Below, piece by piece: positions 1 to 64,000 of a stretch of DNA of 64,000 nucleotides (its first letter is position 1; the number at the start of each line of letters is the position of its first letter). This DNA is from Desertivirga arenae (GTDB lineage Bacteria; Bacteroidota; Bacteroidia; Sphingobacteriales; Sphingobacteriaceae). The stretch is taken from assembly GCF_017355785.1 (NCBI RefSeq), contig NZ_JAFEWE010000001.1:558001-622000 (forward strand), read 5' to 3'. Both the position numbers and the translations under genes were made by a program. Under the pieces are notes generated by a model, which worked only from the letters and a program-made list of their open reading frames with translations, was not told where the DNA came from and made no database searches.

Positions 1-1
1 A

Positions 2-511
2 GGAATTCGTTCTCCGCACAAATTAAAAGGCGGCGTGAGTGGCTGTATTCGTGAGTGTGCTGAAGCTCAGGCAAAAGACTTTGGAATTATCGCAACTGAA
101 AAAGGCTGGAACCTATATGTTTGCGGAAATGGAGGATCGAAACCACAACACGCTCAACTTATAGCTGCAGACGTGGATAAAGAAACCTGCATCAAATACC
201 TCGACAGATTCCTCATGTTCTACATCAAAACGGCCGACCCATTAGCGCGCACAGCGACTTGGTTGAATAAAATGGAAGGCGGATTAAGTTATCTTAAAAA
301 CGTAGTAGTAAACGACAGCCTTGGCATCGGAGAACAACTGGAAGAAGAAATTCAACACCTGATAAACTCATACCATTGCGAATGGACTGAAGTAGTTAGA
401 AATCCGGAGCTACGCAAACAGTTCTCACACTTTGTGAATGCGCCGGAAGAGAAAGACCCTACAATAGAGTTCGACTCAATGAGAGAACAGATCAAAGCTA
501 AAGAGTGGTAA
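2..511 (+). CDS. nirB: Nitrite reductase [NAD(P)H] large subunit, C-terminal part
   Basis: This is the 3' part of a gene cut by the window edge; the frame is open from base 2. It contains the second half of the siroheme/[4Fe-4S] cysteine signature, SGCIRECAEA, which in the nitrite and sulfite reductase family holds the cluster that bridges to siroheme. The rest is the usual NirB C-terminal tail. NirB reduces nitrite to ammonium in the cytoplasm with NAD(P)H electrons passed through FAD and an iron-sulfur centre; those upstream domains lie outside the window. The nirD gene follows 50 bp downstream, as in most assimilatory nirBD operons. The identity is secure from the signature and neighbour; the N-terminal domain layout cannot be seen. 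Confidence 0.93.
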   Translation, partial: GIRSPHKLKGGVSGCIRECAEAQAKDFGIIATEKGWNLYVCGNGGSKPQHAQLIAADVDKETCIKYLDRFLMFYIKTADPLARTATWLNKMEGGLSYLKNVVVNDSLGIGEQLEEEIQHLINSYHCEWTEVVRNPELRKQFSHFVNAPEEKDPTIEFDSMREQIKAKEW

Positions 512-561
512 GATCTAACACTAAATTGAATTAAACTTTTGAATTTTTAATTATCAGTATC

Positions 562-927
562 ATGGAAGCAGAAACAACAACAGATATAAAATGGGTCCTT
601 GCGTGCTATGCAAGTGATGTACCAGAAAATGGCGGAGCATGTGTAAAATACGAGGAGGAACAAATCGCAGTCTTTAATTTTACAAGAAGAGGTGAATGGT
701 TTGCGACACAAAATCTTTGCCCACATAAACAACAAATGGTCCTGTCAAGAGGCATGATCGGCAGTACCGGAGAAGAGTGTGAACCGAAAGTTGCCTGCCC
801 TTTCCATAAAAAAACATTTTCTTTAATCTCCGGCGAATGCCTGAGCGGAGATGAATATCAAATAAAGACCTATCCGGTAAAACTTGAAGGTGATAAAGTT
901 TATATCGGAATAAGATCAACAACTTGA
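562..927 (+). CDS. nirD: Nitrite reductase small subunit, Rieske-type
   Basis: A 121-residue protein of the NirD family, the small partner of NirB in assimilatory nitrite reduction. It has a Rieske-like fold with candidate cluster ligands Cys53-x-His55 and Cys79-x2-His82. Many NirD proteins have lost these residues, so this member may bind a [2Fe-2S] cluster, as ferredoxin-like Rieske proteins do. The length fits the family (about 110-120 residues). It is in an operon with nirB and is followed by a strong terminator, so nirBD ends here. Identity is well supported by domain and position; whether a cluster is bound is inference. Confidence 0.92.
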   Translation: MEAETTTDIKWVLACYASDVPENGGACVKYEEEQIAVFNFTRRGEWFATQNLCPHKQQMVLSRGMIGSTGEECEPKVACPFHKKTFSLISGECLSGDEYQIKTYPVKLEGDKVYIGIRSTT

Positions 928-954
928 AAAAGTTGCCATTGTTAAATATCGTTT

Positions 955-980
955 ACCCGGCAGAGATGCCGGGTTTTTTA
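955..980 (+). terminator. Rho-independent terminator after nirD
   Basis: An 8-bp perfect stem (ACCCGGCA / TGCCGGGT) with a GAGA loop is followed directly by a run of T. It lies 28 bp after the nirD stop and separates nirBD from the cofactor genes. Confidence 0.9.
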
Positions 981-1037
981 CGTTTCCTCCTTCAACCTTT
1001 TACCCTTTAACCTTTCCCCTTTTACCTCCCCAAATCC

Positions 1038-1045
1038 TATATTTG
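1038..1045 (+). promoter_or_regulatory. Putative -7 element before moaCB
   Basis: TATATTTG matches the Bacteroidetes housekeeping -7 consensus TAnnTTTG and sits 19 bp before the moaCB start codon. No clear TTTG -33 element is seen at the expected distance. Confidence 0.45.
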
Positions 1046-1064
1046 CCGCAAATACCCATGTTCA

Positions 1065-2015
1065 ATGAGGGATATTACTCACAAACAAATTACTCTACGA
1101 AGCGCGAGGGCTACAGCAATAATTTTCTGTTCAGCCGAAACTATAAAAATTATAGAGGAAGGTCAACTTCCAAAAGGAAATCTGTTTGATGTAGCGAAAG
1201 CTGCCGGCTTCATAGGAGCTAAACTAACTCCACAACTCTTACCCCACTGCCACCCGGTAACGATTGATGGGATGGATATCCGGTTCGAATTCCTTAGTCA
1301 GGAAACCCATGGATCTTTGTTTCCTGAAGGAATTTTTTCCAGAAAAGGAATTGTTATTTACGGTGAAGCAAAGTCTATCGGCCGCACCGGCATTGAAATG
1401 GAAATGCTTACGGCAGTTAGTGTTGCAGCCCTGGAGATTTACGACATGCTGAAGCCTGTAGATACAGCACTTGAAATTGGGCACATTAAGCTGCTAGAGA
1501 AAAAAGGAGGCAAGAGCGACCGCAAGAAGTTTTTCGCCACCTCCCCCACCTGCGCTATATTAGTTTGTTCAGATTCTTGCGCAGAAGGAAAACGCGAGGA
1601 CCGAAGCGGAACACTCATCCAACACATGCTGGAAGAGACAAAAGCAAACGTTGTATATTACAAGATCTTACCAGACAACAAAGAGGAAATCCAGCAACAG
1701 ATCAAAGATTGGGTCTCAGAAGATATTCAATTTATATTTACTACAGGAGGAACCGGACTTGGTCCCCGAGACAATACAGTATCTGCGGTAAAAGAAATAT
1801 TAGAGCGGGACGCGGATGGCATCACGGAGGCGATGAGAAACTTTGGTCAAATGCGCACACCTTTAGCTATGATGAGCCGCGCGGTTGCAGGCTCCATTGC
1901 GAATACGTTGATAGTAACCCTGCCCGGCAGCAGCGATGGCGCAAGAGAATCACTAGAAGCTATTCTACCTGCTGTTTTCCACGCAAGAAAAATGATGAAA
2001 GGCGGCGGACATTAG
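1065..2015 (+). CDS. moaCB: Fused MoaC (cyclic pyranopterin monophosphate synthase) and MogA/MoaB
   Basis: A 316-residue bifunctional molybdenum cofactor protein. Residues 1 to about 150 are MoaC, which with MoaA converts GTP to cyclic pyranopterin monophosphate. Seen are KGNLFDVAKAAGFIGAK, LLPHCHPV and the stretch ending in YDMLK, which carries the Asp and Lys equivalent to the catalytic pair of E. coli MoaC. Residues 160-316 are a MogA/MoaB domain that adenylylates molybdopterin, with the signature GGTGLGPRDNT. This fusion is a known arrangement in Bacteroidetes. The gene lies between nirBD and moeA and presumably supplies cofactor for the nitrate reductase downstream. The start is the ATG 20 bp after a -7-like element. 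Confidence 0.93.
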   Translation: MRDITHKQITLRSARATAIIFCSAETIKIIEEGQLPKGNLFDVAKAAGFIGAKLTPQLLPHCHPVTIDGMDIRFEFLSQETHGSLFPEGIFSRKGIVIYGEAKSIGRTGIEMEMLTAVSVAALEIYDMLKPVDTALEIGHIKLLEKKGGKSDRKKFFATSPTCAILVCSDSCAEGKREDRSGTLIQHMLEETKANVVYYKILPDNKEEIQQQIKDWVSEDIQFIFTTGGTGLGPRDNTVSAVKEILERDADGITEAMRNFGQMRTPLAMMSRAVAGSIANTLIVTLPGSSDGARESLEAILPAVFHARKMMKGGGH

Positions 2016-2090
2016 GAGCCTATAGGTAAAGGGCTAAAAGTTGAAAGATTAAAGGTCACAGTATAATCTCAAAAACAATAAACAAGAGAT

Positions 2091-3275
2091 ATGGTCAATT
2101 TCCGGGAAGCACAAGAAACAATTACATCAAAGGCCAGAACTTTTGGTTCTGAAATCATTGATCTTAATGATGCTGAAGGCAGGATATTAGATGAAGATAT
2201 TCTTGCTGACCGGGATTACCCTCCATTCAATCGCTCAGCAATGGATGGATATGCTATTAGACTAGAGGATTGGACAGCCGGAATAAGAGAATTCAGGATA
2301 AAAGAAGTAATTTTTGCTGGAAATTTAGCCGGTTCAAACCTGGAGAACGGTTGCTGCTACAAAATAATGACCGGCGCGGCGGTCCCCCTCGATGCTGACG
2401 CCGTTATCCGCCGGGAAGACTCAAGTGAAACTGACTGCCATGTTAGTTTCACTACAGAAGAGATAACGAAATTCCAGAACATTGCCAGAAAAGGTGAAGA
2501 TCTTAAACAAGGAACATTAGCTATACAGAAAGACACCCTTTGCAACGCTCCCGTAGTAAGCACGCTTGCAACCCTTGGAAAAACAACAATTAAAGTAAAG
2601 AAACTTCCCAGAATCGCATTTTTTACAACCGGCAATGAAGTTAAACCAGTTGGATCAGATATTAATGAAATACAGATCCGCAACAGCAACGAGTGGCTGG
2701 TAAAATCTTTATTGAAGTCGTGGCAGATCAAACCTCAACTTTACAAACACCTCCCGGACGACAAAACACAACTATCAGTAAATATAGAAGAAGCACTTTC
2801 TTTCGATATTTTAATCATGAGTGGAGGTGTTTCTGCAGGTGACGCAGACTATGTACCAGAAATCCTTCAAAGTCTCGGCGTTAAGAAACTATTTCACAAG
2901 GTTGCCATAAAACCAGGCAAACCATTTTGGTGTGGAGAAATGCCCGCCGGAGGACTAGTGTTTGCTCTTCCCGGAAACCCCTTCTCTACGTTGGTTACCT
3001 TCAAGCTTTTTATTGAGACATTCCTCTCAAAGTCACTGCAGCAAAGTCCAACCAGGACCCTCCACTTGCCATTTACGGGAAAAAGAGTAAGAAAATCGGG
3101 ATTTGACGAATTTTTCCCGGTAAAAATAGAGGGAAATCCATCCAAAATAGAACCGGTAGATATTAATGGCTCAGGAGATATCCGCCTGGGATTGTATGCG
3201 GACGCAATAGCTCACCACCCAAAAGAAAATCCCGAACTCTCGCCCGGGATCCTCCTAACCTGCTTAACTATTTAG
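2091..3275 (+). CDS. moeA: Molybdopterin molybdenumtransferase MoeA
   Basis: A 394-residue MoeA protein, the enzyme that inserts molybdate into adenylylated molybdopterin. Family motifs visible are PPFNRSAMDGYA near residue 45, the MoCF-binding segment with GGVSAGDADYVPEIL near residue 245, and LPGNPFSTLVTF near residue 300. The length is typical (about 390-410). It follows moaCB by 75 bp on the same strand, so the last cofactor steps (MogA then MoeA) are encoded side by side. Its stop codon overlaps the stop codon of the convergent regulator gene, leaving no room for a terminator between them. Confidence 0.95.
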   Translation: MVNFREAQETITSKARTFGSEIIDLNDAEGRILDEDILADRDYPPFNRSAMDGYAIRLEDWTAGIREFRIKEVIFAGNLAGSNLENGCCYKIMTGAAVPLDADAVIRREDSSETDCHVSFTTEEITKFQNIARKGEDLKQGTLAIQKDTLCNAPVVSTLATLGKTTIKVKKLPRIAFFTTGNEVKPVGSDINEIQIRNSNEWLVKSLLKSWQIKPQLYKHLPDDKTQLSVNIEEALSFDILIMSGGVSAGDADYVPEILQSLGVKKLFHKVAIKPGKPFWCGEMPAGGLVFALPGNPFSTLVTFKLFIETFLSKSLQQSPTRTLHLPFTGKRVRKSGFDEFFPVKIEGNPSKIEPVDINGSGDIRLGLYADAIAHHPKENPELSPGILLTCLTI

Positions 3276-4006
3276 CTTAGCAGCTGTTTCTTTTTAGAAC
3301 TGCCGTCCTGAAATAAGTCAGTGTCACTAACGAAAACAGCAAGCTTTTCAGGATCGAGAATTTTTATGCTTTTACCCATAGTGGTAATTACTCCCTCAGA
3401 TACCAGCTCATTAATAATACGAAATACAGTCTCATAAGTGGCCCCTGCATAAGAGGCAAGATCCTGGCGGGTAAGCTCTATGTCAATAAAACCTTCCACC
3501 GTAAGTCCAAACTTGTCTTTCAATGAGAAAAGCGCCTGAGCAATACGTCCTTTTACAGGCATATGAGCCAGATTCCTCATTTTTCTTTCAGATTCCTGCA
3601 ATTCATCTGCAAAAAACATCATTAATTCATAAGTTAACTCATGATTTACCTTTAAACTAGCTTCAAATATATCAATTGGAATATAACATACTATCCCATT
3701 TTCAAGGGCTGTTCCCGAAACAGGATAATAAAGATTAGTACCAAGACCCCGATGGCCAATAATTGCACCTTTCTTTGCAAAGCGAATGATCAGCTCCTTA
3801 TCCGGCCCCCACTTTTTATGAACTTTAACATTCCCCTCGTATACAAAGTAAACGCCTGTCACTTTTTCCCCTTCTTTAAATATCTGCTCTCCTTTTTTAA
3901 CCTGATATGTCTGGCGGTGGACCTCCAAAGCCGGAAGCCACTCCTTTAAACAGGTCCTACATAAGAAGCACCTGTCTAGACCGCACTCATGTTTTGTTCT
4001 TTTCAT
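3272..4006 (-). CDS. Crp/Fnr-family regulator with N-terminal cysteine cluster
   Basis: A 244-residue regulator with an N-terminal cyclic-nucleotide-binding-like beta barrel (about residues 28-140) and a C-terminal winged helix (about 160-230). The recognition helix contains ETVFR, close to the E-xx-S-R of CRP/FNR proteins that read TGA half-sites. Near the N terminus lie four cysteines, Cys8, Cys13, Cys16 and Cys19, spaced C-x4-C-x2-C-x2-C. This resembles, but is not identical to, the FNR oxygen-sensing cluster, so an iron-sulfur or zinc site is possible. The gene sits between the moe and porin-nrt genes and probably controls the nitrate island; FNR-like palindromes before two operons fit this. 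The effector is unknown. Confidence 0.85.
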   Translation of the reverse strand: MKRTKHECGLDRCFLCRTCLKEWLPALEVHRQTYQVKKGEQIFKEGEKVTGVYFVYEGNVKVHKKWGPDKELIIRFAKKGAIIGHRGLGTNLYYPVSGTALENGIVCYIPIDIFEASLKVNHELTYELMMFFADELQESERKMRNLAHMPVKGRIAQALFSLKDKFGLTVEGFIDIELTRQDLASYAGATYETVFRIINELVSEGVITTMGKSIKILDPEKLAVFVSDTDLFQDGSSKKKQLLS

Positions 4007-4250
4007 TTTAAAATTCTTAATAATTTATCATTATCTAACGTGAATCTACTCCCCCCCCTGAACCATGTCGCAGAAATGAATTCAAGGGATCCCTACCTTT
4101 TAATTCAAGTATCAATTAGAGCTGACTGACAACAGCCAGCACAACCCCCTTTTTTTTAATAGATCAATACAAAAAAATCCATTTTAAAAGCTAAATCCAA
4201 CTAAAACTATGCTTTTTTACAATTAATGCGCAATAAACTTGATGAAAAAC

Positions 4251-4264
4251 ATGATTTATATCAA
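4251..4264. promoter_or_regulatory. FNR-like palindrome upstream of the porin-nrt operon
   Basis: ATGATTTATATCAA contains TGAT-N4-ATCA, the core of the Crp/FNR consensus TTGAT-N4-ATCAA. A TAATTTTT (4295-4302) that could serve as a -7 element lies about 38 bp after its centre. It is the natural target candidate for the adjacent Crp/Fnr regulator. Chance occurrence in AT-rich DNA is possible. Confidence 0.5.
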
Positions 4265-4514
4265 TAAAACGTCGATATAAAATTAAAAAATCAATAATTT
4301 TTCAATCTCGAACTACTTTCAATTTGATAAAATCTAAAAAAATGAAGTTTTATATTAATCAAATCATATAAATAACGATTTTAAATGCTAAAATTTTGGT
4401 TTTAACATTAAATACTCTACTTTTAGCTTAAACAAAAACAAAAACTAAGACGATTTTTAATAAACAGCAAAAAAATGAGGAATATTTAACAGAAAAACCA
4501 CTAAAAAAGAAAAA

Positions 4515-4543
4515 CCCCGTCGGAGGTCGCAGTCCAAACGGGG
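4515..4543 (+). promoter_or_regulatory. Leader hairpin before the porin gene
   Basis: CCCCGT at 4515-4520 pairs with ACGGGG at 4538-4543; inside the loop GGA can also pair with TCC. It is the only GC-rich element in the region and lies 41 bp before the porin start codon. No T-run follows, so it is not a standard terminator; it could stabilise or control the leader. Confidence 0.5.
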
Positions 4544-4584
4544 CAAAGTTTCAAGTGCTTTAACAAACTTAAAAAACCTATCAA

Positions 4585-6138
4585 ATGTACAAAAAAGTTC
4601 TCGCAACGAGTATTACAAAGACTACATTAACAGCAGCAGCGGTCGCAATCCTGTCTGCCGGCAAAGTTTCGGCTCAGATGAGCCTTTCTGGTCAAATAAG
4701 ACCAAGAGCAGAATTAAGGGACGGATTTTCAAACCTAACCCCTACTACAGCTTCACCGGGTTCATTTATTTCACAAAGAACCAGGTTGATTTTCGGATAC
4801 AAATGGGACAGATTAACATTCGGCGCAACTGTTCAGGACGTAAGAGTTTGGGGACAAGATGCATCCACTATTAGCCCTGCCGACGGAAACAGACTAATGC
4901 TTCATGAGGGATGGGCAGACATTGTACTAGCTAACAAAGCAGACACAACAATTAAATTCAAACTGGTTGATAACCTTTCATTTAAGGTAGGTCGCCAGGA
5001 ATTGATCTACGACGACGCAAGGTTAATAGGAAATCTTGACTGGCTACAACAAGGTCGTCGCTTTGATATGGCATTGTTAAAGATTGTACATCATGGCTGG
5101 CAGGTAGATTTAGGGTACGCCTATAATCAGAATGCAGAAAACAACGCAGGCACCCTATACACTCCAGGGAATGTACCTCAATACATCAGAGACAGTAACG
5201 GAGAACTGGTGACTACACCAGCAGGAGTCGTTCCTTTAACTGCAGGAGGATCAATTTCTGCCAATAGCTCTGCGACAGGAACACCAGCTTACAGCAATCC
5301 CGCTAATTCAAATGCTGGAAATCAGAATTACAAAAACTTCGTAAGCTTATACATTGCTAAAAAGCTTAACCAGACAAAACTTTCCCTTTTATTCTTTAAA
5401 GACGATTTTGGGAAATACACAACAACCGCTACACCAACAACCAATGGCGGCTTTGTTTACGGCAGAGCTTTTAACCAAAAAGGCACCAACAATCGCTACA
5501 CCCTTGGAGGGATGATTAGTCCGACTTTCGGAAACGCATCAGGATTTGGAAAAATTGCAGCCCAGGCCGCTTACTACCAGCAAATGGGCGAAGACAGAGA
5601 CGGAAAAGACCTAAATGCCTTTCACTACACAGCTGCAGCAACCTATTCAAAAGGGAAATTTACTGCGGGGCCTGGCTTTGACTTCCTTTCAGGAAACAAA
5701 ACGACAACCGATGCCAACGAAAGCAAACGATTTGACCCTTTATACGGCACTCCGCACAAATTTTGGGGCTTCATGGATTTCTTCTATGCACCGTCTGGCT
5801 CACCAACTGCAGGCCTTAAAGACTACTATTTCAAAACGAAGTTTACTGCAAACGAATACTCTATAGCAGCAGATTTCCACCGTTTCGATGCCGACCATTC
5901 ACCAGCAGCAGGCGCAACAAAGCACTATGCTCATGAAATCGATGTGATTACAAGCTATACGCTCAACAAATTTACCACCATCGATCTTGGTTACTCCCAC
6001 GCCTGGGCCACAAGCAGCCTTCCCCTAGCAAAAGGCCTTACAACTACAGGACTGGATAAATCGCCAGACTTCGCATATCTGATGATTAATATCAAACCAG
6101 ATTTCCTATTCACGAAACCAGTGGCGATCAAGCAATAA
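4585..6138 (+). CDS. Alginate-export-like outer-membrane porin
   Basis: A 517-residue beta-barrel protein with a signal peptide (about residues 1-30, ending near KVSAQ). After it, the repeated amphipathic strands, the segment with RTRLIFGYKW and the GRQELIYDDARLIG stretch are typical of the alginate export (Alginate_exp) family. Such porins often stand first in Bacteroidetes nitrate clusters, where alginate is not involved. From its place directly before nrtA, I infer that it lets nitrate or nitrite through the outer membrane. The C terminus is charged and not the classic terminal Phe. It is the first gene of the transport operon and has a long leader. Confidence 0.8.
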   Translation: MYKKVLATSITKTTLTAAAVAILSAGKVSAQMSLSGQIRPRAELRDGFSNLTPTTASPGSFISQRTRLIFGYKWDRLTFGATVQDVRVWGQDASTISPADGNRLMLHEGWADIVLANKADTTIKFKLVDNLSFKVGRQELIYDDARLIGNLDWLQQGRRFDMALLKIVHHGWQVDLGYAYNQNAENNAGTLYTPGNVPQYIRDSNGELVTTPAGVVPLTAGGSISANSSATGTPAYSNPANSNAGNQNYKNFVSLYIAKKLNQTKLSLLFFKDDFGKYTTTATPTTNGGFVYGRAFNQKGTNNRYTLGGMISPTFGNASGFGKIAAQAAYYQQMGEDRDGKDLNAFHYTAAATYSKGKFTAGPGFDFLSGNKTTTDANESKRFDPLYGTPHKFWGFMDFFYAPSGSPTAGLKDYYFKTKFTANEYSIAADFHRFDADHSPAAGATKHYAHEIDVITSYTLNKFTTIDLGYSHAWATSSLPLAKGLTTTGLDKSPDFAYLMINIKPDFLFTKPVAIKQ

Positions 6139-6178
6139 GGAACAGAATTAACAAGGCATTTAACTAAACGCGAAACGA

Positions 6179-7384
6179 ATGAAACTTATATACAAATTAA
6201 AACAAGCTCTTACCTTCACAGCGCTTGCCGCTGCCATCATAACAATTACTTCAAGCACTGCTGAAGCTAAAAAAATCAGATTAGGCTTCATCCCACTTAC
6301 AGATTGTGCCCCTTTAGTAGCAGCGAAAGAACTGGGACTATTTAACAAATACGGAGTCGACGTAGAACTTTCAAAAGAAGCCTCATGGGCCAATGTTCGC
6401 GACAAGATTCTTCTTGGAGAACTAGACGGGGCACATTGCCTTTCATCTATGCCTCTTTCAGTTTATACAGGTATTGGAGGAAAAGCTGGCTCAGAAATGA
6501 AGATTGCCATGATGCTAAACTTCAATGGCCAGGCAATAACACTGTCAAAAGATTTCTGCAGCCTTGTTGGTTATAAAGAAACTAACAAAGTAGCCGCAGC
6601 AGTAAAGAAAGTACAAGGCCGCAAAGAAGTCACTTTTGCGATGACTTTCCCTGGCGGGACGCATGACGTTTGGTTAAGGTACTGGCTTGCAGCAACAGGA
6701 ACACCCAAAAATGTAGGAATAATTACTATTCCTCCCCCGCAAATGGTTGCAAACATGAAGGTAGACAACATGGAAGGCTTTTGCGTTGGAGAACCCTGGG
6801 GCGGGGTTGCAGCTGCTCAAAATATTGGCTTCACGCATATTGCATCGCAGGACCTTTGGAGCGACCACCCTGAAAAAGCTTTAGTTGTCAATTCAAACTT
6901 TGCAAAGAACGACAAAGATGAACTGAAGAAAGTAATGAAAGCAATCATTGAGGCCCAAAGATGGCTGGACAATTTAGGAAACCGCAAAAAAGCAGCACAA
7001 TGGCTCACTAAACCCTACTACGTTAACGCGCCTTTAGCGGTAATCGAAGCAAGATTATTAGGATCAAGCGACCTTGGTTGCGATCTGGGAGTTCAGAAAT
7101 ACAAAGGCAACTATATGGTATTCTACAAGAACGGAACAGTACCTATGCCAAAGAAGGTCTACTCCTATTGGTTCCTTGCCCAATACGTTCGATTCGGATT
7201 GCTTAAATCAGAACCAAATTATACACAAATAGCAGAAAGACTAACTCTTGACGATTTATACGCAGAAGTAGCTAAAGAAATGAATGTGCCAGCTCAGGCA
7301 GACATGGGGATCATCAAAACGAACCTCGACATTCCGTTCGACCCTAAAAACATCGATGATTATCTGAAACGCACAAAAAAATAA
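6179..7384 (+). CDS. nrtA: Nitrate ABC transporter substrate-binding protein
   Basis: A 401-residue CmpA/NrtA-type periplasmic binding protein. A signal peptide covers about residues 1-30 (ending near TAEAKK); no lipobox cysteine is seen, so it is probably soluble in the periplasm. The mature start KIRLGFIPLTDCAPLV and the later GEPWGG segment are typical of NrtA-like nitrate binding proteins. It lies 40 bp after the porin gene and 49 bp before the permease, with a strong hairpin in the second gap that may raise its level over the membrane subunits. Nitrate versus nitrite, cyanate or bicarbonate specificity is inferred from the neighbours. Confidence 0.9.
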   Translation: MKLIYKLKQALTFTALAAAIITITSSTAEAKKIRLGFIPLTDCAPLVAAKELGLFNKYGVDVELSKEASWANVRDKILLGELDGAHCLSSMPLSVYTGIGGKAGSEMKIAMMLNFNGQAITLSKDFCSLVGYKETNKVAAAVKKVQGRKEVTFAMTFPGGTHDVWLRYWLAATGTPKNVGIITIPPPQMVANMKVDNMEGFCVGEPWGGVAAAQNIGFTHIASQDLWSDHPEKALVVNSNFAKNDKDELKKVMKAIIEAQRWLDNLGNRKKAAQWLTKPYYVNAPLAVIEARLLGSSDLGCDLGVQKYKGNYMVFYKNGTVPMPKKVYSYWFLAQYVRFGLLKSEPNYTQIAERLTLDDLYAEVAKEMNVPAQADMGIIKTNLDIPFDPKNIDDYLKRTKK

Positions 7385-7397
7385 AGGACAAACCTAC

Positions 7398-7419
7398 TGC
7401 CTCCGGTTTCCCGGAGGCA
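7398..7419 (+). promoter_or_regulatory. Intercistronic hairpin between nrtA and nrtB
   Basis: TGCCTCCGG at 7398-7406 and CCGGAGGCA at 7411-7419 form a perfect 9-bp GC-rich stem with a 4-base loop. No T-run follows. Hairpins after binding-protein genes of ABC operons are known to protect the upstream mRNA, giving excess binding protein; that role is inferred here. Confidence 0.75.
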
Positions 7420-7433
7420 TAAAACAGAAAAAG

Positions 7434-8222
7434 ATGAAGAAGATTTTCACACTCGACGCCCTGTACACTATCCTTGCCTTTTTTGGAAGCTTAATCATTC
7501 TGGGACTAACATGGCAACTGGTTTCCATTCTAACCAAACACGAGATTCCTGGCCCGGTGCCAACCTGGACGGTTTTCAAAGAACTGATCGCTGACCCTTT
7601 CTACGATTACGGCCCTAATGACAAGGGAATAGGCCTTCAACTAATGAGTTCAATCAAACGGGTATTTCTAGGCTTTGGAATCGGCTCTCTTATAGCTATC
7701 CCAATGGGACTTTTAATGGGATCGTCAAAAGTAACGATGCGCCTCTTCAATCCCATCGTTCAGATCCTTCGCCCTGTTTCTCCACTTGCATGGTTCCCTC
7801 TTGGACTGCTTGCCTTCCAGGCAGCTGAAGGCGCCACAGTTTTCATCATCGCCATCACTTCACTTTGGCCTACACTAATCAACACCTCTTTTGGCGTAGC
7901 ATCAATCCCTGATGACCATAAAAATGTCGGTAAGGCTTTCGGATTCTCCAAATGGAAATACGTAACAAAAATCATGTTCCCCTTTGCTTTACCTCACATT
8001 ATCACGGGTTTAAGATTATCGATCGGAGTAGCATGGCTGGTAATTGTAGCAGGCGAAATGCTTTCGGGTGGAGTAGGTATTGGATTTTTCGTATGGGATA
8101 GCTGGAACGGCCTTTCACTGGAAAAGATCCTTATTGCAATCTTAATTATCGGCACTGTAGGATTACTACTTGACAAAGTATTTAATGCGGTACAGCATGT
8201 ATTCGCCTGGGAGAATAAATAA
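7434..8222 (+). CDS. nrtB: Nitrate ABC transporter permease
   Basis: A 262-residue inner-membrane permease of the NrtB/SsuC/TauC group (BPD_transp_1 domain). It has about six hydrophobic segments and the cytoplasmic EAA-type loop around residues 165-185 (KAFGFSKWKYVTKIMFPFALP), which docks on the ATPase. The length matches the family. It lies between the binding protein and ATPase genes in the standard order, and forms the membrane channel of the nitrate importer. Confidence 0.93.
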   Translation: MKKIFTLDALYTILAFFGSLIILGLTWQLVSILTKHEIPGPVPTWTVFKELIADPFYDYGPNDKGIGLQLMSSIKRVFLGFGIGSLIAIPMGLLMGSSKVTMRLFNPIVQILRPVSPLAWFPLGLLAFQAAEGATVFIIAITSLWPTLINTSFGVASIPDDHKNVGKAFGFSKWKYVTKIMFPFALPHIITGLRLSIGVAWLVIVAGEMLSGGVGIGFFVWDSWNGLSLEKILIAILIIGTVGLLLDKVFNAVQHVFAWENK

Positions 8223-8254
8223 TTTTTTACTGGTCAGATCTAAAAAATAAAACT

Positions 8255-9139
8255 ATGGCACTAACAGATCAATTATCGGAAACACTAGTTGAAAGTCGCA
8301 TAAACGGAAAAGCAAAAGCCACTAGCGCTCAGAATATATCCACAGTAAACTCTATTGAAGTTAAAGACGTAACGGTATCATTTAAAACCAAGAAAGGAAT
8401 TTATACCGCAATTAAAGACATCAACCTGAATGTTAAAAAAGGTGAGATCATTTCTTTAATAGGGCACTCAGGTTGCGGAAAATCAACCTTAATGAATACT
8501 ATTTCAGGAATGGTTAACCCAACCCAGGGAACCGTAACAGCTAACGATAAGATCGTTAAAGGCCCTGGGCCGGATAGAGGAATTGTGTTCCAAAACTACT
8601 CATTACTACCCTGGCTTTCAGTCTACAAAAACATCTATGAGGCTGTTGATTCGGTGTTAGTCGCCAAGTCACCTGCAGAAAAAAAGGAGATTACTACTAA
8701 TGCCTTAGCTATGGTAAACTTACTCCCCCACAAAGATAAACTGCCCGGCCAACTTTCAGGAGGAATGAAACAGCGGGTAGCCATTGCAAGAGCTTTTGCA
8801 ATCAGCCCAAAGATCCTATTGCTCGATGAACCCTTTGGAGCCCTTGACGCCCTGACAAAAGGCTCTATGCATATCGAACTACTAAAGCTTTGGAACCTGG
8901 ATAACAGAAACAAGACGATTGTAATGGTTACCCATGATATCGAAGAAGCTATCTTTTTATCAGACCGCGTAGTAGTGATGAATAATGGTCCAGCGGCTAC
9001 TATCAAAGAAATCGTAGACGTTCCTCTTGAAAGACCAAGAAACAAAAAAGACATTGTCCATGCCCCGAAATACATGGAGATTCACGACAGATTACTAAGT
9101 CTCTTGTTTGATAAATTCTCCATCAACGATATCCACTAA
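8255..9139 (+). CDS. nrtD: Nitrate ABC transporter ATP-binding protein
   Basis: A 294-residue ABC ATPase with Walker A GHSGCGKST near residue 70, signature LSGGMKQR near 167, Walker B ILLLDEP near 188 and a switch histidine in VTHDIEEA. The first 35 residues are an extra low-complexity N-terminal tail. It lacks the fused binding-protein domain of cyanobacterial NrtC, so it corresponds to NrtD and would act as a homodimer with NrtB. It lies 32 bp after nrtB and 43 bp before narK. Confidence 0.92.
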   Translation: MALTDQLSETLVESRINGKAKATSAQNISTVNSIEVKDVTVSFKTKKGIYTAIKDINLNVKKGEIISLIGHSGCGKSTLMNTISGMVNPTQGTVTANDKIVKGPGPDRGIVFQNYSLLPWLSVYKNIYEAVDSVLVAKSPAEKKEITTNALAMVNLLPHKDKLPGQLSGGMKQRVAIARAFAISPKILLLDEPFGALDALTKGSMHIELLKLWNLDNRNKTIVMVTHDIEEAIFLSDRVVVMNNGPAATIKEIVDVPLERPRNKKDIVHAPKYMEIHDRLLSLLFDKFSINDIH

Positions 9140-9182
9140 TACAATCCCCTTCAACATTTTTTTCAATTAAAATAACACTAAA

Positions 9183-10508
9183 ATGACAAGCAACAAACCA
9201 CTATCAAAGCTCAACATCTTCAGTTTCAATGGAGTTCAAATGAGAACTTTCCATATCACATGGATGATGTTCTTTGTATGTTTTTTTGGCTGGTTCGGAC
9301 TGGCTCCATTAATGCCTACTATTCGTGAAGACCTCGGCCTGTCTAAGGGCCAGGTAGGAAATTTGATCATTGCATCAGTATCCTCCACTATTATAGCCAG
9401 GCTAGTTATAGGACGCCTTTGCGACACCTGGGGACCAAGAATAACCGCTGTTCGCTTACTCATTTTAGGTTCAATTCCGGTAATGTTGGTAGGCCTTTCG
9501 CACGACTACAGCACATTTTTACTTTTCCGACTTGCAATAGGCATGATCGGAGCATCTTTCGTGATCACACAATTTCACACCTCGATGATGTTTGCGCCGG
9601 AGATCAAAGGAACAGCGAATGCTGTAACTGGCGGATGGGGAAACCTTGGAGGAGGCATCACCAATATGGTTATGCCGATAATTTTTGCAACCATTGTCGG
9701 AATGGGCTATACTAAAGGAGAAGCCTGGAGATATGCAATGATCTTTCCCGGAGTAATGATGCTTATCATAGCATTCTTTTACTTTAAATACACGAAAGAT
9801 ACTCCCAACGGAAACTATAAAGAAATTGGCTACACTAAAGCCGACTCCGGAAAAACAGACTGGTCTGTTTTAGCCGACTGGAGAGTTTGGGCCCTGGCTT
9901 TGGCTTATGGAATGTGTTTTGGCATGGAAATAACATTTGACAATGTAGCTTCACTTCATTTTGTCGACACATTTGGACTAAAACAAGAAACTGCAGGTTT
10001 ACTCGCAGGTGTTTTCGGCGCCATGAACCTCTTCGCACGTGCATTCGGGGGTATCGTTGCAGACAAAGTTGGAAAATCATATGGATTAAAAGGCAAAGGC
10101 CTCTTACTCGCCTCCATGTTGTTATTGGAAGGCATTGGCTTAACATTTTTCGCTAGCGCCACCTCTCTTACTGCCGCCATTATTTACATGCTTTCATTTG
10201 CTATGTTCTTAAAGATGTCAAACGGAGCTACTTACGCAATTACCCCTTTTATAAACAAGAAAAATGTGGGATTAGTTAGCGGAATTGTAGGCGCAGGTGG
10301 AAACTTAGGAGGAATGATGTTTGGATTTCTATTTAAATCAGAAAACATTACCTACAACCAGGCCTTCACTTATATCGCCTATACGGTGATGGCTGTAGCC
10401 GCAATTATTCTACTTACAAGATTTCAAAAAGAATCAAAAACAGAAGAAATCACAAAAACATCACTTGAAAATGAAAAACTTGTAGCAAATCTGTCAAAAT
10501 CAAAGTAA
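9183..10508 (+). CDS. narK: Nitrate/nitrite MFS transporter NarK
   Basis: A 441-residue major facilitator with about 12 membrane segments, of the NarK/NasA family. Seen are GWFGLAPLMPTIREDLGLS in the first helix region and the glycine-rich nitrate signatures NAVTGGWGNLGGGITN (helix 5) and SGIVGAGGNLGGMMFG (helix 11), which line the nitrate path in NarK. It could import nitrate or exchange it for nitrite. It is the last gene of the porin-nrt operon, so the cell has a high-affinity ABC route and an MFS route together. AT-rich hairpins downstream may end the transcript. Confidence 0.95.
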   Translation: MTSNKPLSKLNIFSFNGVQMRTFHITWMMFFVCFFGWFGLAPLMPTIREDLGLSKGQVGNLIIASVSSTIIARLVIGRLCDTWGPRITAVRLLILGSIPVMLVGLSHDYSTFLLFRLAIGMIGASFVITQFHTSMMFAPEIKGTANAVTGGWGNLGGGITNMVMPIIFATIVGMGYTKGEAWRYAMIFPGVMMLIIAFFYFKYTKDTPNGNYKEIGYTKADSGKTDWSVLADWRVWALALAYGMCFGMEITFDNVASLHFVDTFGLKQETAGLLAGVFGAMNLFARAFGGIVADKVGKSYGLKGKGLLLASMLLLEGIGLTFFASATSLTAAIIYMLSFAMFLKMSNGATYAITPFINKKNVGLVSGIVGAGGNLGGMMFGFLFKSENITYNQAFTYIAYTVMAVAAIILLTRFQKESKTEEITKTSLENEKLVANLSKSK

Positions 10509-10548
10509 AAAAATCATAAAAATACCGCCATATCGGAGTGATTTTTTT
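10507..10548 (+). terminator. AT-rich hairpin after narK
   Basis: An A-rich arm ending in ATCA (10508-10516) can pair with TGATTTTTTT (10539-10548); within it CCG and CGG can form an inner stem. The T-run in the 3' arm makes it a possible terminator just after the narK stop. The structure is weak. Confidence 0.4.
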
Positions 10549-10595
10549 AAATTATATAATAAATAAAGACAGGAAAATAAAAAAAGAACAAAATT

Positions 10596-10633
10596 AGGCT
10601 CAAAAAGATGATTTCGATCATGTTTTTGAGCCT
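10596..10633. promoter_or_regulatory. 38-bp palindrome with an FNR-like core before the nitrate reductase operon
   Basis: Two 17-base arms (AGGCTCAAAAA-G-ATGAT and its mirror) flank TTCG, with one G-G mismatch. The centre (10608-10621) is ATGATTTCGATCAT, an FNR-like TGAT-N4-ATCA site. As RNA it folds into a 16-bp hairpin with a UUCG loop but has only a weak T-run after it. It may be an operator, a terminator for narK, or both. TAATTTTA at 10654-10661 is a possible -7 element about 40 bp after its centre. Confidence 0.6.
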
Positions 10634-10759
10634 TTATCTTTAAAATACAAGTATAATTTTATTATAAATTTCATATTTTTGATCATCAGACTTAGAATTA
10701 CTGATTTTTATATATAAAATTCAATAACAAAGGGCTTTTAAACAATCATTAGCAATAGT

Positions 10760-13700
10760 ATGACAGCAAAGCATCTACAAAATCAATTTACTACAACATG
10801 TTGCTATTGCGGTGTTGGCTGCGGAGTAGTAGTTGACAAGGAAAAAAACGGAACAATCAGCGTTAGTGGTGATAAGGACCATCCGGTTAACAGGGGAATG
10901 CTTTGCAGCAAAGGAATGAATCTTCAATACACCGTAAATGATAAGACAGACCGTTTGCTATATCCTGAAATGCGCTTCAATAAAAACATGCCAAGACAAA
11001 GAGTTTCCTGGGATGCAGCTTTGGACCGTACTGCAGCTGTTTTTAAAACATTTATTGACAAATACGGACCAGACTCAGTGGCCTTCTACGCCTCAGGTCA
11101 ATGCCTTACCGAAGAATATTATGTAATAAACAAACTGATTAAAGGATTTATCGGAAGCAACAACATCGACACAAACTCCAGGCTTTGCATGAGCAGTGCA
11201 GTGGTAGGATACAAAATGTCGTTGGGTGAAGATAGCGTACCTGTGTGCTACGATGATATTGAACTAGCTGATTGCTTCTACGTTACGGGAGCCAACCCGG
11301 CTTGGTGTCATCCAATTCTATGGAGAAGGGTTGAAGCCCATAAAGCAGCAAATCCCGGTGTTAAAATAATTGTAGTAGACCCAAGGATAACAGATACTTG
11401 CTCGATCGCAGACCTCCATCTTCAAATAAATCCAGGGACAGATATCACACTGAACTATGCTATTGGCCGGGCTCTCATCGAAAATGGCGCAATAGATCCA
11501 GATTTTATAAATAACCACACCGAAGGATTTGAAAAATACAGGGAACTTGTATTCGGAAAAACAATTTTCGAAGCTTCCGTTATCTGTGGAGTAAACGAAG
11601 ACGATATTCTTCTTGCCGCAGAATACATAAGTGATGCAAAAGGATTTATAACCATGTGGACAATGGGACTTAACCAAAGCTCTATTGGTACCAATAAAAA
11701 TTTAAGCTTAATAAACTTAAACCTGATTACGGGACATATAGGCAAACCAGGATCTGGTCCTTTTTCCCTGACAGGACAACCAAATGCAATGGGCGGTCGC
11801 GAGGTAGGAGGTTTATCAAATCTCCTGCCTGCCCATAGAAACTTAGCAAATCCACTGCACCGGGAAGAAGTACAGAAATTCTGGGGAGGTACAACCATTT
11901 CAGAAAAGCCAGGACTAACTGCTACGGAGATGTTTGAGGCACTTCATGAGGGCCGGTTAAAAGCTATATGGATCCTTTGCACTAATCCACTGACAAGCCT
12001 TCCGAACACCCGTTTTGCAGAGGAAGCACTTAAGAAAGCCAAATTTGTTGTTGTACAGGAAGTTAGCAGCAAACCAGAAACCCTTCAATATGCTGATGTA
12101 ATTCTTCCGGCAGCAGCATGGACAGAGAAAGAAGGCACTATGACTAATTCTGAAAGAAGGATTAGCTACCTGCACCAAATCATTCCCCCTCCCGGCGAAG
12201 CTTTGGCTGATGCTGAGATTATTTGCCGCTTTGCAAGGAAGATGGGCTATCATGGTTTTGATTACAGTTCCATGGAAGAAATTTACAGGGAGCACACAAA
12301 ACTTACAGCAAAAACAAATCTGAATATACTGGGGCTTGATTACAACATTATTAAAGACCAGAAAACGATTCAGTGGCCCTTCAATAAAAAGAACAATACG
12401 GGTACTAAGCGTCTATTCACCGACAAAAAATTCTACACCCCAAGCACCAGGGCCATCATTCATGCACCTGAAGATACCTTCACCAGTGAAATGCCTGATG
12501 AGGACTTTCCCTTCATTTTAACAACAGGCAGGATTAGGGATCATTGGCATACCATGAGTAAAACAGGAAAAGTAAATAAGCTCAAAAAGCATATCTCGCA
12601 GGCCTTCCTCGAAATTCACCCCTTAGATGCTGATCAGCTAGGAGTTAAGGATGGTGAAATTGTAACGGTGAACTCAAGAAGAGGTGACGTACGGGTAAAA
12701 GCAAAAGTTTCCGGAAGCATCAAGCAAGGGGTTGTTTTCCTGCCAATGCACTGGGGGAAAATACTGGGCAATGATCTCAACAGGGCGAATAATGTTACGA
12801 GTACCTTACTCGACCCTTACTCCAAAGAACCTGATTTTAAATACTGCGCGGTTAATGTTATAAAATACGTAAAACCCAAACAACATATTGTAGTGATCGG
12901 TGCTGGCGCAGGATCATTTGGATTTGTAAAAAGCTATCGCGAAATCAATCAGGATGACGAAATCACCATATTCAGTAAAGAAGACTTCCCTTTCTATAAC
13001 CGGGTAATGCTTCCGGATTATATCAGCGGTGAACAACAATGGGAGCAGCTGGTAAAAATGAAAGATTCAGAAGAACCTGAATACAGGATCAGACTTCTCA
13101 GAGGTGTAAGCGTTGAAAAAGTAAACCGTGAGGAAAAGTTTTTAATAGATTCAAGAGGTATAAAAACTTACTACGACAAGCTTATCGTGGCTACTGGTAG
13201 TCGCGCAGCGATACCCAGGAATGTCCCCACCCTTCCTGGTATATTCACTATGCGAAGTCGGACTGATGCTGATAATTTCAAAAAGCACGTGCCGAAGAAT
13301 GGCCATGTAGTTATTGTTGGAGGCGGATTACTAGGCCTTGAAATGGCGGCTTCTTTACGCGAAATAGGAATAAAGATTACAATCGTACAGCGTATTTCAA
13401 GATTTCTCAACCGACAGCTAGACCCACTGGGCAGCCAGTTGCTGCACGAGGAAATGGTAGATCAGGGTTGTGATATTTATTACAACGATGAGGTACAATT
13501 ATTCTACGGACGATCTAAGCTTACCGGTGTAGGCCTTGCGAGTGGAAGAAAGATAAATTGCGATGCTTTGATCATTGCAATTGGAACTACGCCAAACCTC
13601 GAATTGGCACGGGACTCTGGTTTGGAATGTAAAAGAGGCGTGGTAGTAAATGAGCGTTTACAGACTAGCGACCCTGATGTTTTCGCTATTGGGGAGATTG

Positions 13701-14281
13701 CAGAATTTGAAGGGGTATTGTACGGGATAACCGCAGCGGCAGAACAGCAGGCAGAAGTTGTTGCCCGTTCCCTGAGTGGAGATATAGCCAGCTACTATCA
13801 AGGCAGCTTGTTTATGAATATTATAAAGATCCAGGGTTTTGATTTGTGTAGTATTGGAATACCAGAATGCCCTGACGATAAGAACTACGAGGAGATAGTA
13901 TTCATCGACAAAGCGAAACGATACTATAAAAAATGCATTATTCACGAAGACCGCCTTGTCGGAGCAATTCTGATCGGGGATAAATCAGAGTTTCAGGAGT
14001 TCCGGGAGCTTATAGGTAATAAAACAGAGCTAAGTGAAAAACGGATCCAGTTGCTTCGAAGCGGCAAAAAAGCAGACCCGGTACTGGGAAAACTCGTTTG
14101 CAGTTGCAATAACGTAGGAAGCGAAAATATCAAAAACAAGATACAAGGCGGATGTAGCGATTTTAAAGAGCTCTGCTCATCTACAGGTGCGGGAACGGGC
14201 TGCGGCTCTTGCCGTCCTGAAGTGAAACGTATCCTTGAAGAAAGTTTAAAAAATGAATTAGTTGAAAGCGCTGTAGTATGA
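10760..14281 (+). CDS. Assimilatory nitrate reductase fused to FAD/NAD(P)H and [2Fe-2S] domains
   Basis: A 1173-residue three-part enzyme. Residues 1 to about 690 are a bis-MGD molybdopterin oxidoreductase of the NasC/NarB type, with a [4Fe-4S] site at Cys14, Cys17, Cys21 and Cys49 and probable Mo ligand Cys143 (in RLCMSSAV). Residues about 705-1010 are a Pyr_redox flavoprotein with dinucleotide motifs GAGAGSFG near 713 and GGGLLGLEMA near 852. Residues about 1112-1157 are a BFD-type [2Fe-2S] domain (CSCNN then GCGSC). In Bacillus these parts are the separate proteins NasC and NasB; here one chain should pass electrons from NAD(P)H to nitrate in the cytoplasm. No signal peptide is seen. It overlaps the next gene by 4 bp. 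Confidence 0.93.
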   Translation: MTAKHLQNQFTTTCCYCGVGCGVVVDKEKNGTISVSGDKDHPVNRGMLCSKGMNLQYTVNDKTDRLLYPEMRFNKNMPRQRVSWDAALDRTAAVFKTFIDKYGPDSVAFYASGQCLTEEYYVINKLIKGFIGSNNIDTNSRLCMSSAVVGYKMSLGEDSVPVCYDDIELADCFYVTGANPAWCHPILWRRVEAHKAANPGVKIIVVDPRITDTCSIADLHLQINPGTDITLNYAIGRALIENGAIDPDFINNHTEGFEKYRELVFGKTIFEASVICGVNEDDILLAAEYISDAKGFITMWTMGLNQSSIGTNKNLSLINLNLITGHIGKPGSGPFSLTGQPNAMGGREVGGLSNLLPAHRNLANPLHREEVQKFWGGTTISEKPGLTATEMFEALHEGRLKAIWILCTNPLTSLPNTRFAEEALKKAKFVVVQEVSSKPETLQYADVILPAAAWTEKEGTMTNSERRISYLHQIIPPPGEALADAEIICRFARKMGYHGFDYSSMEEIYREHTKLTAKTNLNILGLDYNIIKDQKTIQWPFNKKNNTGTKRLFTDKKFYTPSTRAIIHAPEDTFTSEMPDEDFPFILTTGRIRDHWHTMSKTGKVNKLKKHISQAFLEIHPLDADQLGVKDGEIVTVNSRRGDVRVKAKVSGSIKQGVVFLPMHWGKILGNDLNRANNVTSTLLDPYSKEPDFKYCAVNVIKYVKPKQHIVVIGAGAGSFGFVKSYREINQDDEITIFSKEDFPFYNRVMLPDYISGEQQWEQLVKMKDSEEPEYRIRLLRGVSVEKVNREEKFLIDSRGIKTYYDKLIVATGSRAAIPRNVPTLPGIFTMRSRTDADNFKKHVPKNGHVVIVGGGLLGLEMAASLREIGIKITIVQRISRFLNRQLDPLGSQLLHEEMVDQGCDIYYNDEVQLFYGRSKLTGVGLASGRKINCDALIIAIGTTPNLELARDSGLECKRGVVVNERLQTSDPDVFAIGEIAEFEGVLYGITAAAEQQAEVVARSLSGDIASYYQGSLFMNIIKIQGFDLCSIGIPECPDDKNYEEIVFIDKAKRYYKKCIIHEDRLVGAILIGDKSEFQEFRELIGNKTELSEKRIQLLRSGKKADPVLGKLVCSCNNVGSENIKNKIQGGCSDFKELCSSTGAGTGCGSCRPEVKRILEESLKNELVESAVV

Positions 14282-15780
14282 AAGAGGAATTAGCATCACC
14301 AACACATTCCATAAAGATCAATCTCCCCGGTGGCATTGTTGCGGCTGGAGATTTACTGGTAATACTGAACGCGGCAGAAAAAGCAGGGGTATCGAAAATC
14401 AGTCTTGGTAACAGGCAACAACTTTTCCTCAGTGTGCAGGATGAAAAGCTGGAAGACCTGGAACATGAATTCCTTATGGAGGATATTGAGTATGAGAAAG
14501 GCTCAGACATCTATCCTAATATAATTAGTTCGTATGTTTCAGAAGACATTTTCAGTGTTTCTAATTGGCTTCGCGAAGGGGTTTATAAAGACATTCTGGA
14601 TGGTTTTGATTTTAAACCTCAATTAAAGATCAATCTGGCAGATAACAATCAGAGCTTTATCCCATTCTTTACCGGAAATCTGAATTTTATAGCTTCAACC
14701 ATTAGCAATTTCTGGCATTTACACATACGATTCCCTAAATCCAATAGTTTTTACTCCTGGCCAAACCTCGTCTATACAGAAGACATAGCAGCCTTGTGTA
14801 AGCTAATAGAAGAAAATATTTTCGCCAATAAGGCTCTTTTCTATGATCGGGATATCGTTGACGGATCTATTCTGTTTGAAAAGATATCGGCATTAAAGCG
14901 TTTTATTACACAGGCTCCTATAGAACCGCTGACGCTTCCCGACTTTCAGCTCCCCTATTATGAAGGCTTTAACAAATACGGGAACAAGTACTGGTTAGGG
15001 ATCTATAAACGTAATGAAGAATATTCTATTGAGTTTTTAAAAGACATCTGTTCCATTTGCCTCCAAAGTCGCGTAGGTCAGATTTATACAACTCCATGGA
15101 AATCACTTATTATTAAAGATATAAATCCTGAAAACAGGAAACTATGGAACTTTATTCTTGCGAAAAACAGGGTTAATGTCCGGCATGCTTCCAATGAGCT
15201 GAACTGGCAGATAGAAGACCAATGCGAATATGGCCTAAAACTTAAACAGCATCTGGTGCGGCAGTTTGATCTCGAAGATATCCGGACCTTTAAACTTTGC
15301 TTCGCGGTTAAGATAAATCCCAAAACAGGATTATTTGGATCGGTTATTATCAAAAAGCATCCTGAAACAACTCAGGGAGAACAAGATAAGTTTGATGTAT
15401 TACACACCCGCGACTTTAATCCGAACTCAAAAGACTTTTTAATCTACCGCACTGCTGTTTCTTTCGATAACCTTGCTAACACTTTGATTGAATTGTCGGA
15501 TCATTTCTACACCCTGCAGACCGATGGGGATTCAATATCTCCTTCTATATTATCTTCGGGCAACGAACAGGAACAGGAAGAAGAGAAAGTGATAGTGCAT
15601 CAATGCAGGCATTGTGGAACAGTTTACGATCAGGAATACGGAGAAGATTTTGGCGCAATACCAGCTGGCACACTGTTTTCTTCCTTACCGGCAAGCTACA
15701 CATGCCCAACTTGCGATTCACCAAAAACAGATTTTACAGAAGTTGACAAAAACTCTTTAGTACAAATGGTACTTTTGTAG
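14278..15780 (+). CDS. Nitrite/sulfite-reductase-like protein with C-terminal rubredoxin domain
   Basis: A 500-residue protein translationally coupled (ATGA) to the nitrate reductase. The N-terminal part (LPGGIVAAGDLL and IGNRQ-like LGNRQQLFLS) resembles the ferredoxin-like half-domains of siroheme nitrite/sulfite reductases, and TTPWKSLIIKDI recalls their FFTPWKS segment. The C-x5-C / C-x3-C cysteines that hold siroheme and [4Fe-4S] are not found, so it is probably not a reductase itself. Residues about 440-490 form a rubredoxin with Cys443, Cys446, Cys476 and Cys479. It may carry electrons to the nitrate reductase or NirB; this is inference. Confidence 0.75.
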   Translation: MKEELASPTHSIKINLPGGIVAAGDLLVILNAAEKAGVSKISLGNRQQLFLSVQDEKLEDLEHEFLMEDIEYEKGSDIYPNIISSYVSEDIFSVSNWLREGVYKDILDGFDFKPQLKINLADNNQSFIPFFTGNLNFIASTISNFWHLHIRFPKSNSFYSWPNLVYTEDIAALCKLIEENIFANKALFYDRDIVDGSILFEKISALKRFITQAPIEPLTLPDFQLPYYEGFNKYGNKYWLGIYKRNEEYSIEFLKDICSICLQSRVGQIYTTPWKSLIIKDINPENRKLWNFILAKNRVNVRHASNELNWQIEDQCEYGLKLKQHLVRQFDLEDIRTFKLCFAVKINPKTGLFGSVIIKKHPETTQGEQDKFDVLHTRDFNPNSKDFLIYRTAVSFDNLANTLIELSDHFYTLQTDGDSISPSILSSGNEQEQEEEKVIVHQCRHCGTVYDQEYGEDFGAIPAGTLFSSLPASYTCPTCDSPKTDFTEVDKNSLVQMVLL

Positions 15781-15784
15781 TAGA

Positions 15785-16516
15785 ATGGATATAAACTTGC
15801 TGCTAGCACTATCTCTCTTTGTAGTAGGATTTCTCTACGCTTCTGTAGGACACGGTGGTGCCAGTGGCTATCTTGCCGTACTTTCAATCTTTGCAATACC
15901 CGTCTTAGACTACAAGCCCCTGATACTGGTGCTGAATATTTTGGTTGCAAGTATGGGTTTTATCCAGTTTACAAGGGCAGGCTATTTCAAATGGCGACTC
16001 TGTTGGCCCTTTTTGCTGACCTCCATTCCCGCAGCATTTATTGGTTCAAAGATGCCGGTTAAAGGTGACCTTTATAACCTACTTTTAGGTCTTGCTCTCG
16101 TTATTCCGGTAATTAGATTGCTGGGATTTACACCAGTAGAAAGACTTCGGCGAAAAGAGGTTAAAGTCCCGGTGGCACTTTTTATAGGGATTATCATAGG
16201 GTTCTTATCGGGGATGTTAAATATTGGCGGAGGCATATTCCTGAGCCCGGTTCTGATATTACTGGCTTGGGCAGATGCAAAAGAAGCTGCCGCTGCTTCT
16301 GCAATTTTCATCGTACTTAATTCCGCTGCCGGATTATTAGGATTTAAGGGAACAATAAACTTCGACATCTCATCTTCCGCCTGGTTTATAGCTGCTCTTT
16401 GTGGAGGAATAGCAGGAGCTTATTGGGGTAGTCAACGTTTTAAAGTGGTTACTGTTCGATATTTACTAACGGCCGTACTGGCAATAGCTTCTGTAAAACT
16501 TATATTTTTCATGTGA
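15785..16516 (+). CDS. TauE/SafE-family membrane permease
   Basis: A 243-residue membrane protein with about eight hydrophobic segments in two repeats, each with a glycine-rich signature: VGHGGASGYLAVLSIF near residue 20 and LNIGGGIFLSPVLILL near 145. This is the TauE/SafE (DUF81) family, known or proposed to export sulfite, sulfoacetate and other small anions. In this operon nitrite or sulfite efflux, or anion uptake, would make sense, but specificity cannot be read from sequence. It starts 4 bp after the rubredoxin gene and its stop overlaps the moaA start by one base. Confidence 0.85.
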   Translation: MDINLLLALSLFVVGFLYASVGHGGASGYLAVLSIFAIPVLDYKPLILVLNILVASMGFIQFTRAGYFKWRLCWPFLLTSIPAAFIGSKMPVKGDLYNLLLGLALVIPVIRLLGFTPVERLRRKEVKVPVALFIGIIIGFLSGMLNIGGGIFLSPVLILLAWADAKEAAAASAIFIVLNSAAGLLGFKGTINFDISSSAWFIAALCGGIAGAYWGSQRFKVVTVRYLLTAVLAIASVKLIFFM

Positions 16517-17478
16517 TGGTTGAATTGAGAGATGATTTTGAAAGAAAGTTTAAGACTCTGCGGGTAAGTTTAATCAATACCTGCAACCTGGGCTGCGTTT
16601 ATTGTACCTGCGGAACTGAAGATCTTAAGGAGAACCATATTCTTACCAAGGAGAAAGGATTGTCTGCCGATGCGCTTTCTGCTATTATTTCTCAGCTACA
16701 TCATTCTCTTCAGCTGGAAACAGTCCGTTTTACCGGTGGTGAGCCTTTACTCTATAAAGATCTGATTAAGATAATAAGATCGGTAAAACAACTAGGAATA
16801 GATGATTTAAAGATAACCACGAATGGTCTTCTACTGGAGAATATTGCAGGGGACTTAGCTAAAGCTGGCATCAAATCGATGAATGTTTCGCTTGATGCTA
16901 TTGATGAGGATATATTTTTTAAAGTCAGTCGCAGAAGCGGGATTCACAGGATCCTTAAAGGAATTGATAAGGCCATAGAGAGTGGAATTGATGTTAAGTT
17001 AAATTCTGTTGTAATGAAAGGCTTGAACGAAAGCCAGATCCTTCCTCTACTGGATTTTGCTTTTAAAAGAAACTTAAAGATAAGGTTCCTGGAAATTATG
17101 GCCATGGGGCATTTATTTGGCGAGGCAGATAAGCATTTCTTTTCTCAGGATGAGATCCTGGCCGTAATTAATTCTCAGCACCAGTTTCAAAAACTTTCAA
17201 GGACCAGCTCCTCCACTGCAAATTACTGGCAAACGATTGAAGGTAAAGTATTCGGAATAGTTGCAAATGAAAGCGAACCTTTCTGTGGCGATTGCAATCG
17301 CCTTCGGCTGGATTCCCTTGGAAACATTTATGGTTGCCTCAGCAGCAATTTCCCTATCGCTGTTACAAACATTGAAACTGAAGACGAATTAGCAAACAAG
17401 CTGCAAATCGCTATGTGGCAAAAGCAAAGCCTTAAATTCACGGGCAGCAATCTCAGCATGCTAAATATTGGAGGATAG
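16516..17478 (+). CDS. moaA: GTP 3',8-cyclase MoaA
   Basis: A radical SAM enzyme of 320 residues that starts molybdopterin synthesis from GTP. The SAM-binding [4Fe-4S] motif is Cys23-x3-Cys27-x2-Cys30 (in NTCNLGCVYCTC); the C-terminal cluster that binds GTP is CGDCNRLRLDSLGNIYGC. The protein ends in Gly-Gly, as catalytic MoaA proteins do. I chose the ATG at 16516, which overlaps the upstream stop in TGATG; a GTG three bases earlier is possible. The third residue of the first motif is Val-Tyr rather than the usual Arg-Tyr, a mild variation. Confidence 0.94.
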   Translation: MVELRDDFERKFKTLRVSLINTCNLGCVYCTCGTEDLKENHILTKEKGLSADALSAIISQLHHSLQLETVRFTGGEPLLYKDLIKIIRSVKQLGIDDLKITTNGLLLENIAGDLAKAGIKSMNVSLDAIDEDIFFKVSRRSGIHRILKGIDKAIESGIDVKLNSVVMKGLNESQILPLLDFAFKRNLKIRFLEIMAMGHLFGEADKHFFSQDEILAVINSQHQFQKLSRTSSSTANYWQTIEGKVFGIVANESEPFCGDCNRLRLDSLGNIYGCLSSNFPIAVTNIETEDELANKLQIAMWQKQSLKFTGSNLSMLNIGG

Positions 17479-17480
17479 TA

Positions 17481-17714
17481 ATGACTATAGAAGTTTACGC
17501 AATACTCAAAGAATACTTTGAAAAGCAATTCATCATCAGCGAGCAGATCTCAGATATTAACGCGCTTAAAGAGCACCTCTCAATACAGAACCCGGAAGCA
17601 ATAGATATTTTACGTTCCTGCAGATTTGCAGTAGACGATGAGTTTGTTGCCGATACTTATCAATTGAAAGAAAATGACAGCATCAGCATTATCCCTCCAA
17701 GCAGTGGAGGTTAG
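17481..17714 (+). CDS. moaD: Molybdopterin synthase sulfur carrier subunit MoaD
   Basis: A 77-residue ubiquitin-like protein ending in PPSSGG. The terminal Gly-Gly is adenylylated and converted to thiocarboxylate, which MoaE uses to put dithiolene sulfurs on cyclic pyranopterin. The length fits the family. It begins two bases after moaA and overlaps moaE, so the two synthase subunits are translationally coupled. The activating enzyme (MoeB) is not in this window. Confidence 0.93.
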   Translation: MTIEVYAILKEYFEKQFIISEQISDINALKEHLSIQNPEAIDILRSCRFAVDDEFVADTYQLKENDSISIIPPSSGG

Positions 17715-18240
17715 TCAGTGTATTTCTTCTGAACCTCTTGACCTGGCTGGTTTACTTGCAAAGAGCCACCACCCACTGGCAGGCGCGGTTGTACTTTTCA
17801 GTGGAGATGTGCGAGATAACAACCTGGGCAACCACGTAGACTATCTGGAATACGAAGCAAAAGAAAGCATGGCGGCAAAAATGATACAAGAAATCCTGCT
17901 GGAAGCAAAAGAGCGTTGGAATCTTAATATTGCCGTTGCCCAGCACCGGATAGGCAAAGTTGCCGTTGGAGAATGCGCAGTGGTGGTTATCACCGCAACC
18001 CCTCATCGCCGTGAAGCTTACGAAGCCAACCGTCATATCATTGACAGGATTAAGCATGAGGTGCCAATCTGGAAATGCGAATACTTTAAAGATGGTAGCA
18101 AGAAATGGGGAGGTAACTGTAATTGTCATGACATCACTGGCGACCCTAATAAGCATTTGTATGAGACAAGCACTTCAGGCTCTGACCTTCCCGCTCCCAT
18201 GAAGGAGGAGTTTACAGGAAGCATAACTAGAAGAGTATAA
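17704..18240 (+). CDS. moaE: Molybdopterin synthase catalytic subunit MoaE
   Basis: The large subunit of molybdopterin synthase. Visible are GAVVLFSGDVRDNN, the TPHRREAYEAN segment and PIWKCEYFKDGSKKW, holding the lysines expected in the active site. I prefer the GTG at 17704 (178 residues, 11-bp overlap with moaD), because it places the first strand as in other MoaE proteins; an ATG at 17674 would add 10 residues and overlap moaD by 41 bp. The C terminus is about 25 residues longer than E. coli MoaE and contains a Cys-Asn-Cys-His stretch. Confidence 0.92.
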   Translation: MEVSQCISSEPLDLAGLLAKSHHPLAGAVVLFSGDVRDNNLGNHVDYLEYEAKESMAAKMIQEILLEAKERWNLNIAVAQHRIGKVAVGECAVVVITATPHRREAYEANRHIIDRIKHEVPIWKCEYFKDGSKKWGGNCNCHDITGDPNKHLYETSTSGSDLPAPMKEEFTGSITRRV

Positions 18241-18242
18241 TT

Positions 18243-18554
18243 ATGAACGATTTAAATTCCGTGTACAGCGGCCTAAGCAAACCCAGTGTAACCATTGAGT
18301 ATTGTCCTAAATGTGGCTGGATGCTTCGCTCAGCTTATTTTGCTCAGGAACTTCTGACCACCTTTTCAGAAGATATAAAAGGGGTATTTCTGGCTCCGTC
18401 CGAAACTAGTGGTACATTTAAAATATTTATAGAAGCTGACCTGATCTTTGACAGAAAGACCAACGGAAGCTTTCCTGAAATAAAGGAATTGAAACAGCTG
18501 GTTCGGGACATTGTTAATCCGGAAAAAAGTCTGGGTCACTCAGACAGGAAATAG
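18243..18554 (+). CDS. SelW/SelT/SelH-family (Rdx) thioredoxin-like protein
   Basis: A 103-residue protein with Cys21-Pro-Lys-Cys24 at the start of a thioredoxin-like fold, in the context IEYCPKCGW, typical of the Rdx family that includes selenoprotein W. This member uses cysteine at both positions. The role of bacterial members is not settled; a thiol redox or metal role is likely. It lies two bases after moaE and two before mobA, so it is co-translated with the cofactor genes. Involvement in cofactor sulfur chemistry or protection of the reductase is only a guess. Confidence 0.85.
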   Translation: MNDLNSVYSGLSKPSVTIEYCPKCGWMLRSAYFAQELLTTFSEDIKGVFLAPSETSGTFKIFIEADLIFDRKTNGSFPEIKELKQLVRDIVNPEKSLGHSDRK

Positions 18555-18556
18555 TC

Positions 18557-19120
18557 ATGAGTAATTTAATAGGAGTTATTTTATGCGGCGGTGAAAGCAA
18601 GCGTATGGGTCGGGATAAAGGTCTGATTGAACAAAATGGAAAACATTGGGCTGTACTCATTGCTGAAAAGTTGAGGCAACTTGAACTACCAGTTGTGGTT
18701 TCAATTAACAAAAAACAGCAGGATGCGTATGACATACTTTTTCCGGATACTCCTCTTATTGTTGATAAGCTCACTATAAAGGGTCCGCTAAATGGTTTGT
18801 TAACCATTCATGAGAATTTTCCGGATAAAGACATACTTCTAATGGCTACCGACCTGATAGATATGGACGATAAAACTTTAAAGGAACTTTTGGAGGTATA
18901 TCAAAACGAGACAGGTTTCGAGTTTTACGCATATGATAGTGAGGGCTTCGCCCAATCTTTCTGCTCAATCTTCACTGCCGCTGGCTTGAAAAAAGTATTT
19001 GAACGGTTCATGAATAACGAGTTAAAGAAATACAGCTTGCACGATCGGTTTAACGAAGGAAAAACCAGATTTATCCCTTTATCTAATATAGAAGCATTTA
19101 ATAACTATAATAATCTGTAA
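18557..19120 (+). CDS. mobA: Molybdenum cofactor guanylyltransferase MobA
   Basis: A 187-residue nucleotidyltransferase with the N-terminal signature LCGGESKRMGRDKG that binds GTP. MobA joins GMP to molybdopterin, giving the bis-MGD form used by DMSO-reductase-family enzymes, which is what the nitrate reductase of this operon needs. The length is slightly below E. coli MobA (194). It is the last gene of the run starting at 10760; the next gene is convergent after 33 bp, with no clear terminator hairpin between. Confidence 0.9.
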   Translation: MSNLIGVILCGGESKRMGRDKGLIEQNGKHWAVLIAEKLRQLELPVVVSINKKQQDAYDILFPDTPLIVDKLTIKGPLNGLLTIHENFPDKDILLMATDLIDMDDKTLKELLEVYQNETGFEFYAYDSEGFAQSFCSIFTAAGLKKVFERFMNNELKKYSLHDRFNEGKTRFIPLSNIEAFNNYNNL

Positions 19121-19153
19121 GCGCCTTCAGAGAAGAAATCAGACTTTGGCCTA

Positions 19154-19945
19154 TCAGTAAGGTACATGCAACTGTTCCGTTTGCTGTGTTTGAGCACTGA
19201 AGTAGCCCAGAGCACCTCCACTTATATTCGAAACCGGGTTTGCTGGTGTTACAGAGGCACCTCCCCGGCTCCTGTTCTGATCCAAACCAAGCCAATACCT
19301 GTAAATGACAGGGTCTATACATTGCATCTCAACCATCACCTTGTCTCCTTTTTGCAAATTAACGTCTACATCAAACAAGTCTCGCGTTACTTGCTTTCCG
19401 TCAGTAAAATCATCACTGTAAACAAAGATGGAACTGGTCTTAACACTGTTTATAGACAGTACAAACCGGTAATAATTTCTTATCTGTGGTGGATCTCTAA
19501 AGATCAGTTGAAGAGATGTTCTACTATTACTGAATATCGTAGTGCTTTGGAAGCCTATGGAGTCTATAGTAACCTGCGAAGGCATAGAAGATTGAGCGGA
19601 GTAAGTCTTTCCGTTATAGGCTATAGTCAGGTTATAAGTCCTTCCAGGAATCCCGCGGAAGCGACGTGAACTATATACACCGGGGGCTCTTTCGCGAAAA
19701 GCATAGCTGATACCCTCCTGATCTTTGACAGTAACAGTTGCGCCGGAAATACCTGTAGAACTATTAGATTCACTGATGGGAAGAGTTGTTGTTATTCGAA
19801 CAGACTGTGTATCCGTCCGGTTATTGATCACGCCTTCCACTACCAACAGAGGCTCTGAATCTTTCAGGTCAATATCAATTACTTTTTCACAGGCCGAAAA
19901 TAACAGCAGTGTAAACAGAACCAAAAAAGGATAGATCAATCGCAT
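19154..19945 (-). CDS. DUF4249-family lipoprotein
   Basis: A 263-residue lipoprotein with a signal peptide and lipobox cysteine Cys19 (LLLFSACEK). The following VIDIDLKDSEPLLVVEGVI and the carboxypeptidase-regulatory-like beta segment (about 40-110) match the DUF4249 family of Bacteroidetes, nearly always encoded after a TonB-dependent receptor, as here (4 bp downstream). It is probably a surface or periplasmic partner of that receptor. Its substrate is unknown. Confidence 0.88.
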   Translation of the reverse strand: MRLIYPFLVLFTLLLFSACEKVIDIDLKDSEPLLVVEGVINNRTDTQSVRITTTLPISESNSSTGISGATVTVKDQEGISYAFRERAPGVYSSRRFRGIPGRTYNLTIAYNGKTYSAQSSMPSQVTIDSIGFQSTTIFSNSRTSLQLIFRDPPQIRNYYRFVLSINSVKTSSIFVYSDDFTDGKQVTRDLFDVDVNLQKGDKVMVEMQCIDPVIYRYWLGLDQNRSRGGASVTPANPVSNISGGALGYFSAQTQQTEQLHVPY

Positions 19946-19949
19946 TGCA

Positions 19950-22292
19950 CTAATATTTGAAGTTCCAGGTTACAGAGGGGATAATACCAAACAGTGATGT
20001 TTGCACCGCCTGAGTTCTCTTTAAGTCATCCGGATTATCCTTGAATTCAACAATATATGCATTCTTCCGGTTGTACAAATTATAAACACTAAAGGTCCAA
20101 CTGGATTTGTAACGTTTATTACTTCTGCCATTTAAAGTTGCGCCGAAATCAAGTCGATGGTAATCGGGCAACCGGTAGCCGTTTCGCTCAGAGTAGTAAT
20201 ACTCTGTGTGGCCATCTAACTGATATTTACCACTTGGATAAGTTACAGCGTTACCGGTGTTATAGACAAAGGTGGCAGAAAGCGTCCAGCGCTTACTGAG
20301 ATTATAAATATTTACCAGTGACACATCATGGGTACGGTCCTGCTTAGCTGGAAAATAATTCCCTTCATCGATGCCATCAAAACTTCGCTCGGTTCTGGAA
20401 AGGGTATAACCCAGCCATCCATTATATTTTCCGTAACGTTTTTTCAGAAAAAGCTCCACTCCATAAGCTCTCCCTTTTCCAAACAATAGTTCAGATTCAA
20501 CATCTTCATTCCCTCTCAGATTAGCTGCATTCTTATAATCGATCTGATTCTCCATCTTCTTATAATATAACTCAGAAGAAAACTCAAAATTATCCTTAAA
20601 GAAATTCTTGTAATAGCCTACTGAAACCTGGTCGGCAATCTCCGGCTTAATATTTCTACTGCTCATTACCCAGGTGTCGGTGGGCAAACTAGCCGTTGAA
20701 TTAGAAAGTAAATGCAGGTTTTGAGTATTACGGGTAAGGGACGCCTTTACTGAAGAATTGCCACTAAGCTTGAGACTTGCTGCGAACCTCGGCTCAAGAT
20801 AGAAATAAGATGTGGCAATTTCTCCTTTCTTATACTCCTTAGAGCTTACAGTTGAGCCATTTCCGTCATATTTTTTTATAGTACCAGGTCCAAATAGTGC
20901 GAAAGAACTTGCACGCAGCCCATAATTTAAACTAAGTGAATTAGAGGGTTTCCATTCATCGGATATATACATGGCCCATTCAGTTCCCTGGCGACTTGTA
21001 ATAACTTTATTATTCACATCGGAGCTTGAAGATGAGCTTATTTCCCCGGGCCTGATTTTATGGTGACTTGCGTTTATGCCAAAGCGCAGGGTATGACTGC
21101 TGGAAGCAAAATACTGATAGTCCTGCTTTAAGTTCCAATCCCTGATAATAGAAGTGACCCTGAAGTCACTGCCCTCACTTAAGTTCTCTATGGCATAATC
21201 ATAATCACTATAAATTAAACTGGTATTGGAGAAAATTTTATCACTGAAAAGATGATTCCATCTGAAGGTAGCCGTCGAGTTTCCCCAATTAAAATAAAAG
21301 CTTTTATTTAAACCAAGCTGATCCTTCCCAAAATAACCTGAAATGTAAATCGTATTGTTCTCGTTCAGCTTGTAATTTGCTTTGGCGTTAAAGTCATAAA
21401 AATAGAGAACCGTTTTACTTAGTGCCGTATCGGAGGATAATTTAAGAAAGAGATCAGCATAGGTCCTTCTGCCGCCTAACATAAACGACCCTTTTCCATT
21501 TTTAATAGGTCCTTCCACTTTTAAACGGGATGCTATAAGTCCAACCCCGCCTTCTGCAGTATACTCCTTTCGATTGCCTTCATTCATCGTTATATCCACT
21601 ACCGATGCAAGCCTTCCTCCGTATTGTGCGGGCATTCCTCCTTTATATACAGAAACATCTTTTATTGCATCTGAATTGAAGGTCGAAAAAAAACCTAAAA
21701 GGTGGGAAGCGTTATAAACATTCGCTTCGTCTAGTAGGATAAGATTCTGGTCAGAAGATCCCCCTCGTACATAAAATCCGCTATTCCCCTCACCAGCTGA
21801 CTTTATTCCTGGTAGCAGCTGAATAGTTTTCAAAATATCGCGTTCCCCTAACAGAACTGGAATATTTTTAACACCCTCCATATTAAGTTTATCTAACCCC
21901 ATCTGTGGACGGGTGATCTGTTCATTCGATGCACGACTGCTAACCACAACTTCTTTCAGCTGTTTGTCTGGCGCCAGCTCGAAACTCAGGTTTTGATTCC
22001 CTTGTACGCTCACTTTTCTTAAGACCGTCCGGTAGCCGATATAACTTAACTGTAGGGTATAATCTCCCGCACCTGTACTGATGGAGTAAAATCCGTAAGT
22101 ATTGGTGGAAGTAGCTTTATCCTGCTCCAAAATTTTTACAGAAGCCCTGATAAGTGTTTCGCCACTCACAGAATCCTTTATTACTCCTTTGATTGTGTAT
22201 TTTATCTGAGCCGAAAGCCTGGATGGGAACAGCAGAAACAAAGCAATAAGCAGGAACAGCGAAGTAAGAGGATATCTTATCCCTTTAAGCAT
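19950..22292 (-). CDS. TonB-dependent receptor with carboxypeptidase-like N-terminal domain
   Basis: An outer-membrane receptor of about 780 residues. After the signal peptide comes a CarboxypepD_reg-like domain (KGVIKDSVSGETLIRASV), then the plug (LPGIKSAGEGNSGFYVRGG; LLDEANVYNASHLLGFF) and a large beta barrel ending in VTWNFKY with an aromatic terminus. I chose the ATG at 22292, which places a good signal peptide (MLKGIRYPLTSLFLL) at the N terminus; an ATG at 22340 would add 16 residues. It is transcribed with the DUF4249 gene. The length and missing SusD partner argue against a classical SusC; the ligand is unknown. It is unrelated to the nitrate genes. Confidence 0.9.
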   Translation of the reverse strand: MLKGIRYPLTSLFLLIALFLLFPSRLSAQIKYTIKGVIKDSVSGETLIRASVKILEQDKATSTNTYGFYSISTGAGDYTLQLSYIGYRTVLRKVSVQGNQNLSFELAPDKQLKEVVVSSRASNEQITRPQMGLDKLNMEGVKNIPVLLGERDILKTIQLLPGIKSAGEGNSGFYVRGGSSDQNLILLDEANVYNASHLLGFFSTFNSDAIKDVSVYKGGMPAQYGGRLASVVDITMNEGNRKEYTAEGGVGLIASRLKVEGPIKNGKGSFMLGGRRTYADLFLKLSSDTALSKTVLYFYDFNAKANYKLNENNTIYISGYFGKDQLGLNKSFYFNWGNSTATFRWNHLFSDKIFSNTSLIYSDYDYAIENLSEGSDFRVTSIIRDWNLKQDYQYFASSSHTLRFGINASHHKIRPGEISSSSSSDVNNKVITSRQGTEWAMYISDEWKPSNSLSLNYGLRASSFALFGPGTIKKYDGNGSTVSSKEYKKGEIATSYFYLEPRFAASLKLSGNSSVKASLTRNTQNLHLLSNSTASLPTDTWVMSSRNIKPEIADQVSVGYYKNFFKDNFEFSSELYYKKMENQIDYKNAANLRGNEDVESELLFGKGRAYGVELFLKKRYGKYNGWLGYTLSRTERSFDGIDEGNYFPAKQDRTHDVSLVNIYNLSKRWTLSATFVYNTGNAVTYPSGKYQLDGHTEYYYSERNGYRLPDYHRLDFGATLNGRSNKRYKSSWTFSVYNLYNRKNAYIVEFKDNPDDLKRTQAVQTSLFGIIPSVTWNFKY

Positions 22293-22451
22293 GTGCGTTT
22301 CAAATATTCGCGAAGATAACAATTGAGACATTGGCGACATTAATAAATATGCATTCAGCCAGGGATTTAACGCTTGAAGCTTTACCGGAAATTAAACTTT
22401 CCTTAAACAAAAACTCTGTTCAGCCTTTTATAATAAGTATAAATTCTCGCT

Positions 22452-23021
22452 ATGGAAAAACTACATGGTACAACCGTTCAGGAACAACTTGAGGAAATAG
22501 AACATATAAAAAAAGTGCGGGAGGTAGCAGATAAGCTTAAAGATATTAAAATTGCAATGCTTACCACTATTAATACGGAAGGAAAACCCCACAGCCGTCC
22601 CATGTATACTTTCGATGTAAAAGATGATGGTATTATATGGATGTTTCTCGCTAAAGATTCCCATAAGGTTAAGGAGATCGAAACAAATCCAAACGTAATC
22701 TTGAATTACAGCAATCCGCAGCATGATCTTTACATAACGGTGAACGGCTTAGCTGAAGTAAGTGAGAATGCTGCTAAAATTGAAGAATTATGGACTGATC
22801 GTTTTAAAGCCTGGTTCCCTTACGGAAAGACTGACCCTAATCTCGCTCTATTGAAAATTACGCCTCAGCAAGCAGAATACTGGCAAAGCCCTGATATTTT
22901 ACTAGCTCAAATTGTTTCTTTGGTAAAGAACACTATTAGCGGAAATGCCTATGTGGAGGGCGAAAACAAGAAAATAGACTTTTTAAGCAATCATCACGGA
23001 GAGGACAAAACCAGGTCATAG
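22452..23021 (+). CDS. Pyridoxamine 5'-phosphate oxidase-like flavoprotein (general stress protein 26 type)
   Basis: A 189-residue protein with a split-barrel FMN-binding fold. The stretch AMLTTINTEGKPHSRPMYT and the later WMFLAKDSHKVKEI resemble the general stress protein 26 group rather than true PdxH, which is encoded elsewhere in this window. Such proteins bind FMN or F420-like flavins; their reaction is mostly unknown. It is monocistronic, divergent from the TonB receptor gene, and ends at a strong bidirectional terminator. Confidence 0.85.
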   Translation: MEKLHGTTVQEQLEEIEHIKKVREVADKLKDIKIAMLTTINTEGKPHSRPMYTFDVKDDGIIWMFLAKDSHKVKEIETNPNVILNYSNPQHDLYITVNGLAEVSENAAKIEELWTDRFKAWFPYGKTDPNLALLKITPQQAEYWQSPDILLAQIVSLVKNTISGNAYVEGENKKIDFLSNHHGEDKTRS

Positions 23022-23065
23022 GATCTGAAATTGAGTAAAAAGCTTAGTAAAAGCCGATATTAAAT

Positions 23066-23099
23066 AAAAAGGCGCGGACCTTTCCGCGCCTTTTTATTT
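23066..23099. terminator. Bidirectional terminator between the flavoprotein gene and mutS2
   Basis: GGCGCGGA (23071-23078) and TCCGCGCC (23083-23090) form a perfect 8-bp stem with loop CCTT, with AAAAA before and TTTTTATTT after. It can end transcripts from both convergent genes. Confidence 0.92.
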
Positions 23100-23102
23100 C
23101 AA

Positions 23103-25469
23103 TCAGGATAAATAGGCATAGGTTATACCGTCTCCACCTCTGTCTGGATGTTCATCTTCTACCCTTGAAATTTGTGAGTATTTCTTTAGATAGCCACGAA
23201 TAAGTTTTCTCAAGATACCATCTCCCTTACCGTGAATAATTTTCAAACTTGGAAAGCTCATCATAATAGCCTTATCCAGATATTTTTCTATTTCATAAAG
23301 CGCTTCCTCGCCCCGCATTCCACGTACGTCAATCTCCGGCTTAAAATTAGCAATAGCATCAGTAACCTGTGATGAATAAGAAGTACGTAATTCCTTTGGA
23401 ACTTCCTTCTTAGATACCTTTTGAACCCTCTTCCGCTTAACAACTGATCGCAAATCCCCGATAGCCAGTATAACGTTATCTTTCGTTATATCTATTACCT
23501 GCCCCACTGTTTCTGCATCTACCAGCTTTACCCAGTCGCCAGCCACTATTTCAGAACTTTCAACAACTACTTTTTTAGGAGCTTCTTCTTTAATATGGTG
23601 TTTATTTAGCTCTTTCTGCAAGTTTTGCCGTAACTGCTGGGTTTTATCCTTGTCGGCCTTACTACTTTTTATTTCTGAAATAGTGTTTTCTACAAGCTTA
23701 TTTGCATTCAGAATAATATTCCTGGCTTCCTGCTTGGCATCTTTCAGAATAGCCCGCTGATTCTCTTCGAGATAATTTTTAAGTTTCTCATTCTCCTCGA
23801 GCATCGCGGCCACCTTACGCTGTTGTTTTTCCACAGCAACACGGCTCTCCAAAAGCTCCTTTTTATCTCGCTCAAGATCAACAAGTAAACTATCCACCTT
23901 CTTCTGGTATCCACTTATCTTGCTCTTGGCAGAGTTAAGTACCGGGACAGGCAGTCCTATTTTCTGAGCTATTTCGAAGGCATAAGAACTACCTGGCTTT
24001 CCAGTTTCCAGAATATATAACGGACGCATTTCCATGTTATCAAACATCATCGATGCGTTTTCAATACCCTCGGTTACGTTAGCGAAAGTTTTAAGATTAG
24101 AATAGTGAGTAGTAATAACCCCCCTGATCTTTTTACGATTTAAGGCTTCAAGAACCGCTTCTGCGATTGGACCACCAAACTGCGGATCTGTTCCTGTACC
24201 AAACTCATCAATAAGCACCATCGTCTTACCCCCGGCATTCTCTACAAAATGTTTCATTTTAGAGAGATGGGCGCTATAGGTACTTAGATCGCTTTCAATA
24301 GACTGATCATCTCCTATATCGGCAAACACTTGTTTAAAAATGCCCAGCTTTGAGCTTTCATCTACAGGGATAAGTAAGCCTGCCTGAAACATGATTTGAA
24401 GTAAGCCAACAGTTTTCATACATACCGACTTGCCACCGGCATTGGGGCCAGATACGACGATGATGCGCTGACCTTCGTCTATTTTGATATTTAAAGGCAC
24501 TACAGTCTGTCCCTCTTTCTTAAGAGCTCTTAATAATAGAGGATGGCGGGCATTGACAAGGTTAATGTCTGCCGTATTTACCAGTACCGGCATATTTGCC
24601 TCTGTTTCTATTGCAAACAGGGCTTTCGCTCTTACAAAATCCAGTTTGGTTAACAGCCCATGGTAAGCAATTAGCAAGGGGACGTATGGACGTAATTCAT
24701 TGCTTAAGGCTGTCAGTATCTTGACAATCTCCCGGCGTTTATCAAATTCCAGGTCGCGCACCTGGTTATTTAGTTGAAAGACCTCTTCTGGCTCCACATA
24801 AACGGTTTGACCTGAAGCAGATTCATCATGCACAAAGCCTTTTAGCTTGCGCTTGTTCTCCGCAAGCAAAGGAATACACAAACGACCATCGCGAATAGTT
24901 AAATTTCCATCGGCAGTCCAATTACTGTTCTGTGCGCTTTTAAAAATATGGTCTATCCTTCTTCTTGCTTCCTGCTCAGCTTTGGCAATGGCATAAATAA
25001 GATTTTGAAGCTCAGGTGAGGCATTCGGTCGTATCTTCCCTTTTTCATCAATAACCTTCTCTATACTTTTGATGATCTTCTTTTCAATAGGAAGATGTTC
25101 AAACAAGGCTTCCAGGTTCGGATATCTGCCCTCCCTTTCATTGAAATAATTGATCACCGCAAAGACTGTTTGCAATGACAAAAGAACCTGCTGAAGCTCA
25201 GGCTCGGTCAGGAAGGCCCCTTCTATCCTTACTTTTTCTGCTAAAACTTTAATATCAAATAAATTCCTGATAGGTAGCTGGGCATCATTTTCCAGGATTT
25301 CTTTAAACTCCTGTGTTTGCCTTAAGAACTTATTTATCTGTTCGAAGCTCGTCATCATCTGAATACGATCAACCATTTGCTGGCCCATCTCACTCAAACA
25401 ATGACTTTTTATAAGCGACTTTATTTCTGTAAACCCTAATTTATCTACTGCGTTTTGCGGGTATATCAT
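23103..25469 (-). CDS. mutS2: MutS2 family ATPase with Smr domain
   Basis: A 788-residue MutS2. The central ATPase has Walker A GPNAGGKSV near residue 340 and Walker B VLIDEFGTGTDP. A long coiled-coil segment (about 510-630) follows, and a C-terminal Smr nuclease domain (about 705-788) with IDVRGMRGEEAL and IIHGKGDGILR. MutS2 suppresses recombination and, as found in Bacillus, also acts in rescue of collided ribosomes. The length fits the family. Its start overlaps the stop of the upstream DUF4296 gene by one base. Confidence 0.95.
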   Translation of the reverse strand: MIYPQNAVDKLGFTEIKSLIKSHCLSEMGQQMVDRIQMMTSFEQINKFLRQTQEFKEILENDAQLPIRNLFDIKVLAEKVRIEGAFLTEPELQQVLLSLQTVFAVINYFNEREGRYPNLEALFEHLPIEKKIIKSIEKVIDEKGKIRPNASPELQNLIYAIAKAEQEARRRIDHIFKSAQNSNWTADGNLTIRDGRLCIPLLAENKRKLKGFVHDESASGQTVYVEPEEVFQLNNQVRDLEFDKRREIVKILTALSNELRPYVPLLIAYHGLLTKLDFVRAKALFAIETEANMPVLVNTADINLVNARHPLLLRALKKEGQTVVPLNIKIDEGQRIIVVSGPNAGGKSVCMKTVGLLQIMFQAGLLIPVDESSKLGIFKQVFADIGDDQSIESDLSTYSAHLSKMKHFVENAGGKTMVLIDEFGTGTDPQFGGPIAEAVLEALNRKKIRGVITTHYSNLKTFANVTEGIENASMMFDNMEMRPLYILETGKPGSSYAFEIAQKIGLPVPVLNSAKSKISGYQKKVDSLLVDLERDKKELLESRVAVEKQQRKVAAMLEENEKLKNYLEENQRAILKDAKQEARNIILNANKLVENTISEIKSSKADKDKTQQLRQNLQKELNKHHIKEEAPKKVVVESSEIVAGDWVKLVDAETVGQVIDITKDNVILAIGDLRSVVKRKRVQKVSKKEVPKELRTSYSSQVTDAIANFKPEIDVRGMRGEEALYEIEKYLDKAIMMSFPSLKIIHGKGDGILRKLIRGYLKKYSQISRVEDEHPDRGGDGITYAYLS

Positions 25470-25999
25470 TATTTCTTTTTCAACTTAAGCCTTTCCAGCT
25501 TAGCTTTTCTTATCGAATCTCTCTTTAATGAATCTTTTCGGAGTAAAGCTTTCCGGGCTGTTTCCTTTTTAACTGAATCGCGTTTTATAGAATCGATCCT
25601 TAATTTTTCGATCCTTTTTAACGAATCTGCCGTTTTCTTCTCGCGTTTCTGTTGTTCCTTTAATTTCTTTTCTGCTTTCTTCTGTTCTGCTTTCTGCAGA
25701 GTTTGAAGTTTTTCGGTTACTTTTCCATAGATATTCTGAAGCCTCGCCGGATCCTTACTGTAATATTCAAGACTCTTTCTAAACGTTAAAGAATCAATTT
25801 CATGATTATTATAAACTGTTTTATATAGCTCGACGATCTTTGCAGTGTCAACACTTCCAGAAGTGAAACCGTCAACAAGGTGCATGTCGGTTAATACATC
25901 AACCATTTTTCCCTCTGGGATTACTCCCTTAGGTTCAGTTCCGAATCTGCATGCCGCAGAAAAAATCACCAGAAAAAACAATACCAGTAAACGCCTCAT
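25469..25999 (-). CDS. DUF4296-family lipoprotein with Lys/Arg/Ser-rich tail
   Basis: A 176-residue lipoprotein with lipobox Cys17 (VIFSAACRF). The segment PEGKMVDVLTDMHLVDG is the hallmark of the DUF4296 family of Bacteroidetes. From about residue 100 the protein is almost only Lys, Arg, Glu, Asp and Ser, with repeated units such as DSLKRD, DSIKRD and DSIRK; it should form a long charged helix. Function is unknown; the tail could bind peptidoglycan, lipopolysaccharide or nucleic acid. It is transcribed with mutS2. Confidence 0.85.
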   Translation of the reverse strand: MRRLLVLFFLVIFSAACRFGTEPKGVIPEGKMVDVLTDMHLVDGFTSGSVDTAKIVELYKTVYNNHEIDSLTFRKSLEYYSKDPARLQNIYGKVTEKLQTLQKAEQKKAEKKLKEQQKREKKTADSLKRIEKLRIDSIKRDSVKKETARKALLRKDSLKRDSIRKAKLERLKLKKK

Positions 26000-26039
26000 T
26001 TCTTAATTTAGCCGAGTTTTCTGACAAAAGTACATATAA

Positions 26040-26750
26040 ATGAGTATAGCAGCCAACCTGACGGAATTAAAGAAAGAAACTGATGCCGTAAAAGTGAAAC
26101 TGATAGCGGTTTCGAAGACGAAGCCTATTGAAGAAGTTAAGGAAGCTTACGACGCGGGACAACGTGTGTTTGGGGAAAACCAGGTTCAGGAACTGGTAAC
26201 AAAATATGAAGCATTACCCAAAGATATAGAATGGCATCTGATAGGCCACCTTCAAACTAATAAGGTAAAATACATTGCGCCTTTCGTTGGCCTTATCCAC
26301 TCTATAGATAGTTTAAAACTCCTTCAAGAGGTGGATAAACAGGCCGCAAAGAACAACCGGGTGATAGATTGCCTTCTACAGGTCTATATTGCAGATGAGG
26401 ATACTAAATTTGGATTAGGCTTTGATGAGGCAATTGAGCTTTTGCGTACTGAGGAGTTTGCTGGGCTAAAACACGTGCGCATCGTAGGGGTGATGGGAAT
26501 TGCAACAAATACAGAAAACCAAAGGCAGATCAAGGAGGAGTTTTATGAATTGAAGACTTTCTTTGACGGATTGAAGCAGAGCTTCTTCAGAAAAGAGGAC
26601 TCGTTCAAGGAGATTTCTATGGGGATGTCTAGTGACTACAAAATTGCAATAGAACAAGGCAGCACCATGATCAGAGTGGGAAGTACCATTTTTGGTCAGC
26701 GGGTGATCAAGCACTGGAAAGCTGGCCAATCCTCAAAAGCAGAAGAATAG
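26040..26750 (+). CDS. yggS: YggS family pyridoxal phosphate homeostasis protein
   Basis: A 236-residue PLP-binding TIM-barrel protein like the N-terminal domain of alanine racemase. The PLP lysine lies in LIAVSKTKP; other family motifs are GENQVQELVTK, WHLIGHLQTNKVK and SMGMSSDY. It keeps the supply of pyridoxal phosphate in balance and has no known enzymatic activity. It is divergent from the DUF4296 gene and lies 10 bp before the acetyltransferase gene. Confidence 0.95.
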   Translation: MSIAANLTELKKETDAVKVKLIAVSKTKPIEEVKEAYDAGQRVFGENQVQELVTKYEALPKDIEWHLIGHLQTNKVKYIAPFVGLIHSIDSLKLLQEVDKQAAKNNRVIDCLLQVYIADEDTKFGLGFDEAIELLRTEEFAGLKHVRIVGVMGIATNTENQRQIKEEFYELKTFFDGLKQSFFRKEDSFKEISMGMSSDYKIAIEQGSTMIRVGSTIFGQRVIKHWKAGQSSKAEE

Positions 26751-26760
26751 CAGTTTTTAA

Positions 26761-27312
26761 ATGCTAAATGTGCAAGCCAATACGAAATTGATGGACAATA
26801 ATAGGTTGCCCCTGCCCGGAATAAAAGTACAATTGCGTTATGCTGAAAGAGATGACTGTCACCGGCTACTGGAGCTTATTGAGGAACTTGCTCACTATGA
26901 AAAAGCTCCTCATGAAGTTACAGTTACTCTTGCTGAGTTCGAAGAAGCAGGCTTCGGAGACAATCCCGTCTGGACAGCCATTGTTGCCGAAGTCGACAAT
27001 GTTGTTCAGGGGTTCGCATTATATTATATCCGCTACTCTACATGGAAGGGATGCAGGTTATACCTGGAAGACTTTCTGGTTACGGAAAAATACCGGGGGC
27101 AGGGAATAGGTAAAATCTTGTTTGAAGCGGTGATACGGGAGGCCAGCAAAAAAGGATTTAAAGGCATGGTATGGCAGGTTCTCGACTGGAACGAACCAGC
27201 TATCAATTTCTATAATAAATATGCTGCAACCCTCGAATCCGAATGGCTTAATGCTTCCCTCAGCAATGATCAGATAAAGGCCTTCATAGACAAAAATCCG
27301 AACCTGGTGTAA
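26761..27312 (+). CDS. GNAT-family N-acetyltransferase, SSAT-like
   Basis: A 183-residue GNAT acetyltransferase. The acetyl-CoA loop is KYRGQGIGK, followed by WQVLDWNEPAINFYNK, which strongly resembles eukaryotic-type spermidine/spermine and diamine acetyltransferases. The acceptor may thus be a polyamine or other amine, but that is inferred. The first residues before GIKVQLRYAERDD are not conserved, so the start could be the ATG ten codons later. It probably shares a transcript with yggS. Confidence 0.85.
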   Translation: MLNVQANTKLMDNNRLPLPGIKVQLRYAERDDCHRLLELIEELAHYEKAPHEVTVTLAEFEEAGFGDNPVWTAIVAEVDNVVQGFALYYIRYSTWKGCRLYLEDFLVTEKYRGQGIGKILFEAVIREASKKGFKGMVWQVLDWNEPAINFYNKYAATLESEWLNASLSNDQIKAFIDKNPNLV

Positions 27313-27476
27313 GTTGCAGTGGTTCCCAACGAGAACAATTCCTTAAACAGGCTATTTATAGCGTTTGAATGCTATCAAGAAGTTAGGGAAACAATTTAAC
27401 TATCGAAATAATTTAAAGGTAGCAAACGAAAGCTTGCCTGATAGTTGTTAATACTAATTTAAATTTATAAATCCGA

Positions 27477-28739
27477 ATGACGGAAGTATTCAAATTTGGT
27501 GGAGCATCTGTAAAGGATGCAGAAGGCATCAAAAATCTCGCTCGTATAGTTAAGCTGAATAAAGATAAACAGCTTCTGGTTGTAATTTCAGCAATGGGAA
27601 AAACGACGAATGCTCTGGAAGAACTGACAAATGCTTACGTAAATCAACAAGAGGATATCCATCAGATTTTCGAGAGGATTAAAGAGTATCACGAGTCAAT
27701 CATGATGCAGTTATTCGAGGATCCCGGTCATCCTGTGTTTGATGATATCGCTAATTCATTCGTAGAAATTGACTGGATTCTGGAAGAAGAACCTCACGAA
27801 GACTATGATTATATTTATGATCAGATTGTTTCCTTAGGAGAATTGGTATCTACTAAAATTGTAAGTACTTACCTGGATCATATCGGTATCAAAAATAAGT
27901 GGCTTGATGCAAGAAGCTTCATCCATACAGATAATACGTATCGCGAAGGCCAGGTAAATTGGACTAAAACAGAAGCAGCTATACAGGCTAAGGTCTCTCC
28001 AATATTGATGGACCGGGTGGTCATAACACAGGGATTCATAGGTGGAACATCCGAAAACTTTACAACGACACTTGGAAGAGAAGGTTCGGATTATACCGCC
28101 GCAATCTTTGCTTCTTGCCTAAAGGCTGCAGCTGTAACTATCTGGAAAGATGTGCCGGGGGTGCTGAATGCTGACCCGAAACTATTTCCGGATACCATCA
28201 AGTACGAAGAGCTTTCCTATCGCGACGCTTTAGAAATGACTTATTATGGAGCTACTGTAATTCACCCCAAAACGATCAAACCGCTTCAAAACTCAGGGAT
28301 ACCGCTTCTGGTTAAGCCCTTTCTGGCACCCGAAGAAAATGGAACAAAAATCACTGAGAGCAACGTGTTTATAACAGAGCCGGCAATCATTGTTAAAAAG
28401 AACCAAGTATTAGTAACTATTTCTACCAAGGATTTGGCATTTATTACAGAAGAGCATCTTTGCGAGATTTACGGACTTCTGGCTCAGGCACACGTAAAAA
28501 CAAATACAATGCAACTATCTGCCATTAGTTTCTCCCTGGGTTTTGACTGGGATGAAAGGAAGTTCACAAAACTTAGTTCGCTGCTGCGTGATAACTATGC
28601 ATTTAAATATAACGCTGGTCTAACCCTGATCACAGTACGCCATTATAAACCTGATGTTTTGAAGAAGCTGGTTGATGGAAAAACGGTTCTCCTGGAGCAA
28701 CTTAGCCGGCACACTGCTCAATTGGTAGTTAAATTATAG
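27477..28739 (+). CDS. lysC: Aspartate kinase, monofunctional
   Basis: A 420-residue aspartate kinase, first enzyme of the lysine, threonine and methionine pathway. The N-terminal KFGGASVKD is the phosphate-binding signature; FTTTLGREGSDYTAA is the second conserved catalytic segment. After about residue 300 come ACT-like regulatory domains (VLVTISTKDLAF), so feedback inhibition is likely. No homoserine dehydrogenase domain is fused. It is followed after 3 bp by a methyltransferase gene. The 164 bp before it hold no other gene. Confidence 0.95.
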   Translation: MTEVFKFGGASVKDAEGIKNLARIVKLNKDKQLLVVISAMGKTTNALEELTNAYVNQQEDIHQIFERIKEYHESIMMQLFEDPGHPVFDDIANSFVEIDWILEEEPHEDYDYIYDQIVSLGELVSTKIVSTYLDHIGIKNKWLDARSFIHTDNTYREGQVNWTKTEAAIQAKVSPILMDRVVITQGFIGGTSENFTTTLGREGSDYTAAIFASCLKAAAVTIWKDVPGVLNADPKLFPDTIKYEELSYRDALEMTYYGATVIHPKTIKPLQNSGIPLLVKPFLAPEENGTKITESNVFITEPAIIVKKNQVLVTISTKDLAFITEEHLCEIYGLLAQAHVKTNTMQLSAISFSLGFDWDERKFTKLSSLLRDNYAFKYNAGLTLITVRHYKPDVLKKLVDGKTVLLEQLSRHTAQLVVKL

Positions 28740-28742
28740 ATT

Positions 28743-29921
28743 GTGAATAAGGAGATCTTAAATATAGAAGTGCAGTCGTATATCAATAAACACCTTGGTG
28801 ACGACGTTAATAAACTTCTGCTATCCAAGAGCCCTTTTTCAAATTTGACCTCACGGGATCTGGCGCAACAAATCGACAGTAAAAAACGAACGGAGAAGAA
28901 ATTACCACGTTGGTTCCATACCCCCGGTATATTTTATCCCCCCAAACTGAATATAGAACAGGCCTCATCAGAACAAACAGCCGAATACAAAAGCAGACTG
29001 ATATCAGGAAGTTCCCTGATAGATCTTACAGGAGGTCTGGGTGTTGACGACTATTACTTTTGTCAGAAAGCTGACATAGTAACCCACATGGAGCGGGATG
29101 CTGGCTTATCTGAAATAGCGTGTCATAATACAACGGTACTTGGAGCTACAAACATTAATTTTATCACTGGAGACAGTATTGAATATCTGAAAGGCTCCAC
29201 TTCAAGCTTTGATACCATTTACATTGATCCAGCAAGGAGAGTACAGTCAAAGAAGGTATTTCTATTAAAAGATACAGAGCCCGACGTTGTGTCCAATCTC
29301 CCCCTATTTTTAGATAAGGCCCAGCGCATCCTCATAAAAACTTCCCCTCTTTATGATATCCAATCAGGTTTAAACGAGTTGAGCAATGTAAGCGAAGTTC
29401 ATGTTGTAAGCGTCAAGAACGATTGCAAGGAGCTCGTTTGGGTTATAGACAAGGGTTTTCAAGCAGATGCAAAAGTAACTTGTGTCGCCTTAACTAAGGG
29501 GAATGAGCAAAACTTTAGCTTTTACTTATCAGCTGAAAGAGAAATAAAGCTTAATAATTTTAGTTTGCCATCAAAATTTCTTTATGAGCCTGATGTAGCC
29601 TTGTTAAAAGCAGGAGCCTTTAAATCCATCTCTGTAGCTTTTAACCTCGATAAGCTTAATATCAATACCCACCTTTATACTTCCGAAAATTCGGCACAAG
29701 GTTTTATCGGAAGAACATTTGAAGTCCGCAGTTGGAAATCCTACAAGAACTTTAGTAAAGAAAATACGATTAAGAAGGCTAACATTATTTCCCGCAACTT
29801 TCCTTTATCACCGGATGAGATTAAAAAGAAGCATAAGATCCAGGATGGTGGCGAGGACTACCTGATCTTCTGTACAGGACCTGGAGACGAATTACTGGCT
29901 ATCCATGCCATAAAAGTCTAG
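28743..29921 (+). CDS. Class I SAM-dependent methyltransferase, THUMP-like
   Basis: A 392-residue protein with a Rossmann methyltransferase core: the SAM-binding motif LIDLTGGLGVDD near residue 100 and an acidic IYIDPARR motif near 160, close to the DPPR/DPAR loop of RNA methyltransferases. The C-terminal third matches the THUMP-like domain found in Bacteroidetes proteins of this size. A tRNA or rRNA substrate is plausible but not shown. The start is GTG. It is probably co-transcribed with lysC and ends at a strong bidirectional terminator. Confidence 0.85.
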   Translation: MNKEILNIEVQSYINKHLGDDVNKLLLSKSPFSNLTSRDLAQQIDSKKRTEKKLPRWFHTPGIFYPPKLNIEQASSEQTAEYKSRLISGSSLIDLTGGLGVDDYYFCQKADIVTHMERDAGLSEIACHNTTVLGATNINFITGDSIEYLKGSTSSFDTIYIDPARRVQSKKVFLLKDTEPDVVSNLPLFLDKAQRILIKTSPLYDIQSGLNELSNVSEVHVVSVKNDCKELVWVIDKGFQADAKVTCVALTKGNEQNFSFYLSAEREIKLNNFSLPSKFLYEPDVALLKAGAFKSISVAFNLDKLNINTHLYTSENSAQGFIGRTFEVRSWKSYKNFSKENTIKKANIISRNFPLSPDEIKKKHKIQDGGEDYLIFCTGPGDELLAIHAIKV

Positions 29922-29931
29922 AGCTTAATAA

Positions 29932-29972
29932 AAAGTCCCGGTTTTGCATTAAAACCGGGACTTTCTTTTATT
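29932..29972. terminator. Bidirectional terminator between methyltransferase and peroxiredoxin genes
   Basis: A perfect 14-bp stem (29932-29945 with 29951-29964) and a 5-base loop, A-rich before and T-rich after. It serves both convergent genes. Confidence 0.93.
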
Positions 29973-30603
29973 TATTTGGCTGAGGTGTAAAGCGAAGATA
30001 TGGTTTCACTATACGATGCCCCTTCGGGAACTTCGCAGGAATATCTTCTGTTTTAATTGCCGGAGTAACTACAACATCTTCGCCCTCTTTCCAGTCGGCC
30101 GGAGTTGCCACGCTGTAATTGGCAGTCAATTGAAGTGAGTCGATAACCCTCAAAATTTCCTGAAAATTCCTTCCTGTAGATGCAGGATAAGAAATGATCA
30201 GTTTAATTTTTTTGTCGGGACTGATAATGAAAAGAGAACGAACAGTAGCAGTTTCTGATGCATTTGGATGGATCATGCCGTAAGCTTCAGCTACTTCCTT
30301 GTTTTCATCAGCAATCAATGGGAAGTTCACTTCTACATTTTGGGTTTCATTAATATCATTGATCCAACCTTGATGTTTATCAACAGGGTCAACACTTAAA
30401 GCAATAACCTTAACGTCGCGCTTTGCAAATTCTTCACTCAGCGATGCTGTTCTTCCAAGCTCAGTAGTACAAACAGGAGTATAATCTGCAGGGTGTGAAA
30501 ATAACACAGCCCAGCTGTCGCCAATATATTCGTAAAAGTCAAGCTCGCCCTGAGAGGTCTTAGCTTTAAAATTTGGGGCAATATCGCCTAATCGTAAGCT
30601 CAT
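29968..30603 (-). CDS. 1-Cys peroxiredoxin (Prx6 type)
   Basis: A 211-residue peroxiredoxin. The peroxidatic Cys45 is in HPADYTPVCTTE; I see no other cysteine, so it is a 1-Cys enzyme that needs an external thiol or other reductant. The long C-terminal extension (about 160-211) with FPKGHRIVKPYLRFTPQP is typical of the Prx6 subfamily. It detoxifies hydrogen peroxide and organic peroxides in the cytoplasm. It stands alone; the upstream region carries a possible small RNA or attenuator on the same strand. Confidence 0.95.
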   Translation of the reverse strand: MSLRLGDIAPNFKAKTSQGELDFYEYIGDSWAVLFSHPADYTPVCTTELGRTASLSEEFAKRDVKVIALSVDPVDKHQGWINDINETQNVEVNFPLIADENKEVAEAYGMIHPNASETATVRSLFIISPDKKIKLIISYPASTGRNFQEILRVIDSLQLTANYSVATPADWKEGEDVVVTPAIKTEDIPAKFPKGHRIVKPYLRFTPQPNK

Positions 30604-30722
30604 AGAATAAATATTTTAGATTCGAATAACTTATTTAACCCTACTAAGTTAATAGGTTTTCCTTAGTAATACTCTATTTTTAGTATAAGATTTATGTAAA
30701 AAGTTGGAAGTTTGTTTAGAAC

Positions 30723-30790
30723 AAAAAAAGGGTCGAATATTAATATTCGACCCTACATCTACCTATGAAAAACATGCCCTTTGGGAGGGC
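30723..30790 (-). ncRNA. Candidate small RNA or attenuated leader of the peroxiredoxin gene
   Basis: About 68 bases from the predicted start near 30789 to a T-run at 30729-30723. The 5' end folds into a GCCCT/AGGGC hairpin (30790-30776). The 3' end is a perfect 24-bp palindrome (30753-30730) followed by seven T on this strand, a clear intrinsic terminator. Within it a short frame from ATG at 30775 encodes 11 residues (MFFIGRCRVEY) and stops in the palindrome. It could be an independent small RNA or a leader with attenuation before peroxiredoxin 120 bp further on. I do not recognise the family. Confidence 0.5.
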
Positions 30791-30794
30791 AGTA

Positions 30795-30825
30795 CAAATA
30801 TATATATTAGCAATACATAGACAAA
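30795..30825 (-). promoter_or_regulatory. Consensus Bacteroidetes promoter on the minus strand
   Basis: Read on the minus strand, TTTG (30825-30822), a 19-bp spacer and TATATTTG (30802-30795) match the -33/-7 consensus TTTG/TAnnTTTG fully. Transcription would start near 30789. Confidence 0.7.
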
Positions 30826-30984
30826 AAAAATTACAAAAAAATATGTGCCAACACACATTTAAAACATAAATACCTGAAAAATAGCAGCTTAAAATATATT
30901 TTAGATCCAAACTTTTCCCAAAACAAAATGTAAGATCGACTAAAATACCTTATTGCAAACGTCTTGTTCTATATAATATTGGAA

Positions 30985-31053
30985 ATGTTCCCTGATATAA
31001 AGAGCCTATTAAAAGTAAAGCCTCCGGAAGAAACTTCCGAAGGCTCCTTTTTT
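30985..31053 (+). ncRNA. Candidate plus-strand small RNA ending in an intrinsic terminator
   Basis: A 12-base arm pair (31019-31030 with 31034-31045, loop AAA, one mismatch) is followed by CCTTTTTT, a good terminator for plus-strand transcription. No annotated plus-strand gene lies upstream before the terminator at 29932. About 40 bp earlier, TATAATATTGG (30971-30982 region) might be a -7-like element, and GGAA-ATG-TTCC near 30981 a 5' hairpin. The terminator is clear; the transcript is inference. Confidence 0.35.
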
Positions 31054-31184
31054 ATCATTAAAAAACCGGAATCCTTAGGAAATCAATAAAATTCGCGGTC
31101 AACCTACTAATATGATAAGATTTAGGACATGTCTGGGATGAAGCTTTACCATTATAATTCAGCCAAACTTGTTACTACTTATCG

Positions 31185-31255
31185 ACGCCGGGAATGGATT
31201 CGAACCATTGTTTAAGGTTTTGCAGACCCTCGCCTCGCCTCTCGGCCACCCGGCT
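31185..31255 (-). tRNA. tRNA-Cys (GCA)
   Basis: A 71-base cloverleaf on the minus strand without encoded CCA. The anticodon arm is AGGGT-CTGCAAA-ACCTT, giving anticodon GCA; the T arm is AATGG-TTCGAAT-CCATT; the D stem is GCC/GGC with GG in the loop. The acceptor stem has six Watson-Crick pairs (GCCGGG/CCCGGC) and an A1-G72 mismatch; the discriminator base is T, as expected for tRNA-Cys. It lies downstream of metY on the same strand. Confidence 0.88.
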
Positions 31256-31260
31256 ATCTA

Positions 31261-31282
31261 GAGCATCGAATAAACGATGCTC
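31261..31282. other. Hairpin between metY and tRNA-Cys
   Basis: GAGCATCG (31261-31268) and CGATGCTC (31275-31282) form a perfect 8-bp stem with a 6-base loop. It lies between the metY stop and the 5' end of tRNA-Cys on the minus strand. No T-run follows, so it may be a processing signal or a weak terminator of metY. Confidence 0.5.
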
Positions 31283-31352
31283 CTTTACATCATTAATCCC
31301 GATAGAATGAGTAAAGTTCGCTCGAAAACTACTCTTAAGATCGTGATCAGGA

Positions 31353-32774
<1,422 letters not shown>

Positions 32775-32908
32775 TTAAAATTAATATCCTATAAAAATGG
32801 TAGATTATTATAAGTCTCTACTATAAATATATCTAAGAACCTAATAGTCAATGGCAAAACTATTTACATTTCTTATCCTACATCAATTTACAGTAGAAAT
32901 TATCGCCT

Positions 32909-32916
32909 TAAATTTG
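32909..32916 (+). promoter_or_regulatory. Putative -7 element of the FMN reductase gene
   Basis: TAAATTTG matches TAnnTTTG, 47 bp before the start codon at 32963. Confidence 0.45.
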
Positions 32917-32962
32917 ATCAACAAACAAGACAGATCATCTTATTATATCAAAACAGATTAAC

Positions 32963-33517
32963 ATGAAAATAGCCGGCATTTGTGGCAGCCTAAGAAAAGG
33001 ATCTTATAATTGGCTTTTATTAAAGGCAGCAGAAGAATTACTACCGGAAGGTTTGAGCCTTACAATTGCTTCCATTGATGAACTACCCTTATATAATGCA
33101 GATCTCGATTTTCCACTAACTACAGAGCGGCCTGAAACGGTAAATATATTCCGCGATACCCTGGCTGAAGCTGATGGTGTTCTTATTGTAAGTCCTGAAT
33201 ACAATTACTCAATTCCCGGTGGTCTTAAAAACGCAGTCGATTGGGCATCAAGAGGCTCTGATTCTCCACTTCTTAATAAGCCTGTCGCCCTCATGGGTGC
33301 TTCCCCTGGGCTTCTTGGGACAGTAAGAATGCAGTTGGCATTTCTTCCTGTATTTCAATTCCTCAATATGCAGGTTATTCATAAGCCCGAAGTATTGATT
33401 TCACAGGCAAACACAAAGTTCGATGAAGATGGCAACCTTCTTGATTCGAAAGCAAAGGAGCTTATTTCGAGAAAGCTCGAGAATCTAAAGGCGCATTTAT
33501 TAAACAACCAAAAATAA
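32963..33517 (+). CDS. NADPH-dependent FMN reductase-like oxidoreductase
   Basis: A 184-residue flavodoxin-fold protein of the NADPH-dependent FMN reductase (SsuE/ChrR/azoreductase) family. Visible are the phosphate loop GICGSLRKGSYN at the N terminus and SPEYNYSIPGGLKNAVDW, which binds flavin. Members reduce quinones, chromate or azo dyes with NAD(P)H. It lies 8 bp before a pirin gene, a frequent pairing linked to quinone or flavonoid stress, which I take as weak support for a detoxification role. Confidence 0.92.
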   Translation: MKIAGICGSLRKGSYNWLLLKAAEELLPEGLSLTIASIDELPLYNADLDFPLTTERPETVNIFRDTLAEADGVLIVSPEYNYSIPGGLKNAVDWASRGSDSPLLNKPVALMGASPGLLGTVRMQLAFLPVFQFLNMQVIHKPEVLISQANTKFDEDGNLLDSKAKELISRKLENLKAHLLNNQK

Positions 33518-33525
33518 ACACATAC

Positions 33526-34236
33526 ATGAACTATAAAATATTCAGATCAGCCGAAAGAGGTGTAAAGAATTTAGGATGGCTGGTAAGCAATTTCACATTT
33601 AGCTTTTCCAACTACTATAACCCAGAAAAAAATGGTTTCGGTCTGCTAAGGGTTTTTAACGATGATTTTGTAGAGCCCGGAAGAGGCTTTGGTATTCATC
33701 CGCATAGTAACATGGAGATAATATCCATTATGCTTCAGGGAAAGATGAACCATAAGGATTCTTTAGGATACTCTGAGGTAGTAGAAAAAGATTGGGTCCA
33801 GATCATGAGTGCAGGCAGCGGTCTTCGTCATGAAGAATATAATGTAGGAGAGGAAGAAGTGCGTTTTCTCCAAATTTGGATAGAGCCAAAGCTTCAGAAT
33901 ATAAGTCCAAGGTACCAAAAGAGATATTTCCCCCAAGAAAACCGAAAAAATCAATTAAAAACGATTGTAAGTAATGAAGAGGGACAGGAGCATTGTTGGA
34001 TAAACCAAAATGCAAAACTCTCACTGGGATATTTCGATGCAGGTCAAACTACCAACTACTTTCTAAATCCCTTAAATAAGATGGTTTACGTTTTCAACAT
34101 TGAAGGTGAACTAACAGTAGAAGGCCAAAAAATTGAGCCCGGAGATGCCATTGGATTATGGAATACAGAAAAAGTAGCGATCGAAAACATAACCAACAGT
34201 AAATTTCTAGTAATCGAGTCCCCAATAAATCATTAG
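33526..34236 (+). CDS. Pirin family protein (YhhW quercetinase-like)
   Basis: A 236-residue bicupin of the pirin family. The first cupin carries the metal ligands in GFGIHPHSNMEIISIML, then GSGLRHEEYN and RFLQIWIEP, as in E. coli YhhW, which cleaves quercetin. The physiological substrate is unknown. It is co-transcribed with the FMN reductase gene and is followed by a long tetranucleotide repeat. Confidence 0.93.
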   Translation: MNYKIFRSAERGVKNLGWLVSNFTFSFSNYYNPEKNGFGLLRVFNDDFVEPGRGFGIHPHSNMEIISIMLQGKMNHKDSLGYSEVVEKDWVQIMSAGSGLRHEEYNVGEEEVRFLQIWIEPKLQNISPRYQKRYFPQENRKNQLKTIVSNEEGQEHCWINQNAKLSLGYFDAGQTTNYFLNPLNKMVYVFNIEGELTVEGQKIEPGDAIGLWNTEKVAIENITNSKFLVIESPINH

Positions 34237-34246
34237 ATATTTATTT

Positions 34247-34358
34247 TTCATTCATTCATTCATTCATTCATTCATTCATTCATTCATTCATTCATTCATT
34301 CATTCTCTCATTCTCTCATTCATTCATCCATTCATTCACTCACTCATTCTCTCATTCC
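34247..34358. repeat. (TTCA)n tetranucleotide microsatellite
   Basis: From 34247 to 34305 the unit TTCA/CATT is repeated without error for about 14.7 copies (59 bases). Up to about 34358 degenerate copies follow with C-for-A changes (CTCATT, ATCC, CACT). It lies between the pirin stop and the amino acid permease start, ending about 38 bp before the latter. Such tracts change length by polymerase slippage. Confidence 0.95.
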
Positions 34359-34395
34359 CCACTAAACATCCCCCAGGTTTTGACGTTGAAGCTAT

Positions 34396-35769
34396 ATGCC
34401 ACAAGGTACTCAACTTTTTGATGAGAAAACAGAACTCGAGAGAAAGCTCGGACTAACGGAGACGCTTTCCATCGTTGTGAATCGCATAATAGGCTCTGGT
34501 ATTTTCAGAACTCCTGCTCCTATTATGCTGATCACAGCTTCTGTTAGTTTGTTTTACGGAGTATGGATCGTAGGAGGACTAGCAACTATCCTCGGGGCGT
34601 TATGCTACGCTGAACTGGTAGCGATGATGCCTAAGTCTGGCGGACCCTACGTCTTCTTAAAGGCGGCTTATCCTCCTATTGTGACCTTTTTAAGAGGCTG
34701 GGCAATGTTCTTTGTTTCAGAAACTGGTGCAATTGCTGCAGTGTCTGTTTTCTTTTCAGAAACGGCTTTATCAATATTAACCCCTGGCCTGTCCAAATAT
34801 AGTATTGCTTTAGTCGCAATCACTTTGGTCTGGCTTCTTACTTTACTCAATTCCTTTGGGATACAATTTAGCGGCCGACTTCAAAACGTTTTTAGCTTCC
34901 TTAAAATAGGAGTCCTGACCATAATTATTGTGATGGGATTTTCATCTGGAATACATCCTGAAAACTTTCGAGATCCTGATCTAAGTCAAACCACTGGCTG
35001 GGCTGGTATTGTTGCTATCTTCACGGCAATGCGCTATGGCTTTTTTGCTTACAGTGGTTGGGAAGGAGCAACCTATGTAGCAGAGGAGGTAAAAAATCCA
35101 CGCAAAAATCTTCCGCTGTCATTATTCATTGGGATAAGCCTTGTCCTTGTACTTTACCTGCTGATTAATACTGCCTATGTAAATACCCTTGGTCCAATTA
35201 AAATGGGACAGGCTAAGGTTGTTGCCGCCGACGCAATGCAGATAGCAGCCGGCACAATTGGAACTCTGATCATCGCCTCGGCAATAATGGTTAGCACATT
35301 CGGCAATGTTAATACCCAACTATTAGTAAAAAGTCGTACCTGGTATGCTATGGCTCGCGATAAACTTTTCTTTCAAAGCCTTTCTACAATTCACGCGCGA
35401 TATAAGACACCCAATAATTCGCTTTATGCACAGGCCTTGTGGACAAGTCTCCTGATTGTATTTTCAACGTTTGCTGAAAGCGCTTACGAAGCAATCATAG
35501 ACTATTTTTCTTTTACTTCTTCAGTATTCAATGTCCTAACATTCGCTTCTGTTATTGTCCTTCGCTACAAGTTCCCTGATAAGGAGCGGCCCTACCGGGT
35601 CTGGGCTTTTCCTTTTACAATTACTATAGTTTTGGGGATCCAGATAATTTTCATGCTTACAACCTTATATACCGCGCCGCTTCCATCCCTGTTAGGTGTC
35701 ATCCTTACGGCAACGGGATTGCTTTACTATAAATTTGCAGTTCCCATGGAAGCGAAACTAAGTACATAG
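34396..35769 (+). CDS. APC-superfamily amino acid permease
   Basis: A 457-residue membrane protein with about 12 helices. The N-terminal IVVNRIIGSGIFRTPAPIM is the unwound first helix of APC transporters (GSGIF motif), and AYSGWEGATYVAEEVKNP is the helix 6 region with the E(V/I)xNP signature. It most resembles the LAT-type neutral or cationic amino acid exchangers of bacteria, though no heavy subunit exists there. The substrate cannot be told. Its upstream region carries the TTCA microsatellite, which could affect expression. Confidence 0.9.
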   Translation: MPQGTQLFDEKTELERKLGLTETLSIVVNRIIGSGIFRTPAPIMLITASVSLFYGVWIVGGLATILGALCYAELVAMMPKSGGPYVFLKAAYPPIVTFLRGWAMFFVSETGAIAAVSVFFSETALSILTPGLSKYSIALVAITLVWLLTLLNSFGIQFSGRLQNVFSFLKIGVLTIIIVMGFSSGIHPENFRDPDLSQTTGWAGIVAIFTAMRYGFFAYSGWEGATYVAEEVKNPRKNLPLSLFIGISLVLVLYLLINTAYVNTLGPIKMGQAKVVAADAMQIAAGTIGTLIIASAIMVSTFGNVNTQLLVKSRTWYAMARDKLFFQSLSTIHARYKTPNNSLYAQALWTSLLIVFSTFAESAYEAIIDYFSFTSSVFNVLTFASVIVLRYKFPDKERPYRVWAFPFTITIVLGIQIIFMLTTLYTAPLPSLLGVILTATGLLYYKFAVPMEAKLST

Positions 35770-35840
35770 GAACCAAAGGATTGTAATTATCCCCCTGGCA
35801 TCTTTTCATTTTTATCTCATTTAGATTTATTTTGCCTCTG

Positions 35841-36302
35841 ATGTACACAAGGGAGCAGGCTTCACAAATTAAAAAAGAATTTTGGACAGCATTTGGTAAT
35901 TACATGGCACCCATCCAAAGTGCGGAAGGTGTTCGCGTTAACTGGCTGAATTACAAGACAGGGTTGAAGAACGTTTACTTTCGCCTGGATGCAGACAAAC
36001 CTTATGCATCCGTGGGTATAGAGATCAGTCATCCTGACGAAGGGATCCAGGAATTATTTTTTGAACAGTTTCAAGAACTTAAATCCATTCTCAAGAGTTA
36101 TTTGAACGAAGAATGGGAATGGCTTCTCCACACGACAGACGAAAATGGAAAAACCATTTGCAGAATCTATACACAGCTTAATAACGTAAATGTATTTAAT
36201 AAAAATGATTGGCCAGCGCTTATTTCATTTTTTAAACCTCGTATTTTAGCTTTAGATGAATTTTGGTCTGATGCCAGATACAGCTTCGATAGCTTGAAAT
36301 AA
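35841..36302 (+). CDS. DUF4268-family protein
   Basis: A protein of 153 residues matching the DUF4268 domain along its length: MYTREQASQIKKEFWTAFG at the start and NDWPALISFFKPRI near the end. It is often found alone in Bacteroidetes or attached to nuclease-like domains in other bacteria. Function is unknown. I chose the ATG at 35841 over a TTG nine bases earlier. It precedes a second small gene by 11 bp. Confidence 0.82.
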   Translation: MYTREQASQIKKEFWTAFGNYMAPIQSAEGVRVNWLNYKTGLKNVYFRLDADKPYASVGIEISHPDEGIQELFFEQFQELKSILKSYLNEEWEWLLHTTDENGKTICRIYTQLNNVNVFNKNDWPALISFFKPRILALDEFWSDARYSFDSLK

Positions 36303-36313
36303 TTAATTTAACA

Positions 36314-36709
36314 ATGGACATTAAAAAATTAAGACAAGGAAGCCTGATAAAAATAAGTCCCCGTGAAAACGAAGAGGGCTACTTAGCAATACAAGAAATT
36401 CAAAAAGATAATATCATAGGAGAAATGCTGGTCCCCCGGCAGGGCTATCATTTCAGAATCAAATTCTATGAGATCATTCCTATACCACTAAATGAAAAAT
36501 GGCTTTCAAAAGCTGGCTTTACACAGGATGAAACAGACAAAAACCTATGGAAAGACCCGCATCAGCAATTAGACTTCTTCTTTTCAGAAAAAGATAAAAA
36601 GTTTAAGGATGCCGGTGTACTGATTGGAAAGGTACAGATAGAATTTGTACACGACCTTCAGAACGGTTATCTGTTTTTAACAGGAAAAGAACTAAACATT
36701 ACGGTCTAA
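36314..36709 (+). CDS. Conserved hypothetical protein
   Basis: A 131-residue soluble protein without a signal peptide. The tail IEFVHDLQNGYLFLTGKELN resembles the VHQLQNLYFALTGEEL-like motif of small hypothetical proteins common in Bacteroidetes genomes and some of their phages. I do not know its function. It follows the DUF4268 gene closely and overlaps the end of the convergent membrane protein gene by 18 bp. Confidence 0.7.
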   Translation: MDIKKLRQGSLIKISPRENEEGYLAIQEIQKDNIIGEMLVPRQGYHFRIKFYEIIPIPLNEKWLSKAGFTQDETDKNLWKDPHQQLDFFFSEKDKKFKDAGVLIGKVQIEFVHDLQNGYLFLTGKELNITV

Positions 36710-37507
36710 GCTGTAATGAGGAGCTTTAAAATTCCTGGCTAGTTGAATTACAACAGCAAGGGCGATCAGGGCAATAGCTATCTGTGCCGAGAAAATAATC
36801 ATAGCATAGCTATCTGCTCCCTCTAGCTTTCTTTTACTTATAATTCCAAACAATGCCCAGATCACTACCATACCGAAGAAAACATCTTTGGTACCAAGTA
36901 TGATAAAGAGAGAGATCAGGGTTGCGACAGCAATCAGGAATATGGTCCATGTTTGAGGAGAGATAGTTCCTCCATCCCAGCCTAAACCTACAAGACTGGA
37001 ACTTATATTAGCAATGGTAGCGATACAGATCCATCCAAAATATATGGCCAGAGGAAATTGCGTAAATGCTCTTGAAGCAAGAGAACGATGCGGATTATAA
37101 ATATGCAATCTCACATTCATAAGAATGAGAGTGACCAGCTGAATAAGCATAAGTACCACAGAGAGTATAAGGCCTTCATTCACCCATACTACAACCCAGG
37201 CAGCAGTAGCAATATTATTAAGGACAAATAGCCAGTTCAACTTGATCAGATCCTTATTGGCCTCATGTTCGCCGCCTGCCTTAAAAGCCTTAACCAAATG
37301 ATAAATGACAAAGGCATAAAGAGAAGCATAGATCACCCCCCAGATAGCAAAAGTAAAACCAGCTGGCACAAACAAAGCTTTATACTTATCAGAAACATCG
37401 CCTATAGTCCTGCCCCCAAAAATACCGGTGTTAGATAAATAAGAGATAACATTGGCAGCAACATAAAAAATTGTATTGGCTACAGCTAAAACTTTAAGGC
37501 TCTTCAT
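36692..37507 (-). CDS. TspO/MBR-related tryptophan-rich membrane protein
   Basis: A membrane protein of about 271 residues with some eight hydrophobic segments. FVPAGFTFAIWGVIYASLY and later QFPLAIYFGWICIATIAN match the long bacterial relatives of the TspO/MBR tryptophan-rich sensory family. TspO proteins bind porphyrins and other ligands; the role of the long form is unknown. I chose the ATG at 37507; an ATG at 37543 would add 12 residues before the first helix. Confidence 0.75.
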   Translation of the reverse strand: MKSLKVLAVANTIFYVAANVISYLSNTGIFGGRTIGDVSDKYKALFVPAGFTFAIWGVIYASLYAFVIYHLVKAFKAGGEHEANKDLIKLNWLFVLNNIATAAWVVVWVNEGLILSVVLMLIQLVTLILMNVRLHIYNPHRSLASRAFTQFPLAIYFGWICIATIANISSSLVGLGWDGGTISPQTWTIFLIAVATLISLFIILGTKDVFFGMVVIWALFGIISKRKLEGADSYAMIIFSAQIAIALIALAVVIQLARNFKAPHYSLDRNV

Positions 37508-37643
37508 AAAAAATAGCATTTTGTATACAACATCAGCAATCACATAAAGTTAGCTAATAATAAGGAACATTTAATTCCGTTCCTTATTCTAACCCTTTAA
37601 ATCAGCCTATTAATCTTATTTTTTAAAATCGTAATTTCGCAAA

Positions 37644-39560
37644 GTGATTGCAATTAATAACCTTACGTTCGAGATTGGTGCAAGGGCGCTGTATGATGAA
37701 GCTAACTGGCATATAAAACCAGGAGACAAAACTGGATTGATTGGTGCTAACGGTACCGGCAAAACTACTCTCTTAAAGCTTATCGTTGGCGCATATAGCC
37801 CTACCAGCGGTACCATTTCAATGGCAAAAGATCTGAAGATCGGGTACCTTAACCAGGACCTTCTTTCTTATCATTCCGAAAAAAGTATTCTCCATGTGGC
37901 GATGGAAGCTTTTGAGCGCCAGAATCAACTACATACAGAGATCGAAAACCTGCTGAAAAAGCTGGAGACCGACTATTCCGAAGAGATACTTAATAAGCTA
38001 AGCGATAAACAACATGAGTTCGAGGCCCTTGACGGCTATAGCATTGAGTTCAGAGCACACGAAATTCTGGCAGGTCTGGGATTTAGCGAAGAAGAGCAGA
38101 ACCGTCCTTTAGCAACATTTTCGGGAGGATGGAGAATGCGGGTAATGCTTGCACGGATTCTGTTGCAAGCTCCTGATATCCTTCTGCTCGATGAGCCTAC
38201 CAACCACCTTGACTTACCTTCTATCAAATGGTTGGAATCTTATCTCCAGGCTTTTGAAGGAGCTATCGTAATCGTCTCTCACGATAGATATTTTCTTGAC
38301 CGTGTTGTAAACAGAATTGTTGAATCACGAAAAGGCAAGTTGATCCCTTACGCAGGCAACTATAGTTTCTACCTGGAGGAGAAAGCCCTCCGGGAAGAAA
38401 TACAAGGCAATCAATTTAAAAATCAGCAAGCTAAGATACGTCAGGAAGAACGACTGATCGAGAGATTCCGCGCTAAAGCGAGCAAAGCCAAAATGGCTCA
38501 GTCACGCATAAAAGCCCTGGAAAGAATGGAGCGGGTAGATGACGTGGATGATGACAATCCGGAAGTTAATTTCAGCTTCAAATTTAGCAAGCAATCTGGA
38601 AGGCATGTGGTCAGGATTGAGGATGTTTCAAAAGAGTATCCGAACCTGAAGATCTTAAGTCACTCGAATGCAGTGATAGAAAAAGGCGACAAGATTGCTT
38701 TAATTGGCGCAAATGGCCGTGGAAAGTCAACACTCCTGAGAATTATTGCTAAGACGGATAAGGAATATACAGGACTAGCTGAGATGGGGCATAATGTTAG
38801 CGTTACATTTTTTGCTCAGCATCAATTAGAATCGCTTCATCTTGAAAATGAGATCTTAAGAGAATTGCAGGCTTTCGCTCCTAAACATTCGGAGACTGAA
38901 CTCCGGTCAATTTTAGGCTGCTTCCTGTTTACAGGAGATGATGCCTTCAAAAAGATTAAGGTTCTGTCCGGAGGTGAGAAATCACGGGTAGCCCTGGCCA
39001 AAGCACTTACCGCAGATGCAAACTTCCTGATCCTGGATGAGCCAACAAATCACCTGGATATCCAGTCGGTGAATATCCTTATTCAGGCATTACAGCAATT
39101 CGAAGGTACTTTTATTGTAGTTTCCCACGATAGGTATTTCCTTGACAACGTAGCAAACAAGATCTGGTACATCGAAGATCAGCAGATCAAAGAATATCCG
39201 GGAACCTATCAGGAATACGAGGAATGGGCAGCTAAACGTCCGGCTGTTGCAAAAGCAACTCCTGCTCCTCAGCCTAAAAAAGAGGAAAAGCCGAAAGAAA
39301 AGCCTCCAGTTTCTGAAGATAAAGGAAAACAGCTTAAGAAGTTGAATCAGACGCTTCAACAGTTGGAAGAGAAGATGGGCGTGCTTGAAAAAGAAGTTCA
39401 GCGTGCAGAATTAGAACTCGGAGATGCCAGTATTTATGCTAACAAGCCAAAACTTGATGAGGTAAATGAACGGTATCAGAAATCTAAAACTGAATTACAA
39501 GCAGTACAAGCTGACTGGGAGAGCCTGGCGGAACAAATTTTAGAGCTGGAAAACGCTTAG
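37644..39560 (+). CDS. ABC-F family ATPase, Uup-like
   Basis: A 638-residue cytoplasmic ATPase with two ABC domains and no membrane segments. The first has Walker A GANGTGKTT near residue 34 and signature FSGGWRMR; the second has GANGRGKST near 353 and LSGGEKSR; both have LLLDEPTNHLD or LILDEPTNHLD. A linker of charged helices (about 245-300) and a C-terminal coiled coil (about 545-638) fit Uup. ABC-F proteins act on the ribosome. The start is GTG. Confidence 0.92.
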   Translation: MIAINNLTFEIGARALYDEANWHIKPGDKTGLIGANGTGKTTLLKLIVGAYSPTSGTISMAKDLKIGYLNQDLLSYHSEKSILHVAMEAFERQNQLHTEIENLLKKLETDYSEEILNKLSDKQHEFEALDGYSIEFRAHEILAGLGFSEEEQNRPLATFSGGWRMRVMLARILLQAPDILLLDEPTNHLDLPSIKWLESYLQAFEGAIVIVSHDRYFLDRVVNRIVESRKGKLIPYAGNYSFYLEEKALREEIQGNQFKNQQAKIRQEERLIERFRAKASKAKMAQSRIKALERMERVDDVDDDNPEVNFSFKFSKQSGRHVVRIEDVSKEYPNLKILSHSNAVIEKGDKIALIGANGRGKSTLLRIIAKTDKEYTGLAEMGHNVSVTFFAQHQLESLHLENEILRELQAFAPKHSETELRSILGCFLFTGDDAFKKIKVLSGGEKSRVALAKALTADANFLILDEPTNHLDIQSVNILIQALQQFEGTFIVVSHDRYFLDNVANKIWYIEDQQIKEYPGTYQEYEEWAAKRPAVAKATPAPQPKKEEKPKEKPPVSEDKGKQLKKLNQTLQQLEEKMGVLEKEVQRAELELGDASIYANKPKLDEVNERYQKSKTELQAVQADWESLAEQILELENA

Positions 39561-39582
39561 TTACCAGTAGCGTTATAATTAA

Positions 39583-40884
39583 ATGAAATATATCTCTATT
39601 GTTTTTATCCTGCTGATCAACCTTGCGTGTTTCGCTCAAAAGAAGAACAGGCAAAGGTCGGTTAACGAAGATATACCCGACCAGACTTTACTTTACCGGG
39701 ACTGGGTATACCTCCCACAGATAAAAACAATAGAGTTTTACAATAGGAACAAAGAGCAATCCCTTCCAGTATTAACCCTGGGATCATCGGATGAACTGTT
39801 ATTAGCCTTTGATGATTTAAGAGGAGGTACCAGGAACTTCTACTATACTATTGAACATTGCGATGTTCAATGGAATAGCAGTCGACTCTCTCCCATCGAC
39901 TACCTCGAGAACTTTACTGAAGACAGGATAAACGATTATCGTTACTCCTTCAATACCTATCAAAAGTACACTCACTACGAGTTGATCTTCCCAACCTACA
40001 CCATCAAACCCAAAATTTCCGGAAACTACTTACTAAAAATATACGAGAACAACGATCAGAGGAAGCTGATCATTACACGGCGTTTTTTTGTAGTTAACCA
40101 GATGGTGAGCATTAGCGCTGAGCTTCTTGCCTCTAATCAGATTGAAGCCCGTCAGCGTAATCAAAAGATAAATTTTATAGTTAATCATGGAGGCTTAAAT
40201 ATTCAGAACCCCTACCTTGATGTAAAGACCCTCATCATGCAGAATGGAAGGTTTGATATTTCTATTCTTGCTGATAAACCCACATTCGTTCGCCCTGGTC
40301 AGCTGATCTATAATGACGTACGTTCTTTCGACTTCCCAGGTGGAGGAGAATTCAGGCATTTCGACATCAGAAGCCTCAGGTTTAAAACTGAAAGGGTTGC
40401 CCGGATTACGAGAGATTCGGTAAATGTAGTACAGCTTTTGCCCGATCCTAACCTGAGCAATTCTAGCTATGCCTTCCTGTTTGATTCAAACGGAAGCTTC
40501 TTTATTCGGAATACAGATGGTCGTGACAACCGTACCGATGCAGACTATGCCCGGGTTGGCTTTACACTTGCGTCTCCCGCCCCATCGTCCTCCGGAGAGG
40601 CCTATGTAATCGGAAAGTTCAATGACTATAGCTTTAAAGAGGAGAACCGGCTGACCTACGACGCCAGTAAAGAGCGTTTTTACGGAGAGATGTATTTAAA
40701 GCAGGGAGTGTATGATTATCAGTACGTTTGGGTAGAACGAGCCGGATCAAAACCTATAATGGACCATACTGTCTTTGAAGGGTCCTACTTTCAGACTGGC
40801 AACAGCTATCAGTTCTTCTTCTATTACCGGAAACCCGGAGGCCGATGGGATGAGCTGATCGGCTTTTATGATTTCAAGAAATAG
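39583..40884 (+). CDS. Type IX secretion system plug protein (DUF5103)
   Basis: A 433-residue exported protein with signal peptide (residues 1-18, ending FAQ). The segment [17 protein letters not shown] and the following beta-rich domain match the DUF5103 family, identified as the plug of the SprA translocon in the Flavobacterium type IX secretion system. The C-terminal half (about 325-433) looks like a second beta-sandwich domain ([11 protein letters not shown]). Its presence implies that the organism secretes proteins by T9SS, perhaps with gliding. It lies 22 bp after the ABC-F gene. Confidence 0.85.
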
Positions 40885-40973
40885 CCACCGCATTTCATAC
40901 GGCACAGCATAGATTCAATATCTGGTATTGGAAAACTCTTCATTTATAGCCCTCTACATTTCCACTTTATTCT

Positions 40974-40981
40974 TACCTTTG
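40974..40981 (+). promoter_or_regulatory. Putative -7 element upstream of prfC
   Basis: TACCTTTG matches TAnnTTTG. It gives a leader of about 105 bases before prfC that includes a short open frame at 40990. Confidence 0.45.
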
Positions 40982-40989
40982 CAAGCAAA

Positions 40990-41037
40990 ATGAAGAAAAG
41001 CCCGCTTACATACCTAATTTCCATACTTTTCTTCTAA
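40990..41037 (+). CDS. Possible 15-codon leader peptide before prfC
   Basis: ATG to TAA encodes MKKSPLTYLISILFF. It begins 9 bp after a -7-like element and ends 54 bp before prfC. A Lys-rich start and hydrophobic rest look like a minimal leader or signal sequence. No ribosome site is visible. It may be chance. Confidence 0.25.
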   Translation: MKKSPLTYLISILFF

Positions 41038-41091
41038 AGCCTTGAATTTTATTGATAATACCATTGCGCTTTTGGCGTATTAAGAAATATT

Positions 41092-42693
41092 ATGAGTACT
41101 CATCCCGAAATAGAAAAAAGAAAAACCTTTGCGATCATCAGTCACCCCGATGCTGGCAAAACTACCTTAACAGAGAAATTCCTGTTGTTTGGTGGTGCTA
41201 TCAATACTGCAGGCGCAATTAAAAGGAACAAGGCAAATCAGAATACTACATCCGACTTTATGGAGATCGAGAAGCAAAGAGGTATTTCAGTTGCTACATC
41301 CGTAATGGGTTTCGAGTACAAGGGAAAACGGATTAACATTCTTGATACACCGGGGCACAAAGACTTTGCTGAAGACACCTATCGTACTCTATCCGCGGTC
41401 GATAGCGTTATTCTGGTGGTCGATAGTGTAAAGGGGGTTGAGGAACAGACAAAGAAATTAATGGAGGTCTGCCGTATGCGCAGCACGCCCGTAATTATTT
41501 TTATTAATAAATTGGACCGTGAGGGTAAAGACCCCTTTGATTTGCTGGATGAGCTGGAAAGCACCTTAAAGATCAGTGTTTGTCCTCAATCATGGCCAAT
41601 TGGCCAGGGTTATACGTTCAAGGGCGTTTACAATATTTTCGATAATCAGCTAAATTTGTTTGAGCTTGATAAAAGTAAGGTAACGGAACCTGTAATACAG
41701 GTAAAGGACCTTGAAGACGAGGTATTGAAAGAGCATCTGCAAGAGAAGGCTTTAGCAAAACTTAAAGAAGATCTTGAACTGGTAGAAGGCATTTACGGTC
41801 CGCTCGACAAAAGTCTTTATCTCGACGGCTTGCTGGCCCCCATCTTCTTCGGTAGTGCGATCAATAATTTCGGTATTCGAGAGATCCTTGACACATTTAT
41901 TGATATTGCACCTAGCCCTACAAGCCGCGATGCTGAACAAAGAACTGTGGTGGCCACAGAGAAAAATTTCTCTGGCTTTATCTTTAAAATCCACGCTAAC
42001 CTTGACCCCAATCACCGTGACAGGATTGCTTTTTTAAGGATCAGTTCTGGCAAGTTCGAACGTAATAAATTCTACTACCATACCCGCTTGGACAAAAAGT
42101 TAAAATTTGCCAATCCGATGGACTTTATGGCCAATGAAAAAAGCCTTGTCGAGCAGGCATGGCCCGGAGATGTAGTGGGTCTCTACGATAGCGGGAACTT
42201 TAAAATAGGTGATACATTAACAGAAGGTGAAAAACTTCAGTTCAAAGGAATCCCAAGCTTCTCACCAGAGATCTTTAAAGAAGTGGAAAATCGGGATCCA
42301 ATGAAGACAAAGCAATTGGAAAAAGGTATCCAGCAGCTTACTGAAGAAGGCGTAGCTCAGTTGTTTATCCAGCAGCCAGGAAATAGAAAGATCATCGGGA
42401 CAGTAGGAGAACTCCAGTTTGAGGTGATTAGCTTCAGGTTGGAGCACGAGTATGGAGCTAAATGTGCCTTCAGACCTCTGAACTATAAACGTTCAAGCTG
42501 GATCACCTCAACCAACAAAAAGCAGTTAGAAGAGATTGTTTATAGAAGGGCTTCAAATATTGCTTATGATAAAGACGGTAATATTGTATTCCTTGCCGAC
42601 AATGATTGGGCGATTAATACTGCAATAAGAGATTTTCCTGACGTTGAATTCCATAAAACTTCTGAGTTCAACAAGAAAGACCTGGAAGGATAG
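41092..42693 (+). CDS. prfC: Peptide chain release factor 3
   Basis: A 533-residue translational GTPase that recycles release factors 1 and 2 from the ribosome. The G1 motif [14 protein letters not shown] is near residue 17, [14 protein letters not shown] marks G3 and [10 protein letters not shown] marks G4; the RF3-specific [11 protein letters not shown] replaces the EF-G switch 1 form. Length is typical (about 529). Its stop codon lies inside a hairpin shared with the convergent yqgE. Confidence 0.96.
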
Positions 42694-42710
42694 AAAACTA
42701 TCCTTCCTTT
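42684..42710. terminator. Hairpin at the end of prfC
   Basis: GGAAGGATAG (42684-42693) and CTATCCTTCC (42698-42707) form a perfect 10-bp stem with loop AAAA, with TTT after. The prfC stop codon is in the left arm. It probably ends both convergent genes. Confidence 0.7.
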
Positions 42711-43274
42711 CTAGTTCCATTGTGGATTCTCAGGAAAATTAACGATATGTGCATATTTGGGTCCCAAACCCAGGATCACATTTTTCCATAGGTTATCGTG
42801 CTCGTCATCGAAAAGAAACTGAGAATCGTAGTTATTAGTAACCAACCACGAATTCTGCTTCAATTCCTTATCAAGCTGCCCCAGATCCCAGCCTGAATAG
42901 CCTAAAAAAAACCTCACCTCAGCTTCTTCTACCTCGTTATTAGCAATCAGAAGTTTTAAAGTTTCAAAGTTACCTCCCCAGAAAATTCCCTTCCCTATTT
43001 CCGCTCCGCTATGCATCTTATCGTTACAACGATGAATAAAATGGAGCGTATCATTGCCCACCGGACCTCCAACATAAACAGGAAATGAAGCATTAGGAAG
43101 CTCAGGTATTAAATCCTGAAGGTAATATCCGCTTTTCTGATTCATCACATAGCCTACAGTACCATCATCGTTGTGTTCTGCAATTAAAACTACAGACCTT
43201 TTAAAATTTGGATCTAACATAAAAGGTTCAGAAAGCAGCAAACTTCCTGATTGTGGTGCTACTGAATTTATCAT
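42711..43274 (-). CDS. YqgE/AlgH family protein
   Basis: A protein of 187 residues from the ATG at 43274. GSLLLSEPFMLDPNFKRSVVL, then GTVGYVMN, GGPVG and GYSGWDLGQLDKEL are the family motifs of YqgE/AlgH (DUF179). Despite its name AlgH in Pseudomonas, the family's biochemical role is unknown. An upstream ATG at 43298 would add eight non-conserved residues. It is divergent from pdxH. Confidence 0.93.
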   Translation of the reverse strand: MINSVAPQSGSLLLSEPFMLDPNFKRSVVLIAEHNDDGTVGYVMNQKSGYYLQDLIPELPNASFPVYVGGPVGNDTLHFIHRCNDKMHSGAEIGKGIFWGGNFETLKLLIANNEVEEAEVRFFLGYSGWDLGQLDKELKQNSWLVTNNYDSQFLFDDEHDNLWKNVILGLGPKYAHIVNFPENPQWN

Positions 43275-43353
43275 ATCTCGATAACAATGTCTTTCCAAGA
43301 TATGTTTTTACAATGATTTGAGACGGATATGGTGTTAAAAATTTTGCAATGTG

Positions 43354-43361
43354 TAAGTTTG
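43354..43361 (+). promoter_or_regulatory. Putative -7 element of pdxH
   Basis: TAAGTTTG matches TAnnTTTG, 8 bp before the start codon at 43369, so the transcript would have almost no leader. Confidence 0.45.
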
Positions 43362-43368
43362 CAATACC

Positions 43369-44022
43369 ATGGCTTTAAGTAAAGAAACTATTCAGAATTT
43401 GCGGCAGGAATATAAGGCTGCAACCCTGTCTGAAAAATCAGTTGCTCCCGATCCTATTAGTCAGTTTTCCAACTGGTTCGCGGAGGCAATGGATGCAGGA
43501 ATTTTTGAGCCAAATGCAATGACATTGGCTACCTCCACGCCCGATGGGAAACCATCTATTAGGGTGATGCTTTTGAAAGGCTTTGATAAAAATGGATTTA
43601 CTTTTTACACCAATTACTTAAGTCGGAAGGGTAAAGAAATTTCAAGAAATCCGAATGGAGCCATCTTATTTTTCTGGGGAGAACTAGAACGACAAGTTCG
43701 AATTGAAGGCGTATTGGAAAAGGTAAGTAAAGAGGAATCTGAGCAATACTTCCACGTACGACCTGTACAAAGCCAACTCGGCGCTATAGTTTCTCAGCAA
43801 AGCCAGGAAATACAAAGCAAACAGCTTTTACTGGATAAACTTCAGAAGTTAGAAAAGGAATACCAGGGCAAAGAGATCCCAAAACCTTCTCATTGGGGCG
43901 GTTATATACTCAAGCCTCAGGTAGTAGAGTTCTGGCAGGGAGGCGAAGCCCGTTTACACGACAGGATCGTTTATAAAAAAGCCGATAAAAACAACTGGAA
44001 GATAGTACGACTAGCACCATAA
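43369..44022 (+). CDS. pdxH: Pyridoxamine 5'-phosphate oxidase
   Basis: A 217-residue FMN enzyme that makes pyridoxal 5'-phosphate. Family motifs include MTLATSTPDGKPSIRVMLLK, FTFYTNYLSRKGKE, the segment RPVQSQLGAIVSQQSQ and the C-terminal EFWQGGEARLHDR...W...RLAP, which closes the active site. Length is typical. It runs 2 bp before nuoC on the same strand, an unusual neighbour. Confidence 0.96.
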   Translation: MALSKETIQNLRQEYKAATLSEKSVAPDPISQFSNWFAEAMDAGIFEPNAMTLATSTPDGKPSIRVMLLKGFDKNGFTFYTNYLSRKGKEISRNPNGAILFFWGELERQVRIEGVLEKVSKEESEQYFHVRPVQSQLGAIVSQQSQEIQSKQLLLDKLQKLEKEYQGKEIPKPSHWGGYILKPQVVEFWQGGEARLHDRIVYKKADKNNWKIVRLAP

Positions 44023-44024
44023 CT

Positions 44025-44519
44025 ATGTCTTTCAATGAAATAAAAGCACTTCTGATCAGGAAGTTCGGAGAGGAGGTGATTGTGGGAGAAGAGCTCACCG
44101 GCTTACAACCTGCTTTAATTATACATCATGATCGTATTGCCGAAGTTTGCCTTGAGCTACGCGACAACGAGAACACTTATTTTGACTTTCTTGCATGCCT
44201 TTCAGGGGTAGATTATGGAATTGAGGAGAATATGTTCGGCGTTGTTTATCACTTGAGTTCTTTGCCTTACAAAACCCAGCTCACGTTGAAAGTTAAAAAG
44301 TACCATGATCGCAGCCGCGAGGAGCTCCCCTCCTTTCCCTCGGTAAATCAGGTGTGGAGAACTGCCGACTGGCATGAGCGGGAGGCGTTTGATCTCGTTG
44401 GTATTCATTTTGAAAGCCATCCTGATCTACGCCGTATTCTTTTGCCCGACGACTGGGAGGGCTATCCCTTGAGGAAAGACTACAAGGCACAGGAATATTA
44501 TCACGGAATTAAAGTCTGA
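44025..44519 (+). CDS. nuoC: NADH-quinone oxidoreductase subunit C
   Basis: A 164-residue peripheral subunit of complex I. The signature WREAFDLVGIHF-like segment (EREAFDLVGIHFESHPDLRR) and ILLPDDWEGYPLRKDY are clear. It is separate from NuoD here, as in most bacteria outside the enterics. It starts 2 bp after pdxH and is followed by nuoD after 15 bp. The other complex I genes are not in this window. Confidence 0.96.
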   Translation: MSFNEIKALLIRKFGEEVIVGEELTGLQPALIIHHDRIAEVCLELRDNENTYFDFLACLSGVDYGIEENMFGVVYHLSSLPYKTQLTLKVKKYHDRSREELPSFPSVNQVWRTADWHEREAFDLVGIHFESHPDLRRILLPDDWEGYPLRKDYKAQEYYHGIKV

Positions 44520-44534
44520 TAAAGGGGGAATCTA

Positions 44535-45731
44535 TTGGAAGCAAATTCAAATACTCCATATAAAACTCATTACGAGAAGCTCATTTCGGAAGCTGAATCT
44601 ACCGAAATGATACTCAACATGGGGCCGCAGCACCCTTCAACACATGGGGTATTACGGCTAGAACTAATTACAGACGGAGAAATTGTAAAAGAAGTTATCC
44701 CACATGTTGGTTATTTACACCGTTGTTTCGAAAAACACGCAGAAAACCTGACGTATCAACAGACCATTCCCTTTGCCGACCGCATGGACTACCTCGCATC
44801 CATGAATAATAGTCACGCTTGGGTGATGGGGGTTGAACGTATGCTGGGAATTGACAAAGAAATCCCAAAACGTATTGAATATATAAGGGTCCTGGTTTGT
44901 GAACTGAACCGAATCGGTTCTCACCTGATCGCACTTGGTACTTACGGTATTGATATCGGAGCGTTTACTCCCTTCTTATGGTGTTTCAGAGACAGGGAAC
45001 ATATAATGAATATGCTAGAGTGGGCCTCTGGGTCGCGCATGCTTTATAACTATATCTGGGTAGGAGGCTTATACTACGACTTGCCCGTGGGGTTCGAAGA
45101 GCGTTGCAAGGAGTTTATTGACTACTTTAAGCCGAAAATGAAAGAGCTGAATGAACTCTTGACAGAGAATCAGATCTTTATTTCCCGTACTGCAAATGTT
45201 GGTATACTGCCTCTGGATGTAGCCATCAACTATGGCTGTTCTGGCCCAATGCTCAGGGCTTCTGGTCTGAAATGGGATTTAAGGCGGGTTGACGAATACT
45301 CCGCATATCCTGAATTGGATTTTGAGATACCAATTGGAAAAGGAGAAATGGGTACCACTGGCGATTGCTGGGATAGGTTCAAGGTAAGGGTGGATGAAAT
45401 TGAAGAGTCTGTAAAGATGATCGAACAATGCCTTGAACGCTTGATGAAAGATCTTAAAAGAACTACTGATTTTGATCCAAGGGCAAAACTCCCTAAAAAG
45501 ATAATTCCCAAAGCGCAGGACTACTACTTACGTGCAGAGAGTCCAAGGGGCGAACTCGGTTATTATTTTATTACTGATGGTAAATCTGAGATCCCTAAAA
45601 GGGTTAAAGCTCGCGGACCTAGCTTCAACAACCTTCACGTTATCTCCGAGATTTCAAGAGGCATTCTAATAGCAGATTTAATTGCCATTATCGGTTCAAT
45701 AGATATTGTTTTAGGTGAACTTGACAGATAA
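44535..45731 (+). CDS. nuoD: NADH-quinone oxidoreductase subunit D
   Basis: A 398-residue complex I subunit lining the quinone site. [16 protein letters not shown], the quinone-site histidines in it and GYLHRCFEK are diagnostic; the protein ends in [10 protein letters not shown] as usual. The start is TTG at 44535, behind AAGGGGG, one of the few Shine-Dalgarno-like sequences here; the first ATG (44607) would remove 24 residues that look family-like. No nuoE follows; a terminator and an opposite-strand gene come next. Confidence 0.96.
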
Positions 45732-45773
45732 GCGGCACAGATCACTAATAAGAGAACGCAGCAGCAAAAACTT

Positions 45774-45816
45774 ATAAAAAGAGAAAGCCTTTCTGTAATC
45801 ACAGAAAGGCTTTCAG
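45774..45816. terminator. Terminator between nuoD and the protease gene
   Basis: GAAAGCCTTTCTGT (45783-45796) pairs perfectly with 45801-45814 across loop AATC. The A-run to the left makes a T-run for the minus strand, so it mainly ends the sigma-protease transcript; it may also stop nuoCD. Confidence 0.85.
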
Positions 45817-45840
45817 ATATATAACCACCTTGTATTTCTA

Positions 45841-46938
45841 TTAATATACTTTCACCATGAATACGTAGTCCTTGATCTTCTTGATCTGATCTTTACGACT
45901 TAGGCCCGAAAGTGAATTTTTATTACTTAGGATCAGATCATCTTTCACCTCCTGAGGTGCCTCATCTAATGCCTCTATCAGATACTTGGATTTTACAGCG
46001 AAAGAAGCTCCGTCTACGTTATTTTCTTTACCACTGATAACCCCTAAAACATTTCCTTTTGTATCCAGTAAGGGACTGCCACTGTTACCGCTATTAACCG
46101 GAATATCAATTTGATATTGAACAGTATCACCTTTATACCCGGTTCTCGAACTTACATAACCAGTACCGAGTACATAATCTTCACGAGGAAACCCTAAAGT
46201 AAATACATTCTCTCCCAGATCAGCTGTTGATCTCTTAAAGGTGTATGGTAGAGACTTTAAGGATGAGAAGTTTTTATCTATGATCTGAAGAACAGCAATA
46301 TCGTACTGAGGTTGTGCATATACTTTTCTTGCTTTAAAAGAATTACCGCTGTTATCCTGGATATAAATTGAATCAGCGCCTTCAATCACATGATTATTGG
46401 TTACGATATAACCACTGGTCGTTAAAGCAAACCCTGTTCCGCTATATTCGCCAGGATTAACAGGGCCCTGCATGGAATGAGCCTTAATATTTTGCATTAG
46501 CTCTTTTTTGGAACGCTGGATCTTGCGATCAACTTCTTTGCTCATCTCTCTGCGGAGAGCATTATACCCTGATACAAGAGCATTACGCTTAGAAAAATAA
46601 CCAGTAGAGAATAAGGTACTGAAAACTGCCAGCAAAGCTACAGAAGCAGCAACAGCCGCATTCATTCTATATTTATCCCATAATTTGCGAACGATCATAG
46701 ACTTCGGAAGAACTTCTTCCTTAATTGCCCGCATATCAAGGGTTTCATGAATGGCATTCATATCAGAGATCAGCCTGTGCTTATTACCATAATCTTTCAG
46801 CTGCTCAATGAATGTTTGATGAGCGACTACCTGCTGATCTAACAAAGGATCTACTGCTCTTAGTTGTTCAAACTCGGCTTTTTCCCTCTCTGTCATCTCT
46901 CCCCTTAAGTAAGCCTCAATTTGTTCTGTCATTTTCAT
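45841..46938 (-). CDS. Membrane-bound fusion of anti-sigma-like segment and trypsin-like serine protease
   Basis: A 365-residue protein. Residues 1-90 are an acidic, helical cytoplasmic segment starting IEAYLRGEMTEREKAEFEQ, as in Bacteroidetes anti-sigma factors. A membrane helix spans about 93-113. Residues 120-155 are a charged coiled coil, and residues 165-325 a HtrA-type trypsin-like protease with His183 (NNHV), Asp213 (YDIAV) and Ser286 (GNSGSP). No PDZ domain is seen. It lies 12 bp after an ECF sigma gene. I infer that it holds the sigma factor at the membrane and releases it on envelope stress, perhaps by its own proteolysis. The anti-sigma activity is not proved. Confidence 0.85.
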   Translation of the reverse strand: MKMTEQIEAYLRGEMTEREKAEFEQLRAVDPLLDQQVVAHQTFIEQLKDYGNKHRLISDMNAIHETLDMRAIKEEVLPKSMIVRKLWDKYRMNAAVAASVALLAVFSTLFSTGYFSKRNALVSGYNALRREMSKEVDRKIQRSKKELMQNIKAHSMQGPVNPGEYSGTGFALTTSGYIVTNNHVIEGADSIYIQDNSGNSFKARKVYAQPQYDIAVLQIIDKNFSSLKSLPYTFKRSTADLGENVFTLGFPREDYVLGTGYVSSRTGYKGDTVQYQIDIPVNSGNSGSPLLDTKGNVLGVISGKENNVDGASFAVKSKYLIEALDEAPQEVKDDLILSNKNSLSGLSRKDQIKKIKDYVFMVKVY

Positions 46939-46950
46939 TTTTTAATAGCG

Positions 46951-47520
46951 TTAATCAGCTTGAAAAAATATCTTCTTCAAACGTTGCAGACACTTGTACT
47001 TTTGGTTCTTTGCATTATCTGCGTTCGTATAACCAAACTTTTCACAAATCTCCTGCATAGACTTATTGTGAATGTAAAAGTCTTCTATAATAGTTTTGCA
47101 CGGTTCCCCGAGATGAACGAGCGCCTTCTCCATTTGTTTGAACTGTTTATCCCTTTCTTCATGCTTCTCAAGATCCTGTTCAACCGGCAAAACGTCTTCG
47201 AAATCTTTAACGTTTCCGGCATTGCGACTAAGCTGACTCAGGCGCTTCAACCATAATCTCCGGCATACTGAATAGATAAACGTTTTAAGCTTGCTGTTCA
47301 GTTCAAAGTTTCCGCTTTTTACTTTATCATAAAGAACTAATACCGACTCCTGAAATATGTCTTTTGCATCATCTTCATTTCCGTTATTCATTACAATCAT
47401 CTGCAATATCATCGGAAAATATGCCTTGTAAACTTTTTCGAGGACGTCTTTTGAGCCATTAAGGATACCCAATATTACTTCACTATCCGTTGGTACAGAC
47501 CTCTTTATCTCTTTGCTCAC
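46951..47520 (-). CDS. ECF-type RNA polymerase sigma factor
   Basis: A 189-residue sigma-70 family protein with regions 2 and 4 only. Region 2 holds YFPMILQMI and DAKDIFQESVLVLYDKV; region 4 holds SMQEICEKFGYTNADNAKNQKYKCLQRL, a helix-turn-helix. The start is given as GTG at 47520, but the -10 of a shared promoter motif ends at 47524. Transcripts from it would be leaderless, or the true start is a few codons inside (for example TTG near 47472). It is followed by the anti-sigma/protease gene. It most likely directs transcription of itself and the two lipoprotein genes nearby. Confidence 0.9.
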   Translation of the reverse strand: MSKEIKRSVPTDSEVILGILNGSKDVLEKVYKAYFPMILQMIVMNNGNEDDAKDIFQESVLVLYDKVKSGNFELNSKLKTFIYSVCRRLWLKRLSQLSRNAGNVKDFEDVLPVEQDLEKHEERDKQFKQMEKALVHLGEPCKTIIEDFYIHNKSMQEICEKFGYTNADNAKNQKYKCLQRLKKIFFQAD

Positions 47521-47523
47521 TAT

Positions 47524-47552
47524 TTAATACGCTATTGTGTTAATTGTAACCC
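47524..47552 (-). promoter_or_regulatory. Probable ECF promoter of the sigma gene
   Basis: On the minus strand, GGGTTAC (47552-47546), 15 bases, GTATTAA (47530-47524). The same motif pair with the same spacing occurs before both small lipoprotein genes, which points to autoregulation. Confidence 0.75.
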
Positions 47553-47593
47553 AATGATAAGTAAAAAAAAAAATAATTATTTTATTAAAAGTT

Positions 47594-47622
47594 GGGTTAC
47601 TTTTTTGGTGACCTGGTATTAA
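47594..47622 (+). promoter_or_regulatory. Probable ECF promoter of lipoprotein gene 1
   Basis: GGGTTAC (47594-47600), 15 bases, GTATTAA (47616-47622). With the divergent sigma promoter it also forms a 9-bp inverted repeat, GTAACCCAA...TTGGGTTAC. The start codon is 44 bp after the -10 element. Confidence 0.75.
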
Positions 47623-47666
47623 GGTTAAATATTATTTGTTTAATCATTAAACTTGACCCCAAAAAA

Positions 47667-47888
47667 ATGAAAAATTTATTCAAATTCGGATTCGTTGCTT
47701 TAGCTATCTCTTTATCAGTTGCTGCTTGTTCTTCTAACAAGTCAGAAGGTGCTTCTGATTCAACTGCTGTTGATTCAGCTGCTGTTGATACTTCATTAGC
47801 TACTGATACTGCTGCTGCTGACACTGCTGCTGCTGACACTGCTGCTGCTGCAACTACTGATTCAGCTGCTGCTCCAGCTGCTCACTAA
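47667..47888 (+). CDS. Small Ala/Asp/Ser/Thr-rich lipoprotein 1
   Basis: A 73-residue lipoprotein with signal peptide and lipobox SVAAC (Cys21). The mature part is only low-complexity sequence: AVDSAAVDTS, then three ADTAA-like units, ending APAAH. It should be disordered and anchored to a membrane. The start is the ATG at 47667, behind an A-run; an upstream in-frame start would hide the signal peptide. A close paralog lies 540 bp downstream with the same leader. Function is unknown; control by the adjacent ECF sigma factor suggests an envelope-stress role. Confidence 0.82.
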   Translation: MKNLFKFGFVALAISLSVAACSSNKSEGASDSTAVDSAAVDTSLATDTAAADTAAADTAAAATTDSAAAPAAH

Positions 47889-47910
47889 GATCCGATTTAA
47901 CGGAATAAAG

Positions 47911-47940
47911 ACCGCCAGATAATATCTGGCGGTTTTTTTA
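47911..47940 (+). terminator. Terminator after lipoprotein gene 1
   Basis: ACCGCCAGAT and ATCTGGCGGT form a perfect 10-bp stem with a 3-base loop, followed by seven T. Confidence 0.93.
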
Positions 47941-48109
47941 TGCCTTTCTCACTCATTTTACATTCGACCAGTTTACTGATATCAAAGTAAATATTTCGAT
48001 CGTTGTAGAAACTCAAATAGTTTAAGTCCAGATATTTATCGTACCTTTATTTATCACTATAGAAGCAATACCTTTTCTATCGCTTCCATTGGCTTTAAAT
48101 CACTCAACC

Positions 48110-48153
48110 CTTATAGCGACCTTACAGCGACTTTATAGCGATCTTATAGCGAT
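48110..48153. repeat. Four-copy 11-bp tandem repeat
   Basis: Four units of (C/T)TTATAGCGA(C/T) follow without gaps: CTTATAGCGAC, CTTACAGCGAC, TTTATAGCGAT, CTTATAGCGAT. The period is about one helical turn. Confidence 0.9.
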
Positions 48154-48358
48154 ATTCCGCTAGTTTTACCCGTATATACTTCATACATAATGCTTAGTCT
48201 ACTTATTAATTAAGCTAGGAAAAGGTAGGGACCGCAAGCAGTTAAACTTCAGGCATCAGAACAATCTAAATAAGGTTAGAACTTAGCTTTATGCAATAGA
48301 TCTCCGAAAGGCTTTATTCGAGGACAATAAATCTTTTTTAAAAAAATCACCAGAACCC

Positions 48359-48387
48359 AGGTTACCTTCTTGAGATAATAGTATTAA
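48359..48387 (+). promoter_or_regulatory. Probable ECF promoter of lipoprotein gene 2
   Basis: AGGTTAC (48359-48365), 15 bases, GTATTAA (48381-48387). The 15 bases differ from those of lipoprotein gene 1, while the two boxes and the downstream leader are kept. Confidence 0.75.
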
Positions 48388-48431
48388 GGTTAAATATTAT
48401 TTGTTTAATCGTTAAGCTTAACCTCAAAAAA

Positions 48432-48650
48432 ATGAAAAATTTATTCAAATTCGGATTCCTTGCTTTAGCTATCTCTTTATCAGTTGCTGCTTGTGGTGGT
48501 TCAAATAAATCAGGTGGTGAAGGTGATTCAACTGCTGTTGATTCTGCTGCTGTTGATACTTCATTAACTACTGATTCAGCTGCTGTGGATACTGCTGCTG
48601 CTACTACTGATTCAGTTGCGACTGACTCAGCTGCTACTCCAGCTCACTAA
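48432..48650 (+). CDS. Small Ala/Asp/Ser/Thr-rich lipoprotein 2
   Basis: A 72-residue paralog of lipoprotein 1. The signal peptide is the same except for one residue (FGFLALAIS against FGFVALAIS), with lipobox cysteine at 21, followed by a short Gly-rich linker and repeats of the type STAVDSAAVDTS and TTDS, ending TPAH. The leader and promoter are also duplicated. The spacer between is not, so the copy was either old or limited to the gene and promoter. Function unknown. Confidence 0.82.
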   Translation: MKNLFKFGFLALAISLSVAACGGSNKSGGEGDSTAVDSAAVDTSLTTDSAAVDTAAATTDSVATDSAATPAH

Positions 48651-48667
48651 TCCGAATTAAAAGGAAA

Positions 48668-48712
48668 ATAAAAAAATCTGCTCAGGACTTCCTGAGCAGA
48701 TTTTTTTATTTA
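48668..48712. terminator. Terminator after lipoprotein gene 2
   Basis: A perfect 16-bp stem (48671-48686 with 48691-48706), loop ACTT, with A-run before and T-run after; works in both directions. Confidence 0.94.
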
Positions 48713-48737
48713 TAAAGGATAATTCCTAAACCTCAGC

Positions 48738-48784
48738 AAAAAGAGAAGGGCCTGCAAAACTAAATTTGCAGGCCCATCTCTTTT
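48738..48784 (-). terminator. Terminator of the RND efflux operon
   Basis: GGGCCTGCAAA (48748-48758) pairs with TTTGCAGGCCC (48765-48775); outer AGAG and CTCT extend it. The A-run at 48738-48742 is a T-run on the minus strand, just after the RND permease stop. Confidence 0.88.
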
Positions 48785-48795
48785 AACAAAGAATC

Positions 48796-51700
48796 TTAAT
48801 GCTTTTCTTCTACTATCAATTCTTCTTTATGATACTCAACTACGGGCTTCTTTCCAAAGAACCTCTTAACCCTTTTGGAATTAGTATCTGCAATCAGGTA
48901 CATACATGGAACCAATACCAATGTAAGGAATGTACCAAACACCAAACCGAAGATCATGGTCCAGGATAATGGCCCCCAGAAAGCAACGTTGTCTCCTCCG
49001 AAGTAAAGGTGTGGATTAAATTCACTGAAAAGCTTAGCGAAATCCATATTCAACCCAACTGCTAATGGAATCAAACCAAGGATAGTTGCAGTTGCTGTAA
49101 GCAATACAGGAGTCATACGAGTACGTCCCGCTTCAATTACAGCATCTTTCACAGACATTCCCTGCTGGACCATCAGATCGGTAAACTCTACTAGCAGGAT
49201 ACCATTACGAACAACAATACCAGCAAGAGCGATAATACCTACTCCAGACATAACGATTGACATTTCCATCCGGAAGATAGTTATACCAAGGAACACACCA
49301 ATAACACTGAATAATACCTCGCTCAGAATAATAAGTGGTTTACTGATCGAGTTAAATTGAAGTACAAGGATAATTAGGATTAATCCGAAGGCTGTCATTA
49401 AAGCTCCTCCCAGGAAGTTAGCTGTTTCCATTTGCTCTTCCTGCTCTCCTGCCATCTTGATCATTACCCCATCAGGAGCTTTAAATTGATCTATCTCAGT
49501 TTGAACTGCCGCTACAACCTCGTTTGGATTATAATCACCTAGTACGTTAGATGAAAGAATAATAATTCGCTTCTGCTGTTTGCGCTTAATACCACCGTAA
49601 GTATTTACATAGTCGATATCAGCAAAAGATGACATGGGTACCTGACGTATCATTCCGCCCATGGCCATATCGCGGTAAGTAACCTTCATATTGCGGATAG
49701 ACTGCAAATTATTACGCTGGTCTTCCTGAGCCCTTACATTGATCTCGTAATCTTCATCATCATCACGGAACTTAGAAGCCTCCATTCCATATATAGCTGT
49801 ACGAAGATCTTTACCAATCTGTCCTGTAGAAATTCCTTCACGATTGGCTCTCTCACGGTCAATGTCAAATAAGATCTCGGGCTTGTTATTCTGGAAGTCA
49901 GATCTCAATTCCTCAACACCTGCAATTTGCTTTGCGTCGAGATATTTTTTCAACCTATCAGCAGTTCTTACGATGGAATCCAGATTATCACTGGTTATCT
50001 CTATAGAGATTGGTTTTGCTGTTGGAGGTCCTGATTGCTCTTTCGTTACCGAAATCTGCGCTCCTGGAATACCTTTAACCGCATTTCTTATCTTATCGAG
50101 ATATATCGCTGAACTTTCGCCGTGGCGTTTTCCAAATTCGACAAAGGCAACAGTTACCTTACCCTTATTGGTGTACTCACCCTGATCTTCATCCTGCGGA
50201 TCTGTTACCCCAACAGTTACATTGGAGATAATGGAAGAAACGATCTTGTTATCTCTACCAACTACCTTAGTTACCCTGTCTTCAACCTTTTTAACAACCT
50301 CATTGGTATAAGCCTGATCAGTACCTACCGGTAACTGTACGTACACATAAACGAAGTTTGGATCAGATTCAGGGAAGAAAACAACTTTAGGCGGCAAGAC
50401 GCCGATCAATACAATAGTGAATATAAACAAACCAATAGTACCGAAGATCATAGTTCTTGGACGATCAACAGCCCAGTGGAGCAGCCTTGCATATTTGTCC
50501 TGGAAACGTGGCCAGGCATTTTCCTGAAAGCGCTTCACCAACCCAGTCAGATAAAAATGGTTCAGAAGGTAAAGCAGTGCAAGAAATACTACAAAGTTTC
50601 CTAACCCGAAGGAGATCAGATAGCCTAGAAGAGCTACGACACCGAAGATGACCAGAACTTTCTTAACTGTCTTATCAAAGGTCGGTTTCTTATGCTCCCC
50701 TTCGTGATGTGGCTGCATAAAATCGACTGCAAAGACAGGGTTAATAATATAAGCTACTATTAATGACGCCAGCAATGTAATGATCAGCGTTGTGGGAAGG
50801 AAGAACATGAACTTTCCTATTATACCTGGCCAAAACAGTAATGGGACAAAAGGAGCTAAGGTTGTCATCGTACCAGAAAGAACCGGCAGGAAAACTTCCC
50901 CCGCAGCCATCTTAGCAGCTTTCACAATGGGCACTTTTCCGTTATCAAAGATACGGTGCGTGTTCTCAATTACCACGATGGCATCATCGACCACAATACC
51001 CAGTCCTAATAGGAAAGAGAACAATACAACCATATTCATGGTAAAACTGAAACCAGCTATAGAACCAAGGGCTGGCATGGTAAGGAATGCCACAAACATG
51101 GATAAAGGAACCGAAAGCGCTACGAATAAGGCATTAGTTACCCCCATAAAGAACATCAGGATTACTGTTACCAGGATAAAACCAATGATAATAGTATTGA
51201 TCAGATCATGCAGAGTTACACGGGTCTGGTCAGACTGATCTCCTGTTAAGGTTACCTGAAGATTTTTTGGAAGAGAAGTTTCCTTCATTTCCTTGATCAA
51301 GGCATTGATCTTGTCAGATGCCTCGATCAGGTTTTCCCCACTACGCTTTTTTACGTTAAGCGTAATTACATTCTTGCCGTATAATCTAGCATAACTCTTC
51401 TGCTCCTTAAATGAATCCTTTACCTCTGCTATATCTTTTAAATAAATAGAGGCTCCGGTAGGACCTTTAATAACCATATCGCCAATTTCTTCAGCTGATT
51501 TAAAGTCCTTTTTAACATTTAATGTACGTCTGACACCATCCATTGGAACAGTTCCCCCCGAGATCGTCATATTCTCATATCTGATCGCGTTCTCAATGTC
51601 GGTAAATGACACTTGAGCAGCAGCCATTTTATTCATGTCTACATTCACCTGAATTTCAGGTTCAAGTGCCCCTACGATGTCTACTCCCGAGATTTCCTTT

Positions 51701-52221
51701 AATCCTTCAATTCTGTCTTCCAGATCATCAGCGTACTCTTTAAGGGTCTTCAAATCATAATCCCCTGAAATGTTTACATATACAATAGGAAGGTCTGCAA
51801 GGTTAACGTCAGAAACGGTGGGATCATTAGGGAGGTCCGTAGGTAAGTCACCTTTGGCTTTATCTACAGCATCCTTAACCAGTTGTTTTGCTTCTTTCGT
51901 TTCAACATTAGCGTTGAACTCAGCAGTGATCATAGAGAAATCCTGATAAGAGTTTGAGGTGATTTTTTTCAATCCTTTCAAACCTCTTAATTCCTTTTCG
52001 ATCTGCTTAGTCACCAGGCTTTCCATATTTCCGGGAGATGTTCCCGGATAAACGGTAGTGACAAATATTTTGGGAATAATTACCTCAGGAAAATTCTCCT
52101 TCGGCATATTATTATATGCTATTATACCCATTATGGTGATGATAACAGTGATGACGTAGATCGCCATCTTGTTATCAATCGCCCAACTCGAGGGCTTAAA
52201 TTCTTTAATTACGTCTTTCAT
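48796..52221 (-). CDS. Efflux RND transporter permease (HAE1/AcrB type)
   Basis: A 1141-residue inner-membrane pump. The N-terminal helix with NMPKENFPEVIIPKI, twelve membrane segments and two large periplasmic loops fit the hydrophobe/amphiphile efflux family. GLGIVVDDAIVVIENTHR in helix 4 holds the two aspartates for proton relay. It is about 100 residues longer than AcrB, with extra hydrophobic segments in the middle (about 520-570). It works with the adaptor and TolC-like genes upstream in the operon. Substrates are unknown. Confidence 0.95.
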   Translation of the reverse strand: MKDVIKEFKPSSWAIDNKMAIYVITVIITIMGIIAYNNMPKENFPEVIIPKIFVTTVYPGTSPGNMESLVTKQIEKELRGLKGLKKITSNSYQDFSMITAEFNANVETKEAKQLVKDAVDKAKGDLPTDLPNDPTVSDVNLADLPIVYVNISGDYDLKTLKEYADDLEDRIEGLKEISGVDIVGALEPEIQVNVDMNKMAAAQVSFTDIENAIRYENMTISGGTVPMDGVRRTLNVKKDFKSAEEIGDMVIKGPTGASIYLKDIAEVKDSFKEQKSYARLYGKNVITLNVKKRSGENLIEASDKINALIKEMKETSLPKNLQVTLTGDQSDQTRVTLHDLINTIIIGFILVTVILMFFMGVTNALFVALSVPLSMFVAFLTMPALGSIAGFSFTMNMVVLFSFLLGLGIVVDDAIVVIENTHRIFDNGKVPIVKAAKMAAGEVFLPVLSGTMTTLAPFVPLLFWPGIIGKFMFFLPTTLIITLLASLIVAYIINPVFAVDFMQPHHEGEHKKPTFDKTVKKVLVIFGVVALLGYLISFGLGNFVVFLALLYLLNHFYLTGLVKRFQENAWPRFQDKYARLLHWAVDRPRTMIFGTIGLFIFTIVLIGVLPPKVVFFPESDPNFVYVYVQLPVGTDQAYTNEVVKKVEDRVTKVVGRDNKIVSSIISNVTVGVTDPQDEDQGEYTNKGKVTVAFVEFGKRHGESSAIYLDKIRNAVKGIPGAQISVTKEQSGPPTAKPISIEITSDNLDSIVRTADRLKKYLDAKQIAGVEELRSDFQNNKPEILFDIDRERANREGISTGQIGKDLRTAIYGMEASKFRDDDEDYEINVRAQEDQRNNLQSIRNMKVTYRDMAMGGMIRQVPMSSFADIDYVNTYGGIKRKQQKRIIILSSNVLGDYNPNEVVAAVQTEIDQFKAPDGVMIKMAGEQEEQMETANFLGGALMTAFGLILIILVLQFNSISKPLIILSEVLFSVIGVFLGITIFRMEMSIVMSGVGIIALAGIVVRNGILLVEFTDLMVQQGMSVKDAVIEAGRTRMTPVLLTATATILGLIPLAVGLNMDFAKLFSEFNPHLYFGGDNVAFWGPLSWTMIFGLVFGTFLTLVLVPCMYLIADTNSKRVKRFFGKKPVVEYHKEELIVEEKH

Positions 52222-52271
52222 CTTAAAAGAGATTTGAGAGATGAGCTAGTAAATTTTATACTAATTCTGCT

Positions 52272-53360
52272 TTATATTTTAACCGGATCACCTTCATTCA
52301 GGTTCTGGAATCCAAGAGTGATAACCTTATCACCTGCCTTTAAACCACTTGCTACTAAAGCCTGGCCTTCTGAAACTTTATCCGTTGTGATGATCACTCT
52401 TTTTGCCTTTCCTCCTTCAGCCACATAAACGAACTCACCACTTTCTGATTTCTGTACAGCATTCACAGGTACAGTTAAGGCTCCGTTGGATCTGAAGTCG
52501 ACAATTTTTAACACAGCTAACATATTAGGTCTGTATTTTCCTTTTGCTGGAAGTTTAACGTTCACTTCAAAACTTCTTGAAGCAGGATCAATCACTCTGG
52601 AAGCAAATGTTACTTTCGTACTTAAGCTGTCCTGAGCGTCAGGAAGGATCACCATTACTTCATCCCCTGTATTTACTCTTCCAGCATAGGATTCAGCTAC
52701 TTCTGCCTTCACTTTCAGGTTGTTAGCATTAACAACAGTTAGTCCAGGCAAACCAGGGTTCAAAGCCTGACCTAGTTTCCAATCCATCTGATCAACTGTA
52801 CCCGAGATCGGCGATTTTACACGGTACATAGCTAATTGAGAGCGCAATACTGCGATTTGTTTTTCAACTGCTTCTTTTTGAGTTTTCGCAGTGATATACT
52901 GAACTTCTGTTCCGATCTTTTGCTCCCAAAGCTTCTTCTGACGGTTAAATAAGCTTGTTTGAAGCTCTAATTGAGTTTGTAACTGCGAAATATTCTGACG
53001 AACAACTTTATCATCCAGTTGAACAAGTGCTTGCCCTCTGCTCACTTGCTGACCAGGGCGAACATAAATAGCTGTGATCACTCCTGGAGCCTCTGCGCTC
53101 ACCTGAACATTTTCCTGAGCATCGACCTTTCCCTGAACTTCAACAAAGCTTTTAAAGATCACCGGTTGAACTTCTACAACCGAAACTTCCGTAACCTGTA
53201 GTGCTTTTTTATCCCCTCCAACTTCTTTTTCCAGGCTTGCTATTTTGCTATCAAGAGAAGCGCGTTCTTTCTTAAGTTCGGCTAATTGCGTCTTCGGATC
53301 TTTCGATTTTCCGCAAGCTGCGATAATTGCTATTGCTATTAAATATGTAAATCTTTTCAT
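52272..53360 (-). CDS. RND efflux periplasmic adaptor (membrane fusion protein)
   Basis: A 362-residue lipoprotein, lipobox Cys16 (AIIAACGK). A short coiled coil (25-55), the biotinyl-lipoyl-like half (VEVQGKVDAQENVQVSAEAPG), an alpha-hairpin (about 110-170), then beta-barrel and membrane-proximal domains are in the usual order. It links the RND pump to the TolC channel. It lies 50 bp before the pump gene and 20 bp after the channel gene. Confidence 0.94.
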   Translation of the reverse strand: MKRFTYLIAIAIIAACGKSKDPKTQLAELKKERASLDSKIASLEKEVGGDKKALQVTEVSVVEVQPVIFKSFVEVQGKVDAQENVQVSAEAPGVITAIYVRPGQQVSRGQALVQLDDKVVRQNISQLQTQLELQTSLFNRQKKLWEQKIGTEVQYITAKTQKEAVEKQIAVLRSQLAMYRVKSPISGTVDQMDWKLGQALNPGLPGLTVVNANNLKVKAEVAESYAGRVNTGDEVMVILPDAQDSLSTKVTFASRVIDPASRSFEVNVKLPAKGKYRPNMLAVLKIVDFRSNGALTVPVNAVQKSESGEFVYVAEGGKAKRVIITTDKVSEGQALVASGLKAGDKVITLGFQNLNEGDPVKI

Positions 53361-53380
53361 GTTTCTATTAATTGTAATGG

Positions 53381-54724
53381 TTATTGAATTCGTCCGTAAG
53401 CGTTATCAAGATCAACTTTACTTACTAAAGCGTCAAATAATGACTGGATATAATTGTTTTCAGCTGTTTCCAACTCTGTTTGAGCTTGGGTTACTTCAAT
53501 ACTAGATCCTACTCCTTCCTGATATTTAATTTTCGAAACCCGAAGCACCTCTCGAGCTAAATCCATGTTTGCTTTCTGATTGTTTAGCGACTTAATGCTG
53601 TTTCGGAACGTAATCAGAGAACTTTCTTGCTGCAGAAGAAAACCGTTCTTCACTAGGTTCAAGACATTCTCACTCTTTTTTACCTCTATCTGCGCCTGCT
53701 TAATTTGATATTTTCTTTGAAAGCCCGCAAAAACCGGAACATTTAATTGCAAGCCAACAAAGGTTGTTGGGAATTTTCTGTCGTATAGATCCCTGAATTT
53801 ATCAGACTGGAAACTATAGGAGGTAGTACCGAAAGCAGCAAGAGAAGGTAAATATTCGGATTTTAATCTTTCAACATTTAGCTCATTAAGCTTCCTTTGA
53901 GTTTGTAATAAATTAAATTCAATTCTATTTCTATATGCTGCAGTATCTACCGCTTGCGACTCATCAAGATTTAGACTTATATTATTAATCTTATCTTTAA
54001 CTTCAAGCTTGTCGGTTATTGGCATTCCTATCTGGAACTTTAACAATTGAGTTGATAGTTCTACTAAACGAACTGTATTTTCCCGTCTTGTTTGTAAGTT
54101 ATTATAGTTCACAGTTAACCGGTCTAGATCTATTCTTTCCACGAATCCCTGCTTATTTAGCTCTGTAGTTTCCTTCAATTGTTGACCTAATTGCGCAAGA
54201 TTTGCATCAAGTAGTCTTATTTGTTCTCCGCTAACCAGAACCTGATAGTACGCTTTAGTTACAGCAACTGTAGTAGCAATCTTTGTCCTGGTTAGATTTC
54301 TCTCACTAAGTTCCTTATATGTCTTAGAGGCCTTTAAGCCAACTAAATAACTACCATTAAAAAGTAATTGGGTTGCAGATAGTCCTGCATTGCTCTGGTA
54401 TTTCACACCAAACTGAACTGGCGCGAATGTACCCGGATCCCCACCGAAAAATTCGGCTGGTATAAGCGTAGTAGGTATCTTCAAATAGTCCTGAAACTGC
54501 GCACTTCCACTCACCTGGGGCAAACCAATTCCAAAAGTTTCCTTTACCTTGTATTTGGCGCTTTCTATATCAAGCTTGGCGTTCTTAATCGAATCCTGAT
54601 TCTCATAAGCATATTGCAGACACTCCTGCAAATTAAAATTAAACGTTCTACCCTGCGGGTTTTCCTGCGCACGTATCGCAATACTGCTCAGAAAGATGAG
54701 GGTGATAAGTAGGGTATTTCTCAT
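53381..54724 (-). CDS. TolC family outer-membrane efflux channel
   Basis: A 447-residue protein with signal peptide (residues 1-19, ending IRAQ) and two OEP repeats rich in long helices, such as LQECLQYAYENQDSIKNAKLD and YQEGVGSSIEVTQAQTELETA. It forms the outer-membrane tunnel of the tripartite pump encoded downstream. It lies 4 bp after the TetR gene. Confidence 0.94.
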   Translation of the reverse strand: MRNTLLITLIFLSSIAIRAQENPQGRTFNFNLQECLQYAYENQDSIKNAKLDIESAKYKVKETFGIGLPQVSGSAQFQDYLKIPTTLIPAEFFGGDPGTFAPVQFGVKYQSNAGLSATQLLFNGSYLVGLKASKTYKELSERNLTRTKIATTVAVTKAYYQVLVSGEQIRLLDANLAQLGQQLKETTELNKQGFVERIDLDRLTVNYNNLQTRRENTVRLVELSTQLLKFQIGMPITDKLEVKDKINNISLNLDESQAVDTAAYRNRIEFNLLQTQRKLNELNVERLKSEYLPSLAAFGTTSYSFQSDKFRDLYDRKFPTTFVGLQLNVPVFAGFQRKYQIKQAQIEVKKSENVLNLVKNGFLLQQESSLITFRNSIKSLNNQKANMDLAREVLRVSKIKYQEGVGSSIEVTQAQTELETAENNYIQSLFDALVSKVDLDNAYGRIQ

Positions 54725-54728
54725 AATC

Positions 54729-55409
54729 CTATAATTGTTCGCTATGTAATTGTTTGTATTGTTCCACTTGTTTATGACCTTCCAGCGTGCATAATCCGTA
54801 TAAAAAATGTTCAGTGATCTCTGTCATTACTTCCGAAAGGTTGAACTTTCCAGGGGCAAAAGACACCTGATTAAAAACTGCATCCACCTGATCCATTCTC
54901 ATAATTGAAATTATCTCAGCGTTAATTTCCTTCCTGAATAAACCCTCTTTGATTCCCCTTTCAATGTTCTTGGTGATGCAGGTTTGCATGTACTCATTAC
55001 GGTGTGTTGTAAAAACTTTCCAGGTTTCTGGATGATACTTCTGCATGTCATAAAAGATCATTGGGTTGATCTTAGACAACAACTCCTGCAAATGTGTTAC
55101 AACCATTAGGATCTCTTTCACAGCGTCAGGCGCCTGTTCACAACTAACATCCATGGTACAGGTTTGCCTGTTAAGCATCTCGGTAATAAGAACATGCACC
55201 AATTCATCCTTATCTCTGAAATGCTGATAAATTGTTTTTTTGGACATCCCCAGATGCTTTGCTATATCATCCATGGTTATCCGCTTTATTCCGTACTGAC
55301 AGAACAAGCCTTCTGCCTCGCTTAAAATTCTTTGTTTAAGATCCATACTTCCGGTTTCCCAATCACTTCCCAAAACTATGGAAACTTTTTTCTTATCCAA
55401 AGTTTCCAC
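54729..55409 (-). CDS. TetR/AcrR family regulator of the efflux operon
   Basis: A 226-residue regulator. The helix-turn-helix lies around residues 45-65: ITMDDIAKHLGMSKKTIYQHF. The C-terminal ligand-binding part is unique and contains cysteines. It is the first gene of the operon TetR-TolC-adaptor-RND, so it likely represses its own operon and responds to pump substrates. The start may be the ATG at 55346, since the first 21 residues are not conserved in the family. Confidence 0.92.
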   Translation of the reverse strand: METLDKKKVSIVLGSDWETGSMDLKQRILSEAEGLFCQYGIKRITMDDIAKHLGMSKKTIYQHFRDKDELVHVLITEMLNRQTCTMDVSCEQAPDAVKEILMVVTHLQELLSKINPMIFYDMQKYHPETWKVFTTHRNEYMQTCITKNIERGIKEGLFRKEINAEIISIMRMDQVDAVFNQVSFAPGKFNLSEVMTEITEHFLYGLCTLEGHKQVEQYKQLHSEQL

Positions 55410-55509
55410 GCAAAAAACTTCACACTTTCAGTAAATCATTTTACAGCCAAGAAAATCACCAGATATAGAATGGCATATTTTAATTAGTACGCCTTCTGCC
55501 TGAAAAATG

Positions 55510-55517
55510 TAACTTTG
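55510..55517 (+). promoter_or_regulatory. Putative -7 element of purB
   Basis: TAACTTTG matches TAnnTTTG, 16 bp before the start codon at 55534. Confidence 0.5.
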
Positions 55518-55533
55518 CCAATTAATTTTTTGT

Positions 55534-56877
55534 ATGAATTTGTCGCCTTTATATGCTATTTCGCCTGTTGATGGTCGTTATAGAAAAACTACACAGGATT
55601 TGTCTTCCTATTTTTCTGAAGCTGCTTTAATTGAGTTCAGGGTTTATGTAGAGATTGAATACTTCATTGCACTTGTTGAATTGCCTCTCCCTCAGTTAAA
55701 GGAATTTCCATCAGGAAAATTTGAAGCTTTAAGAGATATCTACCGGAACTTTAAAGAGGAAGACGCACAAAGGATTAAAGAGATCGAGAGCGTTACCAAT
55801 CACGATGTTAAGGCAGTAGAGTATTTTATAAAAGAACAATTCGATACACTCGGACTTGCAGAACACAAGGAATTCATTCACTTTGGTTTAACCTCTCAGG
55901 ATATTAACAATACATCTATCCCTCATTCATTTAAACTTGCCATTGAGAGATCTTACCTCCCGGCAATTACTGAACTGGTAGATCATCTCAAAAAATTAGC
56001 CGAAGACTGGAAGAATATACCTCTTTTAGCTCATACCCACGGTCAGCCGGCATCTCCTACCCGTCTTGGGAAAGAGATAATGGTATTTGTAGAACGCCTG
56101 GAAAAACAGTTGGAGCAATTACTGCAGGTTCCCTACTCAGCAAAATTCGGCGGTGCGACAGGTAATTTCAATGCTCATTTCATTGCTTACCCTCAAATAG
56201 ACTGGAGAAGCTTTGGTAACGACTTTGTAAATAACCGACTTGGCTTATCCCGTTCTCAATATACCACCCAGATAGAACATTACGACAACTTTGCTGCTCA
56301 TTGTGATGCTCTTAAAAGGATCAATAATATAATTATGGACCTTGACAGGGATATGTGGACCTATATTTCGATGAACTACTTTAAGCAAAAGATCAAAGCC
56401 GGAGAAGTAGGTTCTTCCGCTATGCCGCATAAAGTGAATCCTATCGATTTTGAAAACTCTGAAGGAAATTTAGGTATTGCAAATGCTTTATTTGAGCATC
56501 TTGCAGCTAAGCTCCCTATATCAAGATTGCAACGTGACTTAACAGACTCCACCGTTCTTAGGAATATTGGAGTTCCTGTTGCACATACCCTTATCGCAAT
56601 TAAATCAACGATCAGAGGTTTGAATAAGCTGCTTCTTAATGAAAGCGCAATCCAGCAAGACCTTGAAGATAACTGGGCAGTTGTAGCTGAGGCAATTCAA
56701 ACGATCTTGAGAAGAGAAGCTTATCCGAATCCTTATGAAGCATTAAAGGAACTTACCCGCACAAATACTAAAGTAAATGCACAAACCATTGCAGAATTTG
56801 TCCAAACTCTAAACGTTAACGAAGCGGTAAAAGAAGAGATCAGAAAAATAAGTCCCCAGTCCTATACAGGAATTTAA
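55534..56877 (+). CDS. purB: Adenylosuccinate lyase
   Basis: A 447-residue enzyme of the fumarase/aspartase superfamily that acts twice in purine synthesis (SAICAR to AICAR, adenylosuccinate to AMP). PVDGRYRK at the start, THGQPASPTRLGKE and the signature loop GSSAMPHKVNPIDFEN with the catalytic serine are clear. Length matches E. coli-type PurB (456). It is monocistronic with its own promoter and terminator. Confidence 0.96.
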   Translation: MNLSPLYAISPVDGRYRKTTQDLSSYFSEAALIEFRVYVEIEYFIALVELPLPQLKEFPSGKFEALRDIYRNFKEEDAQRIKEIESVTNHDVKAVEYFIKEQFDTLGLAEHKEFIHFGLTSQDINNTSIPHSFKLAIERSYLPAITELVDHLKKLAEDWKNIPLLAHTHGQPASPTRLGKEIMVFVERLEKQLEQLLQVPYSAKFGGATGNFNAHFIAYPQIDWRSFGNDFVNNRLGLSRSQYTTQIEHYDNFAAHCDALKRINNIIMDLDRDMWTYISMNYFKQKIKAGEVGSSAMPHKVNPIDFENSEGNLGIANALFEHLAAKLPISRLQRDLTDSTVLRNIGVPVAHTLIAIKSTIRGLNKLLLNESAIQQDLEDNWAVVAEAIQTILRREAYPNPYEALKELTRTNTKVNAQTIAEFVQTLNVNEAVKEEIRKISPQSYTGI

Positions 56878-56927
56878 TCATAAAACAGCAAGGATCCTGA
56901 AGGAGGCTTTAGAGTATTAATTATAAG

Positions 56928-56963
56928 AACGTTCAGAGAAAATAACTCTGAACGTTTTCGTTT
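56928..56963 (+). terminator. Terminator after purB
   Basis: AACGTTCAGAG (56928-56938) pairs with CTCTGAACGTT (56946-56956), loop of 7 bases, then TTCGTTT. Confidence 0.85.
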
Positions 56964-57062
56964 ATATGGCCTATAACTTTCACCTTCGGATTGTGCAATG
57001 GCTGCTATTATCACAAACCTGTCAAAACTTACTTATCCGGCAATTCCAAACCTCTTAACTGG

Positions 57063-57070
57063 TAATTTTG
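57063..57070 (+). promoter_or_regulatory. Putative -7 element of the nifU-like gene
   Basis: TAATTTTG matches TAnnTTTG, 21 bp before the ATG at 57092. It also argues against the earlier TTG as the start. Confidence 0.5.
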
Positions 57071-57091
57071 TTGTGTCAAGAAAAAGGAACT

Positions 57092-57649
57092 ATGGCTATC
57101 AACATTAATGTATATACAGAATCTACGCCTAATCCAGCTACCAGGAAGTTTTTGGTAAACAAACTTCTTATTAACGGAAGTGTGGATTTCGCTACCAAAG
57201 AAAGCGCTGAAACATCGCCGTTTGCAAAGGAACTTTATAAATTCAATTTCGTTAACGGTGTATTCTTCGCGAGCAATTTCGTTACAATTACCAAGACAGA
57301 GGAGGCTGATTGGGCCGACATCGAGCAGATCCTTAAAGAATTTGTGAAAGGTGCCGTAGAATCAGAACTTAAGGTTCAGGAAAACCCTCAGGAAGAAGCA
57401 CCGGCTTTTGAAGGCACAGAACAAGAGATAAAGATCCAGCAGATCCTGCATGATTACGTACGTCCGGCAGTAGAACAAGACGGAGGCGCAATCTCTTATA
57501 AATCATTTGAAAACGGAGTGGTAACGGTAGAATTAAGAGGATCTTGCAGTGGATGCCCTTCCTCTACATTTACGTTAAAAGCTGGTATAGAGAACCTTTT
57601 AAAAAGAATGGTGCCTGAAGTTCAGGAAGTTGTATCAGAAGCATTGTAA
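57092..57649 (+). CDS. NifU/Nfu-type iron-sulfur cluster scaffold protein
   Basis: A protein of 185 residues. The N-terminal Nfu_N domain (TESTPNPATRKFLVNK) and the C-terminal NifU domain with the cluster motif GSCSGCPSST (Cys-x2-Cys) are both present. It receives and delivers [4Fe-4S] clusters to target enzymes. The start is the ATG at 57092, before MAININVYTESTPNP; the frame extends to a TTG 24 bases upstream that overlaps the -7 element. It stands alone with its own terminator. Confidence 0.94.
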   Translation: MAININVYTESTPNPATRKFLVNKLLINGSVDFATKESAETSPFAKELYKFNFVNGVFFASNFVTITKTEEADWADIEQILKEFVKGAVESELKVQENPQEEAPAFEGTEQEIKIQQILHDYVRPAVEQDGGAISYKSFENGVVTVELRGSCSGCPSSTFTLKAGIENLLKRMVPEVQEVVSEAL

Positions 57650-57706
57650 TGCTATCTTGCTTTTAAACATTTTTAGTAATTTTATCTAAATCGATATTTA
57701 ACAAAG

Positions 57707-57740
57707 ACCGGTAGAGGGATAAAACCTTCGCCGGTTTTTT
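57707..57740 (+). terminator. Terminator after the nifU-like gene
   Basis: ACCGG at 57707-57711 pairs with CCGGT at 57731-57735, and GAGG with CCTT inside, followed by TTTTTT. Confidence 0.8.
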
Positions 57741-57789
57741 ATTGCATTCTAAACCCCTCCTTCATCCTGAACTTGCTCCACGACCGCCC

Positions 57790-58959
57790 CTACAACTCAG
57801 CCTCTTTTTTATAAAACAGCAGATAAATCAAGCTTAACACAACAAAGCCGGCAGAAGCATAAAAAACCATAGGAATACGTCCGGGAAGATCCTGATAAAA
57901 CCATCCAGCAAGGAAAGCTCCCAGGCCGATTCCCGCTTCAAGCGCTATGTACATTGTCGCAACTGCCATCCCTCTCCGCTCTGGGTGACTTAAATCAATG
58001 GTCCAGGCATTGTAAGCGGGCGAAAGGATACCTGTAGCAATGCCATAAATAGTTGATGCAATCAGCAATGCAGACATTGATTCAGCCTTTCCAATCATCA
58101 CGAGAGAGGCAATAAGAACCACTGAAGCAATTTTGAGAACCCGAACACGACCGTACTTATCCGATGCCTTTCCAGAAACGAAGCGTATAAGAACAGAGGA
58201 AATAGTAAAGGTCATAAAGAACAAACCCTTGTTCGCAATCCCCAGGTGCTCACTCCAGTCTGGTACTACGGTCAGCATCGCCCCATAACTCATATAGGAA
58301 AGAAAAGTAACAAAGGCCGCAGGAAAAACTTTCCATTCCACCAACTCATTTCGCTGCATCTTTAGCAGTCCGAACTTGAACGCTTGCTTCTCATTCACCG
58401 TTTCCTTCATGTTCATAATGATCAATATTGATAGCAAGGCGAAGGCAGAAGAGCAATAGAAAAGTATATTGATGGAATAGTAGAGCGTTATCGCACTTCC
58501 AATAGCCGGCCCCAGGGCCATCCCGGTAGAAAAACACAAACCATGTATTCCCAGGGCCTCTCCCCTTCTGTCAACCGGAACCAGGTCTGCTACATAGGCA
58601 GCAGTGGCCGTAGGTTTGAAACCGGTCGAAAAGCCGTGTAATAATCTTAAAAAAAGAAAACCAGCAACAGAACTGAGAACAGGATAAAGAAAACCGCATA
58701 CAAAACAAACGATAGAACCTACAGCCATTACCGGAACCCTGCCTATAGTATCGGTCAGCTTACCACTGAAAGGTCTTGAGATACCGGCAGTGATGGTAAA
58801 AAGTGCAATAATTAACCCTTTATGCTCTGCTCCACCCAAACTGCTTAGATAAGCCGGCAATTCGGGAATTAACATATTGAAACTCGCAGAGAATAGCAAA
58901 GAACTTAAGCAAAGAAGAGCAAATTGTAAGGTATATATAGACGACTTTTCAGAGAGCAT
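57790..58959 (-). CDS. MFS transporter
   Basis: A 389-residue major facilitator with 12 membrane segments. The loop 2-3 motif GKLTDTIGRVPVM and its repeat GKASDKYGRVRVL are typical. The pattern is close to drug or sugar efflux proteins of the DHA1 type. The substrate is unknown. It follows the EamA gene on the same strand by 24 bp. Confidence 0.92.
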   Translation of the reverse strand: MLSEKSSIYTLQFALLCLSSLLFSASFNMLIPELPAYLSSLGGAEHKGLIIALFTITAGISRPFSGKLTDTIGRVPVMAVGSIVCFVCGFLYPVLSSVAGFLFLRLLHGFSTGFKPTATAAYVADLVPVDRRGEALGIHGLCFSTGMALGPAIGSAITLYYSINILFYCSSAFALLSILIIMNMKETVNEKQAFKFGLLKMQRNELVEWKVFPAAFVTFLSYMSYGAMLTVVPDWSEHLGIANKGLFFMTFTISSVLIRFVSGKASDKYGRVRVLKIASVVLIASLVMIGKAESMSALLIASTIYGIATGILSPAYNAWTIDLSHPERRGMAVATMYIALEAGIGLGAFLAGWFYQDLPGRIPMVFYASAGFVVLSLIYLLFYKKEAEL

Positions 58960-58983
58960 AAATAAAAAAGAATATAGCGGAAC

Positions 58984-59919
58984 TTAAGGCGCGACCGCCT
59001 GTTTTCGATACTTAGCCAGGTTTATCATCAGCACACTGGCCAGGATAACTCCTAGTCCCAATACCTGTAAAAAAGTGATTGTTTCATCTGCAAAAAACAC
59101 ACCCAGCAACACAGCAACCACCGGATTAACATAAGCATAGGTACTTACCTGAGTAGCTGGCCGTACTTCTAAGAGCCAAACGTAGGCACTGAAACCCGCA
59201 ATAGAACCAAAAACAATAAGATAGGCTATCGATAGCCAGGCATCAACAGGAACTGTACCCCAATTGAAGCCAGAACCCTCATTCTGTATCATACTGCAGA
59301 AAGTAAAGGCTATACTTGCTATAAACATTTGCCAGGCAGAGTTTACAATGGCAGTTCCTGTGGAATAGTATTTGGAATAGAGCGAACCTCCTGCCCAGGC
59401 CATTGCCCCAACCACCAGTAAAGCCATTCCACCCATCTCAAGCATACTATCCTTATTTGAAAAAGCACTGATCATATTCTTATAAAACAATATGATCACG
59501 CCGATAAATCCGACAAATAAACCCAGAATGGTTGCTTTGCTGTTTAAATTATTCTTCCACATGGGCTTATCCAGCACAACAAACCAGATCGGCGCAGAGG
59601 AAACCAAAATAGCCACAAGTGCGCTCGGCAAAAATTGCTCCACCCAGATTACGGCACCGTTACCAACAAACAGTAACAGTAATCCGCTTACCAGTGCGTG
59701 CTTCACCTGATTCCACTTAAATACCTTCTCTCTTTTGTACAAACACCACAATAACATGATGAATGCTGCAGCAGCGAAACGCAAAGCACCAAGCATGAAC
59801 GGAGGAAAACCGTGAATGGCTTTTTGAATAAAAAAATAGGTAGAACCCCAAACGATATAGACAATGGCAAAAGCCAAAACTACAAGCGAGGTTGATGCAG
59901 GTGTATGTTTTGTTGACAT
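58984..59919 (-). CDS. EamA (DMT) family transporter
   Basis: A 311-residue membrane protein with ten helices in two EamA repeats. WGSTYFFIQKAIHGFPP and FAAAAFIMLLWC at the start are typical of RhaT/YedA-like members, which export amino acids or other metabolites. PVVAVLLGVFFADETIT in the second repeat is a family hallmark. It is probably co-transcribed with the MFS gene downstream. Confidence 0.92.
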   Translation of the reverse strand: MSTKHTPASTSLVVLAFAIVYIVWGSTYFFIQKAIHGFPPFMLGALRFAAAAFIMLLWCLYKREKVFKWNQVKHALVSGLLLLFVGNGAVIWVEQFLPSALVAILVSSAPIWFVVLDKPMWKNNLNSKATILGLFVGFIGVIILFYKNMISAFSNKDSMLEMGGMALLVVGAMAWAGGSLYSKYYSTGTAIVNSAWQMFIASIAFTFCSMIQNEGSGFNWGTVPVDAWLSIAYLIVFGSIAGFSAYVWLLEVRPATQVSTYAYVNPVVAVLLGVFFADETITFLQVLGLGVILASVLMINLAKYRKQAVAP

Positions 59920-59961
59920 GTATTGATACTATTATAACGAAATCCTTGCGGCTTTCGCAAC

Positions 59962-60417
59962 TTAATTCTCAATTTTATGCCATTTTTCCTTTAGCAACTC
60001 CACCACCCGCTGGTCGGTAGGAAAAGTAACATCATCCGGAGATAGTTCAGATATAGATTTCCAGCGGAAAGATTGTTTTATATCTCCATAAGTATCGAAG
60101 TCAAATGCTGCCTCCTTGAACCGCAGCCGGAGGGGGTTCTTGGGCACCACTAAGTAATAAATGCTAATGATCTGGCTTTCGTTGAATGCCGATTTACAGA
60201 AGAAGTCTGTCGTATAAAAATGTTCAACTACCTCCACTTCAGCTTCGCACTCTTCCACAAATTCTCTTTTCAGTCCTTCTATTAAGCCCTCGCCATATTC
60301 CAGTCCACCACCAGGAAACTTACTGAAACGTACACCATATTCTTCCTCGTCACTGATCAACACGTTCCCTTCTTCATTGAACAGCAAACCATAAACCCGA
60401 ACATTAAAAAGATACAT
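59962..60417 (-). CDS. NUDIX hydrolase
   Basis: A 151-residue protein with the Nudix box G-x5-E-x7-REFVEE (GGLEYGEGLIEGLKREFVEE), which binds metal and cleaves nucleoside diphosphate derivatives. The substrate is not predictable. It lies 18 bp after the sensor kinase gene on the same strand and so probably shares its transcript. Confidence 0.92.
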   Translation of the reverse strand: MYLFNVRVYGLLFNEEGNVLISDEEEYGVRFSKFPGGGLEYGEGLIEGLKREFVEECEAEVEVVEHFYTTDFFCKSAFNESQIISIYYLVVPKNPLRLRFKEAAFDFDTYGDIKQSFRWKSISELSPDDVTFPTDQRVVELLKEKWHKIEN

Positions 60418-60435
60418 ATCAGCAAAGGTAGTAGA

Positions 60436-62310
60436 TTACATCTGAACTTCTTTATGCCGACGCACCGGGATGGTAAACCAAAACGTAGAACCATTACCAA
60501 TGGCTGATGTCAGACCATATTCTCCACCGTGCTGTTTGATAATTTCCGCTGCTATATATAGTCCCAACCCCAGGCCCGAAAACTCCTGTGACTTATTATC
60601 CACACGGTAGAACCGGTCAAAAACATGAGGAATCTTTTCTTCTGGTATCCCTATACCAAAATCGGTAACAGAGATTTTTACAGATCCGCCTTCTTCCCCG
60701 GCCCTTACAATGATCTCTTTACCTTCCGGAGAGTATTTGATGGCATTGCTTAAAAAATTGATCAAGACCTGCTCTATTCTAATCCTGTCCCCTTCTATCT
60801 CTCCCACTACGCTGTTAAACACCTTGATTTCATGATGGTCCGTCATATGAGAAGCACAATCCTCAAGTAATTCCTTTACAGAAAAGCTTGAATAGCTTAA
60901 AAGCATCTTTCCTGCCTGAATTTTAGCATTATCAAGCAGATCTGAAATAAGTGAGGTAAGTTTATTCACCTGTTGATTTGCTTTTCCTATAAAGATTAAT
61001 AGGGTTTTCTCGTCAGTATGCTTCTCAATAAGCCGCTTTACAATTTGAATAACAGCTTTCATAGTAGTAATGGGCGTTTTAAGTTCGTGACTTGCAACGC
61101 TCATAAACTCGTCTTTCTTCTCTAATAGTTTGTTTAGGAATGTATTCTCCCGGTGTCTTTCTTCTGCTTTTTTGCTCTCGGTGATATCCTGTATGATTGA
61201 GATAGTTTGACTAACCCCGCCCTGATCATCTATACTGAACACCCTGCCTCGCTCTCTTATCCAGCAAAGCTCCCCCTGAACATTGAAAATTCTGTATTCC
61301 ACCTCCAGCAGCCCTTTACTTTGTCCCAACCTACATTTTTCACGAAACTCAAGGTACACTTTCTGGTCCTCAGGATAAATTATCTTACAGATCACAGAAT
61401 CCTCCTTACTTTTAAGCGTGTCTATGAGGTAGCCTAAGAAACAATAAACCTGATTAGCATAGACCACTTTCTCGCCTACCTCATCATATACTAAAATTAA
61501 ATCGGGAGAAGTGCTGGTGATCTGCTCCACAAAATTCAGGCTTTCCTGTAGTTTCTCTTCTGTCTCTTTCAGGAAAGTAACATCAGACAAATAACTAAGC
61601 AATTCCTGTACATGCCCGGTTTCCGTTCTCTTGAATACCACCGACTTCATTGTCACCCAATGCCATTCGCCATTAATATCCTTGATCCGGTGCAATAATT
61701 TCCTGTCGGTAGCCTGCACAGCTGCTCTTTCCAGCCAGTTTTTCACTTTCGGAATATCTTCGGGATGTATATATTCCTCAAAGAAACGTTCACCCAATGA
61801 ATTGATAAATTCGGCGGAAAACCCCAGGATCTTATCCAGGCCTTTGTTGGTGTAAACGTATTCGTTGGTTTCGTAGTTATTAATCAGGATAATTTCAGGG
61901 GAGTTCTCGAGTACCGATTCGAGTGTTTCTCTGCTCCTCTCAAGCTCCTTCTCCTGGGCAACACGAGCTTCGATATTCAGAGCCATATTTAACCACAGGT
62001 CCCCCCTTTGCTCAACAGGATTCATACGCAGATAGTGCCAAAAATAATTTCCATCTTTTCGACGTAATCTTATCCGTGCGGCAAAGGGTTCAACGCTATC
62101 AAAACTAACACTGAAAGCAAGTTTTAAGTCTGAATAATCATCAGGATGAAAAAATTGATGGGTAGGGTTTTTCTGTCCCTCCTCGCCAAAATATTCCAGA
62201 GCCATGCGATTGAAAAACACACATGAAAAATCTGGGCTGCACACCCAAACTACCTCCTGTAAACTGTTTAAAATTTGATAGTAACTGGTAGACGAATTTT
62301 CGACGATCAT
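60436..62310 (-). CDS. PAS-domain sensor histidine kinase
   Basis: A 624-residue kinase without membrane helices. Three PAS domains lie at about 5-120, 125-250 and 255-385, each followed by a PAC-like segment (for example YLSDVTFLKE and IIQDITESKK). The HisKA domain has the phospho-histidine in SHELKTPITTMK near residue 410; the ATPase domain has the N box NFLSNAIKYSPEGKE, DFGIGIP and GLGLGLYIA. It should sense a cytoplasmic signal such as redox or a small ligand. No response regulator gene is adjacent, so it is an orphan kinase here. Confidence 0.93.
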   Translation of the reverse strand: MIVENSSTSYYQILNSLQEVVWVCSPDFSCVFFNRMALEYFGEEGQKNPTHQFFHPDDYSDLKLAFSVSFDSVEPFAARIRLRRKDGNYFWHYLRMNPVEQRGDLWLNMALNIEARVAQEKELERSRETLESVLENSPEIILINNYETNEYVYTNKGLDKILGFSAEFINSLGERFFEEYIHPEDIPKVKNWLERAAVQATDRKLLHRIKDINGEWHWVTMKSVVFKRTETGHVQELLSYLSDVTFLKETEEKLQESLNFVEQITSTSPDLILVYDEVGEKVVYANQVYCFLGYLIDTLKSKEDSVICKIIYPEDQKVYLEFREKCRLGQSKGLLEVEYRIFNVQGELCWIRERGRVFSIDDQGGVSQTISIIQDITESKKAEERHRENTFLNKLLEKKDEFMSVASHELKTPITTMKAVIQIVKRLIEKHTDEKTLLIFIGKANQQVNKLTSLISDLLDNAKIQAGKMLLSYSSFSVKELLEDCASHMTDHHEIKVFNSVVGEIEGDRIRIEQVLINFLSNAIKYSPEGKEIIVRAGEEGGSVKISVTDFGIGIPEEKIPHVFDRFYRVDNKSQEFSGLGLGLYIAAEIIKQHGGEYGLTSAIGNGSTFWFTIPVRRHKEVQM

Positions 62311-62504
62311 TCAATAGGGCTCAAGATGTCAGTAGATGATAAAGGATATCTAAATTTAGACAATTTACTGATCATAACGAACTGAACTTAAAGATAATCA
62401 GGCTGTTTGTGAAAAAAATGAGAAATAATTTCATTGAAAAGTTTGAGGAAGAACAAAAAAAGCTGCCTGGCATAACCAAACAGCGTTTTTTGCTTTATTC
62501 GTTA

Positions 62505-62852
62505 TTACTGCTCCAGTAATCCCCCCTTTTTCCAGTTCTCGAACACGAGAATAGTAGAGTCAGATAATTTAGCTCTTCTTGCCGGCATAAATCCATGTTC
62601 TCCCGGGTTCTTCTTAATGCTTTCGATAACATTATCAATCTCCGCTTTCATTGCAGCATAGGTGTTCAAAGGTTCCTTTTTACCCTGAGGAGGAATATGA
62701 CAGGGGGAACAGTGTTTAACCACTAAAGGTTGAATATCTGTAACGTAAGTAACTTTAGTAGCAACTGTAGCATTCTGGGCTTTCTTCTTCGTGGTACAAA
62801 GCTGGAGAAGGAAGCTGGCTCCAATAAATAAAAATATGTAAACCTTTCTCAT
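62505..62852 (-). CDS. Small c-type cytochrome-like lipoprotein
   Basis: An exported protein of 115 residues with a heme c site Cys48-Ser-Pro-Cys51-His52; a methionine in HGFMPARR could be the distal ligand. The signal segment MRKVYIFLFIGASFLL is followed by Cys19 and TTKKK, so it may be a lipoprotein, although the lipobox (LQLC) is imperfect. I chose the ATG at 62852; earlier in-frame starts at 62870 and 62918 would bury the signal peptide. It resembles small heme proteins of Bacteroidetes of unknown role in electron transfer. Confidence 0.8.
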   Translation of the reverse strand: MRKVYIFLFIGASFLLQLCTTKKKAQNATVATKVTYVTDIQPLVVKHCSPCHIPPQGKKEPLNTYAAMKAEIDNVIESIKKNPGEHGFMPARRAKLSDSTILVFENWKKGGLLEQ

Positions 62853-62929
62853 GTGAATTGATTGTGTCATCCCTAATGTATAAATATTCCCATTATTTAA
62901 TCTTACAAAATTGTACACTACCCTTCATG

Positions 62930-63874
62930 TCACAAACTTGTTAAAACTCCGCTTGCTATACTTCTTACTTCTTCCTTTAATTCTACTGGTAAAACAATCT
63001 CTGCCCGGTCAGCAAACATTAAGTACCAGCGTGCAAAACCTGTAAGATAGGCGGTAAGAAAATGCATTTCTACTTTATCTCCAACGGTCCTTTCCGAGAT
63101 CAGTCCATTATAGTATTTCTGCCCTTCCAGATAATGATGAATTTTCTTGCTGACCAGTAGCACTACTTCTTTTACATTGTGTTCCCTCGGTTTATAGTCT
63201 AAATACTCCTGCAGCGAGAGATGCTCTTTTTCAAAAGAAGATTCAGTAAGGCTGATGTTTGAAATCCTGTCTAACCGAAAATCCCGGTAGTCCTGCCGCA
63301 TCCGGCACCAGGCGATTAAATGCCAGTAATTGTCGAGAAAAAATACACCTACCGGCTCCACGATCCGTTCAGATGCTTCCTGGCGATAGAAAGTAAAATA
63401 GTTGATGTGTAAGGCCTTCTTCCCCGAAATACTCTTCAATGTATTTTGCAATAAGTTTAGTTCTAGTGTACTTTCGCTTTTACGACGTGACTTCAACACA
63501 GTGATGCTCGAATCGATCTCTTCAAGGAAATCCTTCTCGGTGGATTTTAATACCGCTTTAATCTTATACATCGCAGAAGTGAAATCTGCTTTCAAAGAAG
63601 AATCTGTTAGTTGCTCTACCAGTTTTTCCGCCGTAAGAAAAGCAGTCGCCTCTTCCCGTGTAAACATAACAGGCGGAAGTCTGAATCCCTCTACTAGAGA
63701 ATATCCTACACCAGCTTCCCCAATTATAGGAATACCAGCCTCTTCAAGCGTTTTTATATCCCGGTAAACAGTACGAAGACTAATGCCGAAGCGCTCTGCA
63801 ATATCCTGAGCCTTCACTACCCTGCGGGTTTGAAGTTGGATAAGGATAGCAGATATACGGTCAATACGATTCAT
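62930..63874 (-). CDS. WYL-domain transcriptional regulator (YafY type)
   Basis: A regulator of 314 residues. The N-terminal winged helix (about 1-60, with AQDIAERFGISLRTVYRDIKTL) is a DeoR-like HTH_11 domain; the middle and C-terminal part is a WYL domain (EPVGVFFLDNYWHLIAWCRMR...YRDFRLDRI), which binds nucleic acid or ligand. I chose the ATG at 63874 (MNRIDRISAILI), as the 19 codons upstream are not family-like. The target is unknown. Confidence 0.92.
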   Translation of the reverse strand: MNRIDRISAILIQLQTRRVVKAQDIAERFGISLRTVYRDIKTLEEAGIPIIGEAGVGYSLVEGFRLPPVMFTREEATAFLTAEKLVEQLTDSSLKADFTSAMYKIKAVLKSTEKDFLEEIDSSITVLKSRRKSESTLELNLLQNTLKSISGKKALHINYFTFYRQEASERIVEPVGVFFLDNYWHLIAWCRMRQDYRDFRLDRISNISLTESSFEKEHLSLQEYLDYKPREHNVKEVVLLVSKKIHHYLEGQKYYNGLISERTVGDKVEMHFLTAYLTGFARWYLMFADRAEIVLPVELKEEVRSIASGVLTSL

Positions 63875-63987
63875 TTTATGACAGAACTGAGCTTGGGTAA
63901 AGCTAGCAAACTTTAGAAAACATACCCGCACTCAAAGTTAAAATACAGAAGCCGGGGTTCAACTAATCTGATTAAACTAAAACTGTT

Positions 63988-63995
63988 TATCTTTG
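63988..63995 (+). promoter_or_regulatory. Putative -7 element of a gene beyond the window
   Basis: TATCTTTG matches TAnnTTTG on the plus strand at the very end of the window, pointing to a divergent gene just past 64000. Confidence 0.4.
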
Positions 63996-64000
63996 CATAT

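Follow-up and report, generated by a model that had tools for sequence, protein, structure and literature searches.

Among described systems, the RpoE-RseA-DegS system of Escherichia coli resembles the locus studied here in comprising an ECF sigma factor, a membrane anti-sigma-like partner, a DegS-type protease, and envelope lipoprotein targets. The two differ in that a single protein, in which no PDZ domain was found, here unites an anti-sigma-like part with a DegS-like protease. The E. coli sigma-E promoter is of the GGAACTT/TCTGA type with N15-type spacing; the promoters described below share this type of spacing but differ in their letters (GGTTAC/GTATTAA). SigW-RsiW of Bacillus subtilis is a further counterpart: SigW (5wuq, E 4e-4) was the sole sequence relative of our sigma factor among solved structures, RsiW was one of four weak fold matches to the N-terminus of the membrane protein, and the spacer begins T-rich after the −35 box, as in SigW promoters. 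Unlike the present protein, RsiW lacks a protease domain and relies on separate proteases for its cleavage, and the SigW regulon differs from the present one.

Parallels also exist within the phylum. The Porphyromonas gingivalis ECF sigma factor SigH (PG1827, PGN_1740) is adjacent, by locus number, to the small lipoprotein PG1828. Against the PG1828-like family model NF050142, through which alone the comparison was made, lipoproteins 1 and 2 in the window (the whole 64-kb stretch of DNA analyzed) scored 37.4 and 40.7 bits, both below the cut-off of 50. PG1827 is described as required for adaptation to oxygen stress (PMC4800418). In the available portions of their descriptions, Das1/Dma1 and EcfO of Bacteroides are presented as ECF sigma factors with membrane anti-sigma factors that act on the envelope, Das1/Dma1 being linked to outer-membrane vesicles, and neither a protease fusion nor a common promoter motif appears in those portions (PMC12596196, PMC13088901). 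The SM6 promoters of Flavobacterium psychrophilum likewise form an ECF class and include that of an ECF sigma/anti-sigma pair, but they differ from the present motif in their CGT −10 box and their type IX secretion gene targets (PMC9723704). Only 6% of Bacteroidetes ECFs adjoin a class I anti-sigma domain (PMC7406223).

Bacteroidota have many ECF sigma factors, few of which have a known promoter. Our literature search for GGTTAC together with ECF sigma factors returned no description of the present system; the reference ECF classification lay outside that search and may already list this ECF group, perhaps even with its motif. The parts are of known kinds, and what appears to be new is sigma-E-like control with a probable anti-sigma and a DegS-like protease in one protein, together with an unusual autoregulatory promoter.

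We regard the following overall scheme as very likely: the sigma factor would read GGTTAC-N15-GTATTAA, have a membrane-bound anti-sigma-like/DegS-like partner, and serve an envelope regulon. The sigma factor is probably kept inactive by the product of the next gene. This protein would sit in the inner membrane, with an N-terminus in the cytoplasm that resembles an anti-sigma domain and, on the periplasmic side, a DegS-like protease. A presumed envelope signal would lead to release of the sigma factor, which would then transcribe its own operon along with genes for one to several tiny lipoproteins, a DUF4349 lipoprotein, and a secreted DUF4294 protein. What the sequence itself shows is the motif and how far it is conserved, which genes it precedes, that it occurs together with the sigma factor, the catalytic triad of the protease, and the constancy of the gene order. 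The features of the locus are as follows.

45841–46938, minus strand: membrane protein of 365 aa with an anti-sigma-like N-terminus, a transmembrane helix, and a trypsin/DegS-like protease domain
46951–47520, minus strand: gene for an ECF sigma factor of 189 aa, starting with GTG (TIGR02937, Sigma70_r2)
47524–47551, minus strand: GGTTAC-N15-GTATTAA, the ECF promoter site upstream of the sigma gene, with the −10 box ending 3 nt before the GTG
47595–47622, plus strand: ECF promoter site upstream of lipoprotein gene 1, transcription being predicted to start at 47628–47629
47667–47888, plus strand: small lipoprotein 1 of 73 aa, rich in Ala, Asp, Ser, and Thr, with a lipobox that ends in AAC
47912–47939, plus strand: terminator-like hairpin and T run after lipoprotein 1, the stem also being found when the minus strand is read
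48360–48387, plus strand: ECF promoter site upstream of lipoprotein gene 2, transcription being predicted to start at 48393–48394
48432–48650, plus strand: small lipoprotein 2, a 72-aa paralog of lipoprotein 1, likewise with a lipobox and rich in Ala, Asp, Ser, and Thr
48674–48707, plus strand: terminator-like hairpin and T run after lipoprotein 2, from sequence and stem search

The sigma factor and its probable promoter motif

The product of 46951–47520 fits an ECF (group 4) sigma factor, that is, a short member of the sigma-70 family with regions 2 and 4 only. Residues 27–183 matched TIGR02937 (E 9e-20; 70.9 bits, cut-off 42.9), and Pfam Sigma70_r2 scored 24.4 bits against a cut-off of 24. 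Of 151 family genomes, 136 carry a single ortholog, at 51–88% identity, the next paralogs lying clearly apart at ~35%; two further families of the class carry it at ~43–58% identity. The first group of relatives comprised Arcticibacter, Pararcticibacter, Hufsiella, Parapedobacter, Olivibacter, and Sphingobacterium (Sphingobacteriaceae), and the second, mainly Chitinophagaceae, included Niastella, Puia, Flavihumibacter, and Pontibacter.

A preliminary description of this DNA had reported three sites of the form RGGTTAC-N15-GTATTAA. We recovered all three at 47552–47524 (minus strand), 47594–47622 (plus strand), and 48359–48387 (plus strand), each with a spacing of exactly 15; the 64-kb window contains no other match, and 100 dinucleotide shuffles of it yielded none (0 expected by chance). 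The genome-wide search suggested there gave four exact matches to GGTTAC-N15-GTATTAA in the 6.19 Mb genome, three of which are the window sites. When up to two mismatches were allowed, the whole genome gave 178 matches versus 209 with a reversed-pattern control, and since this is no excess, only near-exact matches are informative. Two one-mismatch matches were dismissed as promoters because they lie within long reading frames on the opposite strand (L005, L006), and a third because no gene follows closely downstream (L007). A sigma-70-type promoter scan performed no better than on shuffled sequence, as expected for Bacteroidota, and Rfam gave no match in the region.

The promoters of lipoprotein genes 1 and 2 are nearly identical in the −10 box, the leader, and the gene start, and differ in the spacers and the upstream flank. 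In part they go back to one duplication, and the window therefore offers less than two fully independent observations here; the sigma site is independent of this duplication. The earlier statement that the resemblance is not only duplication holds for the sigma site and needs qualification for the two lipoprotein promoters, and comparison across genomes settles the matter. The partial duplication is also what could be cited for the idea that chance, or copying of one intergenic region, made three look-alike sites. That idea is refuted by the conservation of the motif over many genera with divergent spacers and at unlinked targets, and we consider it exceedingly improbable.

Across 80 named sigma loci of Sphingobacteriaceae, Chitinophagaceae, and relatives, the motif was found upstream of the sigma gene exactly in 72 and with at most one mismatch in 79, while the best match in shuffled upstream DNA of the same loci averaged 4–5 mismatches. 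Family genomes with the sigma factor (n = 136) contained 339 exact matches versus 40 for the reversed-pattern control, and those without it (n = 15) contained 3 versus 2, a background level. Four genomes with the sigma factor have no exact site; in the sigma-less genomes, lipoprotein matches were weak only, none of them a clear ortholog at which loss of the site could show. A divergent small lipoprotein gene behind its own motif site was present at 85 of 100 loci and the downstream protein of ~365 aa at nearly all of them, so that the conserved module consists of three genes: the ECF sigma factor, the membrane protease, and the divergent small lipoprotein. In the Parapedobacter and Sphingobacterium groups the lipoprotein gene is not beside the sigma gene, and an unlinked lipoprotein gene elsewhere bears the motif. 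The preliminary description had named absence of the motif beside orthologous sigma and lipoprotein genes as grounds for rejecting its proposal; in these relatives the motif is conserved beside both.

Across ~250 sites from both families, the −35 and −10 boxes are near-invariant; ~95% of the spacers are 15 nt long and the rest 16 nt, with a T-rich beginning, and GGTTAC mostly follows a G. In the lipoprotein promoters of both families, A occupies positions 6 and 7 past GTATTAA in ~76–86% of cases, which probably marks the transcription start. That the motif is a genuine conserved promoter element is virtually certain. Its two near-invariant, non-palindromic blocks at a fixed spacing of 15–16, its single orientation relative to the targets, the −35/−10 distance from the conserved AA, and its presence in step with the ECF sigma factor all argue against its being the operator of a different DNA-binding regulator, a reading to which the overlap of the motif with the start region of the sigma gene lends some appeal and which we judge very unlikely. 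The motif is, we consider, highly likely to be read by this sigma factor, and the pairing is strongly supported by sequence: lipoprotein genes unlinked to the sigma gene bear the motif, and genomes without the sigma factor remain at background.

Distant sigma factors (~30–36% identity; L099, L101, L102, L103, and L105) have TTCACCT-N14-GTCATTAA boxes upstream in a similar layout, as expected if promoter and sigma factor diverge together. In these distant relatives, which belong to other classes of the phylum, the TTCACCT/GTCATTAA boxes come with a GAAAGGTAAATG-like leader, giving a second conserved promoter type.

The adjacent membrane protease

The gene for the membrane protein begins 12 nt past the sigma stop codon. 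Its product has a helical N-terminus (~1–76), a transmembrane helix (~95–114), and a protease domain (165–326) that matched Pfam Trypsin_2 (E 5e-24), with a catalytic triad, H183/D213/S286, that is invariant across 96 homologs. The model of the full protein had a pLDDT of 84.6, the protease and the N-terminal helices being confident, and its best PDB folds were MucD and DegS without PDZ. Against the DegS family model the protein scored 64.4 bits, below the cut-off of 423; it would work like DegS and is not classed as DegS.

When the N-terminal part was modeled alone (pLDDT 88), the PDB fold search returned four weak matches (E 4–9.5), all of them anti-sigma factors (RslA three times, RsiW once), and a sequence-profile search of the same domain against the PDB gave chance matches only. 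The zf-HC2 profile matched 6 of 39 members, the window protein falling below the cut-off. The protein is encoded directly downstream of the sigma factor and spans the membrane, as do anti-sigma factors of the class I type. On the grounds of this gene position, the DegS and MucD folds, and N-terminal matches to anti-sigma factors only, we call it a probable anti-sigma/DegS-like protease fusion. From the gene order and the weak fold and profile matches, we infer that it is probably the anti-sigma factor of this sigma factor; that its protease activity takes part in signaling is an evenly balanced proposition. The preliminary description left this neighboring protease, the probable regulator of the sigma factor, out of its account of the system.

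Geometry of the sigma gene's own promoter

ECF sigma factors commonly control their own genes, and the preliminary description extended this to the present one. The part of that claim concerning a site before the sigma gene stands (79 of 80 loci), but a positive sign is called into question by a −10 box that ends 3 nt before the GTG. In 51 of 57 Sphingobacteriaceae promoters the sigma start codon (GTG, rarely TTG) follows the −10 box by 2–3 nt, whereas in the Chitinophagaceae group the distance is usually 10–16 nt. With transcription starting at the usual distance, the sigma transcript would lack its start codon in Sphingobacteriaceae and would have a leader of roughly 5–11 nt in Chitinophagaceae. 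In many genera no alternative start codon occurs within the first 25 codons. Because the sequences share ancestry, the two families may have come to differ only once.

One further element was found upstream of the sigma gene.

47552–47559, minus strand: TATCATTG, a sigma-A-like −7 element (compare TAnnTTTG) that abuts the ECF −35 box

This element differs from TAnnTTTG at one position. With the sigma-A −7 box placed at −12 to −5 (PMC9723704), the predicted sigma-A-type start is at 47547, giving a 27-nt leader and a transcript that includes the GTG. Of 57 Sphingobacteriaceae sigma promoters, 42 contain TAnn[A/T]TTG within 60 nt, versus 5.6 in shuffles, and in 32 of these 42 it touches the −35 box; it is not enriched in lipoprotein promoters (4/80) or Chitinophagaceae sigma promoters (3/58). 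At 4 of 133 loci (L054, L055, L058, and L082), all from Sphingobacteriaceae, the sigma gene has another ECF site of like orientation farther upstream, and further such pairs were present among the genome-wide matches (G081, G109, G125, G139, G140, and G144). In some genomes of genera g13 and g14 this upstream site would give a translatable sigma mRNA.

The sign of autoregulation is the clear question posed by this geometry, and the direction of the loop can be inferred in two ways. Ordinary positive autoregulation would follow if transcription began at the G of the GTG or 1–3 nt before it, producing a leaderless or nearly leaderless mRNA. Such a start would lie 3–4 nt past the −10 box, compared with 6–7 nt at the other promoters, leaderless GUG starts are normally inefficient, and the overlapping sigma-A-like element would have no explanation. 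Conversely, exact placement of this kind would require just the spacing of 2–3 nt that the family holds between −10 box and start codon, and the leader in the sister families is already very short, with the start codon 10–16 nt past the −10 box. Leaderless mRNAs exist in the phylum, making up 5.5% in Flavobacterium psychrophilum (PMC9723704), and ~3.7% of leaders in Bacteroides thetaiotaomicron are shorter than 10 nt (PMC7366714). We consider leaderless positive feedback plausible, at somewhat less than an even chance.

A second reading, specific to Sphingobacteriaceae, takes the AA at positions 6–7 as the usual start, so that with the −10 box 2–3 nt before the GTG or TTG in 51 of 57 promoters the ECF transcript would begin past the sigma start codon and yield only the anti-sigma protease. 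The sigma factor would instead be made from a housekeeping sigma-A-type promoter starting inside the ECF −35 box; as free sigma factor accumulated, its holoenzyme would occupy the overlapping ECF promoter and displace the housekeeping polymerase. As the shortened mRNA would still carry the anti-sigma protease gene, the loop would be negative. The lack of other early start codons in many genera is consistent with this arrangement, as are the sigma-A-like element in 42 of 57 promoters, unmatched by any enrichment in lipoprotein or Chitinophagaceae promoters, and the second upstream ECF site seen, among the loci compared, in Sphingobacteriaceae only (4/133). Against it, genera g3, g14, g15, g17, and g18 keep the same geometry without the sigma-A-like element, TATCATTG is one position off TAnnTTTG, relatedness leaves few independent events, and the start positions are themselves predictions. 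We therefore advance negative feedback by start skipping tentatively, as a rather unlikely reading; if true, it would have been kept across one family, with the sister family retaining a translatable arrangement.

Behind 120 sigma promoters of both families, the gene starts with GTG 98 times, with TTG 14 times, and with ATG 8 times. Such a weak start codon, kept over both families, may hold the sigma factor at a low level.

The proposed envelope regulon and neighboring elements

The preliminary description treated its three promoters as defining the regulon. This count proved too low: at least three further sites lie elsewhere in the genome, outside the window. One precedes a third small lipoprotein gene (one mismatch), one lies 309 nt upstream of a DUF4349 lipoprotein gene (exact), and one lies 125 nt upstream of the single DUF4294 gene (16-nt spacer, one mismatch). 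The motif also accompanies DUF4349 in genera g9, g13, g14, and g21 and DUF4294 in g21 and g25, and additional lipoproteins with the motif occur in many genera. In this genome, the lipoproteins are almost certainly targets, DUF4349 is a likely one, and DUF4294 a fairly probable one. The regulon is an envelope set that exceeds the earlier proposal yet is still small. The further proposal that the sigma factor reads the motif, with the lipoproteins as its main products, agrees with the conservation of the motif at both genes and with the lipoproteins being the most constant targets; for its first half, we infer the binding by the sigma factor from this pattern.

The tiny lipoproteins, DUF4349, and DUF4294 are hereby assigned to one envelope response. 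The promoter, the sigma factor, the probable anti-sigma/protease, and the targets can be read across Sphingobacteriaceae and Chitinophagaceae, and because promoter, sigma factor, and targets are readable in both families, the regulon can be tested in any tractable member.

Two genomes of genus g14 also have exact sites 27–30 nt ahead of genes for homologous membrane proteins of 227 aa (L152, L190), a possible lineage-specific member of the regulon. Matches confined to single genomes (L148, L153–L155, L157, and L205) did not recur and were set aside.

An 11-bp unit, CCTTATAGCGA, is present four times between the genes of lipoproteins 1 and 2 (48109–48152). Between lipoprotein 2 and a convergent RND efflux gene, a strong 11-pair hairpin, GGGCCTGCAAA...TTTGCAGGCCC, occupies 48748–48775 and is probably a terminator shared by these two genes.
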